Positions 1-64,000 of a stretch of DNA of 64,000 nucleotides are shown here, one piece after another. The notes beneath the pieces are model-generated. The model was not told the origin of the DNA. It ran no database searches and saw nothing but the letters and a program-made list of their open reading frames with translations. Origin of the DNA: Pseudomonas fluorescens (GTDB taxonomy: Bacteria > Pseudomonadota > Gammaproteobacteria > Pseudomonadales > Pseudomonadaceae); the NCBI RefSeq assembly GCF_000730425.1, contig NZ_CP008896.1, positions 372,001 through 436,000 on the forward strand, written 5' to 3'. The position numbers and the translations under genes were made by a program. Every line of letters starts with the position of its first letter. The stretch's first letter is position 1.

Positions 1-35
1 CCGACATGACAGTCACCCAGCCTTTGAGAATGTAA
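1..35 (+). CDS. 3' end of an upstream phage gene (possibly large terminase)
   Basis: An open frame entering from the left edge ends at TAA 33-35 and encodes about ten residues (..MTVTQPLRM), two bases before the portal start. In phages with this head-gene order the gene directly upstream of the portal is usually the large terminase subunit, but too little is visible to identify it from sequence. Confidence 0.4.
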   Translation, partial: DMTVTQPLRM

Positions 36-37
36 CC

Positions 38-1414
38 ATGTCCAACGACCCAAGCATCACACTGGATGCCGTAGACCAGATGAGCGCCTATTGGGACGTG
101 ATTACGCCTCTGATGGGCGGGACGCTGGCCATGCGTGCGGCTCAGGCTTTACTGCCTAAGTACCCGGCAGAAGGCGATGAGGTTTACAAAGAGCGTTTGC
201 GCCTGTCCACGCTGCTGCCTGCCTACTCCGAGACGGTCGGAAACATGACCTCCCGCGTGTTCGCTGAGCCGCTGCAACTGGGTGACGACGTGCCTGAGCA
301 GGTCGTGGAGCTGGCCAGCAACATCGACAACGCGAACAACGACATCAACGCTTGGTCGGTGGACTTCTTTCGGGAAGGTCTCAGCCACGGCTTGTGTCAC
401 GCGTTCGTTGACCACCAGAAGGCGGAAGGTGTTCGCACTCAGGCCGATGAGAAGGCAGCCGGGGTTCGCCCTTACGTCGTCATGGTGAAGCCTGAGCAGG
501 TTTGCGGGTGGCGCGTGCGTGATGGCGTACTGAGCCAGGTGCGTTACCGCGAAATGATCGAAGAGTCTGACGGAGACTTCGGCACCAAACGCGTCGCACA
601 GATTCGCGTGCTGGAGCCTGGCAAGTGGACGACCTACCGCAAGCCTAAAGAGGGTGGCGTATGGGCGATTCACGATCAGGGGACAACCAACCTTAGCGTA
701 ATCCCCTGGGTGACGTTCTACACAGGGCGCACAGGCTTTATGACGGCTAAGCCGCCGCTGCTGGAGCTGGCCCACCTCAACATCAAGCACTGGCAGAGCC
801 AGAGCGACCAAGACAACATCCTGCATGTGATCCGCGTTCCTATTCTGGTGCGTATCGGCGTGCAGGCCCAGTACGACAATCAAGGGAAGGTAATCCCGCC
901 TGAGTTCAAGGTGGGCACTGGGGCGCTTACGGACCTGCCCATTAACGGCGACATGAAGTATGTCGAGCACACTGGCAAGGCTGTAGATGCAGGGCGTCAG
1001 GCTTTGTTAGACCTGATTGCGGAAATGCGTATGGCTGGAGCAAAGCTGCTCACGCCTGACAAGTCTGCCACCAAAACGGCCACGCAGGCCGAAGAAGAGG
1101 CTGCGCAGGATCTTTCCCCACTGTCGCGCATGGCGAACCACTTCGCCGACTGCCTGGCTCAGCTGCTCCAGTTCATGGCCGACTACCGAAGCCTGGGCGA
1201 GGGTGGCACGGTTGAGATGCGCGGCAGCTTCGACGTGGATTACATGCCCGAAGTGTCACTGCCCACGCTGGTGGCCATGGCGAACGCTGGCATGATTTCC
1301 AAGGAAACACTGTTCACTGAAATGCAGCGGCGCGGCGTGATCAGCGATGAATACGACTGGGCTGATGAGCTGGAAAAGATCGACTCACAAGGGCCAGCGC
1401 TCGGGGAGCTGTAA
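38..1414 (+). CDS. phage portal protein, DUF4055-type
   Basis: 458 residues. The protein would form the dodecameric portal through which DNA enters and leaves the capsid and to which the tail attaches. The N-terminal part (residues about 15-75, ending in a YSETVGNMTSRVF segment) resembles the DUF4055 portal-like family, whose members are of similar size. The position supports the role: it follows a presumed terminase end and directly precedes a minor head protein, with TAA immediately followed by the next ATG. A 273-residue open frame lies antisense to it (149-970) and is a shadow of GC-rich coding DNA. Identification rests on recalled family resemblance and gene order. Confidence 0.82.
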   Translation: MSNDPSITLDAVDQMSAYWDVITPLMGGTLAMRAAQALLPKYPAEGDEVYKERLRLSTLLPAYSETVGNMTSRVFAEPLQLGDDVPEQVVELASNIDNANNDINAWSVDFFREGLSHGLCHAFVDHQKAEGVRTQADEKAAGVRPYVVMVKPEQVCGWRVRDGVLSQVRYREMIEESDGDFGTKRVAQIRVLEPGKWTTYRKPKEGGVWAIHDQGTTNLSVIPWVTFYTGRTGFMTAKPPLLELAHLNIKHWQSQSDQDNILHVIRVPILVRIGVQAQYDNQGKVIPPEFKVGTGALTDLPINGDMKYVEHTGKAVDAGRQALLDLIAEMRMAGAKLLTPDKSATKTATQAEEEAAQDLSPLSRMANHFADCLAQLLQFMADYRSLGEGGTVEMRGSFDVDYMPEVSLPTLVAMANAGMISKETLFTEMQRRGVISDEYDWADELEKIDSQGPALGEL

Positions 1415-2530
1415 ATGGCAACCGTCAACGAGCAGATGCAGGCAGCCTCCATCGGCCACGCGGTAGACCTACAACACCTCAGCAATGCCGAGGTTCGCAA
1501 GGTTATGCGGCTGCTCAATAGCGTGGACGCTGATCTGCGTGTAAAGCTGATGGAAGCGATTGAGCGTCTTGGGCCTGACTCATACACGACCAGACACTTA
1601 AACACCGTCTTGGCCTCTGTGTACGAGCTGAATAAGTCGGTTTACGCCTCGATTGGCGAAGCTATGGCCGAATCTGTTGTGAGCATTGGTCAGTACGAGG
1701 CTGGCTATCAGGGCGCGTTGTTCGCCAAGGTTATCCCTGCGCAGGTACTGGCTCAGGTCCGCCTGAGCACTGTAAGTCTTGCCCAAGTGCGTGGCATTGC
1801 GCTTGCTCGGCCATTCCAAGGGCGCTTGCTCAAGGAGTGGATGGGCGACCTTGAGGCGGGCCGGGCTGCAAAGATCCGCGACAGCATTCGCATGGGGATG
1901 GTCGAGGGGCAAACCACAGGCCAGATCGTGCGCCGCATCATGGGCACCAAGGCTCAGGGCTATGCTGACGGGATCATCGAGCGCAGCCGTCGCGACGTAG
2001 AGTCGATGGTCCGCACGGCTATTAGCCACACGGCGCAGGGCGTGCGCGAGTCCTACTACAAGGCTAACAGCGACATTGTTGCTGAGGTTAGCTGGCTAAG
2101 CACGCTGGATGGTAGGACTAGCGCCCCTTGCAGGCTGCGCGACCGCCTCATTTACACCAATGACGACGATCACGCCCCTGTTGGCCACAAGGTGCCCTGG
2201 CTCAGCGGGCCGGGCAAACTGCACTGGTGCTGCCGCTCGACTTCAACCCCGATCATCGCAAGCTATGAAGCCTTGAAGCAGGCCAAGGGGCTGCCAGAAG
2301 GTGTCAGGGCTAGCATGGATGGTCAGGTGCCGCAGTCAACGAACTATGGCGAATGGATCAAGTCGCAGGGCGCGGCAAGGCAGGATCAGGTGTTAGGCCC
2401 GGCGCGCGGCAAGCTGCTGCGTGATGGTGGTCTCGACCTCGATCAGTTCTACAACGACAAGGGCAAGCTGCTCACCCTTGATCAGCTACGCGAGCAGGAC
2501 GCCGCGGCATTCGGCCGGGCGGGCTTGTAG
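1415..2530 (+). CDS. phage minor head / head morphogenesis protein (SPP1 gp7 / Mu F-like)
   Basis: 371 residues, starting at the base after the portal stop codon, so translation is probably coupled. The C-terminal half (about residues 190-285) has the Mu F-like features: a run of arginine/serine-rich helix (ERSRRDVESMVRTAISH), then YY..N, a LSTLDGRTSAPC segment and LHWCCRS with paired cysteines. Such proteins sit inside the head and often travel with the portal. An intrinsic terminator follows at 2581. The function is inferred from motif pattern and context. Confidence 0.8.
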   Translation: MATVNEQMQAASIGHAVDLQHLSNAEVRKVMRLLNSVDADLRVKLMEAIERLGPDSYTTRHLNTVLASVYELNKSVYASIGEAMAESVVSIGQYEAGYQGALFAKVIPAQVLAQVRLSTVSLAQVRGIALARPFQGRLLKEWMGDLEAGRAAKIRDSIRMGMVEGQTTGQIVRRIMGTKAQGYADGIIERSRRDVESMVRTAISHTAQGVRESYYKANSDIVAEVSWLSTLDGRTSAPCRLRDRLIYTNDDDHAPVGHKVPWLSGPGKLHWCCRSTSTPIIASYEALKQAKGLPEGVRASMDGQVPQSTNYGEWIKSQGAARQDQVLGPARGKLLRDGGLDLDQFYNDKGKLLTLDQLREQDAAAFGRAGL

Positions 2531-2580
2531 TTTTCCGCGCCACGTTTAACGCGCTCACGAAACGTAGCGCGCACTTTCAC

Positions 2581-2607
2581 AGCCTCGGCCATTGCCGGGG
2601 CTTTTTA
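2581..2607 (+). terminator. intrinsic terminator after the minor head gene
   Basis: A 9-bp stem AGCCTCGGC / GCCGGGGCT (one G-T wobble) with loop CATT is followed by TTTT. It separates portal/minor head from scaffold/capsid. Partial termination here could adjust transcript ratios, but that is inference. Confidence 0.65.
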
Positions 2608-2640
2608 TTGCCTGTCTGTTCGGATGAGCGGGGCGCACTG

Positions 2641-2672
2641 GGCCGGATGGCCCGACAACTGGCCGGATGGCC
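2641..2672 (+). repeat. direct repeat of GGCCGGATGGCC upstream of scaffold gene
   Basis: GGCCGGATGGCC occurs at 2641-2652 and again at 2661-2672, so starts are 20 bp apart. Each copy is a near-palindrome (GGCC GGAT GGCC). The pair ends 12 bp before the scaffold ATG, so it may form structured leader RNA or bind a protein. No function is known to me. Confidence 0.6.
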
Positions 2673-2684
2673 TAGAGAGACGAA

Positions 2685-3422
2685 ATGAAGCTGAAGCTCG
2701 ATGAAAACGGCAACGCGGTTCTGCAAGATGGCAAGCCTGTCTATGTCCATGAGGACGGCAAAGAGGTGGCATTTGATGCTCATGGCACCGTGGCCACCAT
2801 CACGCGCCTGAACTCCGAAGCCAAGGGCCACCGCGAGCGCGCCGATAATGCTGAGAAGGCCGTAAAGGCTTTTGAAGGCATCGACGATCCGGCCGCAGCC
2901 AAAAAAGCCCTGGCAACCGTAGCCAATCTCGACGCCAAAACACTGGTGGATGCCGGTGAAATCGAGAAGGTTAAAGCCGAAATCAGTAAAGCCTTCCAGC
3001 TCCAGTTGGACGAAGTGACCGGCAAGGCGCAGACCTTCGAGCAGCAGCTGTATGCCGAGAAGATCGGCGGCAGCTTCTCCCGCTCGAAGTTCATCGCCGA
3101 CAAGCTGGCTGTTCCGGCTGACATGGTTCAAGCCACGTTCGGGCAAAACCTGAAAGTTGAAGACGGCAAGGTGGTCGCTTACGACGCCCAAGGTCAGAAG
3201 ATTTTCAGCCGCGCACGCCCTGGTGAGCTTGCCGACTTCGACGAAGCTATCGAAACACTCGTCTCGCAGTACCCGCACCGCGACCACATCCTGAAGAGTT
3301 CCGGCGCCAATGGCGGCGGCGCTCAGAACGGCGGTGGCAACAACCAAAACACCAAGGGCAATTTTGGCGGGGGCAAAGACGACCGAGTCGCCGCTATCAA
3401 GGCCATGACCGCAACCAGTTAA
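2685..3422 (+). CDS. phage scaffold-like protein
   Basis: 245 residues, highly charged and mostly helical (residues 45-130), with a low-complexity Gly/Asn-rich tail (about 205-230) and a basic C-terminus ending KAMTATS. This composition, and its place directly upstream of the capsid gene (9-bp gap), fits a capsid scaffold or minor structural protein; comparable phage proteins fall in the DUF6651 group. The start ATG follows GAGAGACGAA, a weak ribosome site. No catalytic motif is visible, so a head protease function is unlikely. Confidence 0.65.
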   Translation: MKLKLDENGNAVLQDGKPVYVHEDGKEVAFDAHGTVATITRLNSEAKGHRERADNAEKAVKAFEGIDDPAAAKKALATVANLDAKTLVDAGEIEKVKAEISKAFQLQLDEVTGKAQTFEQQLYAEKIGGSFSRSKFIADKLAVPADMVQATFGQNLKVEDGKVVAYDAQGQKIFSRARPGELADFDEAIETLVSQYPHRDHILKSSGANGGGAQNGGGNNQNTKGNFGGGKDDRVAAIKAMTATS

Positions 3423-3431
3423 GGAGTCACC

Positions 3432-4400
3432 ATGTCCCTGTCGAACATGAAGGTATTCAACGATTACCTGAAGAAAATCACCATCGAAACTCTGACGCAG
3501 GACGTTGCGAAGTTCAACGCTGCCTCCGCAGGCACCATTCGCTTGACTACCCAAGGTATCGACGGCGACTTCCTGCAAGAGTCCTTTTGGGCTGGCCTGC
3601 ACGGCGCGCAACGTCGTGTAGACCGTTACGCTGCCAACGGTGCTCAGGCAGCAACTCCGCTTGCTCAGAAGCAGTACGACTCTGTGAAGATCGCAGGCGG
3701 GTTCGGCCCGATCCTGTGGGAGCCTTCGCAACTGTCGTGGGTTCAGAAGAACCCCGAAGAAGCGCTGGAGGTGATCAGCCGCAACCTGTCCGAAGCCATC
3801 ATGTCGGATCAGTTGAACACCGCCATCGCCGCCCTGGTCGCTGCCATCGGCAACCAGCCGGGCGCTACCAACGACGTTTCCGCCACTGGCGGCTTGAACT
3901 ACATCGCTATCAACAACGCGCACGCGCTGTTCGGTGATGCTTCGCAGCGCCTTGTCGCCCAAGTGATGACCGGCGCCATGTACCACAAGTTGCTGGGCCA
4001 GAACCTGGCCAACGCTGAGCGCCTGTTCAGCTTCAGCGGCGTGCAGGTGGTCGATATTCTCGGCAAGGCCGTGATCGTTACGGATGCGGCCGCTTTGTTC
4101 GAGGCGGGCACTCCTGACAAGCAGAAGGTGTTGAGCCTGGCTGACGGCGCGGCGGTGGTGATGGACGGTTCCGACCTTATTACCAACATCGAAACCTCCA
4201 ACGGCAAGGAGCGCATCGAAACCACCATGCAGGCTGATTACACGTTCGGCCTGGGCCTCAAGGGCTTCACCTGGGACACCGCCAACGGTGGAAAATCTCC
4301 GACCAGCGCTGAGCTGGCCACGGGCACCAACTGGGATCTGGTTGCGAACAGCATCAAGGGCTCGGCGGGTGTAATCACGATTGGCGACGCTGCCAAGTAA
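3432..4400 (+). CDS. major capsid protein
   Basis: 322 residues. Start ATG 3432 follows AAGGAGTCACC, a strong ribosome site 9 bp after the scaffold stop. The protein is soluble, Ala/Asn/Gly-rich, without membrane segments, and of the length expected for a phage coat protein. It occupies the canonical place after scaffold and before connector genes. I recognise it as a phage major capsid protein by overall pattern (MKVFNDYLKKITIETLTQ start; LVAQVMTGAMYHKLLGQNL in the middle) but cannot assign an exact fold family. A 629-codon antisense open frame covers this region and is spurious. Confidence 0.8.
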   Translation: MSLSNMKVFNDYLKKITIETLTQDVAKFNAASAGTIRLTTQGIDGDFLQESFWAGLHGAQRRVDRYAANGAQAATPLAQKQYDSVKIAGGFGPILWEPSQLSWVQKNPEEALEVISRNLSEAIMSDQLNTAIAALVAAIGNQPGATNDVSATGGLNYIAINNAHALFGDASQRLVAQVMTGAMYHKLLGQNLANAERLFSFSGVQVVDILGKAVIVTDAAALFEAGTPDKQKVLSLADGAAVVMDGSDLITNIETSNGKERIETTMQADYTFGLGLKGFTWDTANGGKSPTSAELATGTNWDLVANSIKGSAGVITIGDAAK

Positions 4401-4407
4401 TCGAGCG

Positions 4408-4425
4408 GGCGGCCTTCGGGTCGCC
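4408..4425 (+). other. UUCG-capped hairpin after the capsid gene
   Basis: GGCGGCC-TTCG-GGTCGCC folds into a 7-bp stem with one G-U pair and an exceptionally stable UUCG tetraloop, 7 bp after the capsid stop. It has no T run, so mRNA 3'-end protection of the abundant capsid message is more likely than termination (inference). Confidence 0.55.
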
Positions 4426-4449
4426 TGAACTATCTGCAAGGAGTCCGTC

Positions 4450-4749
4450 ATGGGCGAGAAAGTCATTTACGAGAAACACCCTGTCACTGCTGAGCGTAAA
4501 GCTGAGCTGCGCCAGAAGGGCTACAAGATCATTGATGCCCAGTTTGCGCCGGCTGATTACAAGAATCCCGAGCCGATCAAAGCTGGCAAGTCCAGCGGTG
4601 GCAACAAGCCGAAAACCGAAGCAGAGAAGCAGGCCGCACACTCCGCAGAAGTCGAAGCGGTCAAGTCTGCGCTGACTGCCAAGAGCATCGAGTTCACCGC
4701 AGAAGCCACCCTCGATGAGCTGAAAAAGCTACTGGACGAGGCCAAGTAA
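4450..4749 (+). CDS. small phage structural protein with HeH/LEM-like C-terminus
   Basis: 99 residues. The N-terminal part (KVIYEKHPVTAERKAELRQK, 'parameters-of-attachment' style) is followed by a Lys/Glu-rich linker and a C-terminal helical unit (about residues 70-99, VKSALTAKSIEF..ATLDELKKLLDEA) resembling the helix-extended-loop-helix domain found in many phage head-completion proteins. AAGGAG lies upstream of ATG. The stop overlaps the next start (TAATG), suggesting coupled translation. Exact role unknown; context says head or connector. Confidence 0.6.
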   Translation: MGEKVIYEKHPVTAERKAELRQKGYKIIDAQFAPADYKNPEPIKAGKSSGGNKPKTEAEKQAAHSAEVEAVKSALTAKSIEFTAEATLDELKKLLDEAK

Positions 4750-5123
4750 TGACCATTTACATCACCGTTGCGCAGGTTAACGAACTGCTCGGGGCTACCT
4801 GGGTGCCAGAAGACCAGAAAGCGCGCGCGGTGCTGATGGCTAATACCTGGTTAACCAATCTCGGCTTGCCTGAATTCGACCCGGTCCCGGGTGACGTGAT
4901 CCAGGCAGGTGCAGAGATCGCCCGCGAGGCCGCAGCAGGCAACATTTACGGCAGTGTTGAGACCGGCGTGCTGAGCAAGTCGGTTGATGCTGATGGCGTG
5001 TCGAGCAGCAAGTCTTACTCGGCATCGTCTCGCAAAATCAGTGCTGGTGAGTCGTTCGCCATGGCGCTGCTATCCCACTACTTGGGTGGTAACAATGGGC
5101 AGACCAAGATCGTGAGGGGCTGA
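4749..5123 (+). CDS. head-tail connector-type protein (DnaT-like/gp6-like)
   Basis: 124 residues, starting in a TAATG overlap with the preceding gene. It begins with ITVAQVNELLGATWVPEDQKA, a pattern common in small phage connector proteins sometimes labelled 'DnaT-like' or 'singed'. The predicted alpha-helical body, the short length and the position after the capsid gene fit an adaptor that docks under the portal. Assignment is by context and resemblance. Confidence 0.6.
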   Translation: MTIYITVAQVNELLGATWVPEDQKARAVLMANTWLTNLGLPEFDPVPGDVIQAGAEIAREAAAGNIYGSVETGVLSKSVDADGVSSSKSYSASSRKISAGESFAMALLSHYLGGNNGQTKIVRG

Positions 5124-5124
5124 C

Positions 5125-5511
5125 ATGGGGCTGCGCGACGAACTACAGGCAGATCTGGCCGAAGCATTCAGCACAGACTTGGCAGACGCTGTACTGCCAT
5201 TCACGGGCACCTACACAGTGCCCGGCGCATGGGACCCTGTGACCGAGACGGACACCAGCGTCGAGGCGACTTACACCGGGCGCGGCGTGCTGGGCAAGTA
5301 CGAAACCAGACGCATCGACAATATCAATATCTTGTCGAGCGACCTGAAACTGACGGCGCTCACCAACGAGGTGACTGGCCGCCCGGCCGAGGGCCATACG
5401 ATCAATGCTCCGGATCTGGCAGACCGCACTCAGTTGGTCAGCTACCTGGTGAAGTCGGTTCAGGTTGACCCGGCGTCCGCGACGTTTCGTATTCAGCTGA
5501 GGGCAACCTAA
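5125..5511 (+). CDS. head closure / head-tail joining protein
   Basis: 128 residues, one base after the previous stop. It has a short N-terminal helix (LRDELQADLAEAF) followed by a beta-rich body (TGTYTVPGAWDP..TYTGRGVLGKYETRR), the usual arrangement of small head-closure or stopper proteins. It overlaps the following gene by one base. No specific motif proves the function. Confidence 0.55.
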   Translation: MGLRDELQADLAEAFSTDLADAVLPFTGTYTVPGAWDPVTETDTSVEATYTGRGVLGKYETRRIDNINILSSDLKLTALTNEVTGRPAEGHTINAPDLADRTQLVSYLVKSVQVDPASATFRIQLRAT

Positions 5512-5900
5512 TGGCCATACGTGGAAGCTGGAGTGTGCCGCCCAGCCTATTTGCTGACGTAGTTGAAGAAGACCTAACGAAGCGAGTTCGAACTATTGCT
5601 CTCGCAATGCTTCAAGAGATCGTGCTGCGTTCTCCTGTTGATACCGGTCGGTTCCGAAACAACAACATCGTAAGCATCGTCAGCCCCGTTTATGCGTCCA
5701 CGGTTGAGACTGATGCCTCTGGTGCAGGGACTATCTCCCGCGGCGCAGCTGCAATGAGCGGCCTTGAGCCTTATACGACGGTATTCATTCAGAACAACCT
5801 CCCTTACGCGCAAAGGCTTGAAGATGGTCACTCTAAGCAGGCGCCTCCAGGCGGAATCTACGCAGCCTCATTCCACGGCGTATCACAGGCGTTCAAATAA
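5511..5900 (+). CDS. neck protein, HK97 gp10-like
   Basis: 129 residues with a TAATG start overlap. It contains the segment LRSPVDTGRFRNN (about 41-53) and NLPYAQRLEDGHSKQAPPG (about 96-114). The 'SPVDTGRxR...YA..LE.G.S.QAP.G' pattern is characteristic of the HK97 gp10 / phage neck family. It likely acts at the head-tail interface. Codon choice is somewhat less GC-rich than in flanking genes. Confidence 0.75.
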   Translation: MAIRGSWSVPPSLFADVVEEDLTKRVRTIALAMLQEIVLRSPVDTGRFRNNNIVSIVSPVYASTVETDASGAGTISRGAAAMSGLEPYTTVFIQNNLPYAQRLEDGHSKQAPPGGIYAASFHGVSQAFK

Positions 5901-6304
5901 TGACCTTTGAGCAGATCCGCAACATCATCACCACGCGAATGACTCAATGGACTGGAATCCCTGCAAGTGATGTTGATTACCCCAACTCGCCGCAGCCCTT
6001 CAATCCTGCTGGGCGGGCGATATGGGCGCGATTGGCGGATATTCCTGCGCTGTCCTCAACCCCTGAAATTGGCTTAAGCCCGAAGGTGCGCCGTACAGGG
6101 TTGATCGTCGTTCAACTGTTTGTCCCGAGTTATAAGGGCACGCTTGCAATCACGCGAGCCGCTGACACGCTTGTCGAGCACTTCGAGTACTACAGCGACC
6201 CATCTGGTCCTTTTGATTGCTTCGCCGCCTCAGCGCAAGTTGTGGGCGACGACGGCCTTGGCTGGTACCAGGTCAACGTTCGAATTCCATACAGGGCGTA
6301 CTAA
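5900..6304 (+). CDS. tail terminator-like protein (DUF4128-type)
   Basis: 134 residues with a TAATG overlap with the neck gene. The N-terminus TFEQIRNIITTRMTQWTGIP and the C-terminal beta strand WYQVNVRIPYRAY fit the DUF4128 / lambda U-like tail terminators that cap the growing tail tube. It is the last gene before an intrinsic terminator and the tail tube gene, the expected location. Confidence 0.65.
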   Translation: MTFEQIRNIITTRMTQWTGIPASDVDYPNSPQPFNPAGRAIWARLADIPALSSTPEIGLSPKVRRTGLIVVQLFVPSYKGTLAITRAADTLVEHFEYYSDPSGPFDCFAASAQVVGDDGLGWYQVNVRIPYRAY

Positions 6305-6317
6305 GCCCAGAACATCC

Positions 6318-6339
6318 ACCGCCACATGGCGGTTTTTTT
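6318..6339 (+). terminator. intrinsic terminator before tail tube gene
   Basis: ACCGCC-ACAT-GGCGGT stem followed directly by a run of seven T. It lies between the tail terminator stop (6304) and the tail tube start (6366). Confidence 0.75.
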
Positions 6340-6365
6340 ACGCCTATTGATAGGAGAAACACCCC

Positions 6366-7535
6366 ATGTCCAGTGGTGCCAAGGTCTCAACCGCGTGGAA
6401 GCGCGAGATCACCCCAGGAATCACCCCGCCCGGCGACTGGAATGTCCTGACCCGGGTCAGCTTCGGCTTGCTGCCGACCTACAACTCGGAAGAGAACAAC
6501 GAAATCGGCGTTGATCGCATGGCCCAGGGCACGGCCCAGACTACCGTTGACGTTGGCGGCGACGTGGAGACCAAGCTGCGCTTCGGCGCCCTGGATGAAT
6601 TCCTCGCGTCCTGCTTCGGCAAGGATTGGGCCGGCAACGTCCTGACCATGGGCAACGACCGGATTTCGTTCTCGATCGGCTCCTACGCCAGCGACGTGGG
6701 TATTGCGGCGATTGCCCGCGGCGCCCAAGTGGCGACGATGAACTTCGATATCCCGAACGACAACGAGATCAACGTAACCACCACCTTTGCCGCGATTGCC
6801 TGGGACGACAAGGCCGACAACACGTCGTTCATCGTCAACCCTGTGGCTGAGACCAACCAGCGCCGCTACGGCTTCAAGGACGTAACCGGCCTGAAGATCA
6901 ACGGTGTTCAGTTGGGCGAGGACAATGCCTGCGTCGACAGCTTCAACCTGCAGTTCGACAACGCCGTCCAGACTCAGCGCTGCATCGGTAACGGTAACCC
7001 GTTCCCGGGAAACATCATCCCGACCACGTTCACCCCGTCCGGCTCGATCACCATGAGCTGGTCGAAAGCGGCCTACACCTACTGGAAGGCCCAGCAGACC
7101 GGTGATGCGCTGAGCTTCGAGTTCACGCTGAACAACGCCGACGGCGGCTACACCTTCTTCCTGCCTGAAATGGAAGTCAGCGGTGATTGGCCAGACGGTG
7201 GCTCGACCGACATCATCCAGGTTGAACTGAGCTACACCGGCCGCCGCGTACCACCGACGATCACCCGTCTGCCAGCGCCAATCGTTATTGCTGCCGTAGC
7301 GGTAACTCCGGCCACCGCCAGTGTTGCCGTTGGCGAAACTGTCGACCTGGAAGCGGCTGTAACTCCGGTAGGCGCAAGCCAGCTTGTGACCTGGACCACT
7401 TCCGATGCCACCAAGGCTAGCGTCAGCGCTACCGGCCTGGTCAAAGGCGTGGCCGTTGGTACCGCCACCATCACGGCTACCAGCAAAGCGGATGTCACCA
7501 AAACCGACACTGCTGAAATCACCATCACCGCTTAA
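6366..7535 (+). CDS. major tail (tube) protein with C-terminal Ig-like (Big_2) domain
   Basis: 389 residues after a GGAGAAA ribosome site. Residues about 1-300 form the tail-tube part (KVSTAWKREITPGITP, FGLLPTYNSEENNEIGVDR), and residues about 308-389 form a bacterial Ig-like group 2 domain (VAVTPATASVAVGETVDLEA..VTWTTSDATKASVS..GLVKGVAVGTATITATS). Hexamers of the N-terminal part would stack into the tail tube. Surface Ig-like domains on tail tubes, as in lambda V, are thought to bind host surface glycans weakly. The 'terminator-tube-chaperone-tape measure' order is canonical. Confidence 0.88.
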   Translation: MSSGAKVSTAWKREITPGITPPGDWNVLTRVSFGLLPTYNSEENNEIGVDRMAQGTAQTTVDVGGDVETKLRFGALDEFLASCFGKDWAGNVLTMGNDRISFSIGSYASDVGIAAIARGAQVATMNFDIPNDNEINVTTTFAAIAWDDKADNTSFIVNPVAETNQRRYGFKDVTGLKINGVQLGEDNACVDSFNLQFDNAVQTQRCIGNGNPFPGNIIPTTFTPSGSITMSWSKAAYTYWKAQQTGDALSFEFTLNNADGGYTFFLPEMEVSGDWPDGGSTDIIQVELSYTGRRVPPTITRLPAPIVIAAVAVTPATASVAVGETVDLEAAVTPVGASQLVTWTTSDATKASVSATGLVKGVAVGTATITATSKADVTKTDTAEITITA

Positions 7536-7542
7536 ACCCTTT

Positions 7543-7577
7543 GCCCGGCGCGCCCTGCGGTGCGTGCCGGGCCTTTT
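7543..7577 (+). terminator. intrinsic terminator after tail tube gene
   Basis: GCCCGGC (7543-7549) pairs with GCCGGGC (7566-7572), followed by CTTTT. It lies directly before the tail chaperone ribosome site. Terminators after the very abundant tail tube gene are common in siphophages. Confidence 0.65.
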
Positions 7578-7592
7578 ACCGCAGAGGAATTT

Positions 7593-8108
7593 ATGGCTCT
7601 CGTCATTACTCAGGCTCCAAAGCTGGACCTTGAAGGCACGCGCTGGGTCGATATCGACAAGGGTGTGAAGGTCAAGATAGGGTCAGCAGGTAACCCAAAG
7701 TTTAAATCTCATCACGCACTGATCCAGCGACACCAGGCCGTGGTGGATTCTCGCTACGGTGTCGGCACGGATGGTTTTGATCCAGCGAACACTGAAATTT
7801 CCGAGATTGAGAGCATGGATGACATGCTGGTCGATCTAGTTTGCAAGCACCTGATTCTTGATTGGGAGGGAGTGGAGGAGGCCGAAGCTCCAGGTGTCGA
7901 CACTCCATACACTCAGGAGCGCGGCAAGCTTCTCATCGCTGTGCGCCCAGACGTGTACTTCATCGCCCTCAAGGTGGCGAGCGACATCGCCACGCGTGCC
8001 GAAGAGAAGGTAGCCGGAACCGTGGGAAAGCCCTCGCGGCGTACCAGTGGGGCCGCGACTGGGCAGGCCAAGCCAACGAGAAAAAGCGCTGGAAAGAAGA
8101 GCGCTTAG
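7593..8108 (+). CDS. tail assembly chaperone, G-like (0-frame product)
   Basis: 171 residues from ATG 7593 (AGAGGAATTT upstream). A longer GTG frame from 7560 exists but lacks a ribosome site and overlaps the terminator stem. The N-terminus MALVITQAPKLDLEGTRWVDI and the predicted size match lambda gpG-type chaperones, which coat the tape measure during tail assembly. The last 25 residues are Ala/Lys/Arg-rich. An in-frame GGGAAAG at 8024-8030 allows a -1 shift into the downstream frame. Confidence 0.8.
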   Translation: MALVITQAPKLDLEGTRWVDIDKGVKVKIGSAGNPKFKSHHALIQRHQAVVDSRYGVGTDGFDPANTEISEIESMDDMLVDLVCKHLILDWEGVEEAEAPGVDTPYTQERGKLLIAVRPDVYFIALKVASDIATRAEEKVAGTVGKPSRRTSGAATGQAKPTRKSAGKKSA

Positions 8109-8383
8109 GGGGCGGTGTTCCAGAAGCGCCTGTAATTGATGGCGTGACCTCCGAAATACTTCAGGCCTACGCAATCATCGGCCGCTCTCGGCAGTACGTG
8201 GGAATGATGGGGGCGCCCGCTCCAATCGGTCCAGCCGCAATCGGCGATTACTTGAGTAGGTACCCCTCTGCGATAAGTCGTGAGGAGTTCGACTCCGCCA
8301 TTTTCGCCCTTGACGATGACTTCCGGAAGAGCTGGGAAGAGCAGCAGGAAAGGGACAATCCCAAGCCACCGAAAAAACCGTAA
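7593..8383 (+). CDS. tail assembly chaperone G-T fusion made by -1 frameshift
   Basis: Translation from 7593 in frame to AAG 8028-8030, then slipping one base back, continues from 8030 in the other frame (ALAAYQWGRDWAGQ...) to TGA/TAA ending at 8383. The expected product is 263 residues: 146 of G plus 117 of a T domain (about GVTSEILQAYAIIGRSRQYV, DYLSRYPSAISREEFDSAI). The T part has no ATG with a ribosome site of its own near its conserved start. The arrangement is that of lambda gpG/gpGT, where T recruits the tube protein. Confidence 0.78.
8024..8030 (+). other. slippery heptamer G_GGA_AAG
   Basis: In the frame of the gene starting at 7593 the codons are GGA (8025-8027) and AAG (8028-8030), so the heptamer reads G GGA AAG, the same sequence used in lambda G-T. 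After a -1 slip the codons become GGG AAA, keeping pairing at most positions. The downstream -1 frame stays open to 8383. Confidence 0.8.
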
Positions 8384-8402
8384 CCCGCTCAGCGGGTTTT
8401 TT
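8382..8402 (+). terminator. intrinsic terminator before tape measure gene
   Basis: AACCCGC-TCA-GCGGGTT followed by TTTT. The stem begins inside the stop region of the T frame and ends 17 bp before the tape measure start. Confidence 0.7.
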
Positions 8403-8419
8403 AACGCCTGGAGAAAGTT

Positions 8420-11400
8420 ATGGCGCAGGAATCCCGGCTCTCGATAGTCATCGACTCGCGAAGCGCTCAACAGCAGGTCGACGCACTCAGAGGCAGCCTG
8501 AACAGCCTGCAAAACTCTGGTTCCCAGGCTACGGTCAGTGTTCGCGGGCTTGGGTCGGCTGCAAAGGCTGCGGCAGGCGCATTGGCTGGGATCGGTGTTG
8601 GTCGCCTAGCCAGCAGCCTGCTGGAGATGACTGATCGATTCAAGACCATGTCCGGCCAAATCAACCTGGTCAGCACCTCGACCGCCGAGGCAGCCCGCAC
8701 TTTCGAAACACTGAAGGCGATGGCGAACTCCACAGGCTCAAGCCTGGAAAGCACCGTAACGCTGTTCACCCGGATGTCGAACGCCACCCGTGGTGCAGGC
8801 TTCTCCCAAGAGCAGCTGCTCAAGGCGACGGATGCGGTCAACAAGGCGTTTCTGGTATCGAGCGCAACGCAGCAGGAAGCAACAGCGGCAAGTATCCAGC
8901 TTTCCCAGGCAATGGCATCCGGCGTACTTCGCGGAGAAGAGCTGAACAGCGTAATGGAACAGGCGCCGCGTATCACTCGCGCTCTGTCCGAGTACCTGGG
9001 CGTGTCCAATGGACAGATCCGCGCTATGGCTGCCGAGGGCAAGATCACATCCGAAATAGTGATGAACTCCCTGCTGCGCTCGCTTTCGTCCCTGAACAAA
9101 GAAGTGGCCACCATGCCGCCTTTGTTCGAGCGTGCATCGCAGGTGCTGAAGAACAACTTTCTCGCCGCAATTGGCCAGGTTGATACCCAGCCGGCCATTG
9201 ATTCCGTGAAATCTCTGGGAGAGGCGTTTGCGTCTCCCGAGATCATCAGCAACATCAAGGCCCTTTCTACCTCCCTGTCGAGCATCGCAAGCATTGGGGT
9301 TCAAGGGTTCCAGGGCCTGGTGTCGAATATTGACGCCCTGATTGCAGTTACCGGCGCCTACGCCGCCCGGGTTGGTACCGGGCTTGTCATATCTTTGGCA
9401 GCAGCAGCAAAGGCCCGCTATGACTCGATAGTTGCCACGCAAGCGCAGATCGTCGCAGAGCGCCAAGCAACACTTTCGGCAGCAGATGCAGCCGCACAGG
9501 CAAGTCGAAGCGCTGTCGCCGATCAGGCTGCAGCGTTGGCGACTGCGCAGCGGACATTGGCTGAAACGGCTGCGGCCAGAGCCTTCCAGGCAAATGCGCT
9601 GGCGCAGATCCAGGCGGTTCAGGCGCAGCTTGTCGCAGATCGAACTCTTGAGCAGCAACGTCTTCGTGCACAGATTACCGATGTTGGTCGTCAGCAATCC
9701 TTGGCTCGCCTGGCTGAAATCCGTTTGGCGGAGGCAGCAGTCACCACTCAACAGACAGCAGCTCAGTCGGCACATAATCAATCGTTGAGCGCGGAAGTTA
9801 TCGCTCAGTCACGCGTAACTGCCGCAAACGTGGCATTGGTTGCATCGCGAGAAGCTGACACGGCTGCAGTCTCAGCACAAAGTGCAGCACAATTACGCCT
9901 TAATGCTGCACAAAGCACGGGCGCCCGAGCCTCTTCCGCGTTGCTTGGTCTGGCAGGTGGTCCTATTGGTTTGCTGACCACGGCCATCACTGTGGCCGCT
10001 GGCGCGGCGCTGTACTTCGCCACCAGCAGTGATAGCGCAACACAGTCGCTTATCGACCAAAATCTCACGATCGACGACTCGATTTCTAAGTACCAGAAGT
10101 TGACAGCTGAACAGCAGCGCTACCAGTCCGCAGCATGGATGGAGTCAGAGCGTAAAGCCCTGGAATCAGCTACGAGCGCACTGAACGACTATTTCAACCG
10201 GGCTCAGGCTGGCCTTTCTTCGGTTGGCTCGTCGGGTGTCGAGGCGGTCGGCGAATTCCAGCGGATGTTTGACCAGGTCAAGTCCGGCCAGCGGTCTCTC
10301 GACTCCCTGACAGCGTGGATTAGCAGCAACACGCAGGTGTCCGCTGTTTACCGTGATGAACTGGTCAAGCTTGCCGCGTCGTACTCAAGCAGCAGCCAGA
10401 AGGCCGCCGACTTCCAGGCACTGCTTGGGAAGAGCAAGGAGCCGCTTGATAAGGCGGCGGCGGGTGCGCGAGCTCTAGCTGATTCTCAGTCTGCATCCTC
10501 TGCCGCCGTATCGGGCGGGGCTCAGGCTTGGGATAAGTACATTTCGCAACTGACCCAGACCAGAGACCTGATAGGGGCCAATGCATCCCAGGAAGCCGCG
10601 TACAGCGCTGCCAAAGCAGGCTTCAATACACAGCAAATTGAATACGCCCGCCTGATAGGCCAGCAAACCGATCTGCTGAAGAAGTACGAGCAGGCAGTCA
10701 AGGACGGTAAAGCCGAGGAGCAGTCGCGCCTCAAAGTCCAGCTGACAGCCTCTATCACTGCTTCGGAGGCGATCAAGGCTCAGACCGAAAGCCAAGCCCA
10801 GTCCATGAAAAAGATGGCTGAGCAGGCGGAGTCGAGCGCGAAGCGCCAGGTTGACGCAATTCAGACGGTCATTGATCAAACGGTTCGCTATGCCAAGGGC
10901 TTGTCGCTGGTCGAAACCTATCAACCAAAACAGAACCTTCAGGGGTCGTCGCTGCTCACATTCGGACAGGCGCAGCCACCGAAGCAGGAGGCGAAGGCGC
11001 AAACGAAGACCGTCGCGCAGATGGTCCAGGATGTTCTGGACCAGATCGACGGCAACACCGACACAAAGACTAAAAAGCCAAAGGCTGAAAGTGGCCTTGC
11101 CAGCAAACTAAGCGCCGCTCAAACGGCGTTTGACGGGCTGTATAAGGCAGCACAGCCAGCCAAGTTTGCGCTTCAGGAGTACGTAGAGAAGCAGGGCCAG
11201 CTGGCTCTTCTGCTGTCCAAAGGCAAGATCACTCAAGACGAATACAACCAGGCGCTCGCCCAGGTATCCGTCAACTACGCCGCCGCCATCAAGGGCGCCC
11301 AAGGCCTTACCCAGGCCGAGCAGTACCGGGCGCAGCTTGAGAAGCAGCTCAGCACCCAGCGCACGCAGTACAGCCTGGAGGCTGCCGGCGTAGGTATGGG

Positions 11401-12538
11401 CGACCAGCAGTCCGCCCGACTTCAGCAGCGCGTGCAGCTTGAGCAGCAGACCAATGACCGAATCCTGCAACTGCGTACCGAGCTGGCCAACGCCACTACG
11501 GAGAAGCAGCGTCAGGACTTGCAGGCGCAGATCGCGCTAACTCAGGAGTTTCTGCCGAAGCAACAGGCAGCGCTGACAGCGGGATGGGCGCAGATGGATC
11601 AGGCAATGCTCAGCCCGCTCAATGGCTGGACTGCCGCCCTGCAGAACTTCCAGGCCAGCGCCACCAACGTTGCTGGACAGACCCAGGCAATGTTCACCGG
11701 GGCGTTTAGCAAAATCACCACCAGCGTCGGAAGTGCGTTTGAAAAGATGACCTTCGATGGTCAGACGTTTGGTGAGTCTGCAACCCAAGTTATCCGGGGG
11801 CTTGCGGGTGGTGTGGTTAACAGCCTTGGTCAGATGGCCGCTCAATGGCTGGTCAACCAGGGCATCCAGCTTGCATTCGGGCAAACCTCCGCGGCGCTCG
11901 CGGCGCAGCAGATTGCTCAGGTAGGCGCAGTGACCGCCGCTGGAGCTACCGGCGCGGCTGCCGTGGCCACGGCGAAGGTTGCCGCAGACGGTGTCGCTAC
12001 AGCCTCAAGCGTGGCAGCAACAGCTACTACGACGGCGGTACAGACAGCAGCAGCCGGGACAACGCTGGCGGCCTGGCTGCCGGCGGCACTTGTCGCGTCT
12101 ATCGGCTCGTTCGGTGCTGCCGCGGTGGTTGGTGGTGGCGCTCTGCTGGCTGCCTTCGCGCTGATCAAGGGGTTTTCGACTGGCGGGTATGTCTCTGGTT
12201 CTGGCACAGGGACCTCGGACAGCATCCCGGCACGATTGAGCGACGGTGAGTTCGTTGTAAATGCCAGGGCCACCAAGAGCAATCGTGCGCTTCTTGAGGC
12301 AATCAACTCTGGTGAGCGTGTATCGACGTCCAGTGGCGGTGCGCTGAATGTCGGTGTTACCCAGTCGCAAGCGCCAGTGGTGCAGCTTTTCGAAGATGCT
12401 TCAAGGGCCGGGACCGCGCAGACAAGCAGAGAAGGGGACCGCGACTTCATCAAAATATGGGTAGCGAACATCTTTTCTGATGGTGAGGCTGACCAGGCAA
12501 TGCGCGCTAAATACGGACTCCAGGGGCAAGGCTCATGA
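8420..12538 (+). CDS. tail tape measure protein
   Basis: 1372 residues, the longest gene in the window, with GGAGAAAG before ATG. The N-terminus (residues about 45-260) fits the tape-measure domain family: FKTMSGQINLVSTS, TLFTRMSNATRGAGFSQEQL, QLSQAMASGVLRGEELNSVMEQAP. Long Ala/Gln-rich coiled-coil stretches follow (about 310-500, 590-1180). Hydrophobic segments lie near 505-530 and near 1230-1255, followed by a GGYVSGSGTGTSDSIPARLS motif typical of tape-measure C-termini. Its length sets tail length, and it may be ejected into the cell envelope during infection. Confidence 0.93.
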   Translation: MAQESRLSIVIDSRSAQQQVDALRGSLNSLQNSGSQATVSVRGLGSAAKAAAGALAGIGVGRLASSLLEMTDRFKTMSGQINLVSTSTAEAARTFETLKAMANSTGSSLESTVTLFTRMSNATRGAGFSQEQLLKATDAVNKAFLVSSATQQEATAASIQLSQAMASGVLRGEELNSVMEQAPRITRALSEYLGVSNGQIRAMAAEGKITSEIVMNSLLRSLSSLNKEVATMPPLFERASQVLKNNFLAAIGQVDTQPAIDSVKSLGEAFASPEIISNIKALSTSLSSIASIGVQGFQGLVSNIDALIAVTGAYAARVGTGLVISLAAAAKARYDSIVATQAQIVAERQATLSAADAAAQASRSAVADQAAALATAQRTLAETAAARAFQANALAQIQAVQAQLVADRTLEQQRLRAQITDVGRQQSLARLAEIRLAEAAVTTQQTAAQSAHNQSLSAEVIAQSRVTAANVALVASREADTAAVSAQSAAQLRLNAAQSTGARASSALLGLAGGPIGLLTTAITVAAGAALYFATSSDSATQSLIDQNLTIDDSISKYQKLTAEQQRYQSAAWMESERKALESATSALNDYFNRAQAGLSSVGSSGVEAVGEFQRMFDQVKSGQRSLDSLTAWISSNTQVSAVYRDELVKLAASYSSSSQKAADFQALLGKSKEPLDKAAAGARALADSQSASSAAVSGGAQAWDKYISQLTQTRDLIGANASQEAAYSAAKAGFNTQQIEYARLIGQQTDLLKKYEQAVKDGKAEEQSRLKVQLTASITASEAIKAQTESQAQSMKKMAEQAESSAKRQVDAIQTVIDQTVRYAKGLSLVETYQPKQNLQGSSLLTFGQAQPPKQEAKAQTKTVAQMVQDVLDQIDGNTDTKTKKPKAESGLASKLSAAQTAFDGLYKAAQPAKFALQEYVEKQGQLALLLSKGKITQDEYNQALAQVSVNYAAAIKGAQGLTQAEQYRAQLEKQLSTQRTQYSLEAAGVGMGDQQSARLQQRVQLEQQTNDRILQLRTELANATTEKQRQDLQAQIALTQEFLPKQQAALTAGWAQMDQAMLSPLNGWTAALQNFQASATNVAGQTQAMFTGAFSKITTSVGSAFEKMTFDGQTFGESATQVIRGLAGGVVNSLGQMAAQWLVNQGIQLAFGQTSAALAAQQIAQVGAVTAAGATGAAAVATAKVAADGVATASSVAATATTTAVQTAAAGTTLAAWLPAALVASIGSFGAAAVVGGGALLAAFALIKGFSTGGYVSGSGTGTSDSIPARLSDGEFVVNARATKSNRALLEAINSGERVSTSSGGALNVGVTQSQAPVVQLFEDASRAGTAQTSREGDRDFIKIWVANIFSDGEADQAMRAKYGLQGQGS

Positions 12539-12990
12539 TCGAATACCCAGCAGAGCTACCGCTCCCGCTGCAAGACGGCTACGCGCTCGAAACCCCTGTA
12601 GACCCCATGCTTCGCACGCAGATGGAGTCAGGCCGAGCGCGGCAGCGGCTCAACTTCGACGAGGTTCCCTACCTGATCAACGCCAAATGGAATTGCGACA
12701 GCAACCAGATGGCGTTTTTTCAGGGGTGGTACGCGAGGGCGCTTTCACAGGGCGTTGAGTGGTTCAAGGCCACGCTCCTTACGCCGACCGGCTTCAAAGA
12801 GTACGAGTGCCGGTTTACCGGGCACTACACCGGGCCGACGCTCGTTCAGGTCAGGCGCTGGGAGTTCGCCGGCACCCTTGAGCTTCGAGAACCGCCACTG
12901 ATCCCGCCTGGCTGGGAATTGTTCCCGCAGTACTGGTTCATGATGAACATCATCGATATGGCAGCTAATAGGGAGTGGCCAGAACCATGA
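12535..12990 (+). CDS. tail tip protein, lambda M-like position
   Basis: 151 residues, starting in an ATGA overlap with the tape measure stop. It has a W/F/Y-rich pattern (INAKWNCDSNQMAFFQGWY, WFKATLLTPTGFKEYECRF) and ends in a proline-rich stretch. Size and position match the distal tail/M-type proteins located between tape measure and the L/K genes. No catalytic residues are seen. Confidence 0.65.
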   Translation: MIEYPAELPLPLQDGYALETPVDPMLRTQMESGRARQRLNFDEVPYLINAKWNCDSNQMAFFQGWYARALSQGVEWFKATLLTPTGFKEYECRFTGHYTGPTLVQVRRWEFAGTLELREPPLIPPGWELFPQYWFMMNIIDMAANREWPEP

Positions 12991-13514
12991 CCCCTATATT
13001 TGTACCAACGGTGGCGGTATCCATTCTTGAGCAGACCTATCGCGAGGCAGTTGCTTCGGGCGGTAAGGAGGCATTCGTTCGAACGCTGGAGATTACATGT
13101 CCAGCGTGGGACGAGCCGGTCCTCATATGCAACGGGTTCAAGGATAGAGTCTGTGGAACCGAGGATGGGCGCCTGCTCGCGTTCACTGCGGCGAACATCG
13201 GAATCGCTCTTCCCCAGAAGAATAACAAAGGTAATCAGGCGCTGGCCTTTGCCATAGACAACACTACGGGAGTGGTCCAGCAAAGGGCCGACGAAGCCCT
13301 GGATGCAAACAAGAAGGTAACGGCTGTTTATCGAGTCTACCTGGCCAGCGATACATCTGCGCCATGCGATCGGCCTTACCGCATGACTCTTCAAAGTGAC
13401 GCCTTCGAAGGAAACTCCTCGAATTTGCCGTTTGGTTTCTTCGACCTGATTGGCACCTCCTGGCCGCGCGAGCTTTACAGCACCAACTTCACCCCCTGTC
13501 TCAAATACCTCTAA
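12987..13514 (+). CDS. tail protein, DUF1833 family (lambda L-like position)
   Basis: 175 residues from ATG 12987, which overlaps the previous stop as ATGA. An upstream in-frame GTG at 12975 is less likely because GGGAG (12971-12975) serves the ATG. Features include ALEITCPAWDEP-like start (TLEITCPAWDEPVLICNGF), and a C-terminal SNLPFGFFDLIGTSWPRELYSTNFT segment typical of DUF1833 phage proteins. Probably part of the baseplate/tail tip. Confidence 0.72.
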   Translation: MTPIFVPTVAVSILEQTYREAVASGGKEAFVRTLEITCPAWDEPVLICNGFKDRVCGTEDGRLLAFTAANIGIALPQKNNKGNQALAFAIDNTTGVVQQRADEALDANKKVTAVYRVYLASDTSAPCDRPYRMTLQSDAFEGNSSNLPFGFFDLIGTSWPRELYSTNFTPCLKYL

Positions 13515-13524
13515 AGGCCTCCTT

Positions 13525-13920
13525 ATGGAATGGATCAATTCGTACCTGTCTTGCAGGTATGAGGATGGCGCGCGCGGGCCTGAAAAGTTCGATTGCTGGG
13601 GAATGGTTCGGGACGCACGCCATCGGCACCAGGGCATGCGCCTCCTGCCTAGCTGGGGCCATGTGCGCAACACCGAGCCGAAGGAGTTCACCCGGGCGTA
13701 CCGCAATGAGGCTGAGCACATGGAGGTTTGCCAGCCGGAGCCAGGGGCTATTGCAGCGGTCATGCGCGGGCACATCTGCATCCACGTAGCCCTAGTGGTC
13801 GATGCCGGAGACCGCCTGAAGGTCTTGGAGATCAACCCTACGCGCGGCGCCCGATGCCTTCCGCTGAGCCAGTGGGAGCGCGACCACAACACCGTCATCT
13901 ATTACCGGGACAGACAATGA
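13525..13920 (+). CDS. NlpC/P60-type tail tip peptidase (lambda K-like)
   Basis: 131 residues from ATG 13525 (AAAGGCCTCCTT upstream). The catalytic Cys is C24 in KFDCWGMVRD and the His is probably H87 in ICIHVALVV, followed by a third polar residue downstream. These are the elements of NlpC/P60 cysteine peptidases. Phage members cut peptidoglycan cross-bridges during tail tip penetration. It sits between the L-like protein and the J-like tip protein, and its stop overlaps the next start (ATGA). A lambda I-like gene is missing between K and J. Confidence 0.8.
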   Translation: MEWINSYLSCRYEDGARGPEKFDCWGMVRDARHRHQGMRLLPSWGHVRNTEPKEFTRAYRNEAEHMEVCQPEPGAIAAVMRGHICIHVALVVDAGDRLKVLEINPTRGARCLPLSQWERDHNTVIYYRDRQ

Positions 13921-16625
13921 TCTCAATCTATCCAAACAAGATCGTTCCGTTCCCGGCCGAGACGCGTGAGGTGTCTCAGCGACAGAGTTTGCTTTCGTGG
14001 TTTCACGCAGACGGCATGTCAGAGGAAGTTGAGCCCGCGGCGCTGCCGGTGAGCGTGTTCATCAATGGTGAGCGCGCGCTGCCGACTCAATGGGCAACTA
14101 TCGAATTCGGCCCCGAGGACTGCGTCGAGATCTACCGGGAGCCAAAAGGCACCGACCCGTTCTCTATCACCCTGGCGCTGGTGTTTGGCGCCAAGGCCGT
14201 GATGAGCGCGCTGATGCCAAAAATGCCATCGCTGAACAATGGCGGCGGCATGAAGCGCGGTAATGATCTCGGCTTGGCCACCGTCAAAGGAAACCAGGTA
14301 AAGCTGAACTCCCTAATCCGGGAGATTGCCGGCAGACAGCGCCCTTACCCGGACTATGCGATTCCGCCAAACCGTTACTTCCGAGACCCGCGATCTCAGT
14401 GGATTGAGATGCTCTTGTGTGTTGGGCGCGGGAAATACCAGATTCCTGTCGGCAACATCACTATCGGCGATACGCCGGTAATCTCCTTGGGGGCTGATGC
14501 CGAGATCAAGATCTATGGCCCAGGCGCCGACTTGACCGCTGAATCTGCCGCCAAGTGGTGGCACTCAGCGCCAGAGGTTGGGGCTACCTCGACCGGTACC
14601 GCAGGCATCGAGCTGAAAGCAACGTATGCCGTTGCGCCGGTGCCGGTGGCTCAGTCCTACCAGTTTGCTGGTTTCACCATCTCTATTCCGGACGGCGCAG
14701 GCGAATTCCCACTTGGCTGGGCCGCCGGCATGCTCGTTCGTGTCGAAGTTGGCTATCCCTACACCGTCGTTGATGGTGGTGCGGCTCGGGACATTATCAA
14801 AGGAGACCTTGGCCAGGTCGCCCCATTCGTTGGGATGGAGATCGAGATCGTTGGTGCAAGCGCCGGCAACTACGTTGTTCACTCGTATACGCCAGGCGTT
14901 GGCGGTGCACCAGATGAGATGACCCTCAACTGGGCGGATGGCGGTGCTGCTGTTGGTCTGCAAACCGGCGATGTGTCCATGGGTATAGGCTTTCGCGGCC
15001 TTCGCTACAGGATCACCTCTGCGAGTACATCGGCGATCACAGTCGATCGCCTTACGAGTGATGGCGAAGATGATGAGGCGTGGCCAGGGTTTGACGCACT
15101 TTCGACAACGCTTGCAACGCTGAGGCTTGATGGCTCCACGCAGGAGGGTGATTGGGCCGGGCCATTTCCTGCCTGTCCGGATGGCGTCACCACCAAAACT
15201 ATTGCATGGGACGTCTTCTTCCCCCAGGGCCTGGCGATTGTCGACTCAAAGGGATGGGTAGGGCAGAACGGCGTACAGGTTGAGCTGCAGTACCGGGATA
15301 TCACCACTGCAGGTGCTTGGACCTCCGTCTCAATACCGTACTACGCCGCCACGCTCGACCAACTTGGGTGGACAGAAACCATCACGATTCCTGTCGCTAT
15401 GCGTCCAGAGGTGCGCATGCGCAGGATTGGGGCGAAGTCCACAAGCACCCAGCACGCCGAGACAGTCCAGTGGTACGGGCTTCGGGCGAACCTCGCGGCT
15501 CCAACGAGCTACGCCGGCGTAACCATGATTGCTCTGAGGGTCAAAGGCGGCAACAGGATTGCCTCGCAATCTGAGAGCCAGGTATCCCTCATCGCCACCC
15601 GTATCCTGCCGGTTCGTCGTGGCGGGGCCTGGGCAGCCGAAGAGCCAACGCGCGATATTTCGGCCTGGATTGGCCATGTTGCGCGCAGTGTTGGGTATTC
15701 GGTTGACGACGGGAATTCTGACATCGATCTTGCCGAGCTGGATCGCCTGCACGCCATATGGACGGCGCGTGGCGATTATTACGATCGGTCAATAGACACG
15801 CCCAGCACCGTCAAGGCCTGCATGATCGAGGCGCTGCAAGCCGGGTTCGCTGAGCTTACGATTGATCGGGGGCTGATCCGCCCGGTGCGTGATGAGCCGC
15901 GCGGACCAGAGTTCGACCACATCTATAACCCGCAGGTCATGACCAAGCCTCTGAAACGTGAGGCTGAGCATGTGACAGCCGATGATTTCGATGGGATCGA
16001 CGTCGAGTACCTGAGCAGCAAGACCTGGCAGGTCGAAACGGTTGAATGCCGACTTGCAGGTGACCAGGGCTTAAGGACCGAGAAGGTTCGGCTGGAGGGC
16101 GTAGGCGATGAAACACGGGCCTGGCGCTGGGGGATGCGCCGCCGCCGTCAGCAGGTCTACCAGCGTAAACGCTACAGCTTCACGACGGAGCTGGACGCAC
16201 TCAACAGCGGCTACTTGGACTATGCGCTGCTTGGAGATACAACCCCAGGATACGGCCAGAGCGCCATGCTCAAGGGGTATGCCCCGATGGGTTCCGAGCA
16301 CATGCTGGTCTCATCCGAAAGGCTCAACTGGTCCGCCGGAGGTGAGCACTGGATTGCATTGCGCCGCCGCGACGGGAGTGCATCCGGGCCCTATAGGGCA
16401 GCCCGCATTGACGACTACCGACTGACCATTCCAAGTCTGGACTTCACGCCAGTACTTGATAGCGCCATGGACGCGCCAGTGCTCCAGTTCGGGCCCAAGA
16501 CAAAATTCTGCTATCCCGCGCTCATCAAGGAGGTGAACCCAAGCGGAACTGTCAGCTGCAGCGTCACAGCCGTTAATTACGATGCTCGCGTCTATCTAGA
16601 CGACAACAACTTCCCGCCGGCATAG
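13917..16625 (+). CDS. tail tip attachment protein (lambda J / TipJ family)
   Basis: 902 residues from ATG 13917, overlapping the previous stop. An open frame runs upstream to 13728 but lies over the peptidase gene. The N-terminus has a short hydrophobic region (FSITLALVFGAKAVMSALMP, about 80-100) and residues KGNQVKLNSLIREIAGRQRPYPDY (about 122-145), which are typical of TipJ host-specificity proteins. The later region (about 590-800) resembles the J hub domains (PVRRGGAWAAEEPTRDISAW). It forms the central tip that carries the fibre or tailspike. Confidence 0.85.
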   Translation: MISIYPNKIVPFPAETREVSQRQSLLSWFHADGMSEEVEPAALPVSVFINGERALPTQWATIEFGPEDCVEIYREPKGTDPFSITLALVFGAKAVMSALMPKMPSLNNGGGMKRGNDLGLATVKGNQVKLNSLIREIAGRQRPYPDYAIPPNRYFRDPRSQWIEMLLCVGRGKYQIPVGNITIGDTPVISLGADAEIKIYGPGADLTAESAAKWWHSAPEVGATSTGTAGIELKATYAVAPVPVAQSYQFAGFTISIPDGAGEFPLGWAAGMLVRVEVGYPYTVVDGGAARDIIKGDLGQVAPFVGMEIEIVGASAGNYVVHSYTPGVGGAPDEMTLNWADGGAAVGLQTGDVSMGIGFRGLRYRITSASTSAITVDRLTSDGEDDEAWPGFDALSTTLATLRLDGSTQEGDWAGPFPACPDGVTTKTIAWDVFFPQGLAIVDSKGWVGQNGVQVELQYRDITTAGAWTSVSIPYYAATLDQLGWTETITIPVAMRPEVRMRRIGAKSTSTQHAETVQWYGLRANLAAPTSYAGVTMIALRVKGGNRIASQSESQVSLIATRILPVRRGGAWAAEEPTRDISAWIGHVARSVGYSVDDGNSDIDLAELDRLHAIWTARGDYYDRSIDTPSTVKACMIEALQAGFAELTIDRGLIRPVRDEPRGPEFDHIYNPQVMTKPLKREAEHVTADDFDGIDVEYLSSKTWQVETVECRLAGDQGLRTEKVRLEGVGDETRAWRWGMRRRRQQVYQRKRYSFTTELDALNSGYLDYALLGDTTPGYGQSAMLKGYAPMGSEHMLVSSERLNWSAGGEHWIALRRRDGSASGPYRAARIDDYRLTIPSLDFTPVLDSAMDAPVLQFGPKTKFCYPALIKEVNPSGTVSCSVTAVNYDARVYLDDNNFPPA

Positions 16626-16640
16626 CCGGACACCTTGCGC

Positions 16641-16667
16641 AAGCCCGCCACTGAGCGGGCTTTTTTT
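16641..16667 (+). terminator. intrinsic terminator between J-like gene and tailspike
   Basis: AAGCCCGC-CACTGA-GCGGGCTT followed by a T run. Located 16 bp after the J-like stop. Confidence 0.75.
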
Positions 16668-16681
16668 CGTCTGGAGAAAAC

Positions 16682-18484
16682 ATGCGATACAACACTGGCA
16701 ACCCCGTAGAGCCCGATGGCTCCAGCGATCCACGCGATCTCTTTGACAACGCAGGAAATATCGACCTCTTCGCCAATGGTTCAAACCCTTCATATCTGGA
16801 CCGCAAGGGGGTCAGCAGGAAGTCCATTCGCGGAATGGAACAGGACTTCTCCGACTTCCTGGCCAACTCCGGTTTTGAGCCGGTGCACCTTGTGTATGTC
16901 GATGGCCAGCCACTCACCGTAAGCAGACCGACCCAACTGATTGATCGGGACGGTCGGACCTACAGAGTTAAGTTCCCGGCCGCCTTCCCGGTAACGCTCA
17001 CAGGTACCTGGGCAACCGACCTGACCAAGCTGGTTGAGATTGACGATCAAGCCTTGCGGCAGGACCTGGCTTCAGCCGAAGGCTACGACCAGATCGGCGC
17101 AACACTACCGACCGGCGTCGTATCCACCGTCAAAGGCTTCTTCAACTGGATCCTCGATCGAATCACGCTGAGCACTTCGGGCTCGGCAAGCATCGTGGCC
17201 GCCGTGGCGAAGGGTGAGAAGGTCGTTATTAAAAACGGGGTGCATTACATGTTCGCCCCTGCGATTTGCGATTATGGAGTGGAGCCTATAGTTGGATTTG
17301 CCGGTCACCCTTCAAAAAGATATGACATTTCGGGCGAAACTCCGGGTGGAACAATTCTCAGCAACCAGCATTCTGATAACGCTCTAAGATTGATTGGGAG
17401 CTATCCGGTAACTCAGAATTTCGGTGGGTTTGACGCGGTCGGAAATCTTACGGTTGTCGGGCCAAATGTTACTACCCCGAATACCGATAATACTGGTGGG
17501 TCCGGTATATTTGTGCAGTCCAAGGCATATACAAAAGTTTATAACTATGCTGCTATTAATCTCCGTATAGGCCTCCATTTTGATGGGGTACTTACCAGCT
17601 CCGTCGAAGACGCTACTATTTCTGGATGTTATGAAGGTTTGATTTTTGAGGACACAAATACCACGTCCGGGCCAAATGCTATAAATCTGCGTCGTGTTAA
17701 AGTTGGGGAATGTCCTTTTCAGGGGGGTAGAATTGAGCTGGCCTCATCATTCCAAGCTGATAACCTTACCGTTGAAGGTTGCGGTACCATGGGCGGTATT
17801 GGGGTCGGCCTATTATGGCAAAGCAAGGCCGGCTCGCTTGGGGTTAATGTAAATCTAAACGCCACCTACAATGAGCTTAACGCAGGACCAGCTGATACAT
17901 ACATTTACCATGTATCCTCTCAGCCAATGGTTTTTAATATCAATGGAGGTTTATATCACCGCTCAACTCCTAACAGATATGTAGAAACTAACTTACTTGT
18001 TCGCAGGGAAGTAGGTGCAGGGAATGTAACCGTCAAAGTTAGCGGTGTTACATTCTTGAGCAGTTTTGGTTATGTTTCATCTGGTAGTCGACCTTATTGG
18101 GATGTTGGGCCTGGGTGCGAGGTGATATGGGACGAGTCATGCATTTTCTCAGATCTGGTTGCAATGAATTACTGGATCTGCCTTGATCGTTCCTATGAGT
18201 TCGTTGTTAGTGCGGCTGGCGATATTTTGGCTGGGCCCGAAGGGTTCTTCTGTACTAAGGTTTCAACCGGTAAATACCGTTTCGGGAGAAACGCCGGCAA
18301 GGCCGAGTTTGCAAAGTTCGCCACTGACTACACAGTTACCGGCACCTCAGAATACCCAGGTTCAAACCTCTATTTGAGCTATAGGCAGGAACAGTTTTTC
18401 GAAGTGTCGATAGACAACGGGAGCACCTTAATTGACGCTCCATTCTCAGTAATAGTTAAGCGTGTCAAGGGGTATTACAGCTAA
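16682..18484 (+). CDS. tailspike/tail fibre, beta-helix type receptor-binding protein
   Basis: 600 residues, with GGAGAAAAC before ATG. Residues about 1-130 form a GC-rich, probably tail-attachment domain (NTGNPVEPDGSSDPRDLFDNA, QLIDRDGRTYRVKFPA). The rest is beta-rich with repeated short strands (DNLTVEGCG, NLRRVKVGEC, ATISGCYEGLIFED), as in right-handed beta-helix tailspikes that cleave or bind O-antigen. From about 17220 the DNA becomes visibly AT-rich, indicating a swapped receptor module. No catalytic residues can be named. The adjacent polymerase gene suggests linked O-antigen specificity. Confidence 0.78.
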   Translation: MRYNTGNPVEPDGSSDPRDLFDNAGNIDLFANGSNPSYLDRKGVSRKSIRGMEQDFSDFLANSGFEPVHLVYVDGQPLTVSRPTQLIDRDGRTYRVKFPAAFPVTLTGTWATDLTKLVEIDDQALRQDLASAEGYDQIGATLPTGVVSTVKGFFNWILDRITLSTSGSASIVAAVAKGEKVVIKNGVHYMFAPAICDYGVEPIVGFAGHPSKRYDISGETPGGTILSNQHSDNALRLIGSYPVTQNFGGFDAVGNLTVVGPNVTTPNTDNTGGSGIFVQSKAYTKVYNYAAINLRIGLHFDGVLTSSVEDATISGCYEGLIFEDTNTTSGPNAINLRRVKVGECPFQGGRIELASSFQADNLTVEGCGTMGGIGVGLLWQSKAGSLGVNVNLNATYNELNAGPADTYIYHVSSQPMVFNINGGLYHRSTPNRYVETNLLVRREVGAGNVTVKVSGVTFLSSFGYVSSGSRPYWDVGPGCEVIWDESCIFSDLVAMNYWICLDRSYEFVVSAAGDILAGPEGFFCTKVSTGKYRFGRNAGKAEFAKFATDYTVTGTSEYPGSNLYLSYRQEQFFEVSIDNGSTLIDAPFSVIVKRVKGYYS

Positions 18485-18509
18485 TTTTTACAGATTTTCG
18501 TTAACAGAG

Positions 18510-18541
18510 ACCCGCCTACGCCTACCTGGATTTGGCGGGTT
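18510..18541 (+). terminator. terminator-like hairpin after tailspike
   Basis: ACCCGCC pairs with GGCGGGT across a loop of about 17 nt, followed by TTCATC. The T run is weak, so termination is likely only partial. Confidence 0.4.
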
Positions 18542-18573
18542 TCATCTCGTCGAGGCCCTCGATATGGTCTGCG

Positions 18574-18602
18574 TTAAAAATAATAAAACAATGTGCTAGA
18601 AT
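18574..18602 (+). promoter_or_regulatory. candidate sigma70 promoter for the polymerase-like gene
   Basis: TTAAAA (18574-18579), a 17-bp AT-rich spacer and TAGAAT (18597-18602), 29 bp before ATG 18632. A private promoter would allow expression in the lysogen, independent of late phage transcription. Confidence 0.45.
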
Positions 18603-18631
18603 CTAAGCGTCTAAATTGGAATCTAGAATTT

Positions 18632-19795
18632 ATGAGATATCTTTTTGTAAATCCGTTCTTCATATTTGTAGTAAGTATTTCATCTTCGTTTATTCTTTAT
18701 AGAATGGGGCTTTCTGGTTTTTATGATGGTGCTTTTTCTTCTGCTGATTATATGATGTGTTTTGTTTTGTTTGTGTCATTAATAGCGAGCATAGGATTTC
18801 ATAAGTTTGTTAAGAGAAGGCTTGCTAGTCAAGATGATGCGGATAGGTTGCCAAAATATAATTTATTTTTTCTGGTTTTGATAAGTATTTCTTTTTTTGT
18901 TTTGGAGATTTTGCATGCTGGTGGCATTCCAATAATATACATTATGCGCGGGGTTAGCTATGACTATACTCAGTTTGGCATACCTACGCTGCATGTTGCG
19001 TTTCTTGGGTATTACTCTGTTGCTGCGGTTGTTAGCTATGAAAGATATATATCGATTAAGGAAAGGAAGTATTTGATTCCTGTGGCGCTGGCTATTATTT
19101 ATAATGTTTGTATTGTAAATCGTGGCGCTTTGCTGATAACCCTTGCAAGCTTGTTGTTTGTTTATATGTATAGCTCAAGGAAAAGAGTTAAGGCTTTTCT
19201 TGTGATGCTTATTATGCTTTTCTGCATAACAATAGTTTTTGGGTATATTGGCGACAAGAGAATGGTTTCGTCAGGTTATGAGAACTCTGACGCAATTTAT
19301 GATATTGGTCGAGCTGACCCAGCATTCCGAGAGTTGCCTACCGGTTTTTTTTGGGTTTATATATATGCGTCATCAACCTATGCAAACCTAGTAAGTCAGG
19401 AATCAGAGGGGAATATAAACACTGGCGGGATAATGGATTTTATTAATTTCTCAATTCTTCCTGACTTTATTTCAAAGCATACAATCAAAGAGGGGGAGTC
19501 GTTTAATTTAAAGTTGATAGCTCCTGAGCTTACTGTCGGGACTGCGTTTGGTCGCGCCTTTGTTATTCTTGGGTATGCGGGGATTGTTGCGCTTGCGTTT
19601 TGGTATTCTGTTGTGGTTTGGCTGGTTGTCTTGGTTAATAGGAATAAGAAATTAATTTCTGCGTGCTCGATTCTTTGCTCTGTGTCTCTGTTTATGTCAT
19701 TTGATAATATGCTGGTATTTGCTAGTTTTGTTTTGCAAATGATTTTTTTGAGTTTGTATAGTCGTCTTAGATTTGGTCGCTATAGGCTGCTTTAG
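18632..19795 (+). CDS. O-antigen/oligosaccharide repeat-unit polymerase-like membrane protein (Wzy-like)
   Basis: 387 residues from ATG 18632. A GTG at 18593 is in frame but lies inside the likely -10 box. About ten hydrophobic segments span the protein (e.g. FVNPFFIFVVSISSSFILY, FFLVLISISFFVLEI, IALAFWYSVVVWLVVLV-like), with a long hydrophilic loop in the second half (about residues 210-290), the topology of Wzy polymerases. Such enzymes join O-antigen repeat units in the periplasm. Its DNA is strikingly AT-rich beside GC-rich phage genes, showing recent transfer. Prophage D3 of P. aeruginosa carries a Wzy that changes O-antigen linkage, so serotype conversion is the likely role (inference). 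Confidence 0.68.
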   Translation: MRYLFVNPFFIFVVSISSSFILYRMGLSGFYDGAFSSADYMMCFVLFVSLIASIGFHKFVKRRLASQDDADRLPKYNLFFLVLISISFFVLEILHAGGIPIIYIMRGVSYDYTQFGIPTLHVAFLGYYSVAAVVSYERYISIKERKYLIPVALAIIYNVCIVNRGALLITLASLLFVYMYSSRKRVKAFLVMLIMLFCITIVFGYIGDKRMVSSGYENSDAIYDIGRADPAFRELPTGFFWVYIYASSTYANLVSQESEGNINTGGIMDFINFSILPDFISKHTIKEGESFNLKLIAPELTVGTAFGRAFVILGYAGIVALAFWYSVVVWLVVLVNRNKKLISACSILCSVSLFMSFDNMLVFASFVLQMIFLSLYSRLRFGRYRLL

Positions 19796-19841
19796 GAGGG
19801 TGGTGTTTTATATTTGGCGCCATCTTTCGAGGGCGCCAGTT

Positions 19842-19976
19842 TTAGTTGTAGTTCGCTATGTATGCAGCGGCGGAAACTATGAAAAGCACTATGCATATAA
19901 TGATTGTGGCCTTTTTGCTTGGTATTTGATCCTCTGGTGGGTCGTTGAACATTGGGTCTCTTTCGTATTTTTCCAT
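19842..19976 (-). CDS. 44-residue single-helix membrane protein, antisense to phage late genes
   Basis: The minus-strand frame starts at ATG 19976 with GAGGGG six bases upstream and encodes 44 residues: a charged, proline-containing N-terminus (MEKYERDPMFNDPPEDQIPS) and a hydrophobic helix (ATIIICIVLFIVSAAAYIA). A good sigma70 promoter lies upstream on the same strand (20023-20052). It sits between the polymerase-like gene and the endolysin, facing away from late transcription, as prophage cargo genes expressed in lysogens often do. A role as inhibitor of the host polymerase, like the small hydrophobic Iap of phage D3, is possible; superinfection exclusion is another. No family is recognised. 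Confidence 0.62.
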   Translation of the reverse strand: MEKYERDPMFNDPPEDQIPSKKATIIICIVLFIVSAAAYIANYN

Positions 19977-20022
19977 GTCTTTCCCCTCGGGTGGAAATAC
20001 TCAGGCTTCGGTTGGTTGGCGC

Positions 20023-20052
20023 ATTCTACAAGCGAACGCTGGTCTGTGTCAG
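20023..20052 (-). promoter_or_regulatory. sigma70-like promoter for the 44-residue protein
   Basis: Read on the minus strand: CTGACA (20052-20047), 18-bp spacer, TAGAAT (20028-20023), 46 bp before ATG 19976. Confidence 0.55.
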
Positions 20053-20076
20053 CGATGATACTCAAAGAAGCTTTAC

Positions 20077-20104
20077 GCCCGGTCATCGATCCGGGCTTTT
20101 TTTT
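20077..20104 (+). terminator. intrinsic terminator upstream of the endolysin gene
   Basis: GCCCGG-TCATCGAT-CCGGGC followed by eight T. Fifteen bases later the endolysin ATG begins. Confidence 0.75.
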
Positions 20105-20118
20105 GCACGGAGAACAAC

Positions 20119-20670
20119 ATGCCGATCACCGAGCAGCAGTTGCTGCAGATCCTCCCCAACGCCGGCCGCAATGCCGGCGTTTTTGCATCTGCGCTGAACC
20201 TAGCCATGGACCGGTACCAGATCAACACCAGGCTTCGGATGGCGGCTTTCATCGCCCAAGTGGGCCATGAGTCGGGACAGTTCCGATACGTGCGCGAGTT
20301 GGGCGGCGACCAGTACCTGAGCAAGTACGATACCGGCACCCTGGCCAAGCGCCTTGGAAATACTCCAGAGGCTGACGGTGACGGGCAGAAGTACCGCGGG
20401 CGTGGCCTGATCCAGATCACTGGGCGCGACAACTACCTGGCGTGCAGTAAGGCGCTGTTCGGTGACGATCGTCTTCTGCGCACCCCTGAACTGCTGGAGC
20501 AGGCAGAGTGGGCGGCCAAGTCTGCGGCCTGGTTCTGGAACTCCCGCGATCTGAACAAGCTGGCTGACTCTGGGTCGTTCGAGATGATCACGCGGCGAAT
20601 TAATGGGGGAGTCAACGGCCTGGCCGAGCGCGTTTCCTTCTATAACACTGCGTTGAAGGTGCTGGCATGA
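20119..20670 (+). CDS. phage endolysin, glycoside hydrolase family 19
   Basis: 183 residues with GGAGAACAAC before ATG. The GH19 (chitinase/lysozyme-like) fold is indicated by MAAFIAQVGHESGQF (E51 the likely catalytic acid), a second Glu at about 60 (VREL), YRGRGLIQITGRDNY, and the C-terminal FEMITRRINGGVNGLAER. Phage members cut the glycan strand of peptidoglycan at lysis. There is no signal peptide, so a holin should release it, yet none is evident in the window. Its stop overlaps the spanin start (ATGA). Confidence 0.92.
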   Translation: MPITEQQLLQILPNAGRNAGVFASALNLAMDRYQINTRLRMAAFIAQVGHESGQFRYVRELGGDQYLSKYDTGTLAKRLGNTPEADGDGQKYRGRGLIQITGRDNYLACSKALFGDDRLLRTPELLEQAEWAAKSAAWFWNSRDLNKLADSGSFEMITRRINGGVNGLAERVSFYNTALKVLA

Positions 20671-21179
20671 ACGCTATCTGGCTGCGGATCCTTCCTTATA
20701 TAGCGGCGGTGTCCGTCGTCCTGGCCGGTCTGTTCATGGCCTACAGTCACGGCAAGTCGGTCACCGATGCTGAGTGGCAGGCAAAGTGGAACGCCCGGGA
20801 TACACGGGACGCCGCAGCGAAGACCCTCAACGAATCCACCGAGCGCGCCAAAGAGCAGGCCCGGCAACAGACAATCAACAAGGTGATCCAGGATGGCCAG
20901 AAAGTCATTGACCAAGCATTTGCTGATGCTGCCGCTTCTCGCGATGATCGCAGCTTGCGGGACGCAGCCGACGAAACCGCCGGTCGAGTCGCAGCCAGTC
21001 AAGCCGGCGGCCATTCCTGCACTGCCGCCGCAAGCGCGGCAGCTACCCGTGCCGTCATGGTGCTTGCCGACGTGCTCAAGCGCGCTGACCAGCGAGCGGG
21101 TGATCTGGCAGGATATGCTGACCAAAGCCACGGCCGGGGAGTAACCTGCGAGCAGGCGTATGACAGCTTGGGGAAATAG
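20667..21179 (+). CDS. inner-membrane spanin, Rz-like (DUF2514-type)
   Basis: 170 residues, overlapping the endolysin stop by ATGA. One N-terminal membrane helix (about 8-27, ILPYIAAVSVVLAGLFMAY) is followed by a long charged helical periplasmic part (about 35-150). This is the topology of i-spanins, which pair with an outer-membrane lipoprotein to fuse the two membranes at the end of lysis. A second gene, 20893-21144, lies inside it in another frame. Confidence 0.8.
   Translation: MNAIWLRILPYIAAVSVVLAGLFMAYSHGKSVTDAEWQAKWNARDTRDAAAKTLNESTERAKEQARQQTINKVIQDGQKVIDQAFADAAASRDDRSLRDAADETAGRVAASQAGGHSCTAAASAAATRAVMVLADVLKRADQRAGDLAGYADQSHGRGVTCEQAYDSLGK
20893..21144 (+). CDS. outer-membrane spanin lipoprotein, Rz1-like, embedded in Rz
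   Basis: 83 residues in the +1 frame relative to the enclosing Rz-like gene. It has a lysine-containing N-terminus, hydrophobic core and lipobox LLAMIAAC (cleavage before Cys22), followed by a proline-rich short mature region (TQPTKPPVESQPVKPAAIP). These are the defining features of Rz1 lipoproteins. The lipobox-plus-proline pattern in an alternative frame would be improbable by chance. It works with the Rz-like protein. Confidence 0.8.
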   Translation: MARKSLTKHLLMLPLLAMIAACGTQPTKPPVESQPVKPAAIPALPPQARQLPVPSWCLPTCSSALTSERVIWQDMLTKATAGE

Positions 21180-21215
21180 GGGATTGTGTTCGGTCGGCAG
21201 GACGCCGGTGGATGG
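21178..21215 (+). repeat. dispersed repeat, short copy A
   Basis: GGGATTGTGTTCGGTCGGCA continuing into GGACGCCGGTGGA matches the 3' part of the longer copies at 21641 and 38605 and a short copy at 37637. It begins right at the Rz-like stop codon. Confidence 0.6.
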
Positions 21216-21349
21216 CGCATCAGGCGTGGGACAATCCTGGGACACAAGATGTCCCAAATAGCCATGAATGCAGATGAAGCATTATCAGGCGAAAGCCAAT
21301 AGATACAGGTGGTTTAGTCAGTTCGCCCAATAAAATAGCAGATCGAAAA

Positions 21350-21397
21350 CGGATTGCAAATCCGCCTACGCCGGTTCGATTCCGACCTCGGCCTCCA
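21350..21397 (+). other. prophage attachment site: 3' 48 nt of tRNA-Cys
   Basis: The anticodon arm with GCA (CGGATTGCAAATCCG), variable region, T arm (GCCGGTTCGATTCCGAC) and acceptor 3' strand ending GCCTCCA match the 3' half of tRNA-Cys. No matching D arm or 5' acceptor strand (it would need about GGCCGAG) lies upstream, so this is a partial copy created by integration. The complete tRNA-Cys should be at the left prophage end, outside the window. Confidence 0.75.
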
Positions 21398-21405
21398 CTC
21401 TTAGA

Positions 21406-21437
21406 AACCCCGTAGATTAACGTCTACGGGGTTTTTT
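21406..21437 (+). terminator. strong intrinsic terminator after the att site
   Basis: AACCCCGTAGA-TTAACG-TCTACGGGGTT followed by TTTT, an 11-bp perfect stem. It is probably the original terminator of the tRNA-Cys transcription unit, displaced from it by the prophage. Confidence 0.85.
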
Positions 21438-21474
21438 ATTGCCTGCTGGAAAGTGCTGGCGTTCCGAAACTATC

Positions 21475-21640
21475 TCATTTTGAAGGCTGCGCTACCGCAC
21501 CGATGCGCCGGTACACGCGCTTGCTGATCTCCTGTTCCGAGTGCCTGAGGAGGAGGCTGGCGTCTGCGATATCTGTAATTTTGGATGCCGCCTTCGGTTG
21601 GATATCCTTGAACTGAAACTGTTGGATCTTCTCCGCGTCA
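21475..21640 (-). pseudogene. C-terminal remnant of a tyrosine integrase
   Basis: On the minus strand, from about 21640 to a TGA at 21477-21475, the frame encodes a typical end of a phage tyrosine recombinase: FQFKDIQPKAASKI, then LLLRHSEQEISKRVYRR with the presumed His and nucleophilic Tyr, and AVAQPSK. Upstream the frame is interrupted by the dispersed repeat and a stop. It points toward the tRNA-Cys 3' end 78 bp away, as an integrase of an element inserted in that tRNA would. It implies an older element integrated in tandem at the same site. Confidence 0.65.
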
Positions 21641-21759
21641 TCCTGGCTGGGGAATGCGTCGGGAGGTGATGAGCCGGAGCTGCACGATAAGGCCTGATCG
21701 GCTGTGATCTATTGCGTGCAAATGAGGGGTGTTGTGTTTGGTTGGCAGGACGCCGGGGA
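21641..21759 (+). repeat. dispersed repeat, long copy B
   Basis: 119 bp aligning almost without gaps to 38605-38722, with roughly five of six bases identical (e.g. both contain CTGGGGAATGCG, TTGCGTGCAAATGA and GGCAGGACGCCG). It abuts the integrase remnant and lies 244 bp from the tRNA-Cys fragment. Confidence 0.7.
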
Positions 21760-21881
21760 GGGGGGTGATCTTGTACCACTTCTCAGACATTGCTTGATGA
21801 CTACGTGTGCGGCGCATTGCGGTGATACGGGTTAAGATTTTTACGATTATTTATCTTCAAGTCGAGATATAGGGGCAGATT

Positions 21882-22403
21882 TTGAACCGCCAATGCGACT
21901 CAGTGGATAAGATTCTCGACCAATGGAGGCGTGAACGCCCAGATTTGCAGGTCGATATCATGGGGCCAATCGGTCGCTTGCAACGTTGTGCCGCGTTATT
22001 ACAAAGTCGGCTCGAAAACACGTTCGAGGTGTTTCAAATCACCATGTCGGAGTTCGATGTGCTAGCAGCGCTTAGACGTTCGGGCGCTCCGTATTGCCTT
22101 ACGCCGACCGCTATTTTTTCAACATTGATGATCACGTCAGGCACCATGACGTATCGCCTGAAACGACTAGAGAAAGCAGGGTGGGTGATTCGTCTACCCG
22201 ATCCGCAAGATGCACGGAGCATGCTTGCACAGCTGACAGACTCTGGCCGCGAGCTTATCGACCGGGCTGTGGAGGCCCATGTTCAGAATGAGCGTGCGAT
22301 TTTGAAGCTGTTGGACGCATCGGCGGTGAAAGAATTGAATACCCAGCTTTCCGATCTGCTAATCGGTCTGGAGAACGGGATAGGAGGCCCATCGAAAAAG
22401 TAG
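21882..22403 (+). CDS. MarR-family transcriptional regulator
   Basis: 173 residues from a TTG start, chosen because AGGGG lies six bases upstream and no ATG is in frame nearby. The winged-helix domain spans about residues 45-145: FQITMSEFDVLAALRRSG, a recognition helix TPTAIFSTLMITSGTMTYRLKRLEKAGWV, and a wing RLPDPQDARSMLAQLTDSGREL. MarR proteins are dimeric repressors that usually respond to phenolics or oxidants. The neighbour it controls is not obvious; the next gene downstream is convergent. Confidence 0.88.
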   Translation: MNRQCDSVDKILDQWRRERPDLQVDIMGPIGRLQRCAALLQSRLENTFEVFQITMSEFDVLAALRRSGAPYCLTPTAIFSTLMITSGTMTYRLKRLEKAGWVIRLPDPQDARSMLAQLTDSGRELIDRAVEAHVQNERAILKLLDASAVKELNTQLSDLLIGLENGIGGPSKK

Positions 22404-22761
22404 CGTCGGCTTCGGCTTTTGTAAGTCATCTTTAGTGATGCTGGAATAACCATAAGCCCTTGACTGTGAAAGGGCGGAAACAGGGGTTCAGCTCAAGCCC
22501 GGTGCATGCTTAACGAGTTATCGCCATCACCGACAGCGGCGATCAGGGATTGATCGCGTTGCGGGCGTCTAAGTGAGAACAAGGGTAATAGCGCTCTGGC
22601 GCCTGATCAGTCGGGCGTCATAAGGACAGCCAAGGTTAGCTTGATGAACTCTTCGTTCCTGTCGATCTGTAGATCGACTCCCGGAGTAATTCGCCACGAC
22701 GTGGGCAGATGAGCACTCCAGAATATTGGTGATCTAGGTGCCAAGCCATCCCTCCGATTAA
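22404..22761 (+). other. gene-poor stretch between MarR and alcohol dehydrogenase
   Basis: No credible gene. It contains a weak hairpin (GCCCTT/AAGGGC near 22456-22476) and, at 22504-22567, a segment resembling 36880-36947 (both contain GCATGCT.AACGAGT.ATCGC.ATCACCGACA), so it probably holds debris of the same decayed mobile DNA seen beside the IS66 remnant. Confidence 0.45.
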
Positions 22762-22797
22762 CACGATTCCGGCGACCGGGCGGTCGCCGGAATCGTG
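22762..22797 (-). terminator. 16-bp perfect hairpin at the 3' end of the alcohol dehydrogenase gene
   Basis: CACGATTCCGGCGACC pairs perfectly with GGTCGCCGGAATCGTG around loop GGGC, 8 bp after the adh stop on the minus strand. There is no long T run, but stem strength and position fit a (possibly bidirectional) terminator or mRNA 3' end. Confidence 0.65.
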
Positions 22798-22804
22798 CTG
22801 GGTA

Positions 22805-23836
22805 TCAATTTGCGCCGTGAGGCAGGAACACTCCACGGAATCGCATCTTCCCGGAGGACAGGCGGTCATAAGCCTGCGTTGCTTGGTCAAGCGAGAAGGT
22901 TTCGACAATAGGCTTGACCTTACCCTTCGCGGCCAAGTCGAGAATTTCGGCGAGGTAGTGCTGTCCGCCATGCGTGGAGCCAACCACCCGTTGGCGCATC
23001 ATATGAAATGGCTTGCCGTCGGACGGAATCGAGAACGGCTTGCTGAAGTCGAGCCCGCAAAGGACGATGCGACCGTCAGGATTGACTCCCGCGAGCGCCT
23101 TTTCGGCAGTTTCGAAGTCGTTGGTGGTGATCAGCAACACGTCGGCACCACCGACCGCCAGCAGCTCCTCGGCATTGGTGACGACGTGGTCGGCACCCAA
23201 GTCGGTCGCAAGCTTGTGCTTGTCTGGGGAATGCGTGATCGCGATGGTCTCGAATCCGCACGCCTTTGAGAACTGCAGGGCGACGTGGCCCAACCCGCCG
23301 ATACCCAGCACCGCGACCCTGTCACCCAGTTTCGGCTCTGCGTCGCGCAGGCCGCTCCAGGTGGTATAGCCCGCGCACATCATGGGCGCGGCGTCCGTGT
23401 AGGACAGCCCATCGGGCAACAATACGGTGCCTTCCGCAGAAATTGCGATGTACTCTGCGTGCCCGCCCTGCGACGCGAAGCCGGTCGTTCTGGGCGAAAC
23501 GCAGTTCATGGCCGTCTGGCCGGTCAACGGGCGGTTCTGGCGGCAGTAGGGGCATCGACCGCACGAGGACTGTACCCAGGTGGTGCCGACTCGGTCTCCA
23601 ACCTTGCGCGTGTGGACGCCCGCGCCGACTTCGACGATTTCGCCGACCACTTCGTGACCCGGGGTCTGGGGATAAATGTCACCGCCAGCCCCCTGAGTTG
23701 CCCACACGTCCGTGTAGCACATGCCGGAGGCGTGAACTTTCACCAGGACCAGCCCTGGCTCTGCCTTGGGCATGGGAACCTCATGGATCTCCCAGGGCTT
23801 GTTCGCCCCAGTCATCACAACTGCCTTCATCTTCAT
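22805..23836 (-). CDS. zinc-dependent alcohol dehydrogenase (MDR superfamily)
   Basis: 343 residues, with AAAGGA upstream of ATG 23836. It would oxidise an alcohol or reduce an aldehyde with NAD(P). Visible elements: catalytic zinc ligands C40 (GMCYTD), H61-E62 (GHEVVGE) and C153; structural zinc cysteines C92, C95, C98 and C112; and the Rossmann motif GIGGLG at about 178-183. The gap between the third and fourth structural cysteines is 13 residues, where 7 is usual, an odd insertion. A LysR gene is divergent 154 bp away and probably regulates it. Substrate unknown. Confidence 0.9.
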   Translation of the reverse strand: MKMKAVVMTGANKPWEIHEVPMPKAEPGLVLVKVHASGMCYTDVWATQGAGGDIYPQTPGHEVVGEIVEVGAGVHTRKVGDRVGTTWVQSSCGRCPYCRQNRPLTGQTAMNCVSPRTTGFASQGGHAEYIAISAEGTVLLPDGLSYTDAAPMMCAGYTTWSGLRDAEPKLGDRVAVLGIGGLGHVALQFSKACGFETIAITHSPDKHKLATDLGADHVVTNAEELLAVGGADVLLITTNDFETAEKALAGVNPDGRIVLCGLDFSKPFSIPSDGKPFHMMRQRVVGSTHGGQHYLAEILDLAAKGKVKPIVETFSLDQATQAYDRLSSGKMRFRGVFLPHGAN

Positions 23837-23990
23837 CGCATTGTCCTTTCGATCAGGTGATGATTACTGTTTGGGCTGCGGACGAGATGCTCTCAGAGCG
23901 ACACCGGCCATTTTGGACCCGCGATGCTGCAGCTTCATTCGAGTCTATGGCTCATTGACTGTCGCGACAATCTGGTTAATATTTGATTCC

Positions 23991-24905
23991 ATGATGAAAT
24001 CAATTCACCAATCCAAGGGCAATGACCTGTCGGCCTTTGCCGCATTCTTAGCGGTCGCAGCCCACCGAAGTTTTCGCGGCGCCGCAATCAATCTCGACAT
24101 GACGCCCTCGGCGATCAGTCACTCGATCAAGGCTCTCGAACAGCGGTTGAACGTCCGCCTTTTCAACCGGACGACTCGAAGCGTCTCCTTGACCGAGGCG
24201 GGAGAGCGTCTGGCCATAAAACTAAGACCGGCAATGGCCTCAATTGAAGAAGCCGTTCGGGAGCTGGAGGGCAATGACCACGCTCCCAGCGGTACGGTGC
24301 GAATCAATGCCAGTGAGGGCGCCATCCGGTTTGTACTGTGGCCAGTGCTTGCGCGCTTTTTGCGCGAGTATCCTCGCGTCCATCTCGACATATTCAGTGA
24401 TGGCAAGCTGAGCGATATCGTTGCCGATGGTTTCGATGCGGGTATCCGATTAGCGGAAGCCGTACCAAAAGATATGGTGGCTATCCCAGTCATGGGAGAG
24501 GTCCGCTTTGCTGCAGTGGCGTCGCCCGAGTATTTCGAGCAGCGCGGATATCCAATGGTGCCGCAAGATCTGTACGACCATCATTGCATCCGCTTCCGGT
24601 TTGAAAGTGGTGCAATCTACCGATGGGAGTTTGAGCGCCAGGGCGCTGTCGAAAGGATCAACGCTCCCGGCCCTCTCACATTGACTGATCAACCGCTGAT
24701 GGTGGAGGCAGCAATCGATGGAATAGGCATCGCCTTCGTGCCCGACCATCTTGCAGCAAATGCGCTCAAGGACGGCCGACTCAAACGAGTTCTGGAAGAG
24801 TGGTGTCCCGCGTATCCGGGACTGTGCCTCTACTACTCGGCGAATCGCCATGTACCCTCCGGCCTGAGAGCGTTGATCAATATGCTGACTCGACCTTGCG
24901 CCTAA
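23991..24905 (+). CDS. LysR-family regulator divergent from alcohol dehydrogenase
   Basis: 304 residues from ATG 23991; the frame is open further upstream but would overlap the divergent gene. The N-terminal winged helix (about 8-68) contains FAAFLAVAAHRSFRGAAI, MTPSAISHSIKALEQRL and LFNRTTRSVSLTEAGE. The effector-binding part (about 95-295) includes GFDAGIRLAEAVPKDMVAIP, typical of the AaeR/DsdC-like LysR group. Divergent placement suggests control of the dehydrogenase and of itself. Confidence 0.9.
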   Translation: MMKSIHQSKGNDLSAFAAFLAVAAHRSFRGAAINLDMTPSAISHSIKALEQRLNVRLFNRTTRSVSLTEAGERLAIKLRPAMASIEEAVRELEGNDHAPSGTVRINASEGAIRFVLWPVLARFLREYPRVHLDIFSDGKLSDIVADGFDAGIRLAEAVPKDMVAIPVMGEVRFAAVASPEYFEQRGYPMVPQDLYDHHCIRFRFESGAIYRWEFERQGAVERINAPGPLTLTDQPLMVEAAIDGIGIAFVPDHLAANALKDGRLKRVLEEWCPAYPGLCLYYSANRHVPSGLRALINMLTRPCA

Positions 24906-24979
24906 GAGGTGGCGGCTCGATCGTTGGCCAAGCGTTTCGGACGCGCAAGAATGCTGGGGGCTGGGGCGGCAGTTTTTAT

Positions 24980-25225
24980 TTTCTAAAACCAATGCCTAAT
25001 GTTGAAGTGAACATGGGAACACACAAAGTCAGCGACCTCACCCAAGCAAACAGCGCTACTCCCTGGAAAGATTTTTCTATCGCCCTTATGAATTGCCCTG
25101 CCTTTTATGGCGCTAATCCGAGAGATGAAACTGGATGGAGCATTCCGCTGAATGGCAGCGGCATAGCAGCCCACGGCTCGGCTTCTCACCAAAGCAACAC
25201 TATCCAAGTGAACCTGATCGGTACG
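24980..25225 (+). pseudogene. fragment resembling a fimbrial subunit
   Basis: The frame over this stretch encodes NVEVNMGTHKVSDLT, then TPWKDFSIALMNCPAFYG and GSASHQSNTIQVNLIGT. The 'F.I.L.NCPAFYG' pattern is common in fimbrial adhesin/subunit C-terminal domains. There is no ribosome site, no signal peptide and no complete domain, so this is a remnant. It is unrelated in sequence to the intact fimbrial genes at 46 kb as far as I can see. Confidence 0.45.
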
Positions 25226-25283
25226 CTCTTTATTCCGAGCTGGGAGTTTTGCTGGGGCTGACTTAGGTGAAATGGAGAGACCA

Positions 25284-25388
25284 ATGGCAGAACCAGCGAG
25301 TACTGTCGCCAGCGAAGTGCTGGTGAAGCACGGCGTGGCCATGGCTGCATTTATCAGTTCGATCCTGTCCTTGGGTTTTCTGAAAAGA
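25284..25388 (+). pseudogene. possible phage holin N-terminal fragment
   Basis: ATG 25284 (GGAGAGACCA upstream) starts MAEPASTVASEVLVKHGVAM followed by AAFISSILSLGFLK, resembling the N-terminus and first membrane helix of small Pseudomonas phage holins that start MAEP. The similarity ends abruptly near 25388 before the LysR gene. It fits a decayed phage segment but is short. Confidence 0.35.
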
Positions 25389-25411
25389 CCTAGCGCGAGG
25401 GCATCCTTGTT

Positions 25412-26329
25412 TCAACCCGCCCCCTGCAACCATTCAAGCAGTTCCATTTCCACGCTGCCTGGCTTGGGAGGGGAGGGAGACAGCAGGCAGTACCGTGAGC
25501 CATCTTCAACAAACCCCAATGGCGCGGCTAGCACACCGCTTTGGATTTCATCACGCACCAAGTGCCAAGGGCCAATGGCTACCCCAAGGCCTGCAACGGC
25601 TGCCTGGATGCTGAAATAGAAGTGCTCAAACGATTGCATTTCCACCGTTGGCGTGGGCAGTCCTGTTGCGTGAGCCCACTCCTGCCAAGCCGTTGGCCGG
25701 CTAGTGGTTTGCAGCAGTGGGGCCGAGGGGAGCAGGGATTTACTGTTTTTGCCAAACCACTGCTCTACCTTTTCTGGCCGGCAGACGGGGCCGACTTTCT
25801 CTGGGAATAGTGCCTCGGCATGATAGCCGGCAGGCCGGGGAAAATCGTCGCGGCGAATGGCCAGATCGATGCCCTGGTTGAATGAGAAGGGGCCGCCGCC
25901 GGCCACCAGATGAATGTCCAGCCCTCGATGCTGGCTTTGGAAGTCGCTCCAGCGAGGGATCAACCAGCGCATCAGCAGCGTAGGCTCGCAAGACAGGACA
26001 AGCTGACGAGCTCGGCGGGCGTCGTGGCGTATGTCGCGAACGGCCTGGTTCATCAGCCCCAGTCCTTCATTGACGGCTTTTGCCAGGCGCCGCCCGGTAT
26101 TCGTTAGAAAAACCCTTCGGCTACGCCGCTCAAACAGGTCAACGCCCAACTCTTCTTCAAGCAGGCGCACTGCGCGGCTAATAGCGCCGGGCGTCAGGTG
26201 CAGCTCGTCAGCCGCACGGGCGAAGTTTTCGAAGCGTGCGGCTGATTCAAAACAGCGCAAGGCGAGCAGAGAAGGTAGGCGCGCCTCAGAAATCAGTGAG
26301 TTGTAGTCACTATTTTCTTCAGAAATCAT
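25412..26329 (-). CDS. LysR-family regulator (GcvA-like)
   Basis: 305 residues from ATG 26329; a TTG four codons upstream is the only alternative. The DNA-binding part has LPSLLALRCFESAARFENFARAADELHLTPGAIS (family signature) and LFERRSRRVFLTNTGRRL. The effector domain contains GIDLAIRRDDFP and a late GLGVAIGPWHLV segment. The gene is divergent from a LysE-type exporter (start 26396, 66 bp apart), the usual setting for LysR control of an amino-acid exporter. The effector is unknown. Confidence 0.9.
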   Translation of the reverse strand: MISEENSDYNSLISEARLPSLLALRCFESAARFENFARAADELHLTPGAISRAVRLLEEELGVDLFERRSRRVFLTNTGRRLAKAVNEGLGLMNQAVRDIRHDARRARQLVLSCEPTLLMRWLIPRWSDFQSQHRGLDIHLVAGGGPFSFNQGIDLAIRRDDFPRPAGYHAEALFPEKVGPVCRPEKVEQWFGKNSKSLLPSAPLLQTTSRPTAWQEWAHATGLPTPTVEMQSFEHFYFSIQAAVAGLGVAIGPWHLVRDEIQSGVLAAPLGFVEDGSRYCLLSPSPPKPGSVEMELLEWLQGAG

Positions 26330-26395
26330 CGTTATTACCAAGGCAGAGGATCTGTAAATATTGCCTTACACCACCAGTCATTCAAAGGGTACAGC

Positions 26396-27013
26396 ATGGG
26401 CGAATGGATAGCAGTAATCACCATCACACTACTTGCATGCATCAGTCCAGGACCGGATTTCGCCATGGTGTCTCGTAACGGGTTGCTCCTGTCGCGAAGG
26501 GCGGGCGTTCTCACCGCGCTGGGAATTGGCTTGGGCGTGCTCGTGCACGTGGGCTACACCCTGCTCGGCTTGGGGTTGGTGCTGCAACAGACGCCTTGGT
26601 TGTTCAATGTGTTGAAGCTGGCGGGAGCGGCCTACCTCGTTTACCTGGGGATCAAGATGCTTCGCTCAAAGCCTGCAAATGAACAGCTGGATGCACCACC
26701 TCCCGCCATGTCTGATCGGGAAGCGCTGCGTACGGGATTTTTCACAAATGCGTTGAATCCTAAAACCTCGATCTTCATCGTCAGCCTGTTCATGGGAGTG
26801 GTACGACCGGACACCACTTTGGCAGTGCAGATCGGGTATGGGCTATTTATCGCAGGGGCGCATGTCATGTGGTTCAGCCTCGTTGCGCTGTGTTTTTCCG
26901 CTGGGACGGTGCGCGCGAAATTATTGGCCGCGCGACAATGGGTTGATCGGATTTTCGGCGTGCTGCTTGTGAGTTTCGGGATAATGCTGACAATCACTCA
27001 ATATTCGGGATGA
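26396..27013 (+). CDS. LysE/RhtB-family exporter
   Basis: 205 residues with AAAGGG upstream of ATG. Six hydrophobic segments and the family hallmark ISPGPDFAMVSRNGLLLSRR near residues 15-35, plus TNALNPKTSIFIVSLF (about 115-130), identify a LysE/RhtB translocator. Members export amino acids or analogues by proton antiport. The divergent LysR gene is the likely regulator. Its stop overlaps the start of a broken gene at 27010. Confidence 0.92.
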   Translation: MGEWIAVITITLLACISPGPDFAMVSRNGLLLSRRAGVLTALGIGLGVLVHVGYTLLGLGLVLQQTPWLFNVLKLAGAAYLVYLGIKMLRSKPANEQLDAPPPAMSDREALRTGFFTNALNPKTSIFIVSLFMGVVRPDTTLAVQIGYGLFIAGAHVMWFSLVALCFSAGTVRAKLLAARQWVDRIFGVLLVSFGIMLTITQYSG

Positions 27014-27359
27014 GTGGGGGGATACTGCTGAAGTCACTGTTTTTTGCCTTGCCGATTTTTATCGCCCCCATTGCCTGGGCCCGGGCGCTGCGCTGGACTG
27101 GCAACACAAGGGAAGCTATCGACCTGGCGATCTCAATAAACCGCAAGACACGCTCGTCAGGCAGCTCTCGGGACGCAATGCAGCAATCATAAGAAACTAC
27201 AATAAATTCAAATCCGTATGGGTCAAGTTCGACGACAACGGCCAGGTCCGTCAGGTGTTAATCGTACCTGAGGGAAGACTGACTACTGGGCAAAGCGCGA
27301 AAATCCTGCAGGTCTGGTACCCCCATGCCTATGGGGATTTTGACTGTGGGGAGAGGTAG
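27010..27359 (+). pseudogene. frameshifted gene for a small exported protein
   Basis: ATG 27010 overlaps the exporter stop (ATGA) and starts a signal-peptide-like segment (LLKSLFFALPIFIAPIAWARA). Around 27085-27093 the coding potential moves to another frame, which runs LDWQHKGSYRPGDLNK, VWVKFDDNGQVRQVLIVPEG, LQVWYPHAYGDFDCGER to TAG 27359. One indel joins them into a protein of about 115 residues. The family is not recognised. It may be truly broken or a single-base sequencing error. Confidence 0.45.
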
Positions 27360-27582
27360 AAACAGAGGGGCTGATCTCCATACGTTTTCAGCGCCGCAGC
27401 CCATGTCCGATGAATCACGCAGTGTTCTCCAGCGTTGTGTCCATCGCACGTGGTTCGACAGCCCCAATGTTTGATCGTGGGTGATTTTAATTGTATCTCT
27501 CGATCTGCCCCTAGCTGTACGGGGCGAGGCGCCGCAGAACCCTCTACTGTCAAGGCGACAATAATTCGCCGGATGACGCACC

Positions 27583-28191
27583 ATGTTCATGTCCACCAGC
27601 TTGCTTTCTGCCTTCGCGCTGTTTGCCTTCGTCTCTTCGATTACCCCGGGGCCCAATAACACGATGTTGTTGGCGTCGGGCGTGAACTTCGGTTTTCGCC
27701 GCTCGATTCCCCATGCCCTCGGGATCAGTGTGGGCTTTATGGTGTTGGTGATTTCGGTCGGCCTGGGCCTGGGGGAAGTGTTCAAGGCGCTGCCTTGGGC
27801 CTACACCGCACTGCGTTATATCGGGGCGACTTACTTGTTGTACCTGGCGTGGAAGATCGCGACCTCCAGCGCGATGTCGGACGACACGGACGGCAAGCGC
27901 AAACCCATGACCTTTCTCGCCGCCGCAGTGTTCCAGTGGGTCAACCCCAAGGCCTGGGTCATGGCGTTGGGGGCGATCACCACCTATACGCCGGCGGAAG
28001 GTTACTTCACCAATGTGCTGGTCATCGCCGTGGTGTTTGCACTGGTCAACCTGCCGAGTGTGTGCGTGTGGGCGGGGTGTGGCACCGGCCTGCGCAATGT
28101 CTTGCGCGAGCCGCGCTGGTTGAAGCTGTTCAACTGGTCGATGGCCGGGCTGTTGGTGCTGTCGTTGTACCCGATGTTTTTCCTCGGGTGA
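27583..28191 (+). CDS. LysE/RhtB-family exporter (second copy)
   Basis: 202 residues. Hallmarks: SSITPGPNNTMLLASGVNFG (about 18-37), six membrane segments, and QWVNPKAWVMALGAITTY (about 114-131). It is more distant from the exporter at 26396 than a recent duplicate would be, and belongs to the branch with NNTMLLASG. It has no adjacent divergent regulator. Substrate unknown; amino acids or their analogues by family. Confidence 0.92.
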   Translation: MFMSTSLLSAFALFAFVSSITPGPNNTMLLASGVNFGFRRSIPHALGISVGFMVLVISVGLGLGEVFKALPWAYTALRYIGATYLLYLAWKIATSSAMSDDTDGKRKPMTFLAAAVFQWVNPKAWVMALGAITTYTPAEGYFTNVLVIAVVFALVNLPSVCVWAGCGTGLRNVLREPRWLKLFNWSMAGLLVLSLYPMFFLG

Positions 28192-28380
28192 CAGGTTCGG
28201 GATATAAACCCGCCGGGCCTATCGTGAAACACTCTAATGAACTGTGAGAATTGACAGTACCGGGCAGCCAGTGTTTTGCGCACTATTAATTGCTGTCTAC
28301 GGTTTTCGGGCCTTCCAGTGAATGTTGCTTTCTTGGGGCGGCGTTAAACCATCAATTTTGAGTCAATGGAGTGTCACCCA

Positions 28381-28827
28381 ATGTCGAAAGAAATCAGCCC
28401 GCCAGGCCCGCAAGCGTTGCAAGCCAATCCTGAAGTTGGAGGCTCTGCAGAGGCTTTGAAAGCCCCGCCATCTCAGTTGGCCTATCTCAAGGACAGCTCC
28501 GTTAATCCATCCAGGTATTTGATGATGGCCAACGGATACGTCATGACCACCAAGGATATCAACCAGGCCTCGAAATTCCTGGTCATCAGTTATGGCGACG
28601 GAAACTGGTACATCATGACCGTCGATAGCGCGGAGTACCTGTCATTTACCGATCGCAGCTACCTCTATGCTTATTCGGCCTGGAGCAATGCCAGATACGT
28701 GACCCTTGACCCCGTGAGCTTTAAAAGATACCCCGGGCTCTACCTGCATAATGGTTACGTCTGCTGCAATGGCGTGAAGGACAAGCCAGATAGCCTGATG
28801 AGCGTCCACCCCGAACTGATTCAGTAA
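28381..28827 (+). CDS. hypothetical protein, beta-trefoil-like pattern
   Basis: 148 residues from ATG 28381, with GGAG 9 bases upstream; an in-frame ATG at 28366 overlaps that site. After a Pro/Ala-rich 40-residue N-terminus the sequence shows short repeated strands (RYLMMANGYVMTTKD, WYIMTVDSAEYLSFTD, YPGLYLHNGYVCCNG), like fascin- or ricin-type beta-trefoils. No signal peptide. Family not recognised. Flanks are accessory DNA; role could be carbohydrate binding, but this is only a structural guess. Confidence 0.6.
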   Translation: MSKEISPPGPQALQANPEVGGSAEALKAPPSQLAYLKDSSVNPSRYLMMANGYVMTTKDINQASKFLVISYGDGNWYIMTVDSAEYLSFTDRSYLYAYSAWSNARYVTLDPVSFKRYPGLYLHNGYVCCNGVKDKPDSLMSVHPELIQ

Positions 28828-29138
28828 CGGTTTGACAGACGCCAGACTGTGCGCCTGATAAGTATGCGTCCGGCCAAGTCGTCTATCTGCGTTGAGATCC
28901 AGCACTTGCGTGGCACTGTCAAAGTGATCGGGCCAACAGAAAATGCTGCTGCTTGCGTGACCTTTCTTCGAGACCTGCTGTGCTTATTTGCCAACCGCCG
29001 CGCCACGCGCATGAAAGTTCTTGTGCATGCACAGCTTGAAACGCTGGGCAGCGCTGTCGCGCTACCTCGACTTTATTGCCGCATAACTGGCTTGCGCCAA
29101 GGTGCCGTTGAAGTGGAAAAGATCACGAAGCAGTTCTT
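28828..29138 (+). other. stretch without recognised gene
   Basis: A 99-codon open frame (28849-29148) is present but has no ribosome site, overlaps the end of the monooxygenase gene on the other strand and matches nothing I recognise. I see no convincing hairpin terminator here. Confidence 0.4.
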
Positions 29139-29483
29139 TCATTCATGAGCTTCTTTGCTATCGCTCGGCGCTTGGACACGATCCTCAAGACTATAATCTC
29201 GAACTACTTGGGCTATACGCAGGTGATAGTCATCGAAAACCTGCCTGCGGCCAGCCAATTGGGCCGCACGATGTAGCTCAAGGCCGCGCCACCGCTTAAT
29301 AGCTTCCTCGTCACGCCAAAATGACAGTGAGAGAACCTTTCCTGGTTCACTAAGGCTTTGGAAACGCTCAACTGAGATGAAACCATCCAGCTCTGCTAGC
29401 AATGGTTTCAGTTCAGCGGCCAGGTCAAGATAGCGCTGGTATTGCTCCTCGTGGGGCCATGCTTCAAAAATTACTGCGATCAT
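29139..29483 (-). CDS. antibiotic biosynthesis monooxygenase (ABM) domain protein
   Basis: 114 residues. The ferredoxin-like ABM fold is suggested by MIAVIFEAWPHEEQYQRYLD, LLAELDGFISVERFQS and LSLSFWRDEEAIKRWRGLELHR, which match the family's strand-helix order (the W..eeA...W.....H motif). Members act on aromatic or polyketide substrates without cofactors. Its start overlaps the cytochrome P450 stop, so the two are cotranscribed and probably act on the same compound. Confidence 0.85.
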   Translation of the reverse strand: MIAVIFEAWPHEEQYQRYLDLAAELKPLLAELDGFISVERFQSLSEPGKVLSLSFWRDEEAIKRWRGLELHRAAQLAGRRQVFDDYHLRIAQVVRDYSLEDRVQAPSDSKEAHE

Positions 29484-30640
29484 TGCTGAGTTTCCCGATC
29501 ACGATAGAACTGAGGGATGCGACCATTTAGGGAGGGCAAATAAATCCACCGATAAAGACGAGCAGATGAGGCGGGTTGTCGATGCAGCCATGCCAAAATC
29601 GCCTCAGAGGCGATCGTCAATGCAAGTTGCTGGCCTGGACATTCATGTCTTCCTGAGCCGAAGCTGAAGGTTCGTCGTTGCGTTCGTTTGACCAAGAGGC
29701 TATCGGGGTCTGGGTTCGCGTAGGAATCCCTATTGGCTGAAGCGAGCAACACTAGAACAGTATCACCTGCCTCCAAGACGCTGCCCCCGATAGTGCATCG
29801 CTTCGCAACGAATCGCCGGGTGTTTTGCACGGGCGAGTCGTAGCGCGCTACCTCTTCCACCAAGTCTGCAACGAGCATCGGCGTAGGTTGCATGTCTTTA
29901 ATCAGATCAGGGTTTCGATGGAGCGCTACAAGGGTATTGCCGATCAGGCCCGCGGTGGCTTCGCAGGTCTGTGACAACAGGCCGATCAGGTTAGCGATCA
30001 ATGCATCATGATCTCTCCAGGCGGTGGCTTCGCATCCGCTACGGATATGGCTCAAGAAGCGGCTACGGTCATCGTCGTTACTCAGCAGCGCGCTGAATAA
30101 TTGACTAAGCCGAGTGGCGCTGGAATTAGCTTCGCCGAGTTGAATTTCATCGCTTAACGGCGACAGGCAGGCGACAAAATCCCGTGTCAGCCTCGCTACT
30201 TCCTGTAGCCGGCTGGATGGAAGGCCTATCAACGCGGCAATGACGGAAACCGGTAACGTGAACATCAACTCATCTAGGTTTTCGACCGGGTTATCGAGGG
30301 TCTCGACCACGCGTGACACGATGTCTGCGATGCTTTCTGTCCCGACAGAGGCCAAGGCCGGTTCGATAGCCATCCTGGGGCACAGGTGCTGCGGACCCTC
30401 GTTCATGCGCATCAAACGACCGAAAATCATTCCTGCCACGCCTTGCGCAATGGCAGGAGGAATCGGCTCGTTTAGCGGACGCACCCGACAGTCGGGATGC
30501 CCCAGAATGACTTCGACAGCTTTGGCACTACTTGCAATCCATAAACGAAGATCTGCATCGAATAACAGGCCGTTTTGTCGCCTGAGGCCTGAGTAATAAA
30601 CGTAGGGATCAGCATGGGTAGCTGCTTCAAAAGGCGTCAT
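29480..30640 (-). CDS. cytochrome P450
   Basis: 386 residues from ATG 30640 (AGGA upstream); a TTG six codons earlier lies in a likely operator. Heme-binding motif FSFGSGRHECPGQ with the ligand Cys at about 334; helix K EVARYDSP gives the E..R pair; helix I reads LLSQTCEATAGLIG, lacking the usual AGxxT, so oxygen activation may differ. It is a soluble class I bacterial P450, which needs a ferredoxin and reductase; neither is encoded beside it. It pairs with the ABM gene and faces an ArsR-type regulator. Confidence 0.92.
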   Translation of the reverse strand: MTPFEAATHADPYVYYSGLRRQNGLLFDADLRLWIASSAKAVEVILGHPDCRVRPLNEPIPPAIAQGVAGMIFGRLMRMNEGPQHLCPRMAIEPALASVGTESIADIVSRVVETLDNPVENLDELMFTLPVSVIAALIGLPSSRLQEVARLTRDFVACLSPLSDEIQLGEANSSATRLSQLFSALLSNDDDRSRFLSHIRSGCEATAWRDHDALIANLIGLLSQTCEATAGLIGNTLVALHRNPDLIKDMQPTPMLVADLVEEVARYDSPVQNTRRFVAKRCTIGGSVLEAGDTVLVLLASANRDSYANPDPDSLLVKRTQRRTFSFGSGRHECPGQQLALTIASEAILAWLHRQPASSARLYRWIYLPSLNGRIPQFYRDRETQQ

Positions 30641-30650
30641 TTCGCAAGTC

Positions 30651-30667
30651 CTGTTCAAAGAGAACAG
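30651..30667. promoter_or_regulatory. palindromic operator candidate between P450 and ArsR genes
   Basis: CTGTTC-AAAGA-GAACAG is a perfect 6-bp inverted repeat. It lies just upstream of the P450 start and 47 bp upstream of the divergent regulator start, so a bound dimer could control both. Confidence 0.45.
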
Positions 30668-30714
30668 CTACTATCGAGCACTCTTCATGGCGACGATTCG
30701 CTCAGGAACGAAAT

Positions 30715-31485
30715 ATGGACGCTCAAAGCAATGACATCGCGATTTCTCGGGTAGCCGGCGCTATAGCCGAACCTGCGAGGACGAAAATGCTTTGTTCGCT
30801 GATGGACGGCCACGCCCGTACCAGTACCGAAATGGCCGTAATCGCCGACGTGAGTGCATCCACGGCGAGCGCGCATTTGGCAAGGCTAAAAGAGGACGGG
30901 TTGGTAAAGTTGCACACGCAGGGCAGGCATCGCTACTACAGTCTGGCTGACGCGCAAGTGGCCCAGGCTATTGAGGCCCTCATGGCGATCAGCCAAAACG
31001 CAGATACGCGATATGTGACCACGACCCCAACCCGATTGCAGTTCGCGCGTACCTGTTATGACCACATGGCAGGAACACTGGCTGTACAACTGCACGATCA
31101 TTTCATGGCGTCAGGCTGGTTAACCGTGCCGGTTTCTGGGGAGGGTATGTATCAGCTTACGATGAGCGGCGAAAAAGCCATGGCCGGTCTCGGTATCGAG
31201 ATAGAAAATGTAAGGGCACAGCGGCGTCGTTTCGCGTGCTCCTGCCTGGACTGGAGCATGCGGCGCCCTCATCTTGCCGGAGCACTTGGAGCGGCTTTTC
31301 TACAGACTGTCATAAGCCGTAAGTGGGTTATCCAAGACCTTGATAGTCGGGCACTCGCCTTGACATCCAAGGGACGAAAGGAGCTGTCTGGCCGATTCGG
31401 GATCATGCTGGAAAACAAAGAGATGGAGAGATCAGTGGTGCGGAATGCGATACGCCCCACCGAGCCGGCTTTGCCGGCACGATAA
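30715..31485 (+). CDS. ArsR/SmtB-family HTH regulator with long C-terminal extension
   Basis: 256 residues. The N-terminal winged helix (about 8-90) contains AIAEPARTKMLCSLMDGHARTS, a recognition helix VSASTASAHLARLKEDGLV and the wing HTQGRHRYYSLAD. The remaining 150 residues are unusual for ArsR proteins, which are about 100-120 long; they include FACSCLDWSMRRPHLAG, a Cys/Trp/His-containing segment found in longer members of the family. Divergent from the P450/ABM operon, which it probably represses. Confidence 0.85.
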   Translation: MDAQSNDIAISRVAGAIAEPARTKMLCSLMDGHARTSTEMAVIADVSASTASAHLARLKEDGLVKLHTQGRHRYYSLADAQVAQAIEALMAISQNADTRYVTTTPTRLQFARTCYDHMAGTLAVQLHDHFMASGWLTVPVSGEGMYQLTMSGEKAMAGLGIEIENVRAQRRRFACSCLDWSMRRPHLAGALGAAFLQTVISRKWVIQDLDSRALALTSKGRKELSGRFGIMLENKEMERSVVRNAIRPTEPALPAR

Positions 31486-31586
31486 TGACTGATCCCTTCA
31501 ACGTGTATTAGCGGGACGCTTACCCTGATAAAGCAATGCCAGTAGTACCGTTGTGCATCACGCGCACTTTGCCTCCCATCTAAGTG

Positions 31587-31670
31587 TCAGACCGGTGAAA
31601 TGGTGGCCAGCAGGCCAATCCCAATGGTCAGTGCCAGAAACCCGAACAGAAAAATTGCCATCTTAGCCAT
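31587..31670 (-). CDS. 27-residue hydrophobic peptide
   Basis: Minus-strand ATG 31670 with GGAGG four bases upstream encodes MAKMAIFLFGFLALTIGIGL and seven more residues (LATISPV), then TGA. It is a single membrane helix with a lysine-containing start. The perfect ribosome site and clean hydrophobic pattern make it a likely real small membrane protein. Function unknown. It would be missed by minimum-length gene calling. Confidence 0.5.
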   Translation of the reverse strand: MAKMAIFLFGFLALTIGIGLLATISPV

Positions 31671-31835
31671 GGGGCCTCCAAAAGGCAGAAGGGTGGCAGG
31701 AAGGGGTCCTGCCGATGAGCCATTGTCGGGGTTACGATCTGTTTGGTACAGATGCAGGTGATAAAGAAAAAAGCGTATCAGATGCAGCGTGCAGGCTTGT
31801 GCGCTGGGGGTTTGGCTGGGCCTTGGAGGTGCCGA

Positions 31836-32195
31836 TCAGACTGCTCGGGGCAGTTTTTTGGCACTTTGGGCGGGTTCAACTGTTGGCAGGATGTAGTTGA
31901 GCCATTGCGCGCCACGTGAGCCTGGCAGGCTCTGCATCGGGGCGGTGTTTGTCGATTCCGTTCCATTGATTGGGTAGCAATTGTCACTGCTGCGCCTGCC
32001 GTCGGGGTAGACAATAAAGCCCCCGCGACCGCTGTCACAGTGGTGCAGATGCACCGGCGACAGTTCTCGTTGCTTATCAATGCGAGCATTCAGATGGACG
32101 ATATAGACCCCCATCGCAATCGACACACTCACAATCAGCCCCAGGCATATCGCTAACTGCCAGGTGTAACTGGCGCTCGCGTTATTGGAGTGCAT
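31836..32195 (-). CDS. small single-pass membrane protein of unknown function
   Basis: 119 residues from ATG 32195 (a GTG at 32204 is also in frame). It has one N-terminal helix (WQLAICLGLIVSVSIAMGVYIV, about 12-33) and a soluble part with two cysteines (HHCDSGRGGFIVYPDGRRSSDNCYP). The start overlaps the preceding 54-residue gene by 14 bases, so translation is coupled. The pair diverges from a two-component system, which may regulate it. Family not recognised. Confidence 0.55.
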   Translation of the reverse strand: MHSNNASASYTWQLAICLGLIVSVSIAMGVYIVHLNARIDKQRELSPVHLHHCDSGRGGFIVYPDGRRSSDNCYPINGTESTNTAPMQSLPGSRGAQWLNYILPTVEPAQSAKKLPRAV

Positions 32196-32346
32196 GGGTG
32201 ACACCGCATGCAGCCGCCTGCTCGATACTCTGGCCCACCAGCAACCGGCTACCGCCTAATTGCCCGCGAGACGGAAGGATGCTGGCTATCAGGCCGAGGA
32301 GAATCAAGGCCAGCAGGACTCTTTTGACCATCGCATAAAGGTTCAT
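32182..32346 (-). CDS. 54-residue membrane protein, first gene of a coupled pair
   Basis: From ATG 32346 the minus strand encodes a basic start and one helix (VKRVLLALILLGLIASILP, about 7-25), then a short soluble tail with one Cys. A longer open frame to 32463 would run into the divergent response-regulator promoter. Overlaps the next gene. Unknown function; likely target or partner of the neighbouring sensor system. Confidence 0.5.
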   Translation of the reverse strand: MNLYAMVKRVLLALILLGLIASILPSRGQLGGSRLLVGQSIEQAAACGVTHALQ

Positions 32347-32394
32347 GGCAGTGATGACCTCGGGATATGAAGGCACCAGCTTAGGGAGTGCAGG

Positions 32395-32411
32395 GTTAAC
32401 GCGAGGTAAAC
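32395..32411. promoter_or_regulatory. candidate OmpR-type direct repeat in divergent promoter region
   Basis: GTTAAC-GCGAG-GTAAAC: two hexamers with an 11-bp period, as expected for one helical turn between OmpR-family subunits, located between the small membrane protein genes and the response regulator. Confidence 0.35.
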
Positions 32412-32483
32412 ATCCACGGGAAATCGCTCGACTTCCGTTATCCTTCAGGCCTCTGCGCAACACCTGTCCGAGGGGACTTTCCC

Positions 32484-33158
32484 GTGCATATTCACTTGCT
32501 GCTGGTCGAGGACAACCTTGACCTGGCCACCACCGTCATCGAGTACCTGGAGATCAGCGGCATGGTCTGCGACCACGTCAGTAATGGCCAGGCCGGTCTT
32601 AACCTGGCGCTCGACCAGCATTACGACGTCATTCTCCTGGACATCATGTTGCCGCGTCTCGACGGCCAGCAGGTGTGTGAGCGGCTGCGTCAGCAAGGCA
32701 GCCAGACGCCGATCCTGATGCTCACTTCACTGGACGCCCTCTCGGACAAGCTCGCCAGCTTTGCGGCGGGCGCCGACGACTATCTGGTCAAGCCATTCGA
32801 GCTGGCCGAGCTGGTGGCCAGGATTCGCGCCCTGAGCATGCGCCGCAGCAGCCAGACCAGCCGCCTGCAGGTGGACGACCTGGTGATGGACCTCACCACC
32901 CGCAAAGTCAGCCGCGCCGGTCAGGTGCTGCACTTGTCGCCGATCTGCTGGAGCTTGCTGGAATACCTGATGCGCGCCAGCCCTGAACCCGTCCCCCGGG
33001 AACGCCTGGAAACCACAATCTGGGGCGATGAGCTACCGGACAGCAATACCCTCAAAGTCCACATGCATCGGTTGCGCAAGGCGGTAGACAAACCCTTCGG
33101 CCGGCCACTGATCCACACCCTGCCTGGGGTCGGTATCCAGGTGAAGCCAGATGCGTAA
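32484..33158 (+). CDS. OmpR-family response regulator
   Basis: 224 residues from GTG 32484, with AGGGGA eight bases upstream. Receiver domain: acidic pocket VEDN (about 9-11), phosphoacceptor D53 (LLDIMLP), T/S of LMLTSLD, and K of YLVKPFE. The C-terminal winged helix (about 130-222) ends IHTLPGVGIQV, typical of the OmpR/PhoB class. It overlaps the downstream kinase gene by 8 bases. Likely regulates its own operon and the divergent membrane proteins. Confidence 0.93.
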   Translation: MHIHLLLVEDNLDLATTVIEYLEISGMVCDHVSNGQAGLNLALDQHYDVILLDIMLPRLDGQQVCERLRQQGSQTPILMLTSLDALSDKLASFAAGADDYLVKPFELAELVARIRALSMRRSSQTSRLQVDDLVMDLTTRKVSRAGQVLHLSPICWSLLEYLMRASPEPVPRERLETTIWGDELPDSNTLKVHMHRLRKAVDKPFGRPLIHTLPGVGIQVKPDA

Positions 33159-34470
33159 CGGCCTGAGCCTGAAGTGGGTGATCAGCGGCAGCTTCCTGCT
33201 ACTGATTGCGGTGGTGTTACTGATCTACAGCCAACTGCTGCCGGTGTACACCGTGCGTGGCCTGCTCTATACCGCCAGCGCGATGATGGAGGAAGAGGCC
33301 CAGTATTTTGTCAGGCATTACAAGAAGGACCCGAGCACGCCCCCCCCGGACAACTACTTCTTTAAATCTGCCATCGGCAAGGAGGCCTTGCCGGCCAGTG
33401 TGCGTCAGATGCTTGAGGCGCCGCCGAGCATGTCTTTCGGCGCCGTCCAGGTGTTCGGTGATCTGGATTCCGATGATGAAGACGCTGACGTGCGGGCGGT
33501 CCTCTCCCAACCCCTGGGTGATGGCAAGACCCTGTACATGTATGACATCGACCATGATCACGAAGAGGGCGGTGAGGTCGAGACGCCGCTGTCGGATGCC
33601 TACTTTGACCAGGTGCTGCAGGGAGTCACGTTCATCAGCCTGGCGGTGTTCGTGCCGGCGCTGATCATCATCGCCCTGCTGGTCTGGTGGTTGGTGCGAC
33701 CGCTGGGGCGCCTGGCGCAGTGGTCCAGTACCCTGAAAAATCCGCACGCTATGGCCGGTGAGCGCCCGGATTTCAGCTTCAAGGAGTTCAACATGCTGGC
33801 GCACGCCCTGGCTGAAAGCGTTGAGCAGGTGCAGGCCGCCAGCCAGCGTGAAAGCCGCCTGCTGCGCTACACCAGCCACGAACTGCGAACCCCGCTGGCA
33901 GTGCTCAAGGCCAATATAGAGCTGCTGACCCTGCAATCGGGCGGTGTCCTGCCGTCCTCTTTGCAACGTATTGAGCGCTCGGTGCTGAACATGCAGCTGA
34001 TCGCCGAAACCTTACTGTGGATGAGCCGCGAGCGTCCCGAGCCATTGCCGGAGGAGGAGATTGATCTCAGTGCGTTGGTGGCCGACCTGATTGACAAACA
34101 TCGCTACTTGATCGGCAACCGGGATATCGAGCTGCTTATCGATATCCACCACGAACCTTGTCGACTGCCCCCCACCGCATGCCGCATCGTGATCGGCAAC
34201 TTCCTGCGCAACGCGCTGCAATACGCGGAAGAAGGCCAGGTAGAAATCAGCTTCAACTACCCCCGGCTGCAGATTGCCAACCTCATCAGGGAGGCCAAGC
34301 CGATGGAGGAGTCCAGCGATTTTGGCTACGGTCTGGGGCTGCAACTGATGCGTCAGTTATGCGCGAAGCTGGGCTGGCATATTGAAGTGGTCCTTGAGCA
34401 GCAACGTTTTACGGTCGTTCTTGAATTCACGACGTTGCAAGCCATCGAGAGCCAGGGCCCAATGGCTTGA
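33151..34470 (+). CDS. sensor histidine kinase with acidic/His-rich periplasmic loop
   Basis: 439 residues. Two membrane helices (about 9-28 and 160-181) enclose a 130-residue sensor region containing acidic clusters DLDSDDEDAD (about 104-113) and DIDHDHEEGGE (about 132-142), suggestive of metal or cationic-ligand binding. H243 in RYTSHELRTPL is the phosphorylation site. ATPase boxes: N in IGNFLRNAL and G box FGYGLGLQL. Cognate partner is the overlapping OmpR-type regulator. Confidence 0.92.
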   Translation: MRNGLSLKWVISGSFLLLIAVVLLIYSQLLPVYTVRGLLYTASAMMEEEAQYFVRHYKKDPSTPPPDNYFFKSAIGKEALPASVRQMLEAPPSMSFGAVQVFGDLDSDDEDADVRAVLSQPLGDGKTLYMYDIDHDHEEGGEVETPLSDAYFDQVLQGVTFISLAVFVPALIIIALLVWWLVRPLGRLAQWSSTLKNPHAMAGERPDFSFKEFNMLAHALAESVEQVQAASQRESRLLRYTSHELRTPLAVLKANIELLTLQSGGVLPSSLQRIERSVLNMQLIAETLLWMSRERPEPLPEEEIDLSALVADLIDKHRYLIGNRDIELLIDIHHEPCRLPPTACRIVIGNFLRNALQYAEEGQVEISFNYPRLQIANLIREAKPMEESSDFGYGLGLQLMRQLCAKLGWHIEVVLEQQRFTVVLEFTTLQAIESQGPMA

Positions 34471-34560
34471 AACGTTCATGGATAGCGTTCGCCGGTTGCT
34501 ACCCAGATCAAAGGGGGGAGGCCGACTAGTAGGTTCCAGTTAAATTTAGTTAAAAGAGCA

Positions 34561-34582
34561 CTAGGCTCTGTACGAAAAATCT
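34561..34582 (+). repeat. IS5-type terminal inverted repeat upstream of aph gene
   Basis: CTAGGCTCTGTACGAAAA matches the inverse complement of the right IS end (CTAGGCAGTGTACGAAAA, 36360-36377) at 16 of 18 positions, and the left IS end at 35450 (CTAGGTTTTGAACGAAAA) at 14 of 18. All three carry CTAG at the edge. It marks either a larger transposable unit containing the aph gene or the stump of a second IS copy. Confidence 0.6.
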
Positions 34583-34664
34583 CGAAATATTATTTCATAG
34601 CGACGGCTTCCGGTTCACTGTAAAGCGGTCTGCGTATTCACCTTGTATCCACCGTTCCGAGTAC

Positions 34665-35453
34665 ATGTCATTGCAGACTCCTTTCGAGTTACCCGTCGCC
34701 ATTGCCCAATTTATTGGTAGTAATCAACTTGTAGCCGACGAGGTGGGCGAGTCTCCCGCCAACGTTTACGGCTTCACCCGAGGCAATGAACGTTTTTTCC
34801 TTAAAACCTGCGCTGCGGTCTATACGCCCACGACCTACAGCGTCTTGCGTGAAGCTCGCGTGCTGCAATGGCTGGATGGCCGGCTGAGCGTTCCCGAGGT
34901 TGCAGTCGTTGCCGAAAGCGATGCAGGGGAGTTCATGATCACGCGTTGTGTGCCTGGAGAACCGATACAAGCACGCTGCGACGATCAGGACGCAATGTTG
35001 GCGCTGTTGCGCGAGGCACTGCGGCAACTGCAGGCTGTGCCGATCACCAATTGCCCGTTTGACTCAAGTGTTTCGGTGCGCCTGAATGAACTGGGGTATC
35101 TCATCGCTCGCGAACTGTGTGCTGATGATGTCGACCTGGAGCAATGGCCGAGCCTCGGCACACCCAGGAAATTGCTGGCCCACCTGCACGCCACACGACC
35201 GGTCGAGGAGAAGGTGTTCAGTCATGGCGACCTATGTGACACCAATGTTTTCGTCGACGCCCATGAGCAGTTGCATTTCATCGATCTGGGGCGTGGCGGT
35301 ATCGCGGATCGCTGGCTGGACATTGCGTTTGCTCATCGAAACCTGCGCGAAGATGTTTCGGACAATGCTGCAAACAACTTTCTTCGGGGGCTTGGCGAGC
35401 CCGACCAGTCCGCGAAGCGTGTATTTTTCGAGCAGTTGGATGAGTTGTTCTAG
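34665..35453 (+). CDS. aminoglycoside 3'-phosphotransferase-like kinase (APH(3')-III type)
   Basis: 262 residues, close to the usual 264 of APH(3')-IIIa. It matches that enzyme's order of motifs: ESPANVYGF near the start, K47 (RFFLKTCA) for ATP, TTYSVLREARVLQWLDG, catalytic loop HGDLCDTN (H187, D189, N194), D207 in DLGRGGIADRWLDIAF, and the terminal LDELF whose acidic residues and carboxylate contact the drug. Predicted reaction: ATP-dependent O-phosphorylation of kanamycin-type aminoglycosides. The stop TAG is part of the CTAG at the IS boundary. Resistance itself is not proven. Confidence 0.82.
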   Translation: MSLQTPFELPVAIAQFIGSNQLVADEVGESPANVYGFTRGNERFFLKTCAAVYTPTTYSVLREARVLQWLDGRLSVPEVAVVAESDAGEFMITRCVPGEPIQARCDDQDAMLALLREALRQLQAVPITNCPFDSSVSVRLNELGYLIARELCADDVDLEQWPSLGTPRKLLAHLHATRPVEEKVFSHGDLCDTNVFVDAHEQLHFIDLGRGGIADRWLDIAFAHRNLREDVSDNAANNFLRGLGEPDQSAKRVFFEQLDELF

Positions 35454-36373
35454 GTTTTGAACGAAAACCCTTGAAACACCAAAATGGGTAAAATCGCCGC
35501 CATCAACGGCAGGAGCCCCTGATGACCAAGCGATACAAACTCAGCGATTCATTTTGGGAAATGATCGAAGATCTCATCACCCAGGATCAGAAAACGGGAC
35601 GTCCACGACACGATGACCGACTGATGCTCAACGGCATCTTGTGGGTGCTCTGCTCAGGTGCCGCATGGCGCGATATGCCCGAACGTTTTGGCCCTTGGTC
35701 GACGGTTTATCAGCGCTTTCGCGACTGGCGAAATCAAGGCACGTTTGACCAAATGCTCAAGCGCCTGCATATCAGGCTCAACGAGCAAGGGTTGATCGAT
35801 CTGGACACCTGGATGATCGACTCCACCGCGGTACGCGCAACCCGAGCCTCTTCCGGCGCTGGGAAAAAGGGGGCCTGAAGAACCGCTAGACCATGCACTG
35901 GGCCGCAGTCGCGGCGGCCTCACAACCAAGATTCATATGCTCTGCGATTCGAACGGAATCCCTCTGTGTTTCAACCTGTCAGGTGGACAGGCCAGCGATA
36001 TTGCTCATGCGCAGCCGTTGCTTGATCAGGTTCAAGTCCCAAGCAGCCAGAGGGGACGACCTCGCAAGCGCTGTCGCTGGCTATTGGCGGACAAGGGATA
36101 CGATGCCGAACACCTTCGGCGCTATTGCGACCGCTACTGGATACAGCCGGTGATTCCTTTGCGCACGATGAAGCGTAAGCCCAAGCCTGGCTTGCCTAGA
36201 CTGTTCGACAAACCCAAGTACCGACAGCGCAACATCATCGAGCGCATGTTTGGCTGGCTGAAGGAGAACCGGCGGATAGGCACGCGTTACGACAAGCTGG
36301 CGAAAAGTTTTGCGGCAATGGTCTCTTTGGCTTGCACCATGCGGTGTTTACGAGATTACTTTTCGTACACTGC
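35454..36373 (+). mobile_element. IS5-family insertion sequence
   Basis: About 920 bp bounded by imperfect inverted ends GTTTTGAACGAAAA (left) and TTTTCGTACACTGC (right), flanked on both sides by CTAG (35450-35453, 36374-36377), which fits the YTAR target duplications of IS5-type elements; exact edges are uncertain by two bases. It carries one transposase split by a frameshift. It abuts the aph stop codon. A third end-like repeat at 34561 suggests an alternative unit 34565-36373 including aph. Confidence 0.75.
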
Positions 36374-36377
36374 CTAG
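35522..36377 (+). pseudogene. IS5-family transposase with a frameshift at a G5 tract
   Basis: Frame one (35522-35878, 118 residues) starts MTKRYKLSDSFWEMIEDLI and includes DUF4096-like RPRHDDRLMLNGILWVL and D of the DDE triad in DTWMIDSTAVRAT. The rest (RGGLTTKIHMLCDSNG, LLADKGYDAEHLRR, IIERMFGWLKENRRIGTRYDKL) lies in the +1 frame to 36377. The switch occurs at GGGAAAAAGGGGGCC (35861-35875); deleting one G restores a single frame. Either inactivation or an expression-level frameshift. The stop TAG uses the flanking CTAG. Confidence 0.8.
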
Positions 36378-36496
36378 TGTGTTTATAATCCTAGCCACAC
36401 AAAAGTGATAATGATTTTCAGTTGAAGTGTTATCTGTGGGAAATTTCTCCGATATCTGGGTGAAAAATCACCTTTGCTGCGAGGTGCGTCACTTGT

Positions 36497-36896
36497 TTGC
36501 TTGGGGGGCGCCCAATTCAGTGGTTGAGCGGCCATAAAGTTCATGCCGCCGACACACTCGCTCCCGGCACCGGCACCGGCACCGGCACCGGCAAAACCAA
36601 AACGGCACGCCTGTGGACGTATGTCTGCGATGATCGTCCCGTCGGTTACACGACACCCGCGGCGGTGCGCTTTACTTACTCGCTGGATCGCAAGGGCCGC
36701 CCCCCGTGCTCACCTCGAAAACTTCAGCGGGATCTTGCGCGCCCACGGCTACGCCGGCTTTGCTCAGCTCTATGGCTCGGGCAGTGTTCAGGAAGTGGCA
36801 TGCCGGGCTCACGCTACGCGCAAGTTTTACGACGTGTACAAAGACCAGCTCTCACCACTTACGCCCAACTTAACCCATCGCATGCTCAACGAGTGA
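36497..36896 (+). pseudogene. IS66-family transposase (TnpC) remnant
   Basis: Two frames together recall the TnpC core: HKVHAADTLAPG, GKTKTARLWTYVCDDRPVG, FTYSLDRKG, then after a shift near 36700 RAHLENFSGILRAHGYAGFA, VQEVACRAHATRKFYDVYKD. No start, no C-terminus and at least one frameshift. It contains a perfect five-fold hexamer repeat (36564-36593). It indicates past insertion of an IS66 element. Confidence 0.75.
36564..36593 (+). repeat. hexanucleotide repeat (CCGGCA)x5
   Basis: Five exact tandem CCGGCA units inside the IS66 remnant, encoding Gly-Thr repeats in that frame. Hexamers keep frame when they expand, so it would alter length only. Probably arose by slippage. Confidence 0.8.
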
Positions 36897-37224
36897 TCGC
36901 TATCACCGACACGGGCGACCGGATTGATAGCGCTACGGGCGCGCCATGAATATGCCAAAGAGGTTTCAGACACGAAATAAAAGGAGTGGCCGACGCCGGA
37001 TGCATCAACGCCAACTGGAATACCCAATCCGTAGATCAGTCCTATATGCCCAGTCAGGCCTCCTGCCTGGGTGTCCATTAATCTAAAATGGCTAAAATAA
37101 GTGCGAAAACAATTTAAATAGATAGATGAAATAATCGAGCAGGGCGCTAGAGGGCGCCTGGGTGAACCTTCTCAGGTTTAGTTAGTCTCTACATATCTCA
37201 TCTAGCCAACCAATAAGGTGCTCC

Positions 37225-37623
37225 ATGAATCTGCGATCCGTTCTATTACTGGCCAACTGCGCCCTGATCGTCACGCCTCTGACGGCCTGCGCCGTAGAGA
37301 AGACGCCAGTCGAGCCGTCCTCGCGATCTTATCAAAGTGATGTCGTGACATACCGCTGTGAAGGTGGAGTCACTCTCCAGGCGGCTTACCTGAATATTGA
37401 AGGTGGCGAGTCCTTTGCGACTCTCAATTACAAGGGCGAGCTAGTGCCAATGCATGTCAGTTCGGCGGGTTCGGGGACGCTGTATGTGGCCAACGATGAG
37501 CAAAACAGCTATCGCTGGCATACCAAGGGGGATAGGGGTGTCCTGTCGTTTCTTGAGGCCGATCACACCGCTACCGAGGAAACCTTGCTCAAGGATTGCA
37601 GCGCCATTCCCGCAACTGAATAA
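37225..37623 (+). CDS. lysozyme-inhibitor-like (MliC) lipoprotein
   Basis: 132 residues with AAGGTGCTCC before ATG. Lipobox LTAC (Cys at about 22) marks it as a lipoprotein. The mature part has the MliC pattern: VTYRCEGGVTLQAAYLN, then SSAGSGTLYVANDEQNSYRWHTKGDRG and a C-terminal Cys (LLKDCS) that would pair with the first one. MliC proteins block C-type lysozymes at the cell surface, protecting against host defence. It lies alone between mobile debris. Confidence 0.75.
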   Translation: MNLRSVLLLANCALIVTPLTACAVEKTPVEPSSRSYQSDVVTYRCEGGVTLQAAYLNIEGGESFATLNYKGELVPMHVSSAGSGTLYVANDEQNSYRWHTKGDRGVLSFLEADHTATEETLLKDCSAIPATE

Positions 37624-37636
37624 CCGTATTGCAGAT

Positions 37637-37676
37637 GATGGGATTGTGTACGGTTGGCAGGACGCCGGGGACGGGT
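37637..37676 (+). repeat. dispersed repeat, short copy C
   Basis: GGGATTGTGTACGGTTGGCA followed by GGACGCCGGGGA, 13 bp after the mliC-like stop; matches copies A, B and D. Confidence 0.6.
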
Positions 37677-37789
37677 GGTTTTGCTGTCTAATACTACCTA
37701 ATGGTGCCGCGCATTCATTGGGTTTAAGCGCGCTTAAATGACGGTAGGGTTTTAGACAGCGGATCGCTGAAAGCCACGACGCATGTGGC

Positions 37790-37929
37790 CTATGCACTGC
37801 TCCCGCCCATACTGCTGCAGTAGCAGCGTTTGACTGGAACGTTGATGTAATCCGTGGCCGGGGCCAGCCATTCCCGGGCCAGGTCCGCTGTCAACACCAC
37901 GGGCCGTGGGCCACTTTCTCCACGTGAGC
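37790..37929 (-). pseudogene. possible fragment of an SOS-response-associated peptidase (SRAP)
   Basis: The minus strand encodes GPRPVVLTADLAREWLAPATD within a short frame ending at TAG 37792-37790; this resembles the 'MPVVLTPELAREWLDPAT' stretch of SRAP (YedK-type) proteins. No catalytic N-terminal Cys part is nearby. A decayed fragment is the best reading, from one motif only. Confidence 0.35.
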
Positions 37930-38015
37930 TTTGATCGGGGCCGCTCTATCTTTGGCCAATGCGGGCAGCATTCAAAAAAACTTATATACCTGCATCAGCA
38001 GCAACTATTAGCCAA

Positions 38016-38327
38016 TCAGCAGGCTGGTTTAACCGCTGTTGTTGCGGCACCCTCCAACACTTTGTCTTCGGCGACATTGAGTTTATCTGCCGAATCTTCG
38101 TAGGTCATGCGCGACGGCATAATATCGCAAGACTTGATAGGAGCAGCCATATTTCCCTTTTTTTTGATGTCTAGCGGAATATCGAAGTGGTGCTTCGCAG
38201 TACAGGCAGCCATGGCCTGTTCATTTTTAATTGTTCGTTCAAAAATACGATCACTCCCTCCTTCGGCCAACACTATGGAAGATATAGAGAATATCAATGC
38301 GGCCAGACTCAATTTAAATAATTTCAT
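38016..38327 (-). CDS. small exported protein of unknown function
   Basis: 103 residues from ATG 38327, with GAGGAA upstream; a longer frame to 38396 has no ribosome site. A clear signal peptide (MKLFKLSLAALIFSISSIVLA) is followed by a mature part with three Cys (AACTAKHHF, KSCDIMPS, KPAC at the end). Family not recognised. The AT-rich leader region and repeats around it indicate accessory DNA. Confidence 0.6.
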   Translation of the reverse strand: MKLFKLSLAALIFSISSIVLAEGGSDRIFERTIKNEQAMAACTAKHHFDIPLDIKKKGNMAAPIKSCDIMPSRMTYEDSADKLNVAEDKVLEGAATTAVKPAC

Positions 38328-38604
38328 GAAAGATTCCTCACCTTGCTTGATTGACTTGAGGATAAACAATTGATCTTTACAAGAGCATCGCGACAATATT
38401 ACTTATATGCAATTTAGGGGGAGGGTTGGCGTATGATACAACTTGATGTTGGAGGCTTGTGGGGGCCGGCTAAGACGTGAACTAGGCAGTCAGGGGCTGT
38501 AAATCGGTAGATGGTATCGTCTGGGTTAACGCCACCCTTTGAGCGATGCGACGGTACTGGACCAGATCAATGGACGATGGGGAAGGAGAACGCTGCGGTA
38601 TGAA

Positions 38605-38722
38605 TCCTGACTGGGGAATGCGCCGGGAGATGATGAGCCAGAGCTACACGACCAGGCTTGATCAGTTGTGGTCTGTTGCGTGCAAATGAAGGGATTGTGC
38701 TCGGTCGGCAGGACGCCGAGGA
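38605..38722 (+). repeat. dispersed repeat, long copy D
   Basis: 118 bp matching copy B (21641-21759) over its whole length, located 67 bp beyond the 3' end of the tRNA-Leu gene. Includes TTGCGTGCAAATGA and GGCAGGACGCCG. Confidence 0.7.
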
Positions 38723-38742
38723 AAGGATAATTGCGGAACAGA

Positions 38743-38779
38743 AAAGATAAAGGCCTGCATGAAGTTCATCATGCAAGCC
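38743..38779 (-). terminator. intrinsic terminator of tRNA-Leu
   Basis: On the minus strand GGCTTGCATGA pairs with TCATGCAGGCC (one G-T pair) across a 6-nt loop, followed by TTTATCTTTTC, 11 bp after the tRNA 3' end. Confidence 0.8.
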
Positions 38780-38789
38780 CTCGATATCA

Positions 38790-38876
38790 TGGTGCCCGAA
38801 CCCGGAATCGAACCGGGACGCCCTTACGAGCGGGGGATTTTAAGTCCCATGCGTCTACCAGTTTCGCCATTCGGGC
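38790..38876 (-). tRNA. tRNA-Leu (anticodon UAA)
   Basis: 87 nt including encoded CCA. Acceptor GCCCGAA pairs with TTCGGGC, followed by ACCA. The anticodon arm is GGGACTTAAAATCCC with TAA; a long variable arm (CCGCTCGTAAGGGCG-like) marks a class II leucine tRNA; T arm CCCGG-TTCGATT-CCGGG. It faces its own terminator. tRNA-Leu genes are frequent integration sites, and mobile debris lies on its 3' side. Confidence 0.95.
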
Positions 38877-39257
38877 GGCAGCGCGATGAAGCAACTCAAG
38901 AGGCTTTGCCTGGCAAAGTGCTTGAGCGGTGCAGCAGGCTAGGGAATATATAGATCCAGGCACCTTGGCGCAAGTTTACGTGCGGTCTTTTTCTGCCTGA
39001 TTGCGTGTGCCGGCCCAGGAAAAAAGCTCGCCATATCAGTCATCTACATTTGCCAGGGGGCGCGCGGCCTGCGGGTGGATCGCGGCGGCGGGGACGGTAA
39101 TCTTGTGCGTGTTCGCGCCTTGTTTCACCTGTTGGACGGCGGCACCGACCTTTTGCGCGATGACCACAACAATCGTTATTTCCTTTTGGTCCTGCCTGTG
39201 CGTGATTGTTAACTAAGGTCCCTTGCAGGCGTTTCAACCATGCAAGGAGGCAGTCGC
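38877..39257 (+). other. promoter region between tRNA-Leu and the SQR-like operon
   Basis: No protein gene is credible here. The left part should hold the divergent tRNA-Leu promoter (AT-rich TATATA near 38945-38951) and the right part the promoter of the flavoprotein operon. No clear operator palindrome was found. Confidence 0.45.
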
Positions 39258-40445
39258 GTGATACGGATAATCGTCGTGGGTGGTGGCCTTGGTGGGACCA
39301 TGCTTGCCAATCAGTTAGTGGCAAAGCTCTATCCCGAGATCGTCAGGGCACAGGTGAAAGTCAGTCTGCTCTCAAACTCGGCTGAGCATTTTTACAAACC
39401 TGCCTTTATGTACGTGGCGTTTAACCAGTTCTTTGAAGAGGAGCTCAAGCGTTCAGAGCGCTCTTTGTTGCGGCCGGAGATCGATTTCCAGGTCGATGAA
39501 GTGACCCGCTTCGATTTCCCTGCACAGGCCCTGCATACCCGCAGCGGCAAACGCCACGGCTATGATTACCTGGTGATTGCCACGGGATGTGTGCCGGCCC
39601 CGGAGCGGATTGAAGGGCTCAAGGAAGCCGGGGATCACTTCTACCAGTACGAGCCCGCACGGCAGTTGGCCCGGCGCCTGAACACCATAACCCGCGGGCG
39701 GATTTTCATTACCGTGTCTTTTCCCCAGACCCCGAATGTTCCTCATCAATGCGGGATTGCTCCGGTTGAAACCACCCTGATGCTTGATGATTTTCTGCGT
39801 CGCCGTGGCGTTCGCGACCAGGTAGAGATCGTCTACACCTACCCCTCGACGGCGCAGCTGTTGCGCAACTGCCTGTTCTTGCAGCGACCGACCGGCGAAA
39901 TACTGCCAAGCCTGTTTGAACAGCGCGGCATCAGGTTTCAACGGGGCTTTACCCTCAGCAAGGTCGATCCCGAGCAACGTATTGCCTATTCCGCAGAGGG
40001 CGACGTCCAGCCATTCGATATTTTGATGGCGACGCCGCCAATACGCGCAGTGGATGCGGTAATCGAGTCGGGCGTATCGCAAGCGCAAGGCAATGAGGGA
40101 TGGCTGCCCACCCATCATGAAACCCTGCAAGTCTACGGCCTGGAAAATGTATATGTGCTAGGCGATACGGTCGATCTGCCCGTCAGTAAGGCGGGAGGTG
40201 CTTGCCATCATCAAGCACCGGTCATTGCAAACAACATTGCGGGTGAAATTCGCCATGGTGTTGCGGGTGCCATATACGACGGGCGAGTCCAGGCCATCGC
40301 GCAAATGGGACTGAATGTGGGGATGCCCCTTTGGTACGACTACACGCATGACGTCGTACCGACCCCACCGAACAAGCTGGCAGGCTTGCTGCGAAATGGC
40401 TTTAACCGTGGCCTTTACTGGGCCGTGGCTCGCGGAATGCTTTGA
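39258..40445 (+). CDS. sulfide:quinone oxidoreductase-like FAD protein
   Basis: 395 residues. GTG 39258 is chosen because a perfect AAGGAGG lies seven bases upstream; an ATG at 39240 would overlap that site. The N-terminus IRIIVVGGGLGGTMLANQL is the FAD-binding Rossmann motif; a second motif YLVIATGC follows near 115. Conserved features of the SQR/flavocytochrome c reductase family include PHQCGIAPVE (Cys in the active-site region) and a late GDTVDLPVSKAGGACHHQ segment with another Cys. It may oxidise sulfide or persulfides to feed quinone. Next gene is 27 bp downstream. Confidence 0.75.
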   Translation: MIRIIVVGGGLGGTMLANQLVAKLYPEIVRAQVKVSLLSNSAEHFYKPAFMYVAFNQFFEEELKRSERSLLRPEIDFQVDEVTRFDFPAQALHTRSGKRHGYDYLVIATGCVPAPERIEGLKEAGDHFYQYEPARQLARRLNTITRGRIFITVSFPQTPNVPHQCGIAPVETTLMLDDFLRRRGVRDQVEIVYTYPSTAQLLRNCLFLQRPTGEILPSLFEQRGIRFQRGFTLSKVDPEQRIAYSAEGDVQPFDILMATPPIRAVDAVIESGVSQAQGNEGWLPTHHETLQVYGLENVYVLGDTVDLPVSKAGGACHHQAPVIANNIAGEIRHGVAGAIYDGRVQAIAQMGLNVGMPLWYDYTHDVVPTPPNKLAGLLRNGFNRGLYWAVARGML

Positions 40446-40472
40446 CTCAACACAATGGAGGGAGTCGTTGTC

Positions 40473-40847
40473 ATGGACGCAACATCATCTGATGGTGCCC
40501 AACCGGTTACGGATCCAGATGTGGCCCTGCGCGCTATTTTGGGCGCGCTTCAGCCGTTGGTCGATAACGGTCGGCTGGATAATCTGGTCGATTTGCTCTC
40601 GATTGCTGCTGACCTGGTCGATCTGTTGGATGGGGCGATGGTGGAAAAACTCGCAAGGTTGTTTGAGCAAACCGCCAGCGTGAGCTGGGATCTGGGCAAC
40701 GCAATGCGTATGGCCAAGTCACAAACGCTGGCTTTGGAACAGCCCGAGAGCCTGTACGGCTTGCTGATCCTACTTCGCGAACCGGGCACCCGGCGGGGCG
40801 TAGGTCTGATTCTGAGAACGCTGAACGTCATTGGAAGACAACTGTGA
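40473..40847 (+). CDS. DUF1641-family protein
   Basis: 124 residues from ATG 40473, with GGAGGGAG eight bases upstream; an ATG at 40455 precedes that site and is not preferred. Predicted all-helical: ALRAILGALQPLVDNGRLDNLVDLLSIAAD, then YGLLILLREPGTRRGVGLILRTLNVIG, the DUF1641 pattern. Members are often found next to SQR-like flavoproteins or formate dehydrogenase genes. The tight spacing on both sides supports a three-gene operon. Molecular role unknown. Confidence 0.7.
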   Translation: MDATSSDGAQPVTDPDVALRAILGALQPLVDNGRLDNLVDLLSIAADLVDLLDGAMVEKLARLFEQTASVSWDLGNAMRMAKSQTLALEQPESLYGLLILLREPGTRRGVGLILRTLNVIGRQL

Positions 40848-40868
40848 CACGACCTGGAGGTCCACCTC

Positions 40869-41687
40869 ATGATCGCTGATGCTTCACAAAAAAAAGGTAC
40901 CAGTACCCAATGGGACCCAGCGTCCTACCTGAAGTTTGCCCGGCTGCGCGAGCGTCCTGTGATCGAACTTCTCGACCGTATCCACCTTGAGCGGCCGCAA
41001 TGCATCTACGACCTGGGTTGTGGCACGGGCATTGCCACTCAACTGCTGGCCAAGCGTTGGCCGGAAGCTGAACTGACCGGTGTCGACAGCTCCGCCGAAA
41101 TGCTCGCTGAGGCCACTTACCTGCCCATCAAGGCCCTGTGGCAGCGCCGTGACCTGCAGGGCTGGTACGCCGAGCAGCCTGCGGACCTGCTGCTGGCGGC
41201 GGCTGTTTTGCACTTTATTGAAGGGCATGATGAGCTGTTGCCCCGGCTGCTGCGGCAGCTCAAACCCGGCGGCTGTTTTGCCGCCCATATGCCCAACTGG
41301 CGCGATGCACACTGGTATCGGTTGATGCTCGACACGCTGGAAGACGCGGGACCTGGAGGCGTGCCACTGGGCACCCGCCAACTGCGCCAGGCGATGTCTA
41401 CCCGGCCAGTGCTCTCGCTGGATTGCTACTACCGTTTGCTGGCGCCCATGACCCAGGAGCTGGATATCTGGGAAACCGAGTACCTGCAAGTGGTCCAGGG
41501 ACAATCGCCGATTTTTGACTGGGTCAAGGTCTCGGCCTTGCGCCCGGTGTTGCTGGCGCTGGATGATCAGGATCGGGCGCGCTTTCTCTATCACTACCTT
41601 GAGCGAGTGCACCAAGAGTACCCGCCTGAATCAGATGGGCTCACGTTGTTCCCCTTCAAACGGATATTTATTGTGGCGCGGGTCTGA
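40869..41687 (+). CDS. SAM-dependent methyltransferase, trans-aconitate methyltransferase-like
   Basis: 272 residues. It follows the E. coli Tam layout: TQWDPASYLKFARLRERPVIELLDRI at the N-terminus, SAM motif YDLGCGTGIATQLLAKRWP, TGVDSSAEMLAEA, LLAAAVLHFIEGHDELLPRLL, and a C-terminal DWVKVSALRPVLLAL...YPPESDGLTLFPFKRIFIVAR. Tam methylates trans-aconitate, a by-product that inhibits the citric acid cycle. Its place behind the SQR-like and DUF1641 genes is unusual, so the substrate may differ. Confidence 0.8.
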   Translation: MIADASQKKGTSTQWDPASYLKFARLRERPVIELLDRIHLERPQCIYDLGCGTGIATQLLAKRWPEAELTGVDSSAEMLAEATYLPIKALWQRRDLQGWYAEQPADLLLAAAVLHFIEGHDELLPRLLRQLKPGGCFAAHMPNWRDAHWYRLMLDTLEDAGPGGVPLGTRQLRQAMSTRPVLSLDCYYRLLAPMTQELDIWETEYLQVVQGQSPIFDWVKVSALRPVLLALDDQDRARFLYHYLERVHQEYPPESDGLTLFPFKRIFIVARV

Positions 41688-41717
41688 ACCTGACACATGC
41701 CAGGTCCTGCCTGGTGT

Positions 41718-42329
41718 TTATCCGCGCAGGCGCTGGATGATTTCATCGTAGCCAACCGCGCGCGACAGTCGTTGCAGGGCATCCAGGCGGCGGGAATACG
41801 CCTGTGTATCACCGTAGGTCAGCTCCACATGCAGGCTGTCGAGCGTCACCAGGTAAGCCTCAGCCAGAATCTCCCCGGCCTGTGCGTCTATGTCCGGATA
41901 GGCCTTGAGCAACCCCTGTTGGAAGTGGCTGCGGATCATGGCCATATAGTCATTGAACCCGGACATGACCACGTCCCTCAGCGGTGCCGGAGGGTAAAAG
42001 GCGGCCCTCAACAAAAAACGCAGGGATTCATTGCTGTTGTGGCGGCGCTGCAGGTTGTCGATGTAGACCTCGCCGGGGGCCTTGATCGATCGTGAGTTTT
42101 TCGCAAATTGGCTTTGCACATAATCGCGTTCGGCCTGCAGTGCGAGTTCAAGCGCGACCACGTAGAGCGCATCCTTGCTCGCAAAGTGTGCGTACAGAGA
42201 GGCCTTCTTGATGCCCGCGCGTAGGGCGATGTCGTTCAACGAGGCCGCGTCGTAGCCATGTTCGGCAAATTGCTCCAGCGCCAGGTGCGCGATGCGTTCG
42301 GCGGCCGAGGTCAGGGTATTGGACGTCAT
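41718..42329 (-). CDS. TetR-family regulator of the adjacent MFS exporter
   Basis: 203 residues, with AAGGAG before ATG 42329. The N-terminal HTH (about 8-55) reads RIAHLALEQFAEHGYDAASLNDIALRAGIKKASLYAHFASKDAL, the classic TetR signature. The C-terminal part would bind a ligand. It is 15 bp downstream of the exporter gene, forming an exporter-regulator operon, and probably binds the palindrome at 43590-43605. Confidence 0.92.
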   Translation of the reverse strand: MTSNTLTSAAERIAHLALEQFAEHGYDAASLNDIALRAGIKKASLYAHFASKDALYVVALELALQAERDYVQSQFAKNSRSIKAPGEVYIDNLQRRHNSNESLRFLLRAAFYPPAPLRDVVMSGFNDYMAMIRSHFQQGLLKAYPDIDAQAGEILAEAYLVTLDSLHVELTYGDTQAYSRRLDALQRLSRAVGYDEIIQRLRG

Positions 42330-42344
42330 GGTGTAGCTCCTTAA

Positions 42345-43565
42345 TCAGTGCCCGGTCAGATCAAAGGCATCGCCTGCACTGCAAGGCAGGCTGATCGCCG
42401 TCAGCAGGCAGGTCAGCAACGCGCTGGCCAACAACAATGTGGCCCAGGCTACGGGTCCATGGGTCAGGGCCAAGGCCGAGAGCGGCGTCGCGCTGGCGGA
42501 AATGGACAGTTGGAACGCACCCAGCAGTGCGGCGGTGGAGCCCAGCGCGCGTTTTTGCGAGGACATCACCAGCGACATCAGCGTGGACTCAGCGATGCCC
42601 AGGCCAAACAGGGCCACAGCCATGCCCGCCACTATACCGGGCAGAGCCAGGCTGGTCAGGGTGGAAACCACAGCGATTGCCGAGCCAGCGGCCATGCACG
42701 ACACACCGATCAGTGACAGGCGGCTCAAGCCAAGCCGGCTGACCAGTTTCCCGGCGCTCATCGCCCCGATCAGGATGGCGATGCCGGTGACGCCGAACAA
42801 CAGGCCAAAGGCTTGCGGACTCAGGCCGTAGGTCCGCTGGTAGACCAGGGTCGCGCCGCCGATGTAGGCAAACAGAAAAAAGAACGCCGCGGCGACGGCG
42901 AGGGTCGGGCGCAGGAAATTCCGGTCCCTGGCAATTGCCAGGTAAGTGCGGCATGCGGCGCCCAGGCGCAAGGGGGCTCTATGGCGCAAGGCCAGGGTTT
43001 CTGGCAGCGACAGCCAGCTGTTGCCGAGTACCGCCAGGCCAAAGGCGGCGAGTACCAGCATCACCGCACGCCAGCCGTAGTGGGTATCGATCACCCCGCC
43101 CAGTGCCGGGGCGAAGATCGGTGCAACCCCTTCGATGGTCATCAGCAACGCAAAGAGCTTGGTCGCGGCCACGCCCTCGCTGACGTCCCGGACCATGCTC
43201 ATGATCACCACCAGCGTCAGTGCGCTGCCAAGTCCCTGGACGAAGCGTAGGGCGATCAGCGTCTCCAGTGTTGGAGCCCACGCTGCGCCTAATGAGCACA
43301 AGGTAAACAGCACCAGGCCGGCCAACAGGGGCCGCCGGCGCCCGTAGGCGTCGACGATGGGCCCGAAGATCAACTGGCCTGCGCCCATGGCCAGGAGGAA
43401 GAACGTCAGGGTCAACTGCACGCTGGCGAAGCTGCTCTGATACTCGCGGGCAATCTCGGGCAGGCTCGACAAGTACATATCGACAGCCGATGGGCCGAGG
43501 GCGCCGATCAGTCCAAGACCCATAGCCAGCCTCAGGGAAACCCTGTGGGTGGGGTACGAATTCAT
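42345..43565 (-). CDS. MFS multidrug exporter, Bcr/CflA-type
   Basis: 406 residues from ATG 43565 (GGAGG upstream); the longer frame to 43679 runs through the operator. Twelve membrane segments; GALGPSAVDMYLSSLPEIAREY (motif D1-like region typical of Bcr/CflA), GPIVDAYGRRRPLLAG (motif A) and RFVQGLGSAL (motif B) are visible. Proton-driven export of drugs or small metabolites is expected. TetR downstream in the same operon likely provides feedback. Confidence 0.9.
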   Translation of the reverse strand: MNSYPTHRVSLRLAMGLGLIGALGPSAVDMYLSSLPEIAREYQSSFASVQLTLTFFLLAMGAGQLIFGPIVDAYGRRRPLLAGLVLFTLCSLGAAWAPTLETLIALRFVQGLGSALTLVVIMSMVRDVSEGVAATKLFALLMTIEGVAPIFAPALGGVIDTHYGWRAVMLVLAAFGLAVLGNSWLSLPETLALRHRAPLRLGAACRTYLAIARDRNFLRPTLAVAAAFFFLFAYIGGATLVYQRTYGLSPQAFGLLFGVTGIAILIGAMSAGKLVSRLGLSRLSLIGVSCMAAGSAIAVVSTLTSLALPGIVAGMAVALFGLGIAESTLMSLVMSSQKRALGSTAALLGAFQLSISASATPLSALALTHGPVAWATLLLASALLTCLLTAISLPCSAGDAFDLTGH

Positions 43566-43589
43566 ACGGCCTCCAATGCTAAGAAACAT

Positions 43590-43605
43590 CCTACCGGTCG
43601 GTAGG
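43590..43605. promoter_or_regulatory. TetR-type operator
   Basis: CCTACCG-GT-CGGTAGG, a 7-bp inverted repeat with 2-bp centre, of the 'TACCGNNCGGTA' kind bound by many TetR proteins. It lies 25 bp upstream of the exporter ATG, over the likely promoter. Confidence 0.7.
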
Positions 43606-43704
43606 TTTTGCGTAGAGTACCGGCACGTCATAGAACGGTCAATGCGGGCAATCGCCAGAAGGTTCGAGGGTATCTGCATCGGTACACTGCAACTGCTTTC
43701 TATG

Positions 43705-43723
43705 AATGAGAGTCGTTATCAAT
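43705..43723. promoter_or_regulatory. Fur-box-like site upstream of TonB receptor
   Basis: AATGAGAGTCGTTATCAAT resembles the 19-bp Fur consensus (TGA.A.T..TTATCA core), 105 bp upstream of the receptor start. It implies iron-repressed expression. Confidence 0.55.
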
Positions 43724-43827
43724 TGTATTTCTTTAATTTTTTGATTGAATTAGACTCCCGCCGGCTGGGCACAAGCAGCGTTCCGGGCATCAGAAAAAAT
43801 AAAAAAACAGGCGTAGGGGAGCAGGGC

Positions 43828-45888
43828 GTGACTTTCAAGAAAACAACAATGGCGGTGGCCGTGGGTTCGGCTATCTGCCTGTGCAACGGTGCGTGGGCGG
43901 GCGAACAAACAAGCTCGCTGGAGATTGCGCCAATCACCGTCACCGGTGAAAAAATCAACCGCAGCCTGGAACAGACCCAGTCGAGCGTGGTGGTGGTGAC
44001 CGAGCAGCAACTGCGTGAAAAACAAGACCGTGACCTGGTGGATGTGTTTGCCCGAACGCCGGGTGTGTATAACCAGTCCGGCAATGAAAACTGGGGGATC
44101 CGCGGCGTGCCCGTGTCCGGTTTCGACGACCAGGGTCCGGCCACGCTCAACGGTGCGGTGTCGGTGTTCGTCGACGGCGCCGTGCAACCGAACCGAGCCC
44201 TGACCCTCAGCCCGATGCCGCTGTGGGACGTCGACCAGGTCGAAGTGTTCCTCGGCCCGCAATCCACCACCCAGGGCCGTAACTCGTTGGCCGGCGCGGT
44301 GGTGATCCAGACCCGCAACCCCACCTTCGAACCGAGTTTTTCCGCGCGCACCCACATGGGTAACTACGGTGAGCGCGGTGCGGCGGTGGCCGGTGGCGGC
44401 GCGCTGGTCGATAACAGGATCGCCGGGCGTATTGCCGTGGATTACCAGGAAGGCGATGGCTATATCGACAACATCGCCCTGCATGACGACGCCAATCCGA
44501 CCCGCACCGGCAATGCCCGGGGCAAGCTGCTGATCCTGCCCAATGACGATCTGGATGTGCTGCTGACCTACGCCCATGGCGAGAGCCGCAAAGGTGACAA
44601 CTCTGCCATGCGCCAGAGCGACAAGATCCGTTATTACAAGATGACGTCCAACACCAAGGCCTATGACAAGCTTGAGCAAGACACGCTCAGCGCCAAGCTG
44701 GACTACCGCCTGGACGATCACTGGTCGCTGACCAGCCTGAGCGCCAATACCCGCTCCGACTATGACGCACGCCTGGACTTCGACCAGTCCGCCGACGCCA
44801 ACCAGGTGGTGCTACGCACCCAGGACGGTGACTTGTTCAGCCAGGAACTGCGGCTGAACTATAGCGGCGATACGGTGAAGAGTTTTGTCGGCGCCTACTA
44901 CGGCCACAACACCAACAACTTCCACGATCGCCTGCTGTTCGACAACGCCCTGTTCGGCACCGCCAAGGGCGAGACGACCATTGAAAGCAAGGCCGTGTTC
45001 GGTGAAATCAACTGGACATTTGCCCCGCAGTGGACCTTGGTCACGGGTCTGCGCTACGACCACGAAACCAACGATACCGATATCAAGCAGGACGATTTTT
45101 CCAGCCCTGGCAAGGTCAGCAAGTCGTTTGATGCGCTGTTGCCCAAACTGGGCCTCGACTATGAGCTGGCCGCCAACCAGTACCTGGGTGTGATGGTGCA
45201 GAAGGGCTATCGCGGTGGCGGCGTCAACGTACGGGCCGGTGGCGGCCACGAGGGCTACGACCCGGAATACACCACCAACTACGAGTTGTCCTACCGTGGC
45301 GCATTCTTCGACAAGACCCTGCGCACCCGCGCCAACCTGTATTACACCGACTGGAGAGACCAGCAAGTCAGCGTATTGGAGCGCAACACCGATTTCGTCC
45401 AGGTGTTCAACGCGGGCAGCAGTGCTATCAAGGGCCTGGAAGTGTTTGTCGAAAAAGACCTTGGCGAGCCGTTGACCCTGACTGCCGGTGGCTCGATCAC
45501 CGCAGGCAAGTACAAGGACTTTGTGACCGGTGACGGCCGCGATATGAGCGGCGAGGAGTTCCTCTATTCGCCCAGGTACAAACTGTCCCTGGGCGGCATC
45601 TACCGCTGGAATGACCGCCTGACCCTGAACACCGACCTGGTGTACCAGAGCAGCGCACCGTCGGAGTATGAGTTCGATACGCCAGGCCAGGTCACGGGCG
45701 AGCGTCGCAGCGACAGTTACTGGCTGGTCAACTTCAACACCGAGTACAAGGTCAGCAAGAACGTCGCGGTTTCCGGTTTCGTGAAAAACGCCTTTGACAA
45801 GGAATACATCACTAACAACCGCAGCGGCGATATTGTCGATGTAGGTGCGCCGCGCACGGTCGGGCTGGTGTTGCGCTACGACATGTAA
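43828..45888 (+). CDS. TonB-dependent outer-membrane (siderophore-type) receptor
   Basis: 686 residues from GTG 43828, with AGGGGAG six bases upstream; the frame stays open upstream without a ribosome site. Signal peptide ends near CNGAWA. The TonB box is probably APITVTGE, then the plug domain (about 45-165: SSVVVVTEQQLREKQDRDLVDVFARTPGV, WGIRGVPVSGFDD, VEVFLGPQSTTQGRNSLAGAVVIQT) and a 22-strand barrel ending VGLVLRYDM with terminal aromatic/Met. The Fur-like site upstream suggests a ferric siderophore. Ligand not identifiable; plug resembles pesticin/yersiniabactin-type receptors. Confidence 0.92.
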   Translation: MTFKKTTMAVAVGSAICLCNGAWAGEQTSSLEIAPITVTGEKINRSLEQTQSSVVVVTEQQLREKQDRDLVDVFARTPGVYNQSGNENWGIRGVPVSGFDDQGPATLNGAVSVFVDGAVQPNRALTLSPMPLWDVDQVEVFLGPQSTTQGRNSLAGAVVIQTRNPTFEPSFSARTHMGNYGERGAAVAGGGALVDNRIAGRIAVDYQEGDGYIDNIALHDDANPTRTGNARGKLLILPNDDLDVLLTYAHGESRKGDNSAMRQSDKIRYYKMTSNTKAYDKLEQDTLSAKLDYRLDDHWSLTSLSANTRSDYDARLDFDQSADANQVVLRTQDGDLFSQELRLNYSGDTVKSFVGAYYGHNTNNFHDRLLFDNALFGTAKGETTIESKAVFGEINWTFAPQWTLVTGLRYDHETNDTDIKQDDFSSPGKVSKSFDALLPKLGLDYELAANQYLGVMVQKGYRGGGVNVRAGGGHEGYDPEYTTNYELSYRGAFFDKTLRTRANLYYTDWRDQQVSVLERNTDFVQVFNAGSSAIKGLEVFVEKDLGEPLTLTAGGSITAGKYKDFVTGDGRDMSGEEFLYSPRYKLSLGGIYRWNDRLTLNTDLVYQSSAPSEYEFDTPGQVTGERRSDSYWLVNFNTEYKVSKNVAVSGFVKNAFDKEYITNNRSGDIVDVGAPRTVGLVLRYDM

Positions 45889-45913
45889 GGTAAAACGCAC
45901 TGGGCTTGCAGGG

Positions 45914-45948
45914 GGGCTGGCTTGCCGCCGACGGCGGTGGGCCAGCCC
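45914..45948 (+). terminator. terminator-like hairpin after the TonB receptor
   Basis: GGGCTGGC (45914-45921) pairs with GCCAGCCC (45941-45948), with an inner GCCGCC/GGCGG stem. There is no T run, so it may be a stabilising 3' hairpin or a REP-like element. Confidence 0.5.
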
Positions 45949-45996
45949 ATGGCAGTGCAAATTCGTCCATGTATTCTCTTTTCGGTACCTCGACAA

Positions 45997-46010
45997 GGAA
46001 ATTTCCGAGA
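45997..46010. promoter_or_regulatory. motif GGAAATTTCCGAGA in the fimbrial promoter region
   Basis: The 14-mer recurs with one change at 55283-55296 (GGAAACTTCCGAGA) upstream of the second EAL gene. Its GGAAATTTCC core is palindromic. It lies 144 bp upstream of the fimbrial subunit start, and GTAGGAAGC follows a few bases later. Confidence 0.5.
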
Positions 46011-46153
46011 GCTTCGTAGGAAGCGTTCCGTCTGCTGCCCCGCGGGTAGTGTTTAGCATTCTCCAGGCAAAGAAAGCTCCTGTTGCAAGTCGGTGGGTCG
46101 ACCCACGACCCCTGCGCAAGAGGCCTTGTTTATAGAGAAAGCGGAGCCCTACC

Positions 46154-46690
46154 TTGAAAAGTTTAAGCAAAGTGATATTGCCCCTGGCCGGCCTGATGAT
46201 TGCCGGTTCGCTGCCGACAGCGAACGCTGCCAACGGCACCGTGAGTTTTACCGGTGAGATTGTCCAGTCGACCTGCTCGGTTGTTTCCGGTGACCAAAGC
46301 AAAACCGTGGTACTGGGCAAGTACCCGACCAGCGCGTTCCCCAAGACCGGTGCCACCAGCGGTGCCAAGGCGTTCACCATCAGCCTGGAAAAATGCGAGG
46401 CCGGTGACTACTCCCTGCGTTTTGACGGCAATACGCCGACCGGCAATCCGGACCTGCTGGCCGTCACCGGTGGCGCCAGAGGGGTGGGTGTAGAGATCCT
46501 CGACAACAACAGTGCCATTGTCCCCATCACCCAGGACGTCGCCGCACCGGCGACCGTTTCGATTGCCGCCACTGGCACCAGCCCGGGCGCCGCGACCTTC
46601 AACTTGCGGGCTCGCTACAGGTCCTTTCAGGACGTTGTAACGGCGGGGCAGGCCAACTCCAACGCTACGTTTACCATTCAATACAAGTAA
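46154..46690 (+). CDS. major fimbrial subunit (type 1-like, chaperone-usher)
   Basis: 178 residues from TTG 46154, the only start ahead of the signal peptide (GCGGAG upstream). Signal peptide MKSLSKVILPLAGLMIAGSL..ANA, then NGTVSFTGEIVQSTCSVV with the first of two conserved cysteines (second in LEKCEAG), and the C-terminal beta strand ATFTIQYK with the penultimate aromatic, used in donor-strand complementation. First gene of a four-gene fimbrial operon. Confidence 0.92.
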   Translation: MKSLSKVILPLAGLMIAGSLPTANAANGTVSFTGEIVQSTCSVVSGDQSKTVVLGKYPTSAFPKTGATSGAKAFTISLEKCEAGDYSLRFDGNTPTGNPDLLAVTGGARGVGVEILDNNSAIVPITQDVAAPATVSIAATGTSPGAATFNLRARYRSFQDVVTAGQANSNATFTIQYK

Positions 46691-46750
46691 GCCGCAGGCT
46701 GGCGGTACTGATGAGTCGCAAAAGGCTCATCGTCATCATGAGTAGTGGTT

Positions 46751-47440
46751 ATGAAAGTTGCAGTCTGTTGTGCTCTGCTTATGTTTTCGATGAGCGCTTT
46801 TTCCGGTATTCAAGTGGGTGCGACACGCGTCATCTATAACGGCGCAAGTCAGTCTTCTTCATTGTCGATAAAAAACGACAGTGAAGACACTTACATGGTG
46901 CAGACCTGGCTGGATACCGGTGACCCGACACAAAACCCCAAAGGGTTGCCGATTCTGGTAACACCACCGATATTGAAGTTGGCCTCCAACAAAGAAGCCG
47001 TCTTGCGTTTTATTTATTCCGGCCAGGGCCTGCCGCAAAACAAGGAGTCGTTGTTCTGGATCAACATCCAGGAAATCCCCCCGGCCCCCAAGCTTGAGAA
47101 CGTGCTGCAGGTCGCCATTCGTACGCGGGTCAAGCTGTTCTATCGCCCGGCGGCGCTCAAGATCGACCTGTACAAGCAGGCGCAAGCCCTTGTCTGGCGG
47201 CGCCAGGGCAATGAGTTGCTGGTTAGCAATGGCGGCCCGGCCCATGTCACCCTCGGCCTGTTGAAGTTTGAAAAAGCCGGCCAGATCGCCTGCGCTGTCG
47301 ATGGCGGCATGCTGCTGCCAGAGGGCAGCCTGCGTATTGAATTAGCGTCTGCGTGCCCAACTGACAGTGAGTTTTCATTCAGTTTTATCAATGACTACGG
47401 TGGTCACACCGAAATCAAAAATATCAGGCTCGACCGTTAA
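46751..47440 (+). CDS. periplasmic fimbrial chaperone (PapD family)
   Basis: 229 residues from ATG 46751 (a GTG at 46745 is also in frame). Signal peptide, then two Ig-like domains: IQVGATRVIYNGASQSSSLSIKN with the conserved Arg (R of ATRVIY), LVTPPILKLASNKEAVLRFIY, LFWINIQEIPP, and IRTRVKLFYRP with the conserved Lys that anchors subunit C-termini. It stabilises subunits and delivers them to the usher. Ends IKNIRLDR. Confidence 0.94.
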   Translation: MKVAVCCALLMFSMSAFSGIQVGATRVIYNGASQSSSLSIKNDSEDTYMVQTWLDTGDPTQNPKGLPILVTPPILKLASNKEAVLRFIYSGQGLPQNKESLFWINIQEIPPAPKLENVLQVAIRTRVKLFYRPAALKIDLYKQAQALVWRRQGNELLVSNGGPAHVTLGLLKFEKAGQIACAVDGGMLLPEGSLRIELASACPTDSEFSFSFINDYGGHTEIKNIRLDR

Positions 47441-47461
47441 GTCTGTCATGAGGTAGTTGTC

Positions 47462-50059
47462 GTGGTGTTTATCGCAACGCGCATAAGTGTGGCTGGCCGT
47501 CAGGTGGGGTTATATGTTTCCTGCTTGCTTCTGTGTGAAGTTTCGACTGCGCAAGAGCAATATAATGCTTCGTTCATTCGGGGCGATGCGGCCGTTGAAA
47601 TGGTCAACTTGCTGGCTTCCGGCGATGACATTCTTCCAGGAACTTACCCGTTCGATATTTATTTGAACGACCAGCAAATCGATCAGCGTGAACTGACGTT
47701 TTCCCGGCAAGGAAAAGACTCGCCAGTGGCACCTTGCTTGACGCTGGGCGATTACCGCGAATATGGCGTGCATTTGCCTGCCTCCCCTGGATCTGGCGGT
47801 TGTTACGATCTGGTGGGGGCCCTGGGCGATGTGAAGATGGCGATTGACGCCGGCATTCATCGGCTGGACCTGTACATACCGCAGCTTCACCTGGTGGATC
47901 GCCCCCAGGGCGCGGTCTCGCCCAAGTTGTATGACCAGGGCATCACTGCCGGATACCTGAACTACAACCTCAATGGCACGCAAAGCCGCAACAAAAACGA
48001 CGCCTCCAGTACCCAGGCCGATTACTACTTTGCCAGCGTCAACAGCGGCCTCAACCTGGGCGGCTGGCGATTGCGCAACGATTCGACGGTCGACCGCCAG
48101 CCCCTGGCAGGCACGCAATGGCGCAACATTGCGACGTGGGCCGAGACCGATCTTGTCCCGTGGCGCAGCCGTTTGCTGATCGGCCAGGGCAGCACGGATA
48201 ACGCCATGTTCGACAGTTTTTCCTTCAGCGGTATGCACCTGGCCAGCAGCCGCGAAATGTTGCCCGAAAGCCTGCGCGGCTACGCCCCGGTGATTCGCGG
48301 GGTGGCGGCGAGCAATGCCCGGGTCGAGATCCGGCAGAACGGCTACACCGTCTACAGCACCCAAGTGCCGGCGGGCCCCTTTGCCTTGCGCGATGTGTAT
48401 CCGGGCAGCCTCAGTGGAGACCTGCAGGTCAGTGTCATCGAAGCCGACGGCTCTAGAAAACACTTCACCGTGCCGTTTTCCGCCGTGCCCAATATGCTGC
48501 GCGACGGCATCACTGACTACCAACTGAGCCTGGGTCGCTATCGCGATGGGCGCAGCGGTTACCAGCCTCGATTTGTCCAGGCGGGGATAGCGCGTGGCCT
48601 GTCCAGGGAAGTCACGCCCTATGGCGGGCTGCTGGTGGCCGAGAACTACCGTGCCGCGGTGGTTGGCCTGGGCAAGAACCTGGGCCTGTTGGGTGCCATC
48701 TCCCTGGACCTTTCGCTGTCCGACACCGACCTGGCTGCCGGAGACAGCAAGCGTGGGCAAAGCCTGCGTTTTCTGTACTCCAAGTCTTTGAACACCCTGG
48801 GGACCGAGTTCCGCCTGGCCGGCTATCGCTACTCCACTGCCGGATACTATGACTTTGCGGACGCCGTGGCCGAACGGGACCGCTGGGACAGTGGCCTGTA
48901 CCGGCACGACTACCTCGACGACACCCAAGACTATCGTGGCGTGCCCGACTGGACCGAGGCGCGCAAGCGCAGCTACTACTCCAGTACGTTCAACAACAAA
49001 CGTCAGCGCCTGGATCTGTCGGTCAACCAGCGGGTCGGCAACGCCTCCAGCGTGTACGTCAATGTCAGCAATCAAAGTTACTGGGGCGAGGCCGGCCAGG
49101 ACCGCACGCTTCAGGCAGGCTTCAACAGCGTTTACAAAGACATCAGCTATGGCGTGTTTCTCCAGGATACCCGCAGCAACATGGGCTATGACGAGCGCAG
49201 TGTGAACCTGACGCTTTCGGTGCCGTTGGGCTCAGGCTCGCGCTACCTCAATTCCACATCCAGCGTTAACCACACCCAGCGCACAGGCAGTACCTACAAC
49301 ACCGGCATCAACGGCACGCTGCTCGATGACAGCCGTTTGAACTATGGCGCGCAGGTCAGCCATAACGTGCAGGCCGGTGCCAGTAGCTCCGTGAGCCTGG
49401 GTTATCAGGGCAGTAAGGGCAATGTCGACTTCAACCACAGCTACGGCCGCCAGTTCCAGCAAACATCACTGGGCGTTTCCGGTGGGTTGGTGGTGCATGC
49501 CGGTGGCGTCACCCTCAGTCAGCCGTTGCATGACACGCTGGTGCTGGTCGAGGCCCGGGGCGCCGAAGGCGTTGGCCTGGACAACCAGGGAGGCGCGGCT
49601 ATTGATAAGTCCGGGTTTACCGTCATGACCTCCGCGACCCCGTACCGGCAAAACCGCGTGGCGCTGCGCACCGAAGATATTGGCGCCGGCCTGGAAATCC
49701 CAATGCCGGCGCGTGAAGTGGTGCCCACCCGTGGCGCGATTGTGCGGGTCAGATTCGACACCCACCAGGGGCGCAACCTGTTGGTGCACAGCACGCTGGC
49801 GGACGGCTCCGTCCCGCCCATCGGCGCCACGGTGTTTGGCCGCGACGGCAGAAGCAACGGTGTCGTAGGGACCGGGGGGGAAATCTTCATTGCCGGTGTC
49901 GCTGATGGCGATCGCCTGCTGGTGAAGTGGGGCAGCGAGGCCGGGGATGCCTGTTCATTGGTGGTGCCTGCGTATCACGGTAACGCACAGCAGCCTGTTC
50001 AGGGCTATGACACCGTTTCACTGATCTGTAACACCGCGCCCGAGGCATCGAGACCATGA
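47462..50059 (+). CDS. fimbrial outer-membrane usher
   Basis: 865 residues from GTG 47462 (GAGG upstream; a second GTG is adjacent). Usher N-terminal domain (YNASFIRGDAAVEMVNLLASGDDILPGTYPFDIYLND), translocation pore (about 130-640), plug segment, and C-terminal domains with two cysteines (GDACSLV, SLICNTA). The hallmark RGYAPVIRGVAASNARVEIRQNG is present near 270-295. It translocates and polymerises subunits. Overlaps the adhesin gene by ATGA. Confidence 0.95.
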   Translation: MVFIATRISVAGRQVGLYVSCLLLCEVSTAQEQYNASFIRGDAAVEMVNLLASGDDILPGTYPFDIYLNDQQIDQRELTFSRQGKDSPVAPCLTLGDYREYGVHLPASPGSGGCYDLVGALGDVKMAIDAGIHRLDLYIPQLHLVDRPQGAVSPKLYDQGITAGYLNYNLNGTQSRNKNDASSTQADYYFASVNSGLNLGGWRLRNDSTVDRQPLAGTQWRNIATWAETDLVPWRSRLLIGQGSTDNAMFDSFSFSGMHLASSREMLPESLRGYAPVIRGVAASNARVEIRQNGYTVYSTQVPAGPFALRDVYPGSLSGDLQVSVIEADGSRKHFTVPFSAVPNMLRDGITDYQLSLGRYRDGRSGYQPRFVQAGIARGLSREVTPYGGLLVAENYRAAVVGLGKNLGLLGAISLDLSLSDTDLAAGDSKRGQSLRFLYSKSLNTLGTEFRLAGYRYSTAGYYDFADAVAERDRWDSGLYRHDYLDDTQDYRGVPDWTEARKRSYYSSTFNNKRQRLDLSVNQRVGNASSVYVNVSNQSYWGEAGQDRTLQAGFNSVYKDISYGVFLQDTRSNMGYDERSVNLTLSVPLGSGSRYLNSTSSVNHTQRTGSTYNTGINGTLLDDSRLNYGAQVSHNVQAGASSSVSLGYQGSKGNVDFNHSYGRQFQQTSLGVSGGLVVHAGGVTLSQPLHDTLVLVEARGAEGVGLDNQGGAAIDKSGFTVMTSATPYRQNRVALRTEDIGAGLEIPMPAREVVPTRGAIVRVRFDTHQGRNLLVHSTLADGSVPPIGATVFGRDGRSNGVVGTGGEIFIAGVADGDRLLVKWGSEAGDACSLVVPAYHGNAQQPVQGYDTVSLICNTAPEASRP

Positions 50060-51111
50060 CGTTTACGTTGAACACAGTCCGCAACCTGGGGTGCTTGTTG
50101 CTCGCCCTGTGCTGGTCGCAAGCCGGATTCTCCATGACCTGCACCACGGCGCTGGGGGCCAATACCGAGGCGCTGAATATGGGGCCGACAAAAGTGTCCA
50201 TGGCTCAGGTCAAGGCCGGCGCCGAGATCTGGCGCTCGGCGACGATCACCCGGCAATTCATGTGCTACGACACCCCCCGGACCCTGAACCTGGACACCCT
50301 TAGCGGGTTCTTTTTCCTCGATCCGCTGATCACCGTGGCCGGGTTGGACCCATCGCTGGAGATTGGCGTGACCTACAAGGGGCGCAACACCAGGGCCAGC
50401 TATGGCTCCAGAATCAACATCGGCCAGGCGGTGAACTGCACGCCGTTTTGTGATCCCGGCAATTCCCTGGCCGGCTTGAATCGGTATTACGCACTGCCTG
50501 TGACGGTAGCGTTTCAGGTGTACGTGAAGTTGACCGGAATAGCCCCGCCGGGCAGCGGAAAAATAGCCAACGCCAGCACCTTCACGGTATTGAAGCTGGC
50601 CGGAAGCGACGATAAGTTCGGCAGCCTGCCGGCATCCAACTTTGCTACCACGCTATCGGGCCTGAACGGGGTTTCATTCATGTCCTGCCAACCCACGATC
50701 ACTGTGGCGGGCAACAACGGCGCGGCCATCGACTTCGGCTCGGTCTCCAGCAAGGACTTCGTCGCGGGCAAGATCGGCAAGCAGGTGCCGTTTTCAGTCA
50801 ACGTGAACATGAGTGGTGCCGAGAATGGCCAGGCCTGCCCTGGCTCAACGATGCAGGCGACATTCAGCACGACCCACACCGTGCGCAACCAGACCACGAT
50901 CATGCCGTCCAGCAACAGCCGTTTTGGCATTGTGGTGTCCAGGGCCGCGACACCCTTGGAGCCGATTGTCATGAACAAGGTCGTGGATCTGGCGTTGGTC
51001 AATGGCAGCCTGGTGCAAAACCGCTTCATGGCGGGTATTCAGTGGTTGACGGCGTCTCCTCTGGTAGGGCCGTTCAGCGCCTCTGCGACTGTGGACATCA
51101 CCTTTAAATAA
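50056..51111 (+). CDS. fimbrial tip adhesin-like protein
   Basis: 351 residues, ATGA overlap with the usher. Signal peptide (LGCLLLALCWSQAGFSM), an N-terminal Cys-rich adhesin-like domain (about 28-205) and a C-terminal pilin domain (about 210-351) with a cysteine pair (SFMSCQP, GQACPGS) and the final strand SASATVDITFK for chaperone binding. The two-domain length fits a tip adhesin. Receptor unknown. Confidence 0.85.
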   Translation: MTFTLNTVRNLGCLLLALCWSQAGFSMTCTTALGANTEALNMGPTKVSMAQVKAGAEIWRSATITRQFMCYDTPRTLNLDTLSGFFFLDPLITVAGLDPSLEIGVTYKGRNTRASYGSRINIGQAVNCTPFCDPGNSLAGLNRYYALPVTVAFQVYVKLTGIAPPGSGKIANASTFTVLKLAGSDDKFGSLPASNFATTLSGLNGVSFMSCQPTITVAGNNGAAIDFGSVSSKDFVAGKIGKQVPFSVNVNMSGAENGQACPGSTMQATFSTTHTVRNQTTIMPSSNSRFGIVVSRAATPLEPIVMNKVVDLALVNGSLVQNRFMAGIQWLTASPLVGPFSASATVDITFK

Positions 51112-51139
51112 ACGGCTTGATCGGCCTGGAGTACCCCCA

Positions 51140-52312
51140 ATGATGTCGTTGCGAGTGTTGGTGCTGGGGGCTCAGGCGTCTTCGCGCAAGCCTATGGTTG
51201 AGGCGCTGGGCGCCCTGGGCACACGGGCGATCTATCAGGCCGGCCACTGCGAAAAGGCCATGGCGATTCTGCGCCAGGTCGAGGGCGCCGACATTGTGCT
51301 GTGCGAACTCAATAGCCAGACCCTGGAGCATTTCGACTTTTTGCTGGCCGCGGCCAAGGCCGGGTTGGTCCGCGCCGTGGTGTTGTACTCGCAGTTGGAA
51401 CCGTCCCTGCACCGTGCCATCGAGCGCATCCATCTGTTTTCGAGGATCAGTCTGATCGGCGTTATCGGGCGACAGGCCACCACTCGGCATCTGGAGTTGA
51501 TTCTGGCGAGCTACATTCGCCGCAAAACCCTATTGCGCTCAGCCCCACAAGCACCGTTTACGTTGCCTACCGAACAGGAAGTCAGGCACGGACTGGCTGG
51601 CGGGCAGTTCAAGGCCTGGTTCCAGCCCAAGTTCAACCTGCTCACTCAGCAGCTTTGCGGTGTGGAGGCGTTGGTTCGCTGGGAACACCCCAGTCGGGGT
51701 GTGTTGTTGCCCCGGGAATTCCTCTCGGCCGTGCTGGCTTACGACCTGATCGATGAGATGTTCAAGCAGGTGTTCGCCCAAGGCTTGGATTTGCTGGAGG
51801 CCCTGGGGCGGCGTGGCCGCTACCTGGAGGTCGCGTTCAACCTGCATGCTTCGCAGCTGGCCAGCTTCGACTTGCCCAGCCATGTCGAGGCCGCATTGAT
51901 CGAGCGCGGGCTGCCGGGCAGGGCGGTGCTGTTTGAAATCGCGGAAAACGGGTTGCTGGACATGAGCCTGGCGACCATGGGCAGCCTGCTGCATCTGCGG
52001 GGGTTGGGGTGTGGCCTGTCCATTGATGATTTTGGGGTGGGGTTTTCCTCCCTGACCTTGCTCTGCCAACTGCCCTTTAACCAGCTCAAGCTCGATTCAT
52101 CGGTGGTTCAGGACCTTTCGGACCAGAACAGCCAGGCCATGCTGGCCAGTGCCGTTGCGCTGGCCAGGGCGGTCGGAATGAGCCTGGTGGTAGAAGGTGT
52201 CAGCAGCCAGGCCATCCAGGACACCGTGATCGCCATGGGCGGCCTATTCGCCCAGGGGTTTCACCTGGCCAAGCCGATGACTGCCAAGCGGCTCCAGCAA
52301 TGGCTGGAGTAG
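51140..52312 (+). CDS. RocR-like REC-EAL c-di-GMP phosphodiesterase (copy 1)
   Basis: 390 residues. Residues about 1-125 form a receiver-like domain in which the phosphoacceptor position reads VLCEL (E56 in place of Asp), so phosphorylation is doubtful. The EAL domain (about 145-390) keeps the key residues: E176-A-L, FNLHA, FEIAENG, DDFGVGFSS, LKLD, VVEGV and QGF, so c-di-GMP hydrolysis is expected. It follows the fimbrial operon by 28 bp. Architecture and context resemble RocR of P. aeruginosa, which restrains Cup fimbriae. Confidence 0.85.
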   Translation: MMSLRVLVLGAQASSRKPMVEALGALGTRAIYQAGHCEKAMAILRQVEGADIVLCELNSQTLEHFDFLLAAAKAGLVRAVVLYSQLEPSLHRAIERIHLFSRISLIGVIGRQATTRHLELILASYIRRKTLLRSAPQAPFTLPTEQEVRHGLAGGQFKAWFQPKFNLLTQQLCGVEALVRWEHPSRGVLLPREFLSAVLAYDLIDEMFKQVFAQGLDLLEALGRRGRYLEVAFNLHASQLASFDLPSHVEAALIERGLPGRAVLFEIAENGLLDMSLATMGSLLHLRGLGCGLSIDDFGVGFSSLTLLCQLPFNQLKLDSSVVQDLSDQNSQAMLASAVALARAVGMSLVVEGVSSQAIQDTVIAMGGLFAQGFHLAKPMTAKRLQQWLE

Positions 52313-52456
52313 CGCGTCCAGACGCTGTGCTGACGTGCATCTGAATAAAAAAGTAGCGGTGGCGTGGGGCGGACTAAGCTTGTAGGGCATTCGGCCACTT
52401 GATGTTCCACCTGCTTTGTCATTGCCACCCGAGCAACCTGGATAAGTGAGATAACT

Positions 52457-53083
52457 ATGCGCAAAGCGTTGGTCGTGGACGATCATCCGATCGTTCGTGC
52501 AACCGTGAAGATGGTCTTGCAGCACGAGCATTTTGACCCGATCGTCGAGGCCGGCGATGGTGCGGATGCTGTGCAGCAGGCCCGCCAGTTACAGCCGGAC
52601 CTGGTGGTACTGGACATTTCGATGCCCAAGCTCGATGGCCTGGAAGTCATCCGTCGTATTGTCGACCTCAATATTGGCGCACGGATCCTCGTGCTCACGT
52701 CTCTTGAGCCTTCGTTGTACCTCAAGCGGTGCATGGTTGCCGGTGCGGCGGGCTTTCTGTCCAAGATCGATGACCTGGATGATTTGCAGCGAGCGGTCAA
52801 GGTCCTGATGTCTGGCTATACCCATTTCCCCAACCTGAACATCGGCTCGGTGCGTCGCAGCGATAACGAAATGAATGAGGCGCGGGTGATCGACAGCCTT
52901 TCGGATCGTGAACTGGTGATTTTCAAACACCTGGCATTGGGGCGTAGCAACAAGGAAATCGGCGATTCGATGTTGCTCAGCAACAAAACCATCAGCACCT
53001 ACAAAACTCGCCTGCTGGAGCGCTTCCAGGTCACTTCGGTGGTGTCGCTGGCGGAAGTCGCCAAGCGCAACAGTATTGTGTGA
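52457..53083 (+). CDS. NarL/LuxR-type response regulator (RocA/BvgA-like)
   Basis: 208 residues. Receiver: DDHP pocket (8-11), phosphoacceptor D53 (VVLDISMP), T of LVLTSLE and K of FLSKIDD. The C-terminal LuxR HTH (about 148-205) reads LSDRELVIFKHLALGRSNKEIG, LSNKTISTYKTRLLERF. It belongs to the BvgA/EvgA/RocA subgroup used by Cup fimbrial loci. It overlaps the hybrid kinase start by four bases (ATGT/TGATG arrangement), so both are coupled. Confidence 0.9.
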   Translation: MRKALVVDDHPIVRATVKMVLQHEHFDPIVEAGDGADAVQQARQLQPDLVVLDISMPKLDGLEVIRRIVDLNIGARILVLTSLEPSLYLKRCMVAGAAGFLSKIDDLDDLQRAVKVLMSGYTHFPNLNIGSVRRSDNEMNEARVIDSLSDRELVIFKHLALGRSNKEIGDSMLLSNKTISTYKTRLLERFQVTSVVSLAEVAKRNSIV

Positions 53084-55116
53084 TGTACACCTTCAGGGCT
53101 CTTCTCATCGCGACACTTCTGGCCTGCTTGCCGTCCGGCGGTCAGGCCGAAAGCAGCACCCACGGGGCGCTCAGCCCTCACGAATTTGATCTGAGCCTGA
53201 AGGTGCACACGGACGCCAATGCGGCTTTTTACTGGGGCATGGGGTTGACCAGCCTCTTGTCGATTGCCTGCTGGCACGCTGCGCTGTTGATCTGGCGGCG
53301 GCGTAAACAAGACGGCAACCGTCTCCTGGCAGCGCAAGTGGCTTCAATGCGGCCCATGCTCGAAAGCACCCCGCACCCGGTATTTATCCGCGATGCCCAG
53401 GGGCGGTTGGTGGCGTGCAATGAAACCTACCTGACGTTCGTGTCTACGGGCCTGGATCAACTGCTGGGCAAGAAGGTCACCGAAGGCAACTTGATGGCGC
53501 CGGAGGAAGCCGAGCAATACCACGCGTTCTACCTCAAGGTGATGCGCAATCGCGTGCCAGAAATAGGCGGCGGTATCCTGGTCGCGCCGTTTGGTCAGAC
53601 GGTGGCTATTTTTCACTGGATATTTCCCTGCCTTGATGCTCAAGGGAACGCTATCGGCGTCATGGCAGGTTGGATCGACGTCAGTGACCGCCAGCAATTG
53701 GTCGACCAACTCAAGGCCTCGCAAAAGGAGGCGGAGGATGCCAACAAAGCGAAGACGACCTTCCTGGCGACCATGAGCCATGAGATCCGCACGCCCATGA
53801 ACGCTGTGCTGGGGATGTTGGAAATGGCCTCCAAGCGTGCGGAGCAAGGGATTGTCGACCAGGTTTCGCTGGATGTTGCATCCAGTGCCGCCAACGGCCT
53901 GGTGGATCTGATCGGCGATATTCTCGACATCGTGCGCATCGAATCAGGCCAGTTGAGCCTGACTCCCGTTCGGGCAAACCTGCAGGACCTGGCCAGGTCA
54001 GTGGCACGGATTTTTGATGGGGTGGCCCAGCAAAAGCTTCTGGACTTGCGGGTCGAACTCGACAGCCGGGCGGATTGTGACGTGTGGGTCGACGCGTTGC
54101 GGCTCAAGCAAGTCCTTTCGAACCTGCTGAGCAATGCCATCAAGTTCACCGTCAGCGGCGAAGTCCGTTTATCGCTGCGCTGCGTTGCGGTGGCCCAGGG
54201 CAAGGAGCTGGACTTGATCTTCAACGTGATGGATACCGGCATCGGCATCTCCCAGGACGATCAAGCCCGGTTGTTCAGCCCCTTCAGCCAGGTTGGAAGC
54301 CCGGTTGATTCGATGCGCACCGGTTCCGGACTGGGGCTGACGATCACCCGTACGTTGTGCGAGATGATGAATGGCCAATTATCCCTGACCAGCAGTCTGG
54401 GCAACGGGACCGATGTATCGGTCGCGCTCAGGTTGCCGATACTTGAGCCTATCGCATCCCTTCCCGAGCCTGCCGTCGAGCCGGTGCTGCCTGCCAGGTG
54501 CCTGAGGGTGCTGGTGGTGGATGACTACCCGGCCAACCGCGTGTTGTTGTCCCAGCAGTTGACCTACCTGGGGCACGATGTCAGTGATGCCGAAGATGGT
54601 GCTCACGGGCTGCGGGGGTGGCGCAAGGGGGATTTTGACGTGGTGATCTCTGATTGCCATATGCCAATCATGAACGGTTATGAGCTGGCGACGGCCATTC
54701 GTGCAGAGGAGGTTCGGCTGCAGTTGCAGCGCTGCCTGATTATCGGGCTGACGGCCAACGCCCTGCCAGGGGAGAAGCAGCGTTGCCTGGATGCCGGCAT
54801 GGATGATTGCCTGTTCAAGCCCATCAGCCTGCGTGACTTGAGCGAGCGCCTGTTATTGGCCCATCCCTTGACGCTTGCGAGCGATCGCCAGGCCGCCCGG
54901 GTCGGGCAAGGACAGACCCTTGATCTCGGCACCTTGAGGCAACTGGCAAAGGGGGATGAACAGGCGGTCGGCACCCTGGTACGGGGCTTGGCCGATAGCC
55001 TGGACAGCGACAGCGAGCGCTTGGTCGAGCGCCACGCCGCAGGCGACCTGAAGGCGCTCGCCGAGTTGGCCCATCGCGTCAAGGGGGGGGCAGGATCGTG
55101 GGCGGGCAGAATGTGA
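53080..55116 (+). CDS. RocS-like hybrid sensor kinase, Hpt domain truncated at a G8 tract
   Basis: 678 residues as read. N-terminal signal/TM region, a membrane helix (about 50-72), PAS domain (about 90-205), HisKA with H234 (TMSHEIRTPM), HATPase (N353 region, DTGIGI, GSGLGL), receiver with D525 (VISDCHMP), and the start of an Hpt domain with H665 (LAHRVKGG). After KGG the frame ends at GSWAGRM. One base shift at G8 (55083-55090) instead gives RIVGGQNVIIHCTRLEAAC...LSDELKASG to TGA 55241, a normal Hpt end and 720 residues. Phospho-relay to the RocA-like regulator likely depends on this. Confidence 0.9.
   Translation: MMYTFRALLIATLLACLPSGGQAESSTHGALSPHEFDLSLKVHTDANAAFYWGMGLTSLLSIACWHAALLIWRRRKQDGNRLLAAQVASMRPMLESTPHPVFIRDAQGRLVACNETYLTFVSTGLDQLLGKKVTEGNLMAPEEAEQYHAFYLKVMRNRVPEIGGGILVAPFGQTVAIFHWIFPCLDAQGNAIGVMAGWIDVSDRQQLVDQLKASQKEAEDANKAKTTFLATMSHEIRTPMNAVLGMLEMASKRAEQGIVDQVSLDVASSAANGLVDLIGDILDIVRIESGQLSLTPVRANLQDLARSVARIFDGVAQQKLLDLRVELDSRADCDVWVDALRLKQVLSNLLSNAIKFTVSGEVRLSLRCVAVAQGKELDLIFNVMDTGIGISQDDQARLFSPFSQVGSPVDSMRTGSGLGLTITRTLCEMMNGQLSLTSSLGNGTDVSVALRLPILEPIASLPEPAVEPVLPARCLRVLVVDDYPANRVLLSQQLTYLGHDVSDAEDGAHGLRGWRKGDFDVVISDCHMPIMNGYELATAIRAEEVRLQLQRCLIIGLTANALPGEKQRCLDAGMDDCLFKPISLRDLSERLLLAHPLTLASDRQAARVGQGQTLDLGTLRQLAKGDEQAVGTLVRGLADSLDSDSERLVERHAAGDLKALAELAHRVKGGAGSWAGRM
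55083..55090 (+). repeat. G8 homopolymer tract inside the Hpt codons
   Basis: Eight consecutive G. In frame they read (AA)G GGG GGG G(CA). A -1 shift, one extra G or two fewer G's connects the kinase to its Hpt C-terminus (55089-55241). A G_GGG_GGG heptamer is slippery for ribosomes and polymerases and is a typical phase-variation tract. Confidence 0.75.
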
Positions 55117-55282
55117 TCATTCATTGCACGCGGCTTGAGGCCGCCTGCCAGGTTGCGGAGTCTGTCCAGCTTGAAGTTGCGGTCACTGAACTGACGCAAG
55201 CGATGCTGACCCTGAGTGATGAACTCAAGGCCTCAGGTTGAAGCCAGGGGACGATGGGGAGGAGAACTTTCCACCTAGGACC

Positions 55283-55296
55283 GGAAACTTCCGAGA
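55283..55296. promoter_or_regulatory. motif GGAAACTTCCGAGA upstream of second EAL gene
   Basis: Matches the fimbrial-promoter motif at 45997-46010 in 13 of 14 positions; a further GGAACTTTCC follows at 55304-55313. Located 100 bp upstream of the gene start. Confidence 0.5.
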
Positions 55297-55319
55297 CAGG
55301 CATGGAACTTTCCTTTTCC

Positions 55320-55339
55320 ATTTAGGAGCCTTCCTAAAT
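55320..55339. promoter_or_regulatory. inverted repeat ATTTAGGA-GCCT-TCCTAAAT
   Basis: Perfect 8-bp arms with 4-bp spacer. Each arm contains TTCCTAA-like heptads reminiscent of BvgA sites (TTTCCTA); the RocA-like regulator of this locus belongs to the BvgA group. Lies 57 bp before ATG 55397. Confidence 0.5.
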
Positions 55340-55396
55340 ACCTTGGCTGAGGGTGACGTGAGAATGGCCGGACTTCCTTCTCATATGTGATTTGTC

Positions 55397-56611
55397 ATGT
55401 CCTTTCTACCGATTCGTGTTCTGGTCGTCGAGGAGCACCCCTTCAAGCGGCTCGTTGCCACTCAGGCCTTTGAGGAGGCGGGGTGTGACTGCGTGCTGGC
55501 TGCGGCCGACGTGGAGGCAGCCCTCAAGCTGCTTGATCGCGCCGGGCCGGTAGACATTGTGCTATGTACCTTGAAGGAGGAGGGCATGCAGGGGCTGACG
55601 ACCCTCGAAGCAATCAGCCGCACCCGTCGGGTCAAATCAATCATCATTTGCAGCACCCATGCCCAGGACCTGCACGAGGCCATCGAACGCATGATCGGCC
55701 TGCTCGGGGTCAGCGTCCTGGGGTACATCGATTGTTCGGTGCGTACTGGAGTGATCGCATCGCTGTTGACCCTCTACCTGGAATCGACGATCGCTGTCGG
55801 GAATGTCGTGCCGCAGAAGCCTCGGCATGCACCCGCCAGCAAGGCACGCCTGGCACTTGCCATCGCAGGGAATGAACTCAAGGCCTTTTTCCAGCCCAAG
55901 TTCAATCTGACGACCGGTGAAGTTGACAGCCTTGAGGTCCTGACGCGTTGGGAGCATCCGCAAGACGGCGTGTTGTGCCCGGCGGATTTTCTGCCACGCC
56001 TGGTTGAATTCGGCTTGATGGACGAGCTGTTTTTTGCCCAGCTTGACCAGGCGCTGGCGTTCCTGCAGACAGCACAGGAGCAGGGCCATACCCTGTCGCT
56101 GGCGTTCAATCTGGAGGCTGGGCAACTGGCACATCAATCCCTGCTCCCACGGCTGTGCAACGCACTGGAGCAGTACGCGATCGATCCGTCTCGACTGACC
56201 TTCGAAATCACTGAAGGCGGGTTGCTGGAAGTCTCCTCCAGCGTACTCGAAACCCTGATTCGCCTGCGGATGATGGGCGCGGGCCTGTCTATCGATGACT
56301 TTGGTATCGGTTACTCCTCGTTGGAGCGCCTGTGCCAACTGCCATTTACCGAGATCAAGCTCGATGCCCGTTTTGCCCGCGACCTGGAGACCAGCTCCCG
56401 TAACCGTGCGGTGATCAGCAGCACGCTGGCACTGGGCCAGGCGCTGGGCATGATGGTCGTGGTGGAGGGCGTCGAGCATGAAAACCAGCGCCAGCGCTTG
56501 CTCAAGCTCGGTTGCACCCTGGGGCAGGGCTATCTCTGCGCCCGGCCCATGAGCGCCTCGGGTGTGCTCTCGTGGCTGGAACTGACGCTGGCGTCACGCA
56601 GCACTCTCTGA
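55397..56611 (+). CDS. RocR-like REC-EAL protein (copy 2)
   Basis: 404 residues, paralogous to the 51140 protein. Receiver-like part (about 5-130) has VEEHPFKRLVA and VLCTL, with Thr at the phosphoacceptor position, so it is probably not phosphorylated. The EAL domain has E180-V-L (EVL for EAL), FNLEA, FEITEGG, DDFGIGYSS, IKLD, VVEGVE and QGY; all metal ligands are present. VDIVLC and the FFQPKFNLTTG start mirror P. aeruginosa RocR. It has its own putative promoter region (55242-55396). Confidence 0.86.
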   Translation: MSFLPIRVLVVEEHPFKRLVATQAFEEAGCDCVLAAADVEAALKLLDRAGPVDIVLCTLKEEGMQGLTTLEAISRTRRVKSIIICSTHAQDLHEAIERMIGLLGVSVLGYIDCSVRTGVIASLLTLYLESTIAVGNVVPQKPRHAPASKARLALAIAGNELKAFFQPKFNLTTGEVDSLEVLTRWEHPQDGVLCPADFLPRLVEFGLMDELFFAQLDQALAFLQTAQEQGHTLSLAFNLEAGQLAHQSLLPRLCNALEQYAIDPSRLTFEITEGGLLEVSSSVLETLIRLRMMGAGLSIDDFGIGYSSLERLCQLPFTEIKLDARFARDLETSSRNRAVISSTLALGQALGMMVVVEGVEHENQRQRLLKLGCTLGQGYLCARPMSASGVLSWLELTLASRSTL

Positions 56612-56633
56612 TGTTTCGACAGTAGGGCTTTAC

Positions 56634-57056
56634 ATGTCTGATCCACGTCTGCGCATTGTGCTGGTCGATGCCGACCCCGCCCGGCGAATGAGTATTGAGA
56701 AAGACCTCGGGTATCTGGGGTATCACCGGGTTGTGCCCGTTTCATCATTGCAGGCGTTGATCGTGCTGCTGGACAACGCTATCGACACATTTGGCCTGCT
56801 GGTGATCAATGAAGAAACCGTGCAGGCCGCCGGGGCCGGGTTCAATCAGCTCCTGGCAGACTACGCCTGCATCAGGCATTCATTGATGTACAAGGGAGCA
56901 ACCCTTCAAGTGTCTCCCGGCACCCACACCCTGTTCCCACGGTATGGCTTTATCGCCTCTGGCGTTCCGGATCGGTCGATCCTGGCCCAGGTCATGAAAC
57001 AGATCGATGGCCAGGCCAGGCATGGCGTTGCCCGTGGGTTGCCCGTACCGGGCTGA
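56634..57056 (+). CDS. stand-alone degenerate receiver-like protein
   Basis: 140 residues, 22 bp after the second EAL gene. RIVLVDADPARRMSIEKDL has the acidic pocket (DAD), but the expected phospho-Asp segment reads GLLVINEET (Asn). It may act as a phosphorylation-independent partner of the Roc-like proteins. C-terminus ends in a basic Gly/Pro tail. No output domain. Confidence 0.6.
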   Translation: MSDPRLRIVLVDADPARRMSIEKDLGYLGYHRVVPVSSLQALIVLLDNAIDTFGLLVINEETVQAAGAGFNQLLADYACIRHSLMYKGATLQVSPGTHTLFPRYGFIASGVPDRSILAQVMKQIDGQARHGVARGLPVPG

Positions 57057-57125
57057 GGCCGCCATCGGCCAAGCAGGCCGGGCACCGTGGCAATGGCCAG
57101 AAAGCCGCCAGATTGTTCCAGGCGC

Positions 57126-57983
57126 TCAGCGCAGATCGAAACGGCTGTTCAGGAATCGCTCGTGGTTTTCCTCCGCCAGCGCCATGATCCGCTCCCGGAC
57201 TTGCGCCGTATACGCATCCCATCGGGCTGGGTTGTAGCGTCTGATGGCGCGCAATACATAGTATTCAATGCTGTTCATGACATCGTCAGGGCGCTGGGGA
57301 GTGAACGCCTTGAGCAATGTGTAAAAGGCGTGGTAGTCGATTCTGTGGTTTTCTATCGATACATCGTTCGAATTGAAGAGGGTGCGCGAATACGCGATCA
57401 CCTCCAGCAACGTATTGACCTCATGCTGTGTTCTTAGATGGCCCAATGGGTCAGGACGCGCCAGTGCATCCTGATGCTGGTCAAGAATCATCTGCTCGGT
57501 AATTTCTTCGAACCAGTGCTTGTGGTTGTATTCGGGCAGGCCTTTGATGGTCTCACCGTTCGGGCCGTGCAGATAGGTCAGCGTGAACTGTGTGGTGTGT
57601 GCCCTGATTTTGTCCCTGATGGCTTCCTGATCGTTATTGAGACTGCCTTTGATCACCGCCTTGAGTCGCTTGTCCAGTTCGGCTTGTGACACGTCGCCGT
57701 CATTGACCGCCAGTGCAGAGAAGAACGGAAACTGATAGGCGTCATGCAACTCATTGCCGTAGGTATAGAAGCCGTACATGCAAGCGGCCTGATTCATCCA
57801 GGCTCCGGAAACGATGCACTTGACCGCAGACTTCGGCCCGTTGCCGTGGTCCGGGCGCACCACCATGCCGATAATGGTCTTTGCCAACTCGTCTTCAACG
57901 AAAACATAAATGAACGGAATAAACTTCCCCATCATTGAACCTGTGCGTATGACTGTTTTTGTTCCCATGATGCCGATGTTCAT
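57126..57983 (-). CDS. hypothetical protein, unrecognised family
   Basis: 285 residues with AAGGAAC before ATG 57983. No signal peptide or membrane helix. The sequence is mixed alpha/beta with aromatic-rich stretches (GAWMNQAACMYGFYTYGNELHDAYQFPFF) and a helical C-terminus. A few hydrophobic N-terminal residues (FIPFIYVFVEDEL) are probably a core strand. It is convergent with the receiver-like gene and divergent from the diguanylate cyclase. I do not recognise a family. Confidence 0.65.
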   Translation of the reverse strand: MNIGIMGTKTVIRTGSMMGKFIPFIYVFVEDELAKTIIGMVVRPDHGNGPKSAVKCIVSGAWMNQAACMYGFYTYGNELHDAYQFPFFSALAVNDGDVSQAELDKRLKAVIKGSLNNDQEAIRDKIRAHTTQFTLTYLHGPNGETIKGLPEYNHKHWFEEITEQMILDQHQDALARPDPLGHLRTQHEVNTLLEVIAYSRTLFNSNDVSIENHRIDYHAFYTLLKAFTPQRPDDVMNSIEYYVLRAIRRYNPARWDAYTAQVRERIMALAEENHERFLNSRFDLR

Positions 57984-58150
57984 CGTGATGTTCCTTGCAA
58001 TGGGGAAACCTGACGGCTGAGAGCGTCATTGACGTTGCGTTATCGGCCCCTGGGCATGAGTCTTTAGCCTCAGCGCGAATGGCTTTAATACGGGCGTTAC
58101 GCGGTACTTTCAGCGGATTTCGCTATTCTGACTGCTGGCAGGGTGCCACA

Positions 58151-59317
58151 ATGCCATTTTGTCGCGGCACTATGGATCAGGCGAATCAAATGGATGGCCA
58201 TGGACGTGAGCAGGACCAGGATTTTTTCATCGAAGAGCAGGTGCGCACCGATCGCCTGCATCAACTGTTTCGTCAATCCTTCTCTGCGGTTTTAGGCAGC
58301 TACCTGGCCGCGGGCATGCTGTGCTGGTTGTGTTGGGACCGGCTTGATCCCCGCCTGATGATCGGCTGGCTGGTATTGCTGGCAGGCTCGTCACTCCTGC
58401 GTTTGTCGATGTTCCTCCGGTACTTTCGCAGCCCCCGCAGCGAGCGCACGCCGCAGCGCTGGGAGCGCCATTATTGGCTCACTCTGGTGCTGTCGGCCGG
58501 AATCTGGGGGATGGGGGCCTTTGCCGTGATGCCCACCGATGACCGCTTGACCCAGGCGCTGGTCATGCTCTTTGCCGTGGGCATGTCGGTCAGCGCGGTG
58601 TCGTGCTACTCGGCTTACCGTTCCATGACCCTGGTGTCCATGGCCCTGGTGTTGTTGCCGTGTACCCTGTGGTTGCTGGTGCAGCCTTCCAAGATGCAGA
58701 TGGGCATGGCGATCGCCGTGCTGGTGTTCTCGTCATTTGTCGTGGGCGCCTCGCGTAAATTGTCCGAGGCTCTGGAAACGGCGTTTCGCCTGACCCGTGA
58801 AATAGAGCGGGCCCACAGTATTTCAACGCGCGCGGCCCAGACCGATGAGCTCACCGGGCTGATGAACCGCCGGGCGTTCTTCGACAAGGCTCAGGTGCTG
58901 TATGACCAATGCAAGCGCACCCACCAGCCGCTGTGTGCGTTGATGCTGGACATGGATCACTTCAAGGCCATCAACGACACCTACGGCCACCAGGCCGGGG
59001 ACCGGGTTTTACGGCAGATTGGCCAGGTCATCAGCGCCTCCTTTCGCCAGGCAGATATCTACGGCCGCCTGGGGGGGGAGGAGTTTGCGGTGCTGTTGCC
59101 CGACACCACGCTCGAAGTGGCGCGGGACATCGGCGAGCAACTGATCCGCGCCATTGCCGGCTTGACCATCGACCCGGTTCACGGATTGAGTGCGAGTCTG
59201 GGCGTGGCTTCGACCCATGCCGTGGGTGATGACTTGCAGCACCTGATGAACACTGCCGACAAGGCGTTGTACCGAGCCAAGGCCATGGGTCGCAACCAGG
59301 TGGCGGTTGCGTCCTAG
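58151..59317 (+). CDS. membrane-bound diguanylate cyclase (GGDEF)
   Basis: 388 residues from ATG 58151; ATGs at 58172 and 58190 are possible and no ribosome site is decisive. Five or six membrane helices (about 45-205) form an integral sensor domain. The GGDEF domain (about 230-385) has DELTGLMNRRAFF, DMDHFKAINDTYGHQAGD, the active signature GGEEF and an RQAD inhibitory site five residues upstream. It makes c-di-GMP and is expected to be feedback-inhibited. It ends two bases before the end of the convergent kinase gene. Confidence 0.92.
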   Translation: MPFCRGTMDQANQMDGHGREQDQDFFIEEQVRTDRLHQLFRQSFSAVLGSYLAAGMLCWLCWDRLDPRLMIGWLVLLAGSSLLRLSMFLRYFRSPRSERTPQRWERHYWLTLVLSAGIWGMGAFAVMPTDDRLTQALVMLFAVGMSVSAVSCYSAYRSMTLVSMALVLLPCTLWLLVQPSKMQMGMAIAVLVFSSFVVGASRKLSEALETAFRLTREIERAHSISTRAAQTDELTGLMNRRAFFDKAQVLYDQCKRTHQPLCALMLDMDHFKAINDTYGHQAGDRVLRQIGQVISASFRQADIYGRLGGEEFAVLLPDTTLEVARDIGEQLIRAIAGLTIDPVHGLSASLGVASTHAVGDDLQHLMNTADKALYRAKAMGRNQVAVAS

Positions 59318-59319
59318 CT

Positions 59320-61506
59320 TCAATCCTTGCCCATGGCCTTGGCCAGCACCCGTGAGATCTGGTCGGCAGAGTAGGGTTTGGCCAGGAACTCAAAACCGTC
59401 ATAGCCACAATTGGCCAGCTCTTCGCTGTAGCCGGATGTGAGGATCACCGGCAGGTCGGGCCGGCGCCGGCGCAGTTCCCGTGCCAGCGCCACGCCCCCC
59501 ATGCCCGGCATCACCACGTCGGAAAACACCCCATCGAACGCCCGGGCATCCGGGCCGATCATCTCCAGGGCTTCTTCGGCATGGGTGGCCCAGATGGTCT
59601 GGTAACCCAGGTCCTGCAGGATCTGGTTGGCGAAGCGGCCCACTTCCAGGTTGTCTTCCACGATCAGGATGCGTCGCTGCATGGCGTGCGGGTCCAGCTC
59701 AAGTGGCGCCCGCACGGCGCTGTCGAGGATCGCCTCGGGCTCCACCTGCGGCAGATACAGGGTAAACACCGTGCCTTGGCCGAGCACGCTGGCGACATCG
59801 ACGTTGCCTCCCGATTGCTTGGCAAACCCGAACACCTGCGACAGCCCAAGCCCGGTGCCTTTGCCGACCTCCTTGGTGGTGAAGAACGGTTCGAAGATGC
59901 GTTCAAAGGTCGTCGAGTCAATCCCGCTGCCGGTGTCCGCCAGGGAGATCGCCACGAAGGGCTTGCCTGAGCCGCCATGCCCGCGAATGCTCGGCAGCGG
60001 TTGGTCCCTTTCCAGGCGCAACACCAGCGTGCCCTGGCCGTCCATTGCATCCCGGGCATTGAGGGCAATGTTGATCAGGGCCGTTTCAAACTGACTGGAG
60101 TCCGCGCAGACGTAACAGTTCCGTGCTGGCAATTGGACGCTGACATGGATCCGCGCGCCGGTGACCGTCTCCAGCATGTCGCCGATGTTTTGTACACGCA
60201 GGCCTACATCGAACACCTGCGGGTTCAGTGGTTGGCGCCGGGCGAATGCGAGCAATTGGCTGGTCAGCTTGCTGGCACGTTCCACCGTATCGGTCACGGC
60301 ACTCATATAGCGCTGGCGGCGCTCTTCGGGCAGGTTGGGCATGCGCAGGAAGTCGACCGAGGAGCGGATGATTGTCAGCAGGTTGTTGAAGTCGTGCGCG
60401 ACACCACCGGTTAACTGGCCAATGGCTTCGAGCTTCTGGGACTGGCGCAACGCTGCTTCAGTCTGGTTGAGCTGGGTGGTGCGTTCCATGACCCGTTGCT
60501 CCAGGGTCGCATTCAAATCGGCCAGCGCCGACAGGCCCTCGCGGACGATGGCATCGGCACGCACCCGTTCGATGTGGGCCCAGGAGCGCTCCGTGACTTC
60601 ACGCAAGAGCGCCAGGTCATAGGACGACCAGCGGCGCGGGACGCGGTCGTGAATGGCCATGAGTGCGGTCAGGCGTCCGGACTTGATCAGCGGCATGCAA
60701 AGCGTCGCCGTCACGCCAATGGCCTGGAAGGTCGCGGCTTCCTCGGGTGTCAGCTCCGTCAGGTTGTCATTGATGATCAACGGCTCGCCGGCCTGCAGGC
60801 GCCTGACTGCCAGTTGGCCGAAGTCAGCCAGGCGGTAATGGCCCACGATGCTGGGCGAACCCTCTGCTGCCCAGTTGCCGCGGATGGTAAAGCCGTTTTC
60901 GTCGGCCTCCATGTCGGCATAGGCGCAGTTGGACAGGTTCAGGTGACTCGCCACTACCTGGGTGGTGGCCGCCATGATCGCCGCCGGATCGCTGGCGTTG
61001 GCCACACCATTGCTGATCGCATCCAGCACGGCGAGGCGGCGGGCCATGAACACTGAGTTGGTGGTTTCGGTCACGGTGTCGAGAATGCCCACGACCTTGC
61101 CGCCGGCATCGCGGATGGGGCTGTAGCAAAACGTGAAATACGCCTGTTCTGGCGCACTACCGCGCTCGATGATCAACGGGAAGTCTTCGATAAACGTGGC
61201 GTGGCCGGCGAATGCTGCGTCGGCGATCGGGCTGATCTGGCTCCAGGCTTCCTGCCAGAGGGTACTGAAGGGCTGGCCCAGTCCTTGCGGTTTATCGCCA
61301 AGGATCGGCAGGAACGCGTCGTTGTACAGGGTAATCAGCTCGGGGCCCCAGACCACCGCCTGGGGGAAATGGGAGGCAAGACTCAACGAAACAGTTGTCT
61401 TGAGTACATCCGGCCAATGATCCATCGGCCCCAACGGGGTGTTGGCCCAGTCATGGTGGCGAATTTGGCCGGCCATTTCGCCGCAATCTTGCAGCCAGTC
61501 TGTCAT
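59320..61506 (-). CDS. PAS/GAF hybrid histidine kinase with C-terminal receiver
   Basis: 728 residues. An N-terminal PAS-like region (about 25-150: GPELITLYNDAFLPILGDKP), a GAF domain (about 155-315: AVLDAISNGVANASDPAAIM, CMPLIKSGRLTALMAIHD), a coiled linker, HisKA H371 (LTGGVAHDFNNLL), HATPase (N in ALINIALNARDAM, DTGSGI, GTGLGL) and a receiver (ILIVEDN; VFSDVVMPGMGG). No membrane helices, so it is a cytoplasmic sensor, possibly of light or redox. Its target is unknown. Confidence 0.9.
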   Translation of the reverse strand: MTDWLQDCGEMAGQIRHHDWANTPLGPMDHWPDVLKTTVSLSLASHFPQAVVWGPELITLYNDAFLPILGDKPQGLGQPFSTLWQEAWSQISPIADAAFAGHATFIEDFPLIIERGSAPEQAYFTFCYSPIRDAGGKVVGILDTVTETTNSVFMARRLAVLDAISNGVANASDPAAIMAATTQVVASHLNLSNCAYADMEADENGFTIRGNWAAEGSPSIVGHYRLADFGQLAVRRLQAGEPLIINDNLTELTPEEAATFQAIGVTATLCMPLIKSGRLTALMAIHDRVPRRWSSYDLALLREVTERSWAHIERVRADAIVREGLSALADLNATLEQRVMERTTQLNQTEAALRQSQKLEAIGQLTGGVAHDFNNLLTIIRSSVDFLRMPNLPEERRQRYMSAVTDTVERASKLTSQLLAFARRQPLNPQVFDVGLRVQNIGDMLETVTGARIHVSVQLPARNCYVCADSSQFETALINIALNARDAMDGQGTLVLRLERDQPLPSIRGHGGSGKPFVAISLADTGSGIDSTTFERIFEPFFTTKEVGKGTGLGLSQVFGFAKQSGGNVDVASVLGQGTVFTLYLPQVEPEAILDSAVRAPLELDPHAMQRRILIVEDNLEVGRFANQILQDLGYQTIWATHAEEALEMIGPDARAFDGVFSDVVMPGMGGVALARELRRRRPDLPVILTSGYSEELANCGYDGFEFLAKPYSADQISRVLAKAMGKD

Positions 61507-61591
61507 TTGCTGATTACCTTATTTGTCGCACTCTGCGGTATTGCATCGCAATGCCCAGCAACAGACCTGAACCGCTGCGGTCAGTTCAGCG

Positions 61592-62443
61592 CTATTGCGT
61601 ACCGAGTAGTGCCGTCCAGTAGATGCCGGCGTCGCTCTTGGGATCCAGCCCATAGGCCGCGCCCAATTCGCGAAACTGCGGGTTCATCAGGTTGGCGCAA
61701 TGACCGGGGCTGGCGAGCCAGCCGTCGACCACTTTGCGCGGCGTATCCAGGCCGGCTGCAATGTTTTCACCGACCTGCTGGGCTGCATAACCTGCCAGTT
61801 CCGCCCGGTCGCCCGGGGTGCGGCCGTCGCGGTCCAGGTGGTCGAAGAAGTTATGGTTGGCCATGTTGCGTGCATGACTGTCAGCTGCGCTTGCCAACTG
61901 GGCGTTCCAGGCCAGCGGCGTGGTGGCAGCGAAGGCCTGCTCGCCACACTGGCGCGGTTGCTTGCGGGCGGCGTTGACCATCTCCAGCAACTGCGGGCCA
62001 GCCTCCTGCGAACTGGCCAGGCCGCGACTCAACAGTGGGCGGGCGAGGACAATGCGCCAGTCCTGGCCATTGTTGCTGACGCCGATATCGACGAATTGCG
62101 GGTCCAGCACCACCCGGCAGAAACTCTCGCGCACCGCTTTCATCGCCGATTGCCAATCGCGCGGCCCGGACAGGCTGATCGCCTGCACATTGACCATCGG
62201 GTAGGCCACCTGGGCCAGGGCTTGCTGCAAATCGCCGACATTGTTGACCGGCAACACCAGGCGCGGGTCGACCGCCAAGGGTGGCAACTCCTGGGAGCCC
62301 TGGTCGCCACAGCGCTGCACCTGGCTGCGGTATTGGTTGATCGAGTCGATCAATTGACTCTCTTCGCTCGCCGACGCCGTGGCGCAAAACACCAGACTGG
62401 CGGCCAGCGTCGTAACACCTATCATCAATGACAGCGCGCGCAT
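61592..62443 (-). CDS. CAP-domain (SCP-like) exported protein
   Basis: 283 residues with a signal peptide (about 1-25, ending ASA). The C-terminal CAP domain (about 155-280) has LLEMVNAARKQPRQCG, the conserved SHARNMANHNFFDHLDRDGRTP and VGENIAAGLDTPRKVVDGWLASPGHCANLMNP, with the two His and Glu that form the CAP cavity. The N-terminal 130 residues are an additional, unrecognised domain with paired cysteines. Role of bacterial CAP proteins is unclear. Confidence 0.88.
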   Translation of the reverse strand: MRALSLMIGVTTLAASLVFCATASASEESQLIDSINQYRSQVQRCGDQGSQELPPLAVDPRLVLPVNNVGDLQQALAQVAYPMVNVQAISLSGPRDWQSAMKAVRESFCRVVLDPQFVDIGVSNNGQDWRIVLARPLLSRGLASSQEAGPQLLEMVNAARKQPRQCGEQAFAATTPLAWNAQLASAADSHARNMANHNFFDHLDRDGRTPGDRAELAGYAAQQVGENIAAGLDTPRKVVDGWLASPGHCANLMNPQFRELGAAYGLDPKSDAGIYWTALLGTQ

Positions 62444-62523
62444 GGACGTTTCCCTTGAGCATGAAAGTGCCCATGATGCGCGATGAAGGGGCGCAGATGC
62501 ACCCCTTGGGCAACATTTTGCCC

Positions 62524-63852
62524 TCAGTTCTTGAATGTCGAGTGCTTGCGGCCCTGGTCACACAGGGCAAATACCACCACCAGCACCGACGCGATAGCGA
62601 GGATGATCACTACGCCGTCCGTCGAGTGAGTGGTCGAGGCCGCGACCATCGACAGGGCACCCAGCGGCGCCAGGCCACCGGCGATGGCCGTACCGATTTC
62701 ACGTCCGGTCCCGAAGCCCGAGGAGCGGGTCTGGGTCGGGAACTGACGGCTCAGGAACGAACCCTGGGGGGCAAACATCATCGGGGCGAGGATCCCGGTG
62801 CCGATCCCGATGGCCAGGTAGATCATCAGGCTTTCACCAGTGTTCAACAGCGCCAGGAACGGGTAGGCGAACAGCAGCGAGAGCACACCGCCAAGTACCA
62901 GTACCGACTTGCTGCTCCACTTGTCACACAGCCAGCCGAAGCACGGCACGGCGACAATGGCCACCAGGCTGGCGATGGTCACCGACAGCGAAGTGACATG
63001 CACGTCGACACCCTTGAACTGGGTGAGGTAGGCCAGGGAAAAAGTCTTGAAGATGTAGCTCAGGGCGTTGTAGCCAACCGCCACGAAGAACACCACCGCC
63101 AGGCCCTTGAGGTCATTTTTGAACAGGGCCTTGAGCGGCGAGACCTTGGCCTTGGCCGGCTCTTTGCTCAGCTCCTTGAACTCCGGGGTTTCCGGAATGC
63201 TGCTACGCACCCACAAGCCAACACCCACCAGGGCGATGCTGCAGATGAACGGAATGCGCCAGCCGCCGGCCAGCAGGAACTCATTGCCATTGATGGTCAG
63301 CAGGTACACGGTCAGCGATGACAGCAGCAAGCCCAGGTTCAACCCCAGCGCCGGCCAGGCCCCCTGGCTGCCGCGCTTGCCTTCTGAGGCGTGCTCGTAG
63401 GAGGTGACTGCTGCCCCCGACAACTCGGCACCGGCGCCCAGGCCCTGGATGATGCGGATAAACACCAGAATGATCGGCGCCCAGATGCCAATCGAGGCGT
63501 AGCTGGGGATCAGGCCGATCAGCGTGGTGCACACGCCCATCATGCAGAACGTCAGCACCAGCACATGCTTGCGGCCGAACTTGTCACCCAGGTAGCCGAA
63601 CAGGATGCCGCCGAAGGGGCGGGCGATAAAGCCGATGGCAAAGGTAGAGAAGGCCATCAGGGTCGCGGTTTTCGGGTCACTGTTATCAAAGAAGATCTTC
63701 GAAAAGACAATCGCTGCCATGGTTGCGTAGAGGTAGAAGTCGTACCACTCCAGCATCGAACCGAAAATGGTGGCGGCAGCGACCTTGCGCAGGCGCTTCT
63801 TGGTGTGTGCCGGGGTTTCCACCGTGGCCGGGTTGTGGGCTGTTGCCGTCAT
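62524..63852 (-). CDS. MFS transporter, metabolite:H+ symporter (MHS) family
   Basis: 442 residues. Twelve membrane segments; N-terminal signature RKVAAATIFGSMLEWYDFYLYA and GGILFGYLGDKFGRKHVLVLTF (motif A) plus RIIQGLGAGAELSGAAV are typical of MHS carriers (ProP, ShiA, citrate/alpha-ketoglutarate type). Expected to import a carboxylate or similar solute with protons. Substrate not identifiable from sequence. Confidence 0.92.
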   Translation of the reverse strand: MTATAHNPATVETPAHTKKRLRKVAAATIFGSMLEWYDFYLYATMAAIVFSKIFFDNSDPKTATLMAFSTFAIGFIARPFGGILFGYLGDKFGRKHVLVLTFCMMGVCTTLIGLIPSYASIGIWAPIILVFIRIIQGLGAGAELSGAAVTSYEHASEGKRGSQGAWPALGLNLGLLLSSLTVYLLTINGNEFLLAGGWRIPFICSIALVGVGLWVRSSIPETPEFKELSKEPAKAKVSPLKALFKNDLKGLAVVFFVAVGYNALSYIFKTFSLAYLTQFKGVDVHVTSLSVTIASLVAIVAVPCFGWLCDKWSSKSVLVLGGVLSLLFAYPFLALLNTGESLMIYLAIGIGTGILAPMMFAPQGSFLSRQFPTQTRSSGFGTGREIGTAIAGGLAPLGALSMVAASTTHSTDGVVIILAIASVLVVVFALCDQGRKHSTFKN

Positions 63853-63907
63853 GCTGTACTTCCTTCTCAGTCATTGTATTTATTAGGGTGTTGCGAACGC
63901 GCTCAAC

Positions 63908-64000
63908 TGTGGGAGCTGTCGAGCCTTGGCGCGGCTGCGATAGCGGTGGGGCAGGCGATACATGTGTTGCCTTTGCCGCCGCGATCGCAGCCTCGCGGGG
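63908..64000. repeat. Pseudomonas intergenic repeat, cut by window edge
   Basis: TGTGGGAGCTGTCGAGC... with GGCTGCGATAGCGG and, further on, an inverted GCCGCGATCGCAGCC, resembling the 'TGTGGGAGC...GCGATAGCGG' repeats frequent in P. fluorescens-group genomes. Incomplete at the right end. Confidence 0.65.

Follow-up and report, generated by a model that had tools for sequence, protein, structure and literature searches.

A candidate D3-type seroconversion module built from unrelated parts in the spike-to-lysis slot of a Pseudomonas fluorescens prophage

The stretch of DNA analysed here (the window; 64,000 nucleotides, C1:372001-436000) belongs to the 6.06-Mb single-contig genome of Pseudomonas fluorescens and holds the right end of a prophage of ~53 kb in all, which lies at a tRNA-Cys gene. 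This gene was located with ARAGORN at C1:340440-340513, an integrase gene (PF00589) lies at C1:340554-341627, and a repeat of the tRNA 3′ region was found in the window. The J protein of the prophage was 55% identical to that of phage PS-1 and ~45% identical to that of D3; the prophage is D3-like, so that the comparison with D3 is direct. The PHROG tail families, the J matches to PS-1 and D3 and the tRNA-Cys att repeat bore out the spike, tail operon and prophage context that had been read from the sequence alone (the sequence-only reading). The features that concern us, in window coordinates, are:

16682-18484, plus strand: tailspike gene (600 aa), with a D3-type N-terminal anchor (about residues 1-140) and a swappable, beta-strand-rich receptor-binding part
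18507-18543, plus strand: hairpin 3′ of the spike gene (RNA fold -22.5 kcal/mol, z -4.8, 0/200 shuffles as good)
18574-18602, plus strand: promoter-like site of wzy, TTAAAA-17-TAGAAT, with extended -10 TGcTAGAAT (9/12 with TG)
18632-19795, plus strand: wzy, oligosaccharide repeat-unit polymerase gene (387 aa; ATG 18632, stop 19795; GC 0.369)
19816-19838, no strand assigned: hairpin between the convergent wzy and 44-aa peptide genes (minus-strand fold -16.3 kcal/mol, z -6.3; plus-strand z -1.9)
19976-19842, minus strand: gene of a 44-aa single-TM peptide, a candidate Iap-like polymerase inhibitor (Shine-Dalgarno gagggg; one hydrophobic helix; convergent with wzy)
20023-20052, minus strand: conversion-slot promoter motif CTGACAC..GCGTTCGCTTGTAGAAT, the best promoter-like site of the region (10/12), upstream of the peptide gene
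20119-20670, plus strand: endolysin gene (PF00182, phrog_181), the right border of the slot
20667-21179, plus strand: Rz-like spanin gene (PF10721, phrog_312)
21350-21446, no strand assigned: attR-like repeat of the tRNA-Cys 3′ region (86% over 100 nt; other copy from C1:340466)

Endolysin and spanin genes occur in this prophage as two cassettes (43% and 30% identical): that at C1:366467-367832 lies far upstream of the tail genes, and that at window 20119-21179 lies at the right end.

An AT-rich gene for a multi-pass Wzy-like protein next to the tailspike gene had been proposed, and the 387-aa ORF is present and complete, with the same start methionine in most homologues. The GC content of wzy was 0.369 and its GC3 0.348, versus 0.594 for J and 0.609 for the endolysin gene, and the lowest-GC interval in the 64-kb profile was 18501-19500. 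The C-terminal part of the spike gene had been called equally AT-rich; it is AT-shifted (GC 0.465, with 0.576 in the N-terminal part), but not to the level of wzy. Similarly, the private promoter attributed to wzy exists as a sigma-70-like site, but such sites are not enriched above chance, since 6 were counted in 18400-20200 and 4.3 +/- 2.2 in shuffled sequences. The hairpin that follows the spike gene would favour a separate wzy transcript; neither this hairpin nor that between the convergent genes appeared in the list of a terminator scan, which demands a T run.

The identification of the product as a Wzy withstood both profile and structure searches. The NCBIfam model of oligosaccharide repeat-unit polymerases, TIGR04370, matched residues 5-374 of the 387-aa protein with 66 bits (cutoff 40), and this was the sole match of the family in the genome. 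PF01901 (O_anti_polymase) narrowly missed its gathering cutoff (23.8 versus 24.2 bits, E 3.4e-5) and was not assigned, no PHROG family matched at E 0.01, and Wzy_C gave no match at E up to 1. Many hydrophobic segments coincided with long helices of the AlphaFold2 model (mean pLDDT 85.7, pTM 0.87), which points to a multi-pass membrane protein. When this model was compared with the PDB by Foldseek, WaaL came out on top (E 0.12, prob 0.91) and no entry fell under E 0.001. VIA-align, which scored only Foldseek-ranked entries and yields values that helical bundles can reach without kinship, gave 10.0 for FtsW, 9.8 over 249 residues for WaaL, 8.1-9.1 for other FtsW/RodA-type chains and 5.4 for the next row. 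A sequence search of solved structures returned 4 matches (best E 0.29), and a viral structure library returned nothing under E 0.001. The model thus supports, but does not prove, a WaaL/FtsW/RodA-like fold; in the available part of PMC12004945, Wzy is placed in the SEDS family.

A protein search in which 7998 candidates were scored yielded 39 homologues, 5 of them at 67-97% identity (the best at 97%, with 9 member sequences, and the four others at 67-71%) and 34 at 26-48%. The latter include Escherichia, Scandinavium and Acinetobacter proteins, annotated at source as O-antigen or repeat-unit polymerases. The gene was present in 1/398 Pseudomonas species genomes, its own; relatives occurred at 6 loci of named genomes (23-38%) and on 3 plasmids (25-26%), none was matched in phage records, and pattern-based scans confirmed none in IMG/VR. 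Seven neighbours of the Serratia homologue (38% identical; TIGR04370 score 25.4 bits, under the family cutoff) were scanned. The homologue follows genes with Pfam matches, six in number (a Wzc-type GNVR/AAA kinase, a bacterial sugar transferase, three glycosyltransferases and a pyruvyl transferase); the seventh neighbour, of 504 aa, reads as a flippase and matched no Pfam family. The curated HMM above its cutoff, the fold comparison and this homologue in a polysaccharide locus together support the assignment of the 387-aa protein as a Wzy-type polymerase.

The tailspike encoded upstream is a composite. PHROG tail families matched about residues 1-140; residues 11-139 were 53.8% identical to PMG1/phi_D3 and residues 148-599 were 61% identical to podophage PfAn1. 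Relatives of the part 145-600 sit on several different anchors, and in six database proteins the anchor was 94-100% like that of the prophage spike and the ends just 48-51% alike. The AF2 model of the spike had a pLDDT of 78.6, being poor before about residue 170, and Foldseek matched it to the Dettilon, Sf6 and phi297 tailspikes (E 9e-10 to 3e-6, prob 1.00) with modest TM-scores of 0.33-0.40. Presumably, the spike binds the host O-antigen.

The place of wzy, between spike and lysis genes, is the seroconversion slot of D3, and the D3 parallel is thereby closer than the sequence-only reading had drawn it. The order in D3 is spike, iap (minus), oac (plus), wzy-beta (minus), HNH and endolysin; phi297 has the spike and wzy-beta (minus), PAJU2 the spike and an O-acetylase, and PS-1 no gene between that of the tail fibre and the next, which is in the endolysin position. 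Our survey took in 114 J-matching loci: the prophage, 5 named phages, 25 genome loci from 23 other J-matching genomes among the 398, and 83 IMG/VR loci, which include the best 80 matches listed, with three short loci left out and two contigs counted twice. Forty-three loci did not qualify: in 34, contig ends among them, no ORF of spike size lay within 1.5 kb, and in 9 the sequence after the spike was shorter than 1.5 kb. Of the remaining 71, 65 have the same spike N-terminus. O-acetylase and Wzy-beta were labelled by BLAST at 1e-3, and L164, L167 and L087 were labelled separately. The 65 slots contained an O-acetylase (23), Wzy-beta with an O-acetylase (4), Wzy-beta (3), a TIGR04370 Wzy (3; the prophage, L164 and L167), Gtr (1), another multi-TM gene (1), another AT-rich gene (9) or none (21). 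A recognised surface-sugar modifier was therefore present in 34/65 slots and absent in 31/65; once near-identical spikes of the same class had been removed, 28 of 56 loci had one. Two slots merit separate mention: L087:12900-15253 (minus), on a D3-like contig whose J is identical to that of L051, encodes a GtrII-type protein and a family-2 glycosyltransferase, and L159:13631-14869 (plus), directly after the spike, encodes a 412-aa protein (37% GC, nine helices) that matched neither Pfam nor NCBIfam and may be a further Wzy.

Within this shared slot the prophage resembles D3 (iap, oac, wzy-beta), whose biology is described in PMC4815439, in having a polymerase gene and a minus-strand gene for a small single-TM peptide. 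Unlike in D3, however, the polymerase belongs to TIGR04370 rather than Wzy_C and is encoded on the plus strand, the peptide is unrelated in sequence, and no O-acetylase ORF is found at 18485-20118 (the O-acetylase, present in D3, is also absent in phi297). Homology of the polymerase to D3 Wzy-beta, which has relatives in 12 phage records (duplicates included), was considered and found no sequence support (BLAST E 0.48, profile -3.9 bits); kinship at the level of the fold is possible. L164 and L167 of IMG/VR share with the prophage a TIGR04370 Wzy after the spike in the same slot and orientation, but our scan for small TM peptides (see below) found none there. Their Wzy gave no BLAST match to that of the prophage at E up to 1, and scanning the slot ORFs with the alignment of the prophage Wzy gave no match, so that, although members of the same NCBIfam family, they fall outside the prophage profile. 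The P. aeruginosa phages BUCT566, vB_Pae_BR153a and VB_PaD_phPA-G carry an L164-type TIGR04370 Wzy downstream of J on the strand of J; that of BUCT566 is annotated 'oligosaccharide repeat unit polymerase'.

It had also been suggested that spike and polymerase genes are exchanged together. Taking spike ends as similar at >=50% over >=60% and modifiers as similar at >=50%, 26 pairs among the 56 loci had similar spike ends, and 11 of these also had a similar modifier, versus 0.42 expected (0/2000 permutations, which ignore the relatedness of the loci). Ten of the 11 pairs fall within one five-locus group with the D3-type cassette, and hence few independent events are represented. The clearest case is L144, whose J is 45% identical to that of D3, with the spike end at 98%, O-acetylase at 97%, Wzy-beta at 92% and iap at 90%; L139 and L096 are further cases (J about 46%). 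Linked swapping does occur, since on a backbone with a 45%-identical J the D3 spike end is found again together with O-acetylase and Wzy-beta. A strict rule was rejected on counter-cases: L164 and L167 have Wzy proteins 83% alike and unrelated spike ends, L051 and L087 have 100% identical J and spike ends 74% alike, yet an O-acetylase and Gtr, respectively, and L064 has a D3-type spike end (58-61%) and no Wzy-beta. The suggestion thus stood for one cassette group among the relatives but not in general, and linkage there is real but loose.

The slot holds a second gene, convergent with wzy. The database contained the identical 44-aa peptide on 8 contigs (the longest of 41,051 bases), so that it is not confined to this chromosome, and these, together with one 82%-identical homologue conserved over the full length, indicate a maintained gene. 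When slots were scanned for hydrophobic ORFs of 20-70 aa behind a ribosome site, Iap was recovered in 5/5 Iap slots (D3, phi297, L139, L096 and L144), with 2 extra ORFs in phi297 and 0 in the other four. The scan of the prophage slot gave the 44-aa peptide and one ORF inside wzy, i.e., outside wzy the peptide alone, and that of L164, L167 and L159 gave ORFs within the big gene only. The peptide is not a recognisable homologue of Iap, as a profile of the 5 Iap peptides scored it at 1.0 bit (rank 165/501 including shuffles), and a search of 50,697 phage records at E up to 1 returned nothing for it. That it mimics the host Wzz was likewise unsupported, by a test that is powerless because D3 Iap itself fails it (886/1000 shuffles as good). 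By its place and size, the peptide is a candidate analogue of the D3 polymerase inhibitor Iap.

The sequence upstream of the peptide gene is shared with other prophages. The motif is common to G295 and G142, where it lies directly upstream of the slot O-acetylase; in full it occurs as one copy each in 5/398 genomes (backward control 0), and its 17-base core occurs in 8 IMG/VR contigs. Thirteen motif places were examined, and Pfam was run on eight downstream proteins from seven of them. An acyltransferase gene follows in 7 (four types, two of them found repeatedly), a family-2 glycosyltransferase in 2, and in 1 each a two-gene unit with a Wzy-beta relative (35.6%) second, a 2OG-Fe(II) oxygenase and the prophage peptide; at the 13th, L177, the -35 part is missing and there is no conversion slot. 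Besides the prophage, the motif loci are L050, L055, L174-L176, L178-L181, L187 and L188. In L187:4848-7228 (minus; genome G004) the motif is followed by a 385-aa protein and then by the D3 Wzy-beta relative (35.6%), and L180:138-962 is the oxygenase. As the motif mostly precedes sugar-modifying genes, the 44-aa peptide gene stands at the position of a conversion gene. We tentatively propose, at somewhat less than even odds, that the peptide represents a new class of phage Wzy inhibitors, unrelated to Iap, whose gene is convergent with that of a TIGR04370 polymerase and driven by a promoter kept for conversion genes.

The host has an O-antigen-type cluster at about C1:5895653-5912666, with genes for Wzz, a nucleotidyl transferase, a dTDP-sugar epimerase, FdtA, a DegT-type protein, glycosyltransferases, an epimerase, a family-4 transferase, a PF01943 flippase, an AT3-SGNH acyltransferase and a PF02719 dehydratase. 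It also encodes a 395-aa multi-TM candidate host Wzy (L071:3243-4430; Wzy_C 16.3 bits, below cutoff) and a 475-aa neighbour without a Pfam match. Hence, the lysogen probably has its own polymerase competing with the prophage Wzy, and an inhibitor would be needed there.

Taken together, these results favour a D3-type seroconversion module assembled from unrelated parts, in which the prophage Wzy and the 44-aa peptide alter the host O-antigen and block superinfection (probability about 0.65). Two results lower this confidence slightly, namely the sub-cutoff score of the Serratia homologue and the absence of both hairpins from the terminator list. The phage would enter via its spike, recognising the host O-antigen. 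In the lysogen, wzy would be transcribed from its own promoter, and its product would join the lipid-linked O-units of the host by a linkage other than that made by the host Wzy. The 44-aa membrane peptide, transcribed from the slot promoter motif, would lower or redirect the host Wzy, as D3 Iap does, and the altered O-antigen would no longer fit the spike, so that the lysogen would resist the same phage type.

The peptide could instead be an independent superinfection-exclusion protein or another membrane moron, with wzy still seroconverting. Temperate phages are known to encode small membrane peptides for exclusion, and the oxygenase at L180 illustrates that not all motif genes are obvious sugar enzymes; however, the single-TM peptide of the Wzy slots in D3, phi297, L139, L096 and L144 is Iap or Iap-like, and we regard this alternative as somewhat unlikely. 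Less likely again is a plain additional or replacement polymerase, where Wzy supports the O-antigen or another Wzy-dependent glycan, the host enzyme is not silenced and the peptide has an unrelated role. The peptide lacks similarity to Iap, no small peptide was found in the TIGR04370 slots of L164 and L167, and D3 Wzy-beta polymerises even with Wzy-alpha present, as stated in the available part of PMC4815439. Against this, the peptide gene converges on wzy in the slot and lies behind a motif found mostly ahead of sugar-modifying genes. Decayed or silent cargo without effect in the host would fit the AT-rich foreign composition and the restriction to 1/398 species genomes, but it is quite improbable given the intact ORF, the 97% identical protein with 9 member sequences, the four at 67-71% and the full-length conservation of the peptide homologue. 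An O-antigen ligase (WaaL) or SEDS-type relative that is not a polymerase, to which the closest solved folds (WaaL, FtsW and RodA) might point, is very improbable, since TIGR04370 matched above its cutoff, Wzy_C gave no match at E up to 1, the Serratia homologue lies in a glycan locus and two separate host proteins exceed the Wzy_C cutoff.

Seroconversion by a prophage Wzy with an inhibitory peptide, the reading we prefer, is of a known kind. According to the available part of PMC13228068, A. baumannii prophages combine a tailspike depolymerase with an alternative Wzy (Wzy1Ph/Wzy2Ph), and the same protection logic was proposed; that system differs in that it concerns capsule and not O-antigen, its polymerases are of the EpsG and Wzy_C families and an inhibitor is merely suggested. 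Salmonella phage epsilon15, in another host, likewise has a beta-polymerase and an inhibitor of the alpha-polymerase, a likeness drawn from its description in the available part of PMC4815439. In a literature search we saw no report of the present spike/wzy/peptide module, although it may have been published elsewhere; the apparent novelty lies in this polymerase and its setting, in the Iap-unrelated peptide and in the shared conversion-slot promoter motif.

The survey points to the D3 seroconversion slot as a place where Pseudomonas prophages exchange genes that modify the O-antigen, and the motif can be used as a signature for such cargo. The 44-aa peptide may be a natural Wzy blocker of a second kind, which can be tested, and small peptides that block O-antigen polymerases are tools of interest for studies of surface polysaccharide synthesis. 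If it does represent a new inhibitor class, seroconversion by inhibitor plus polymerase would have arisen here on two or more occasions, from unrelated parts.
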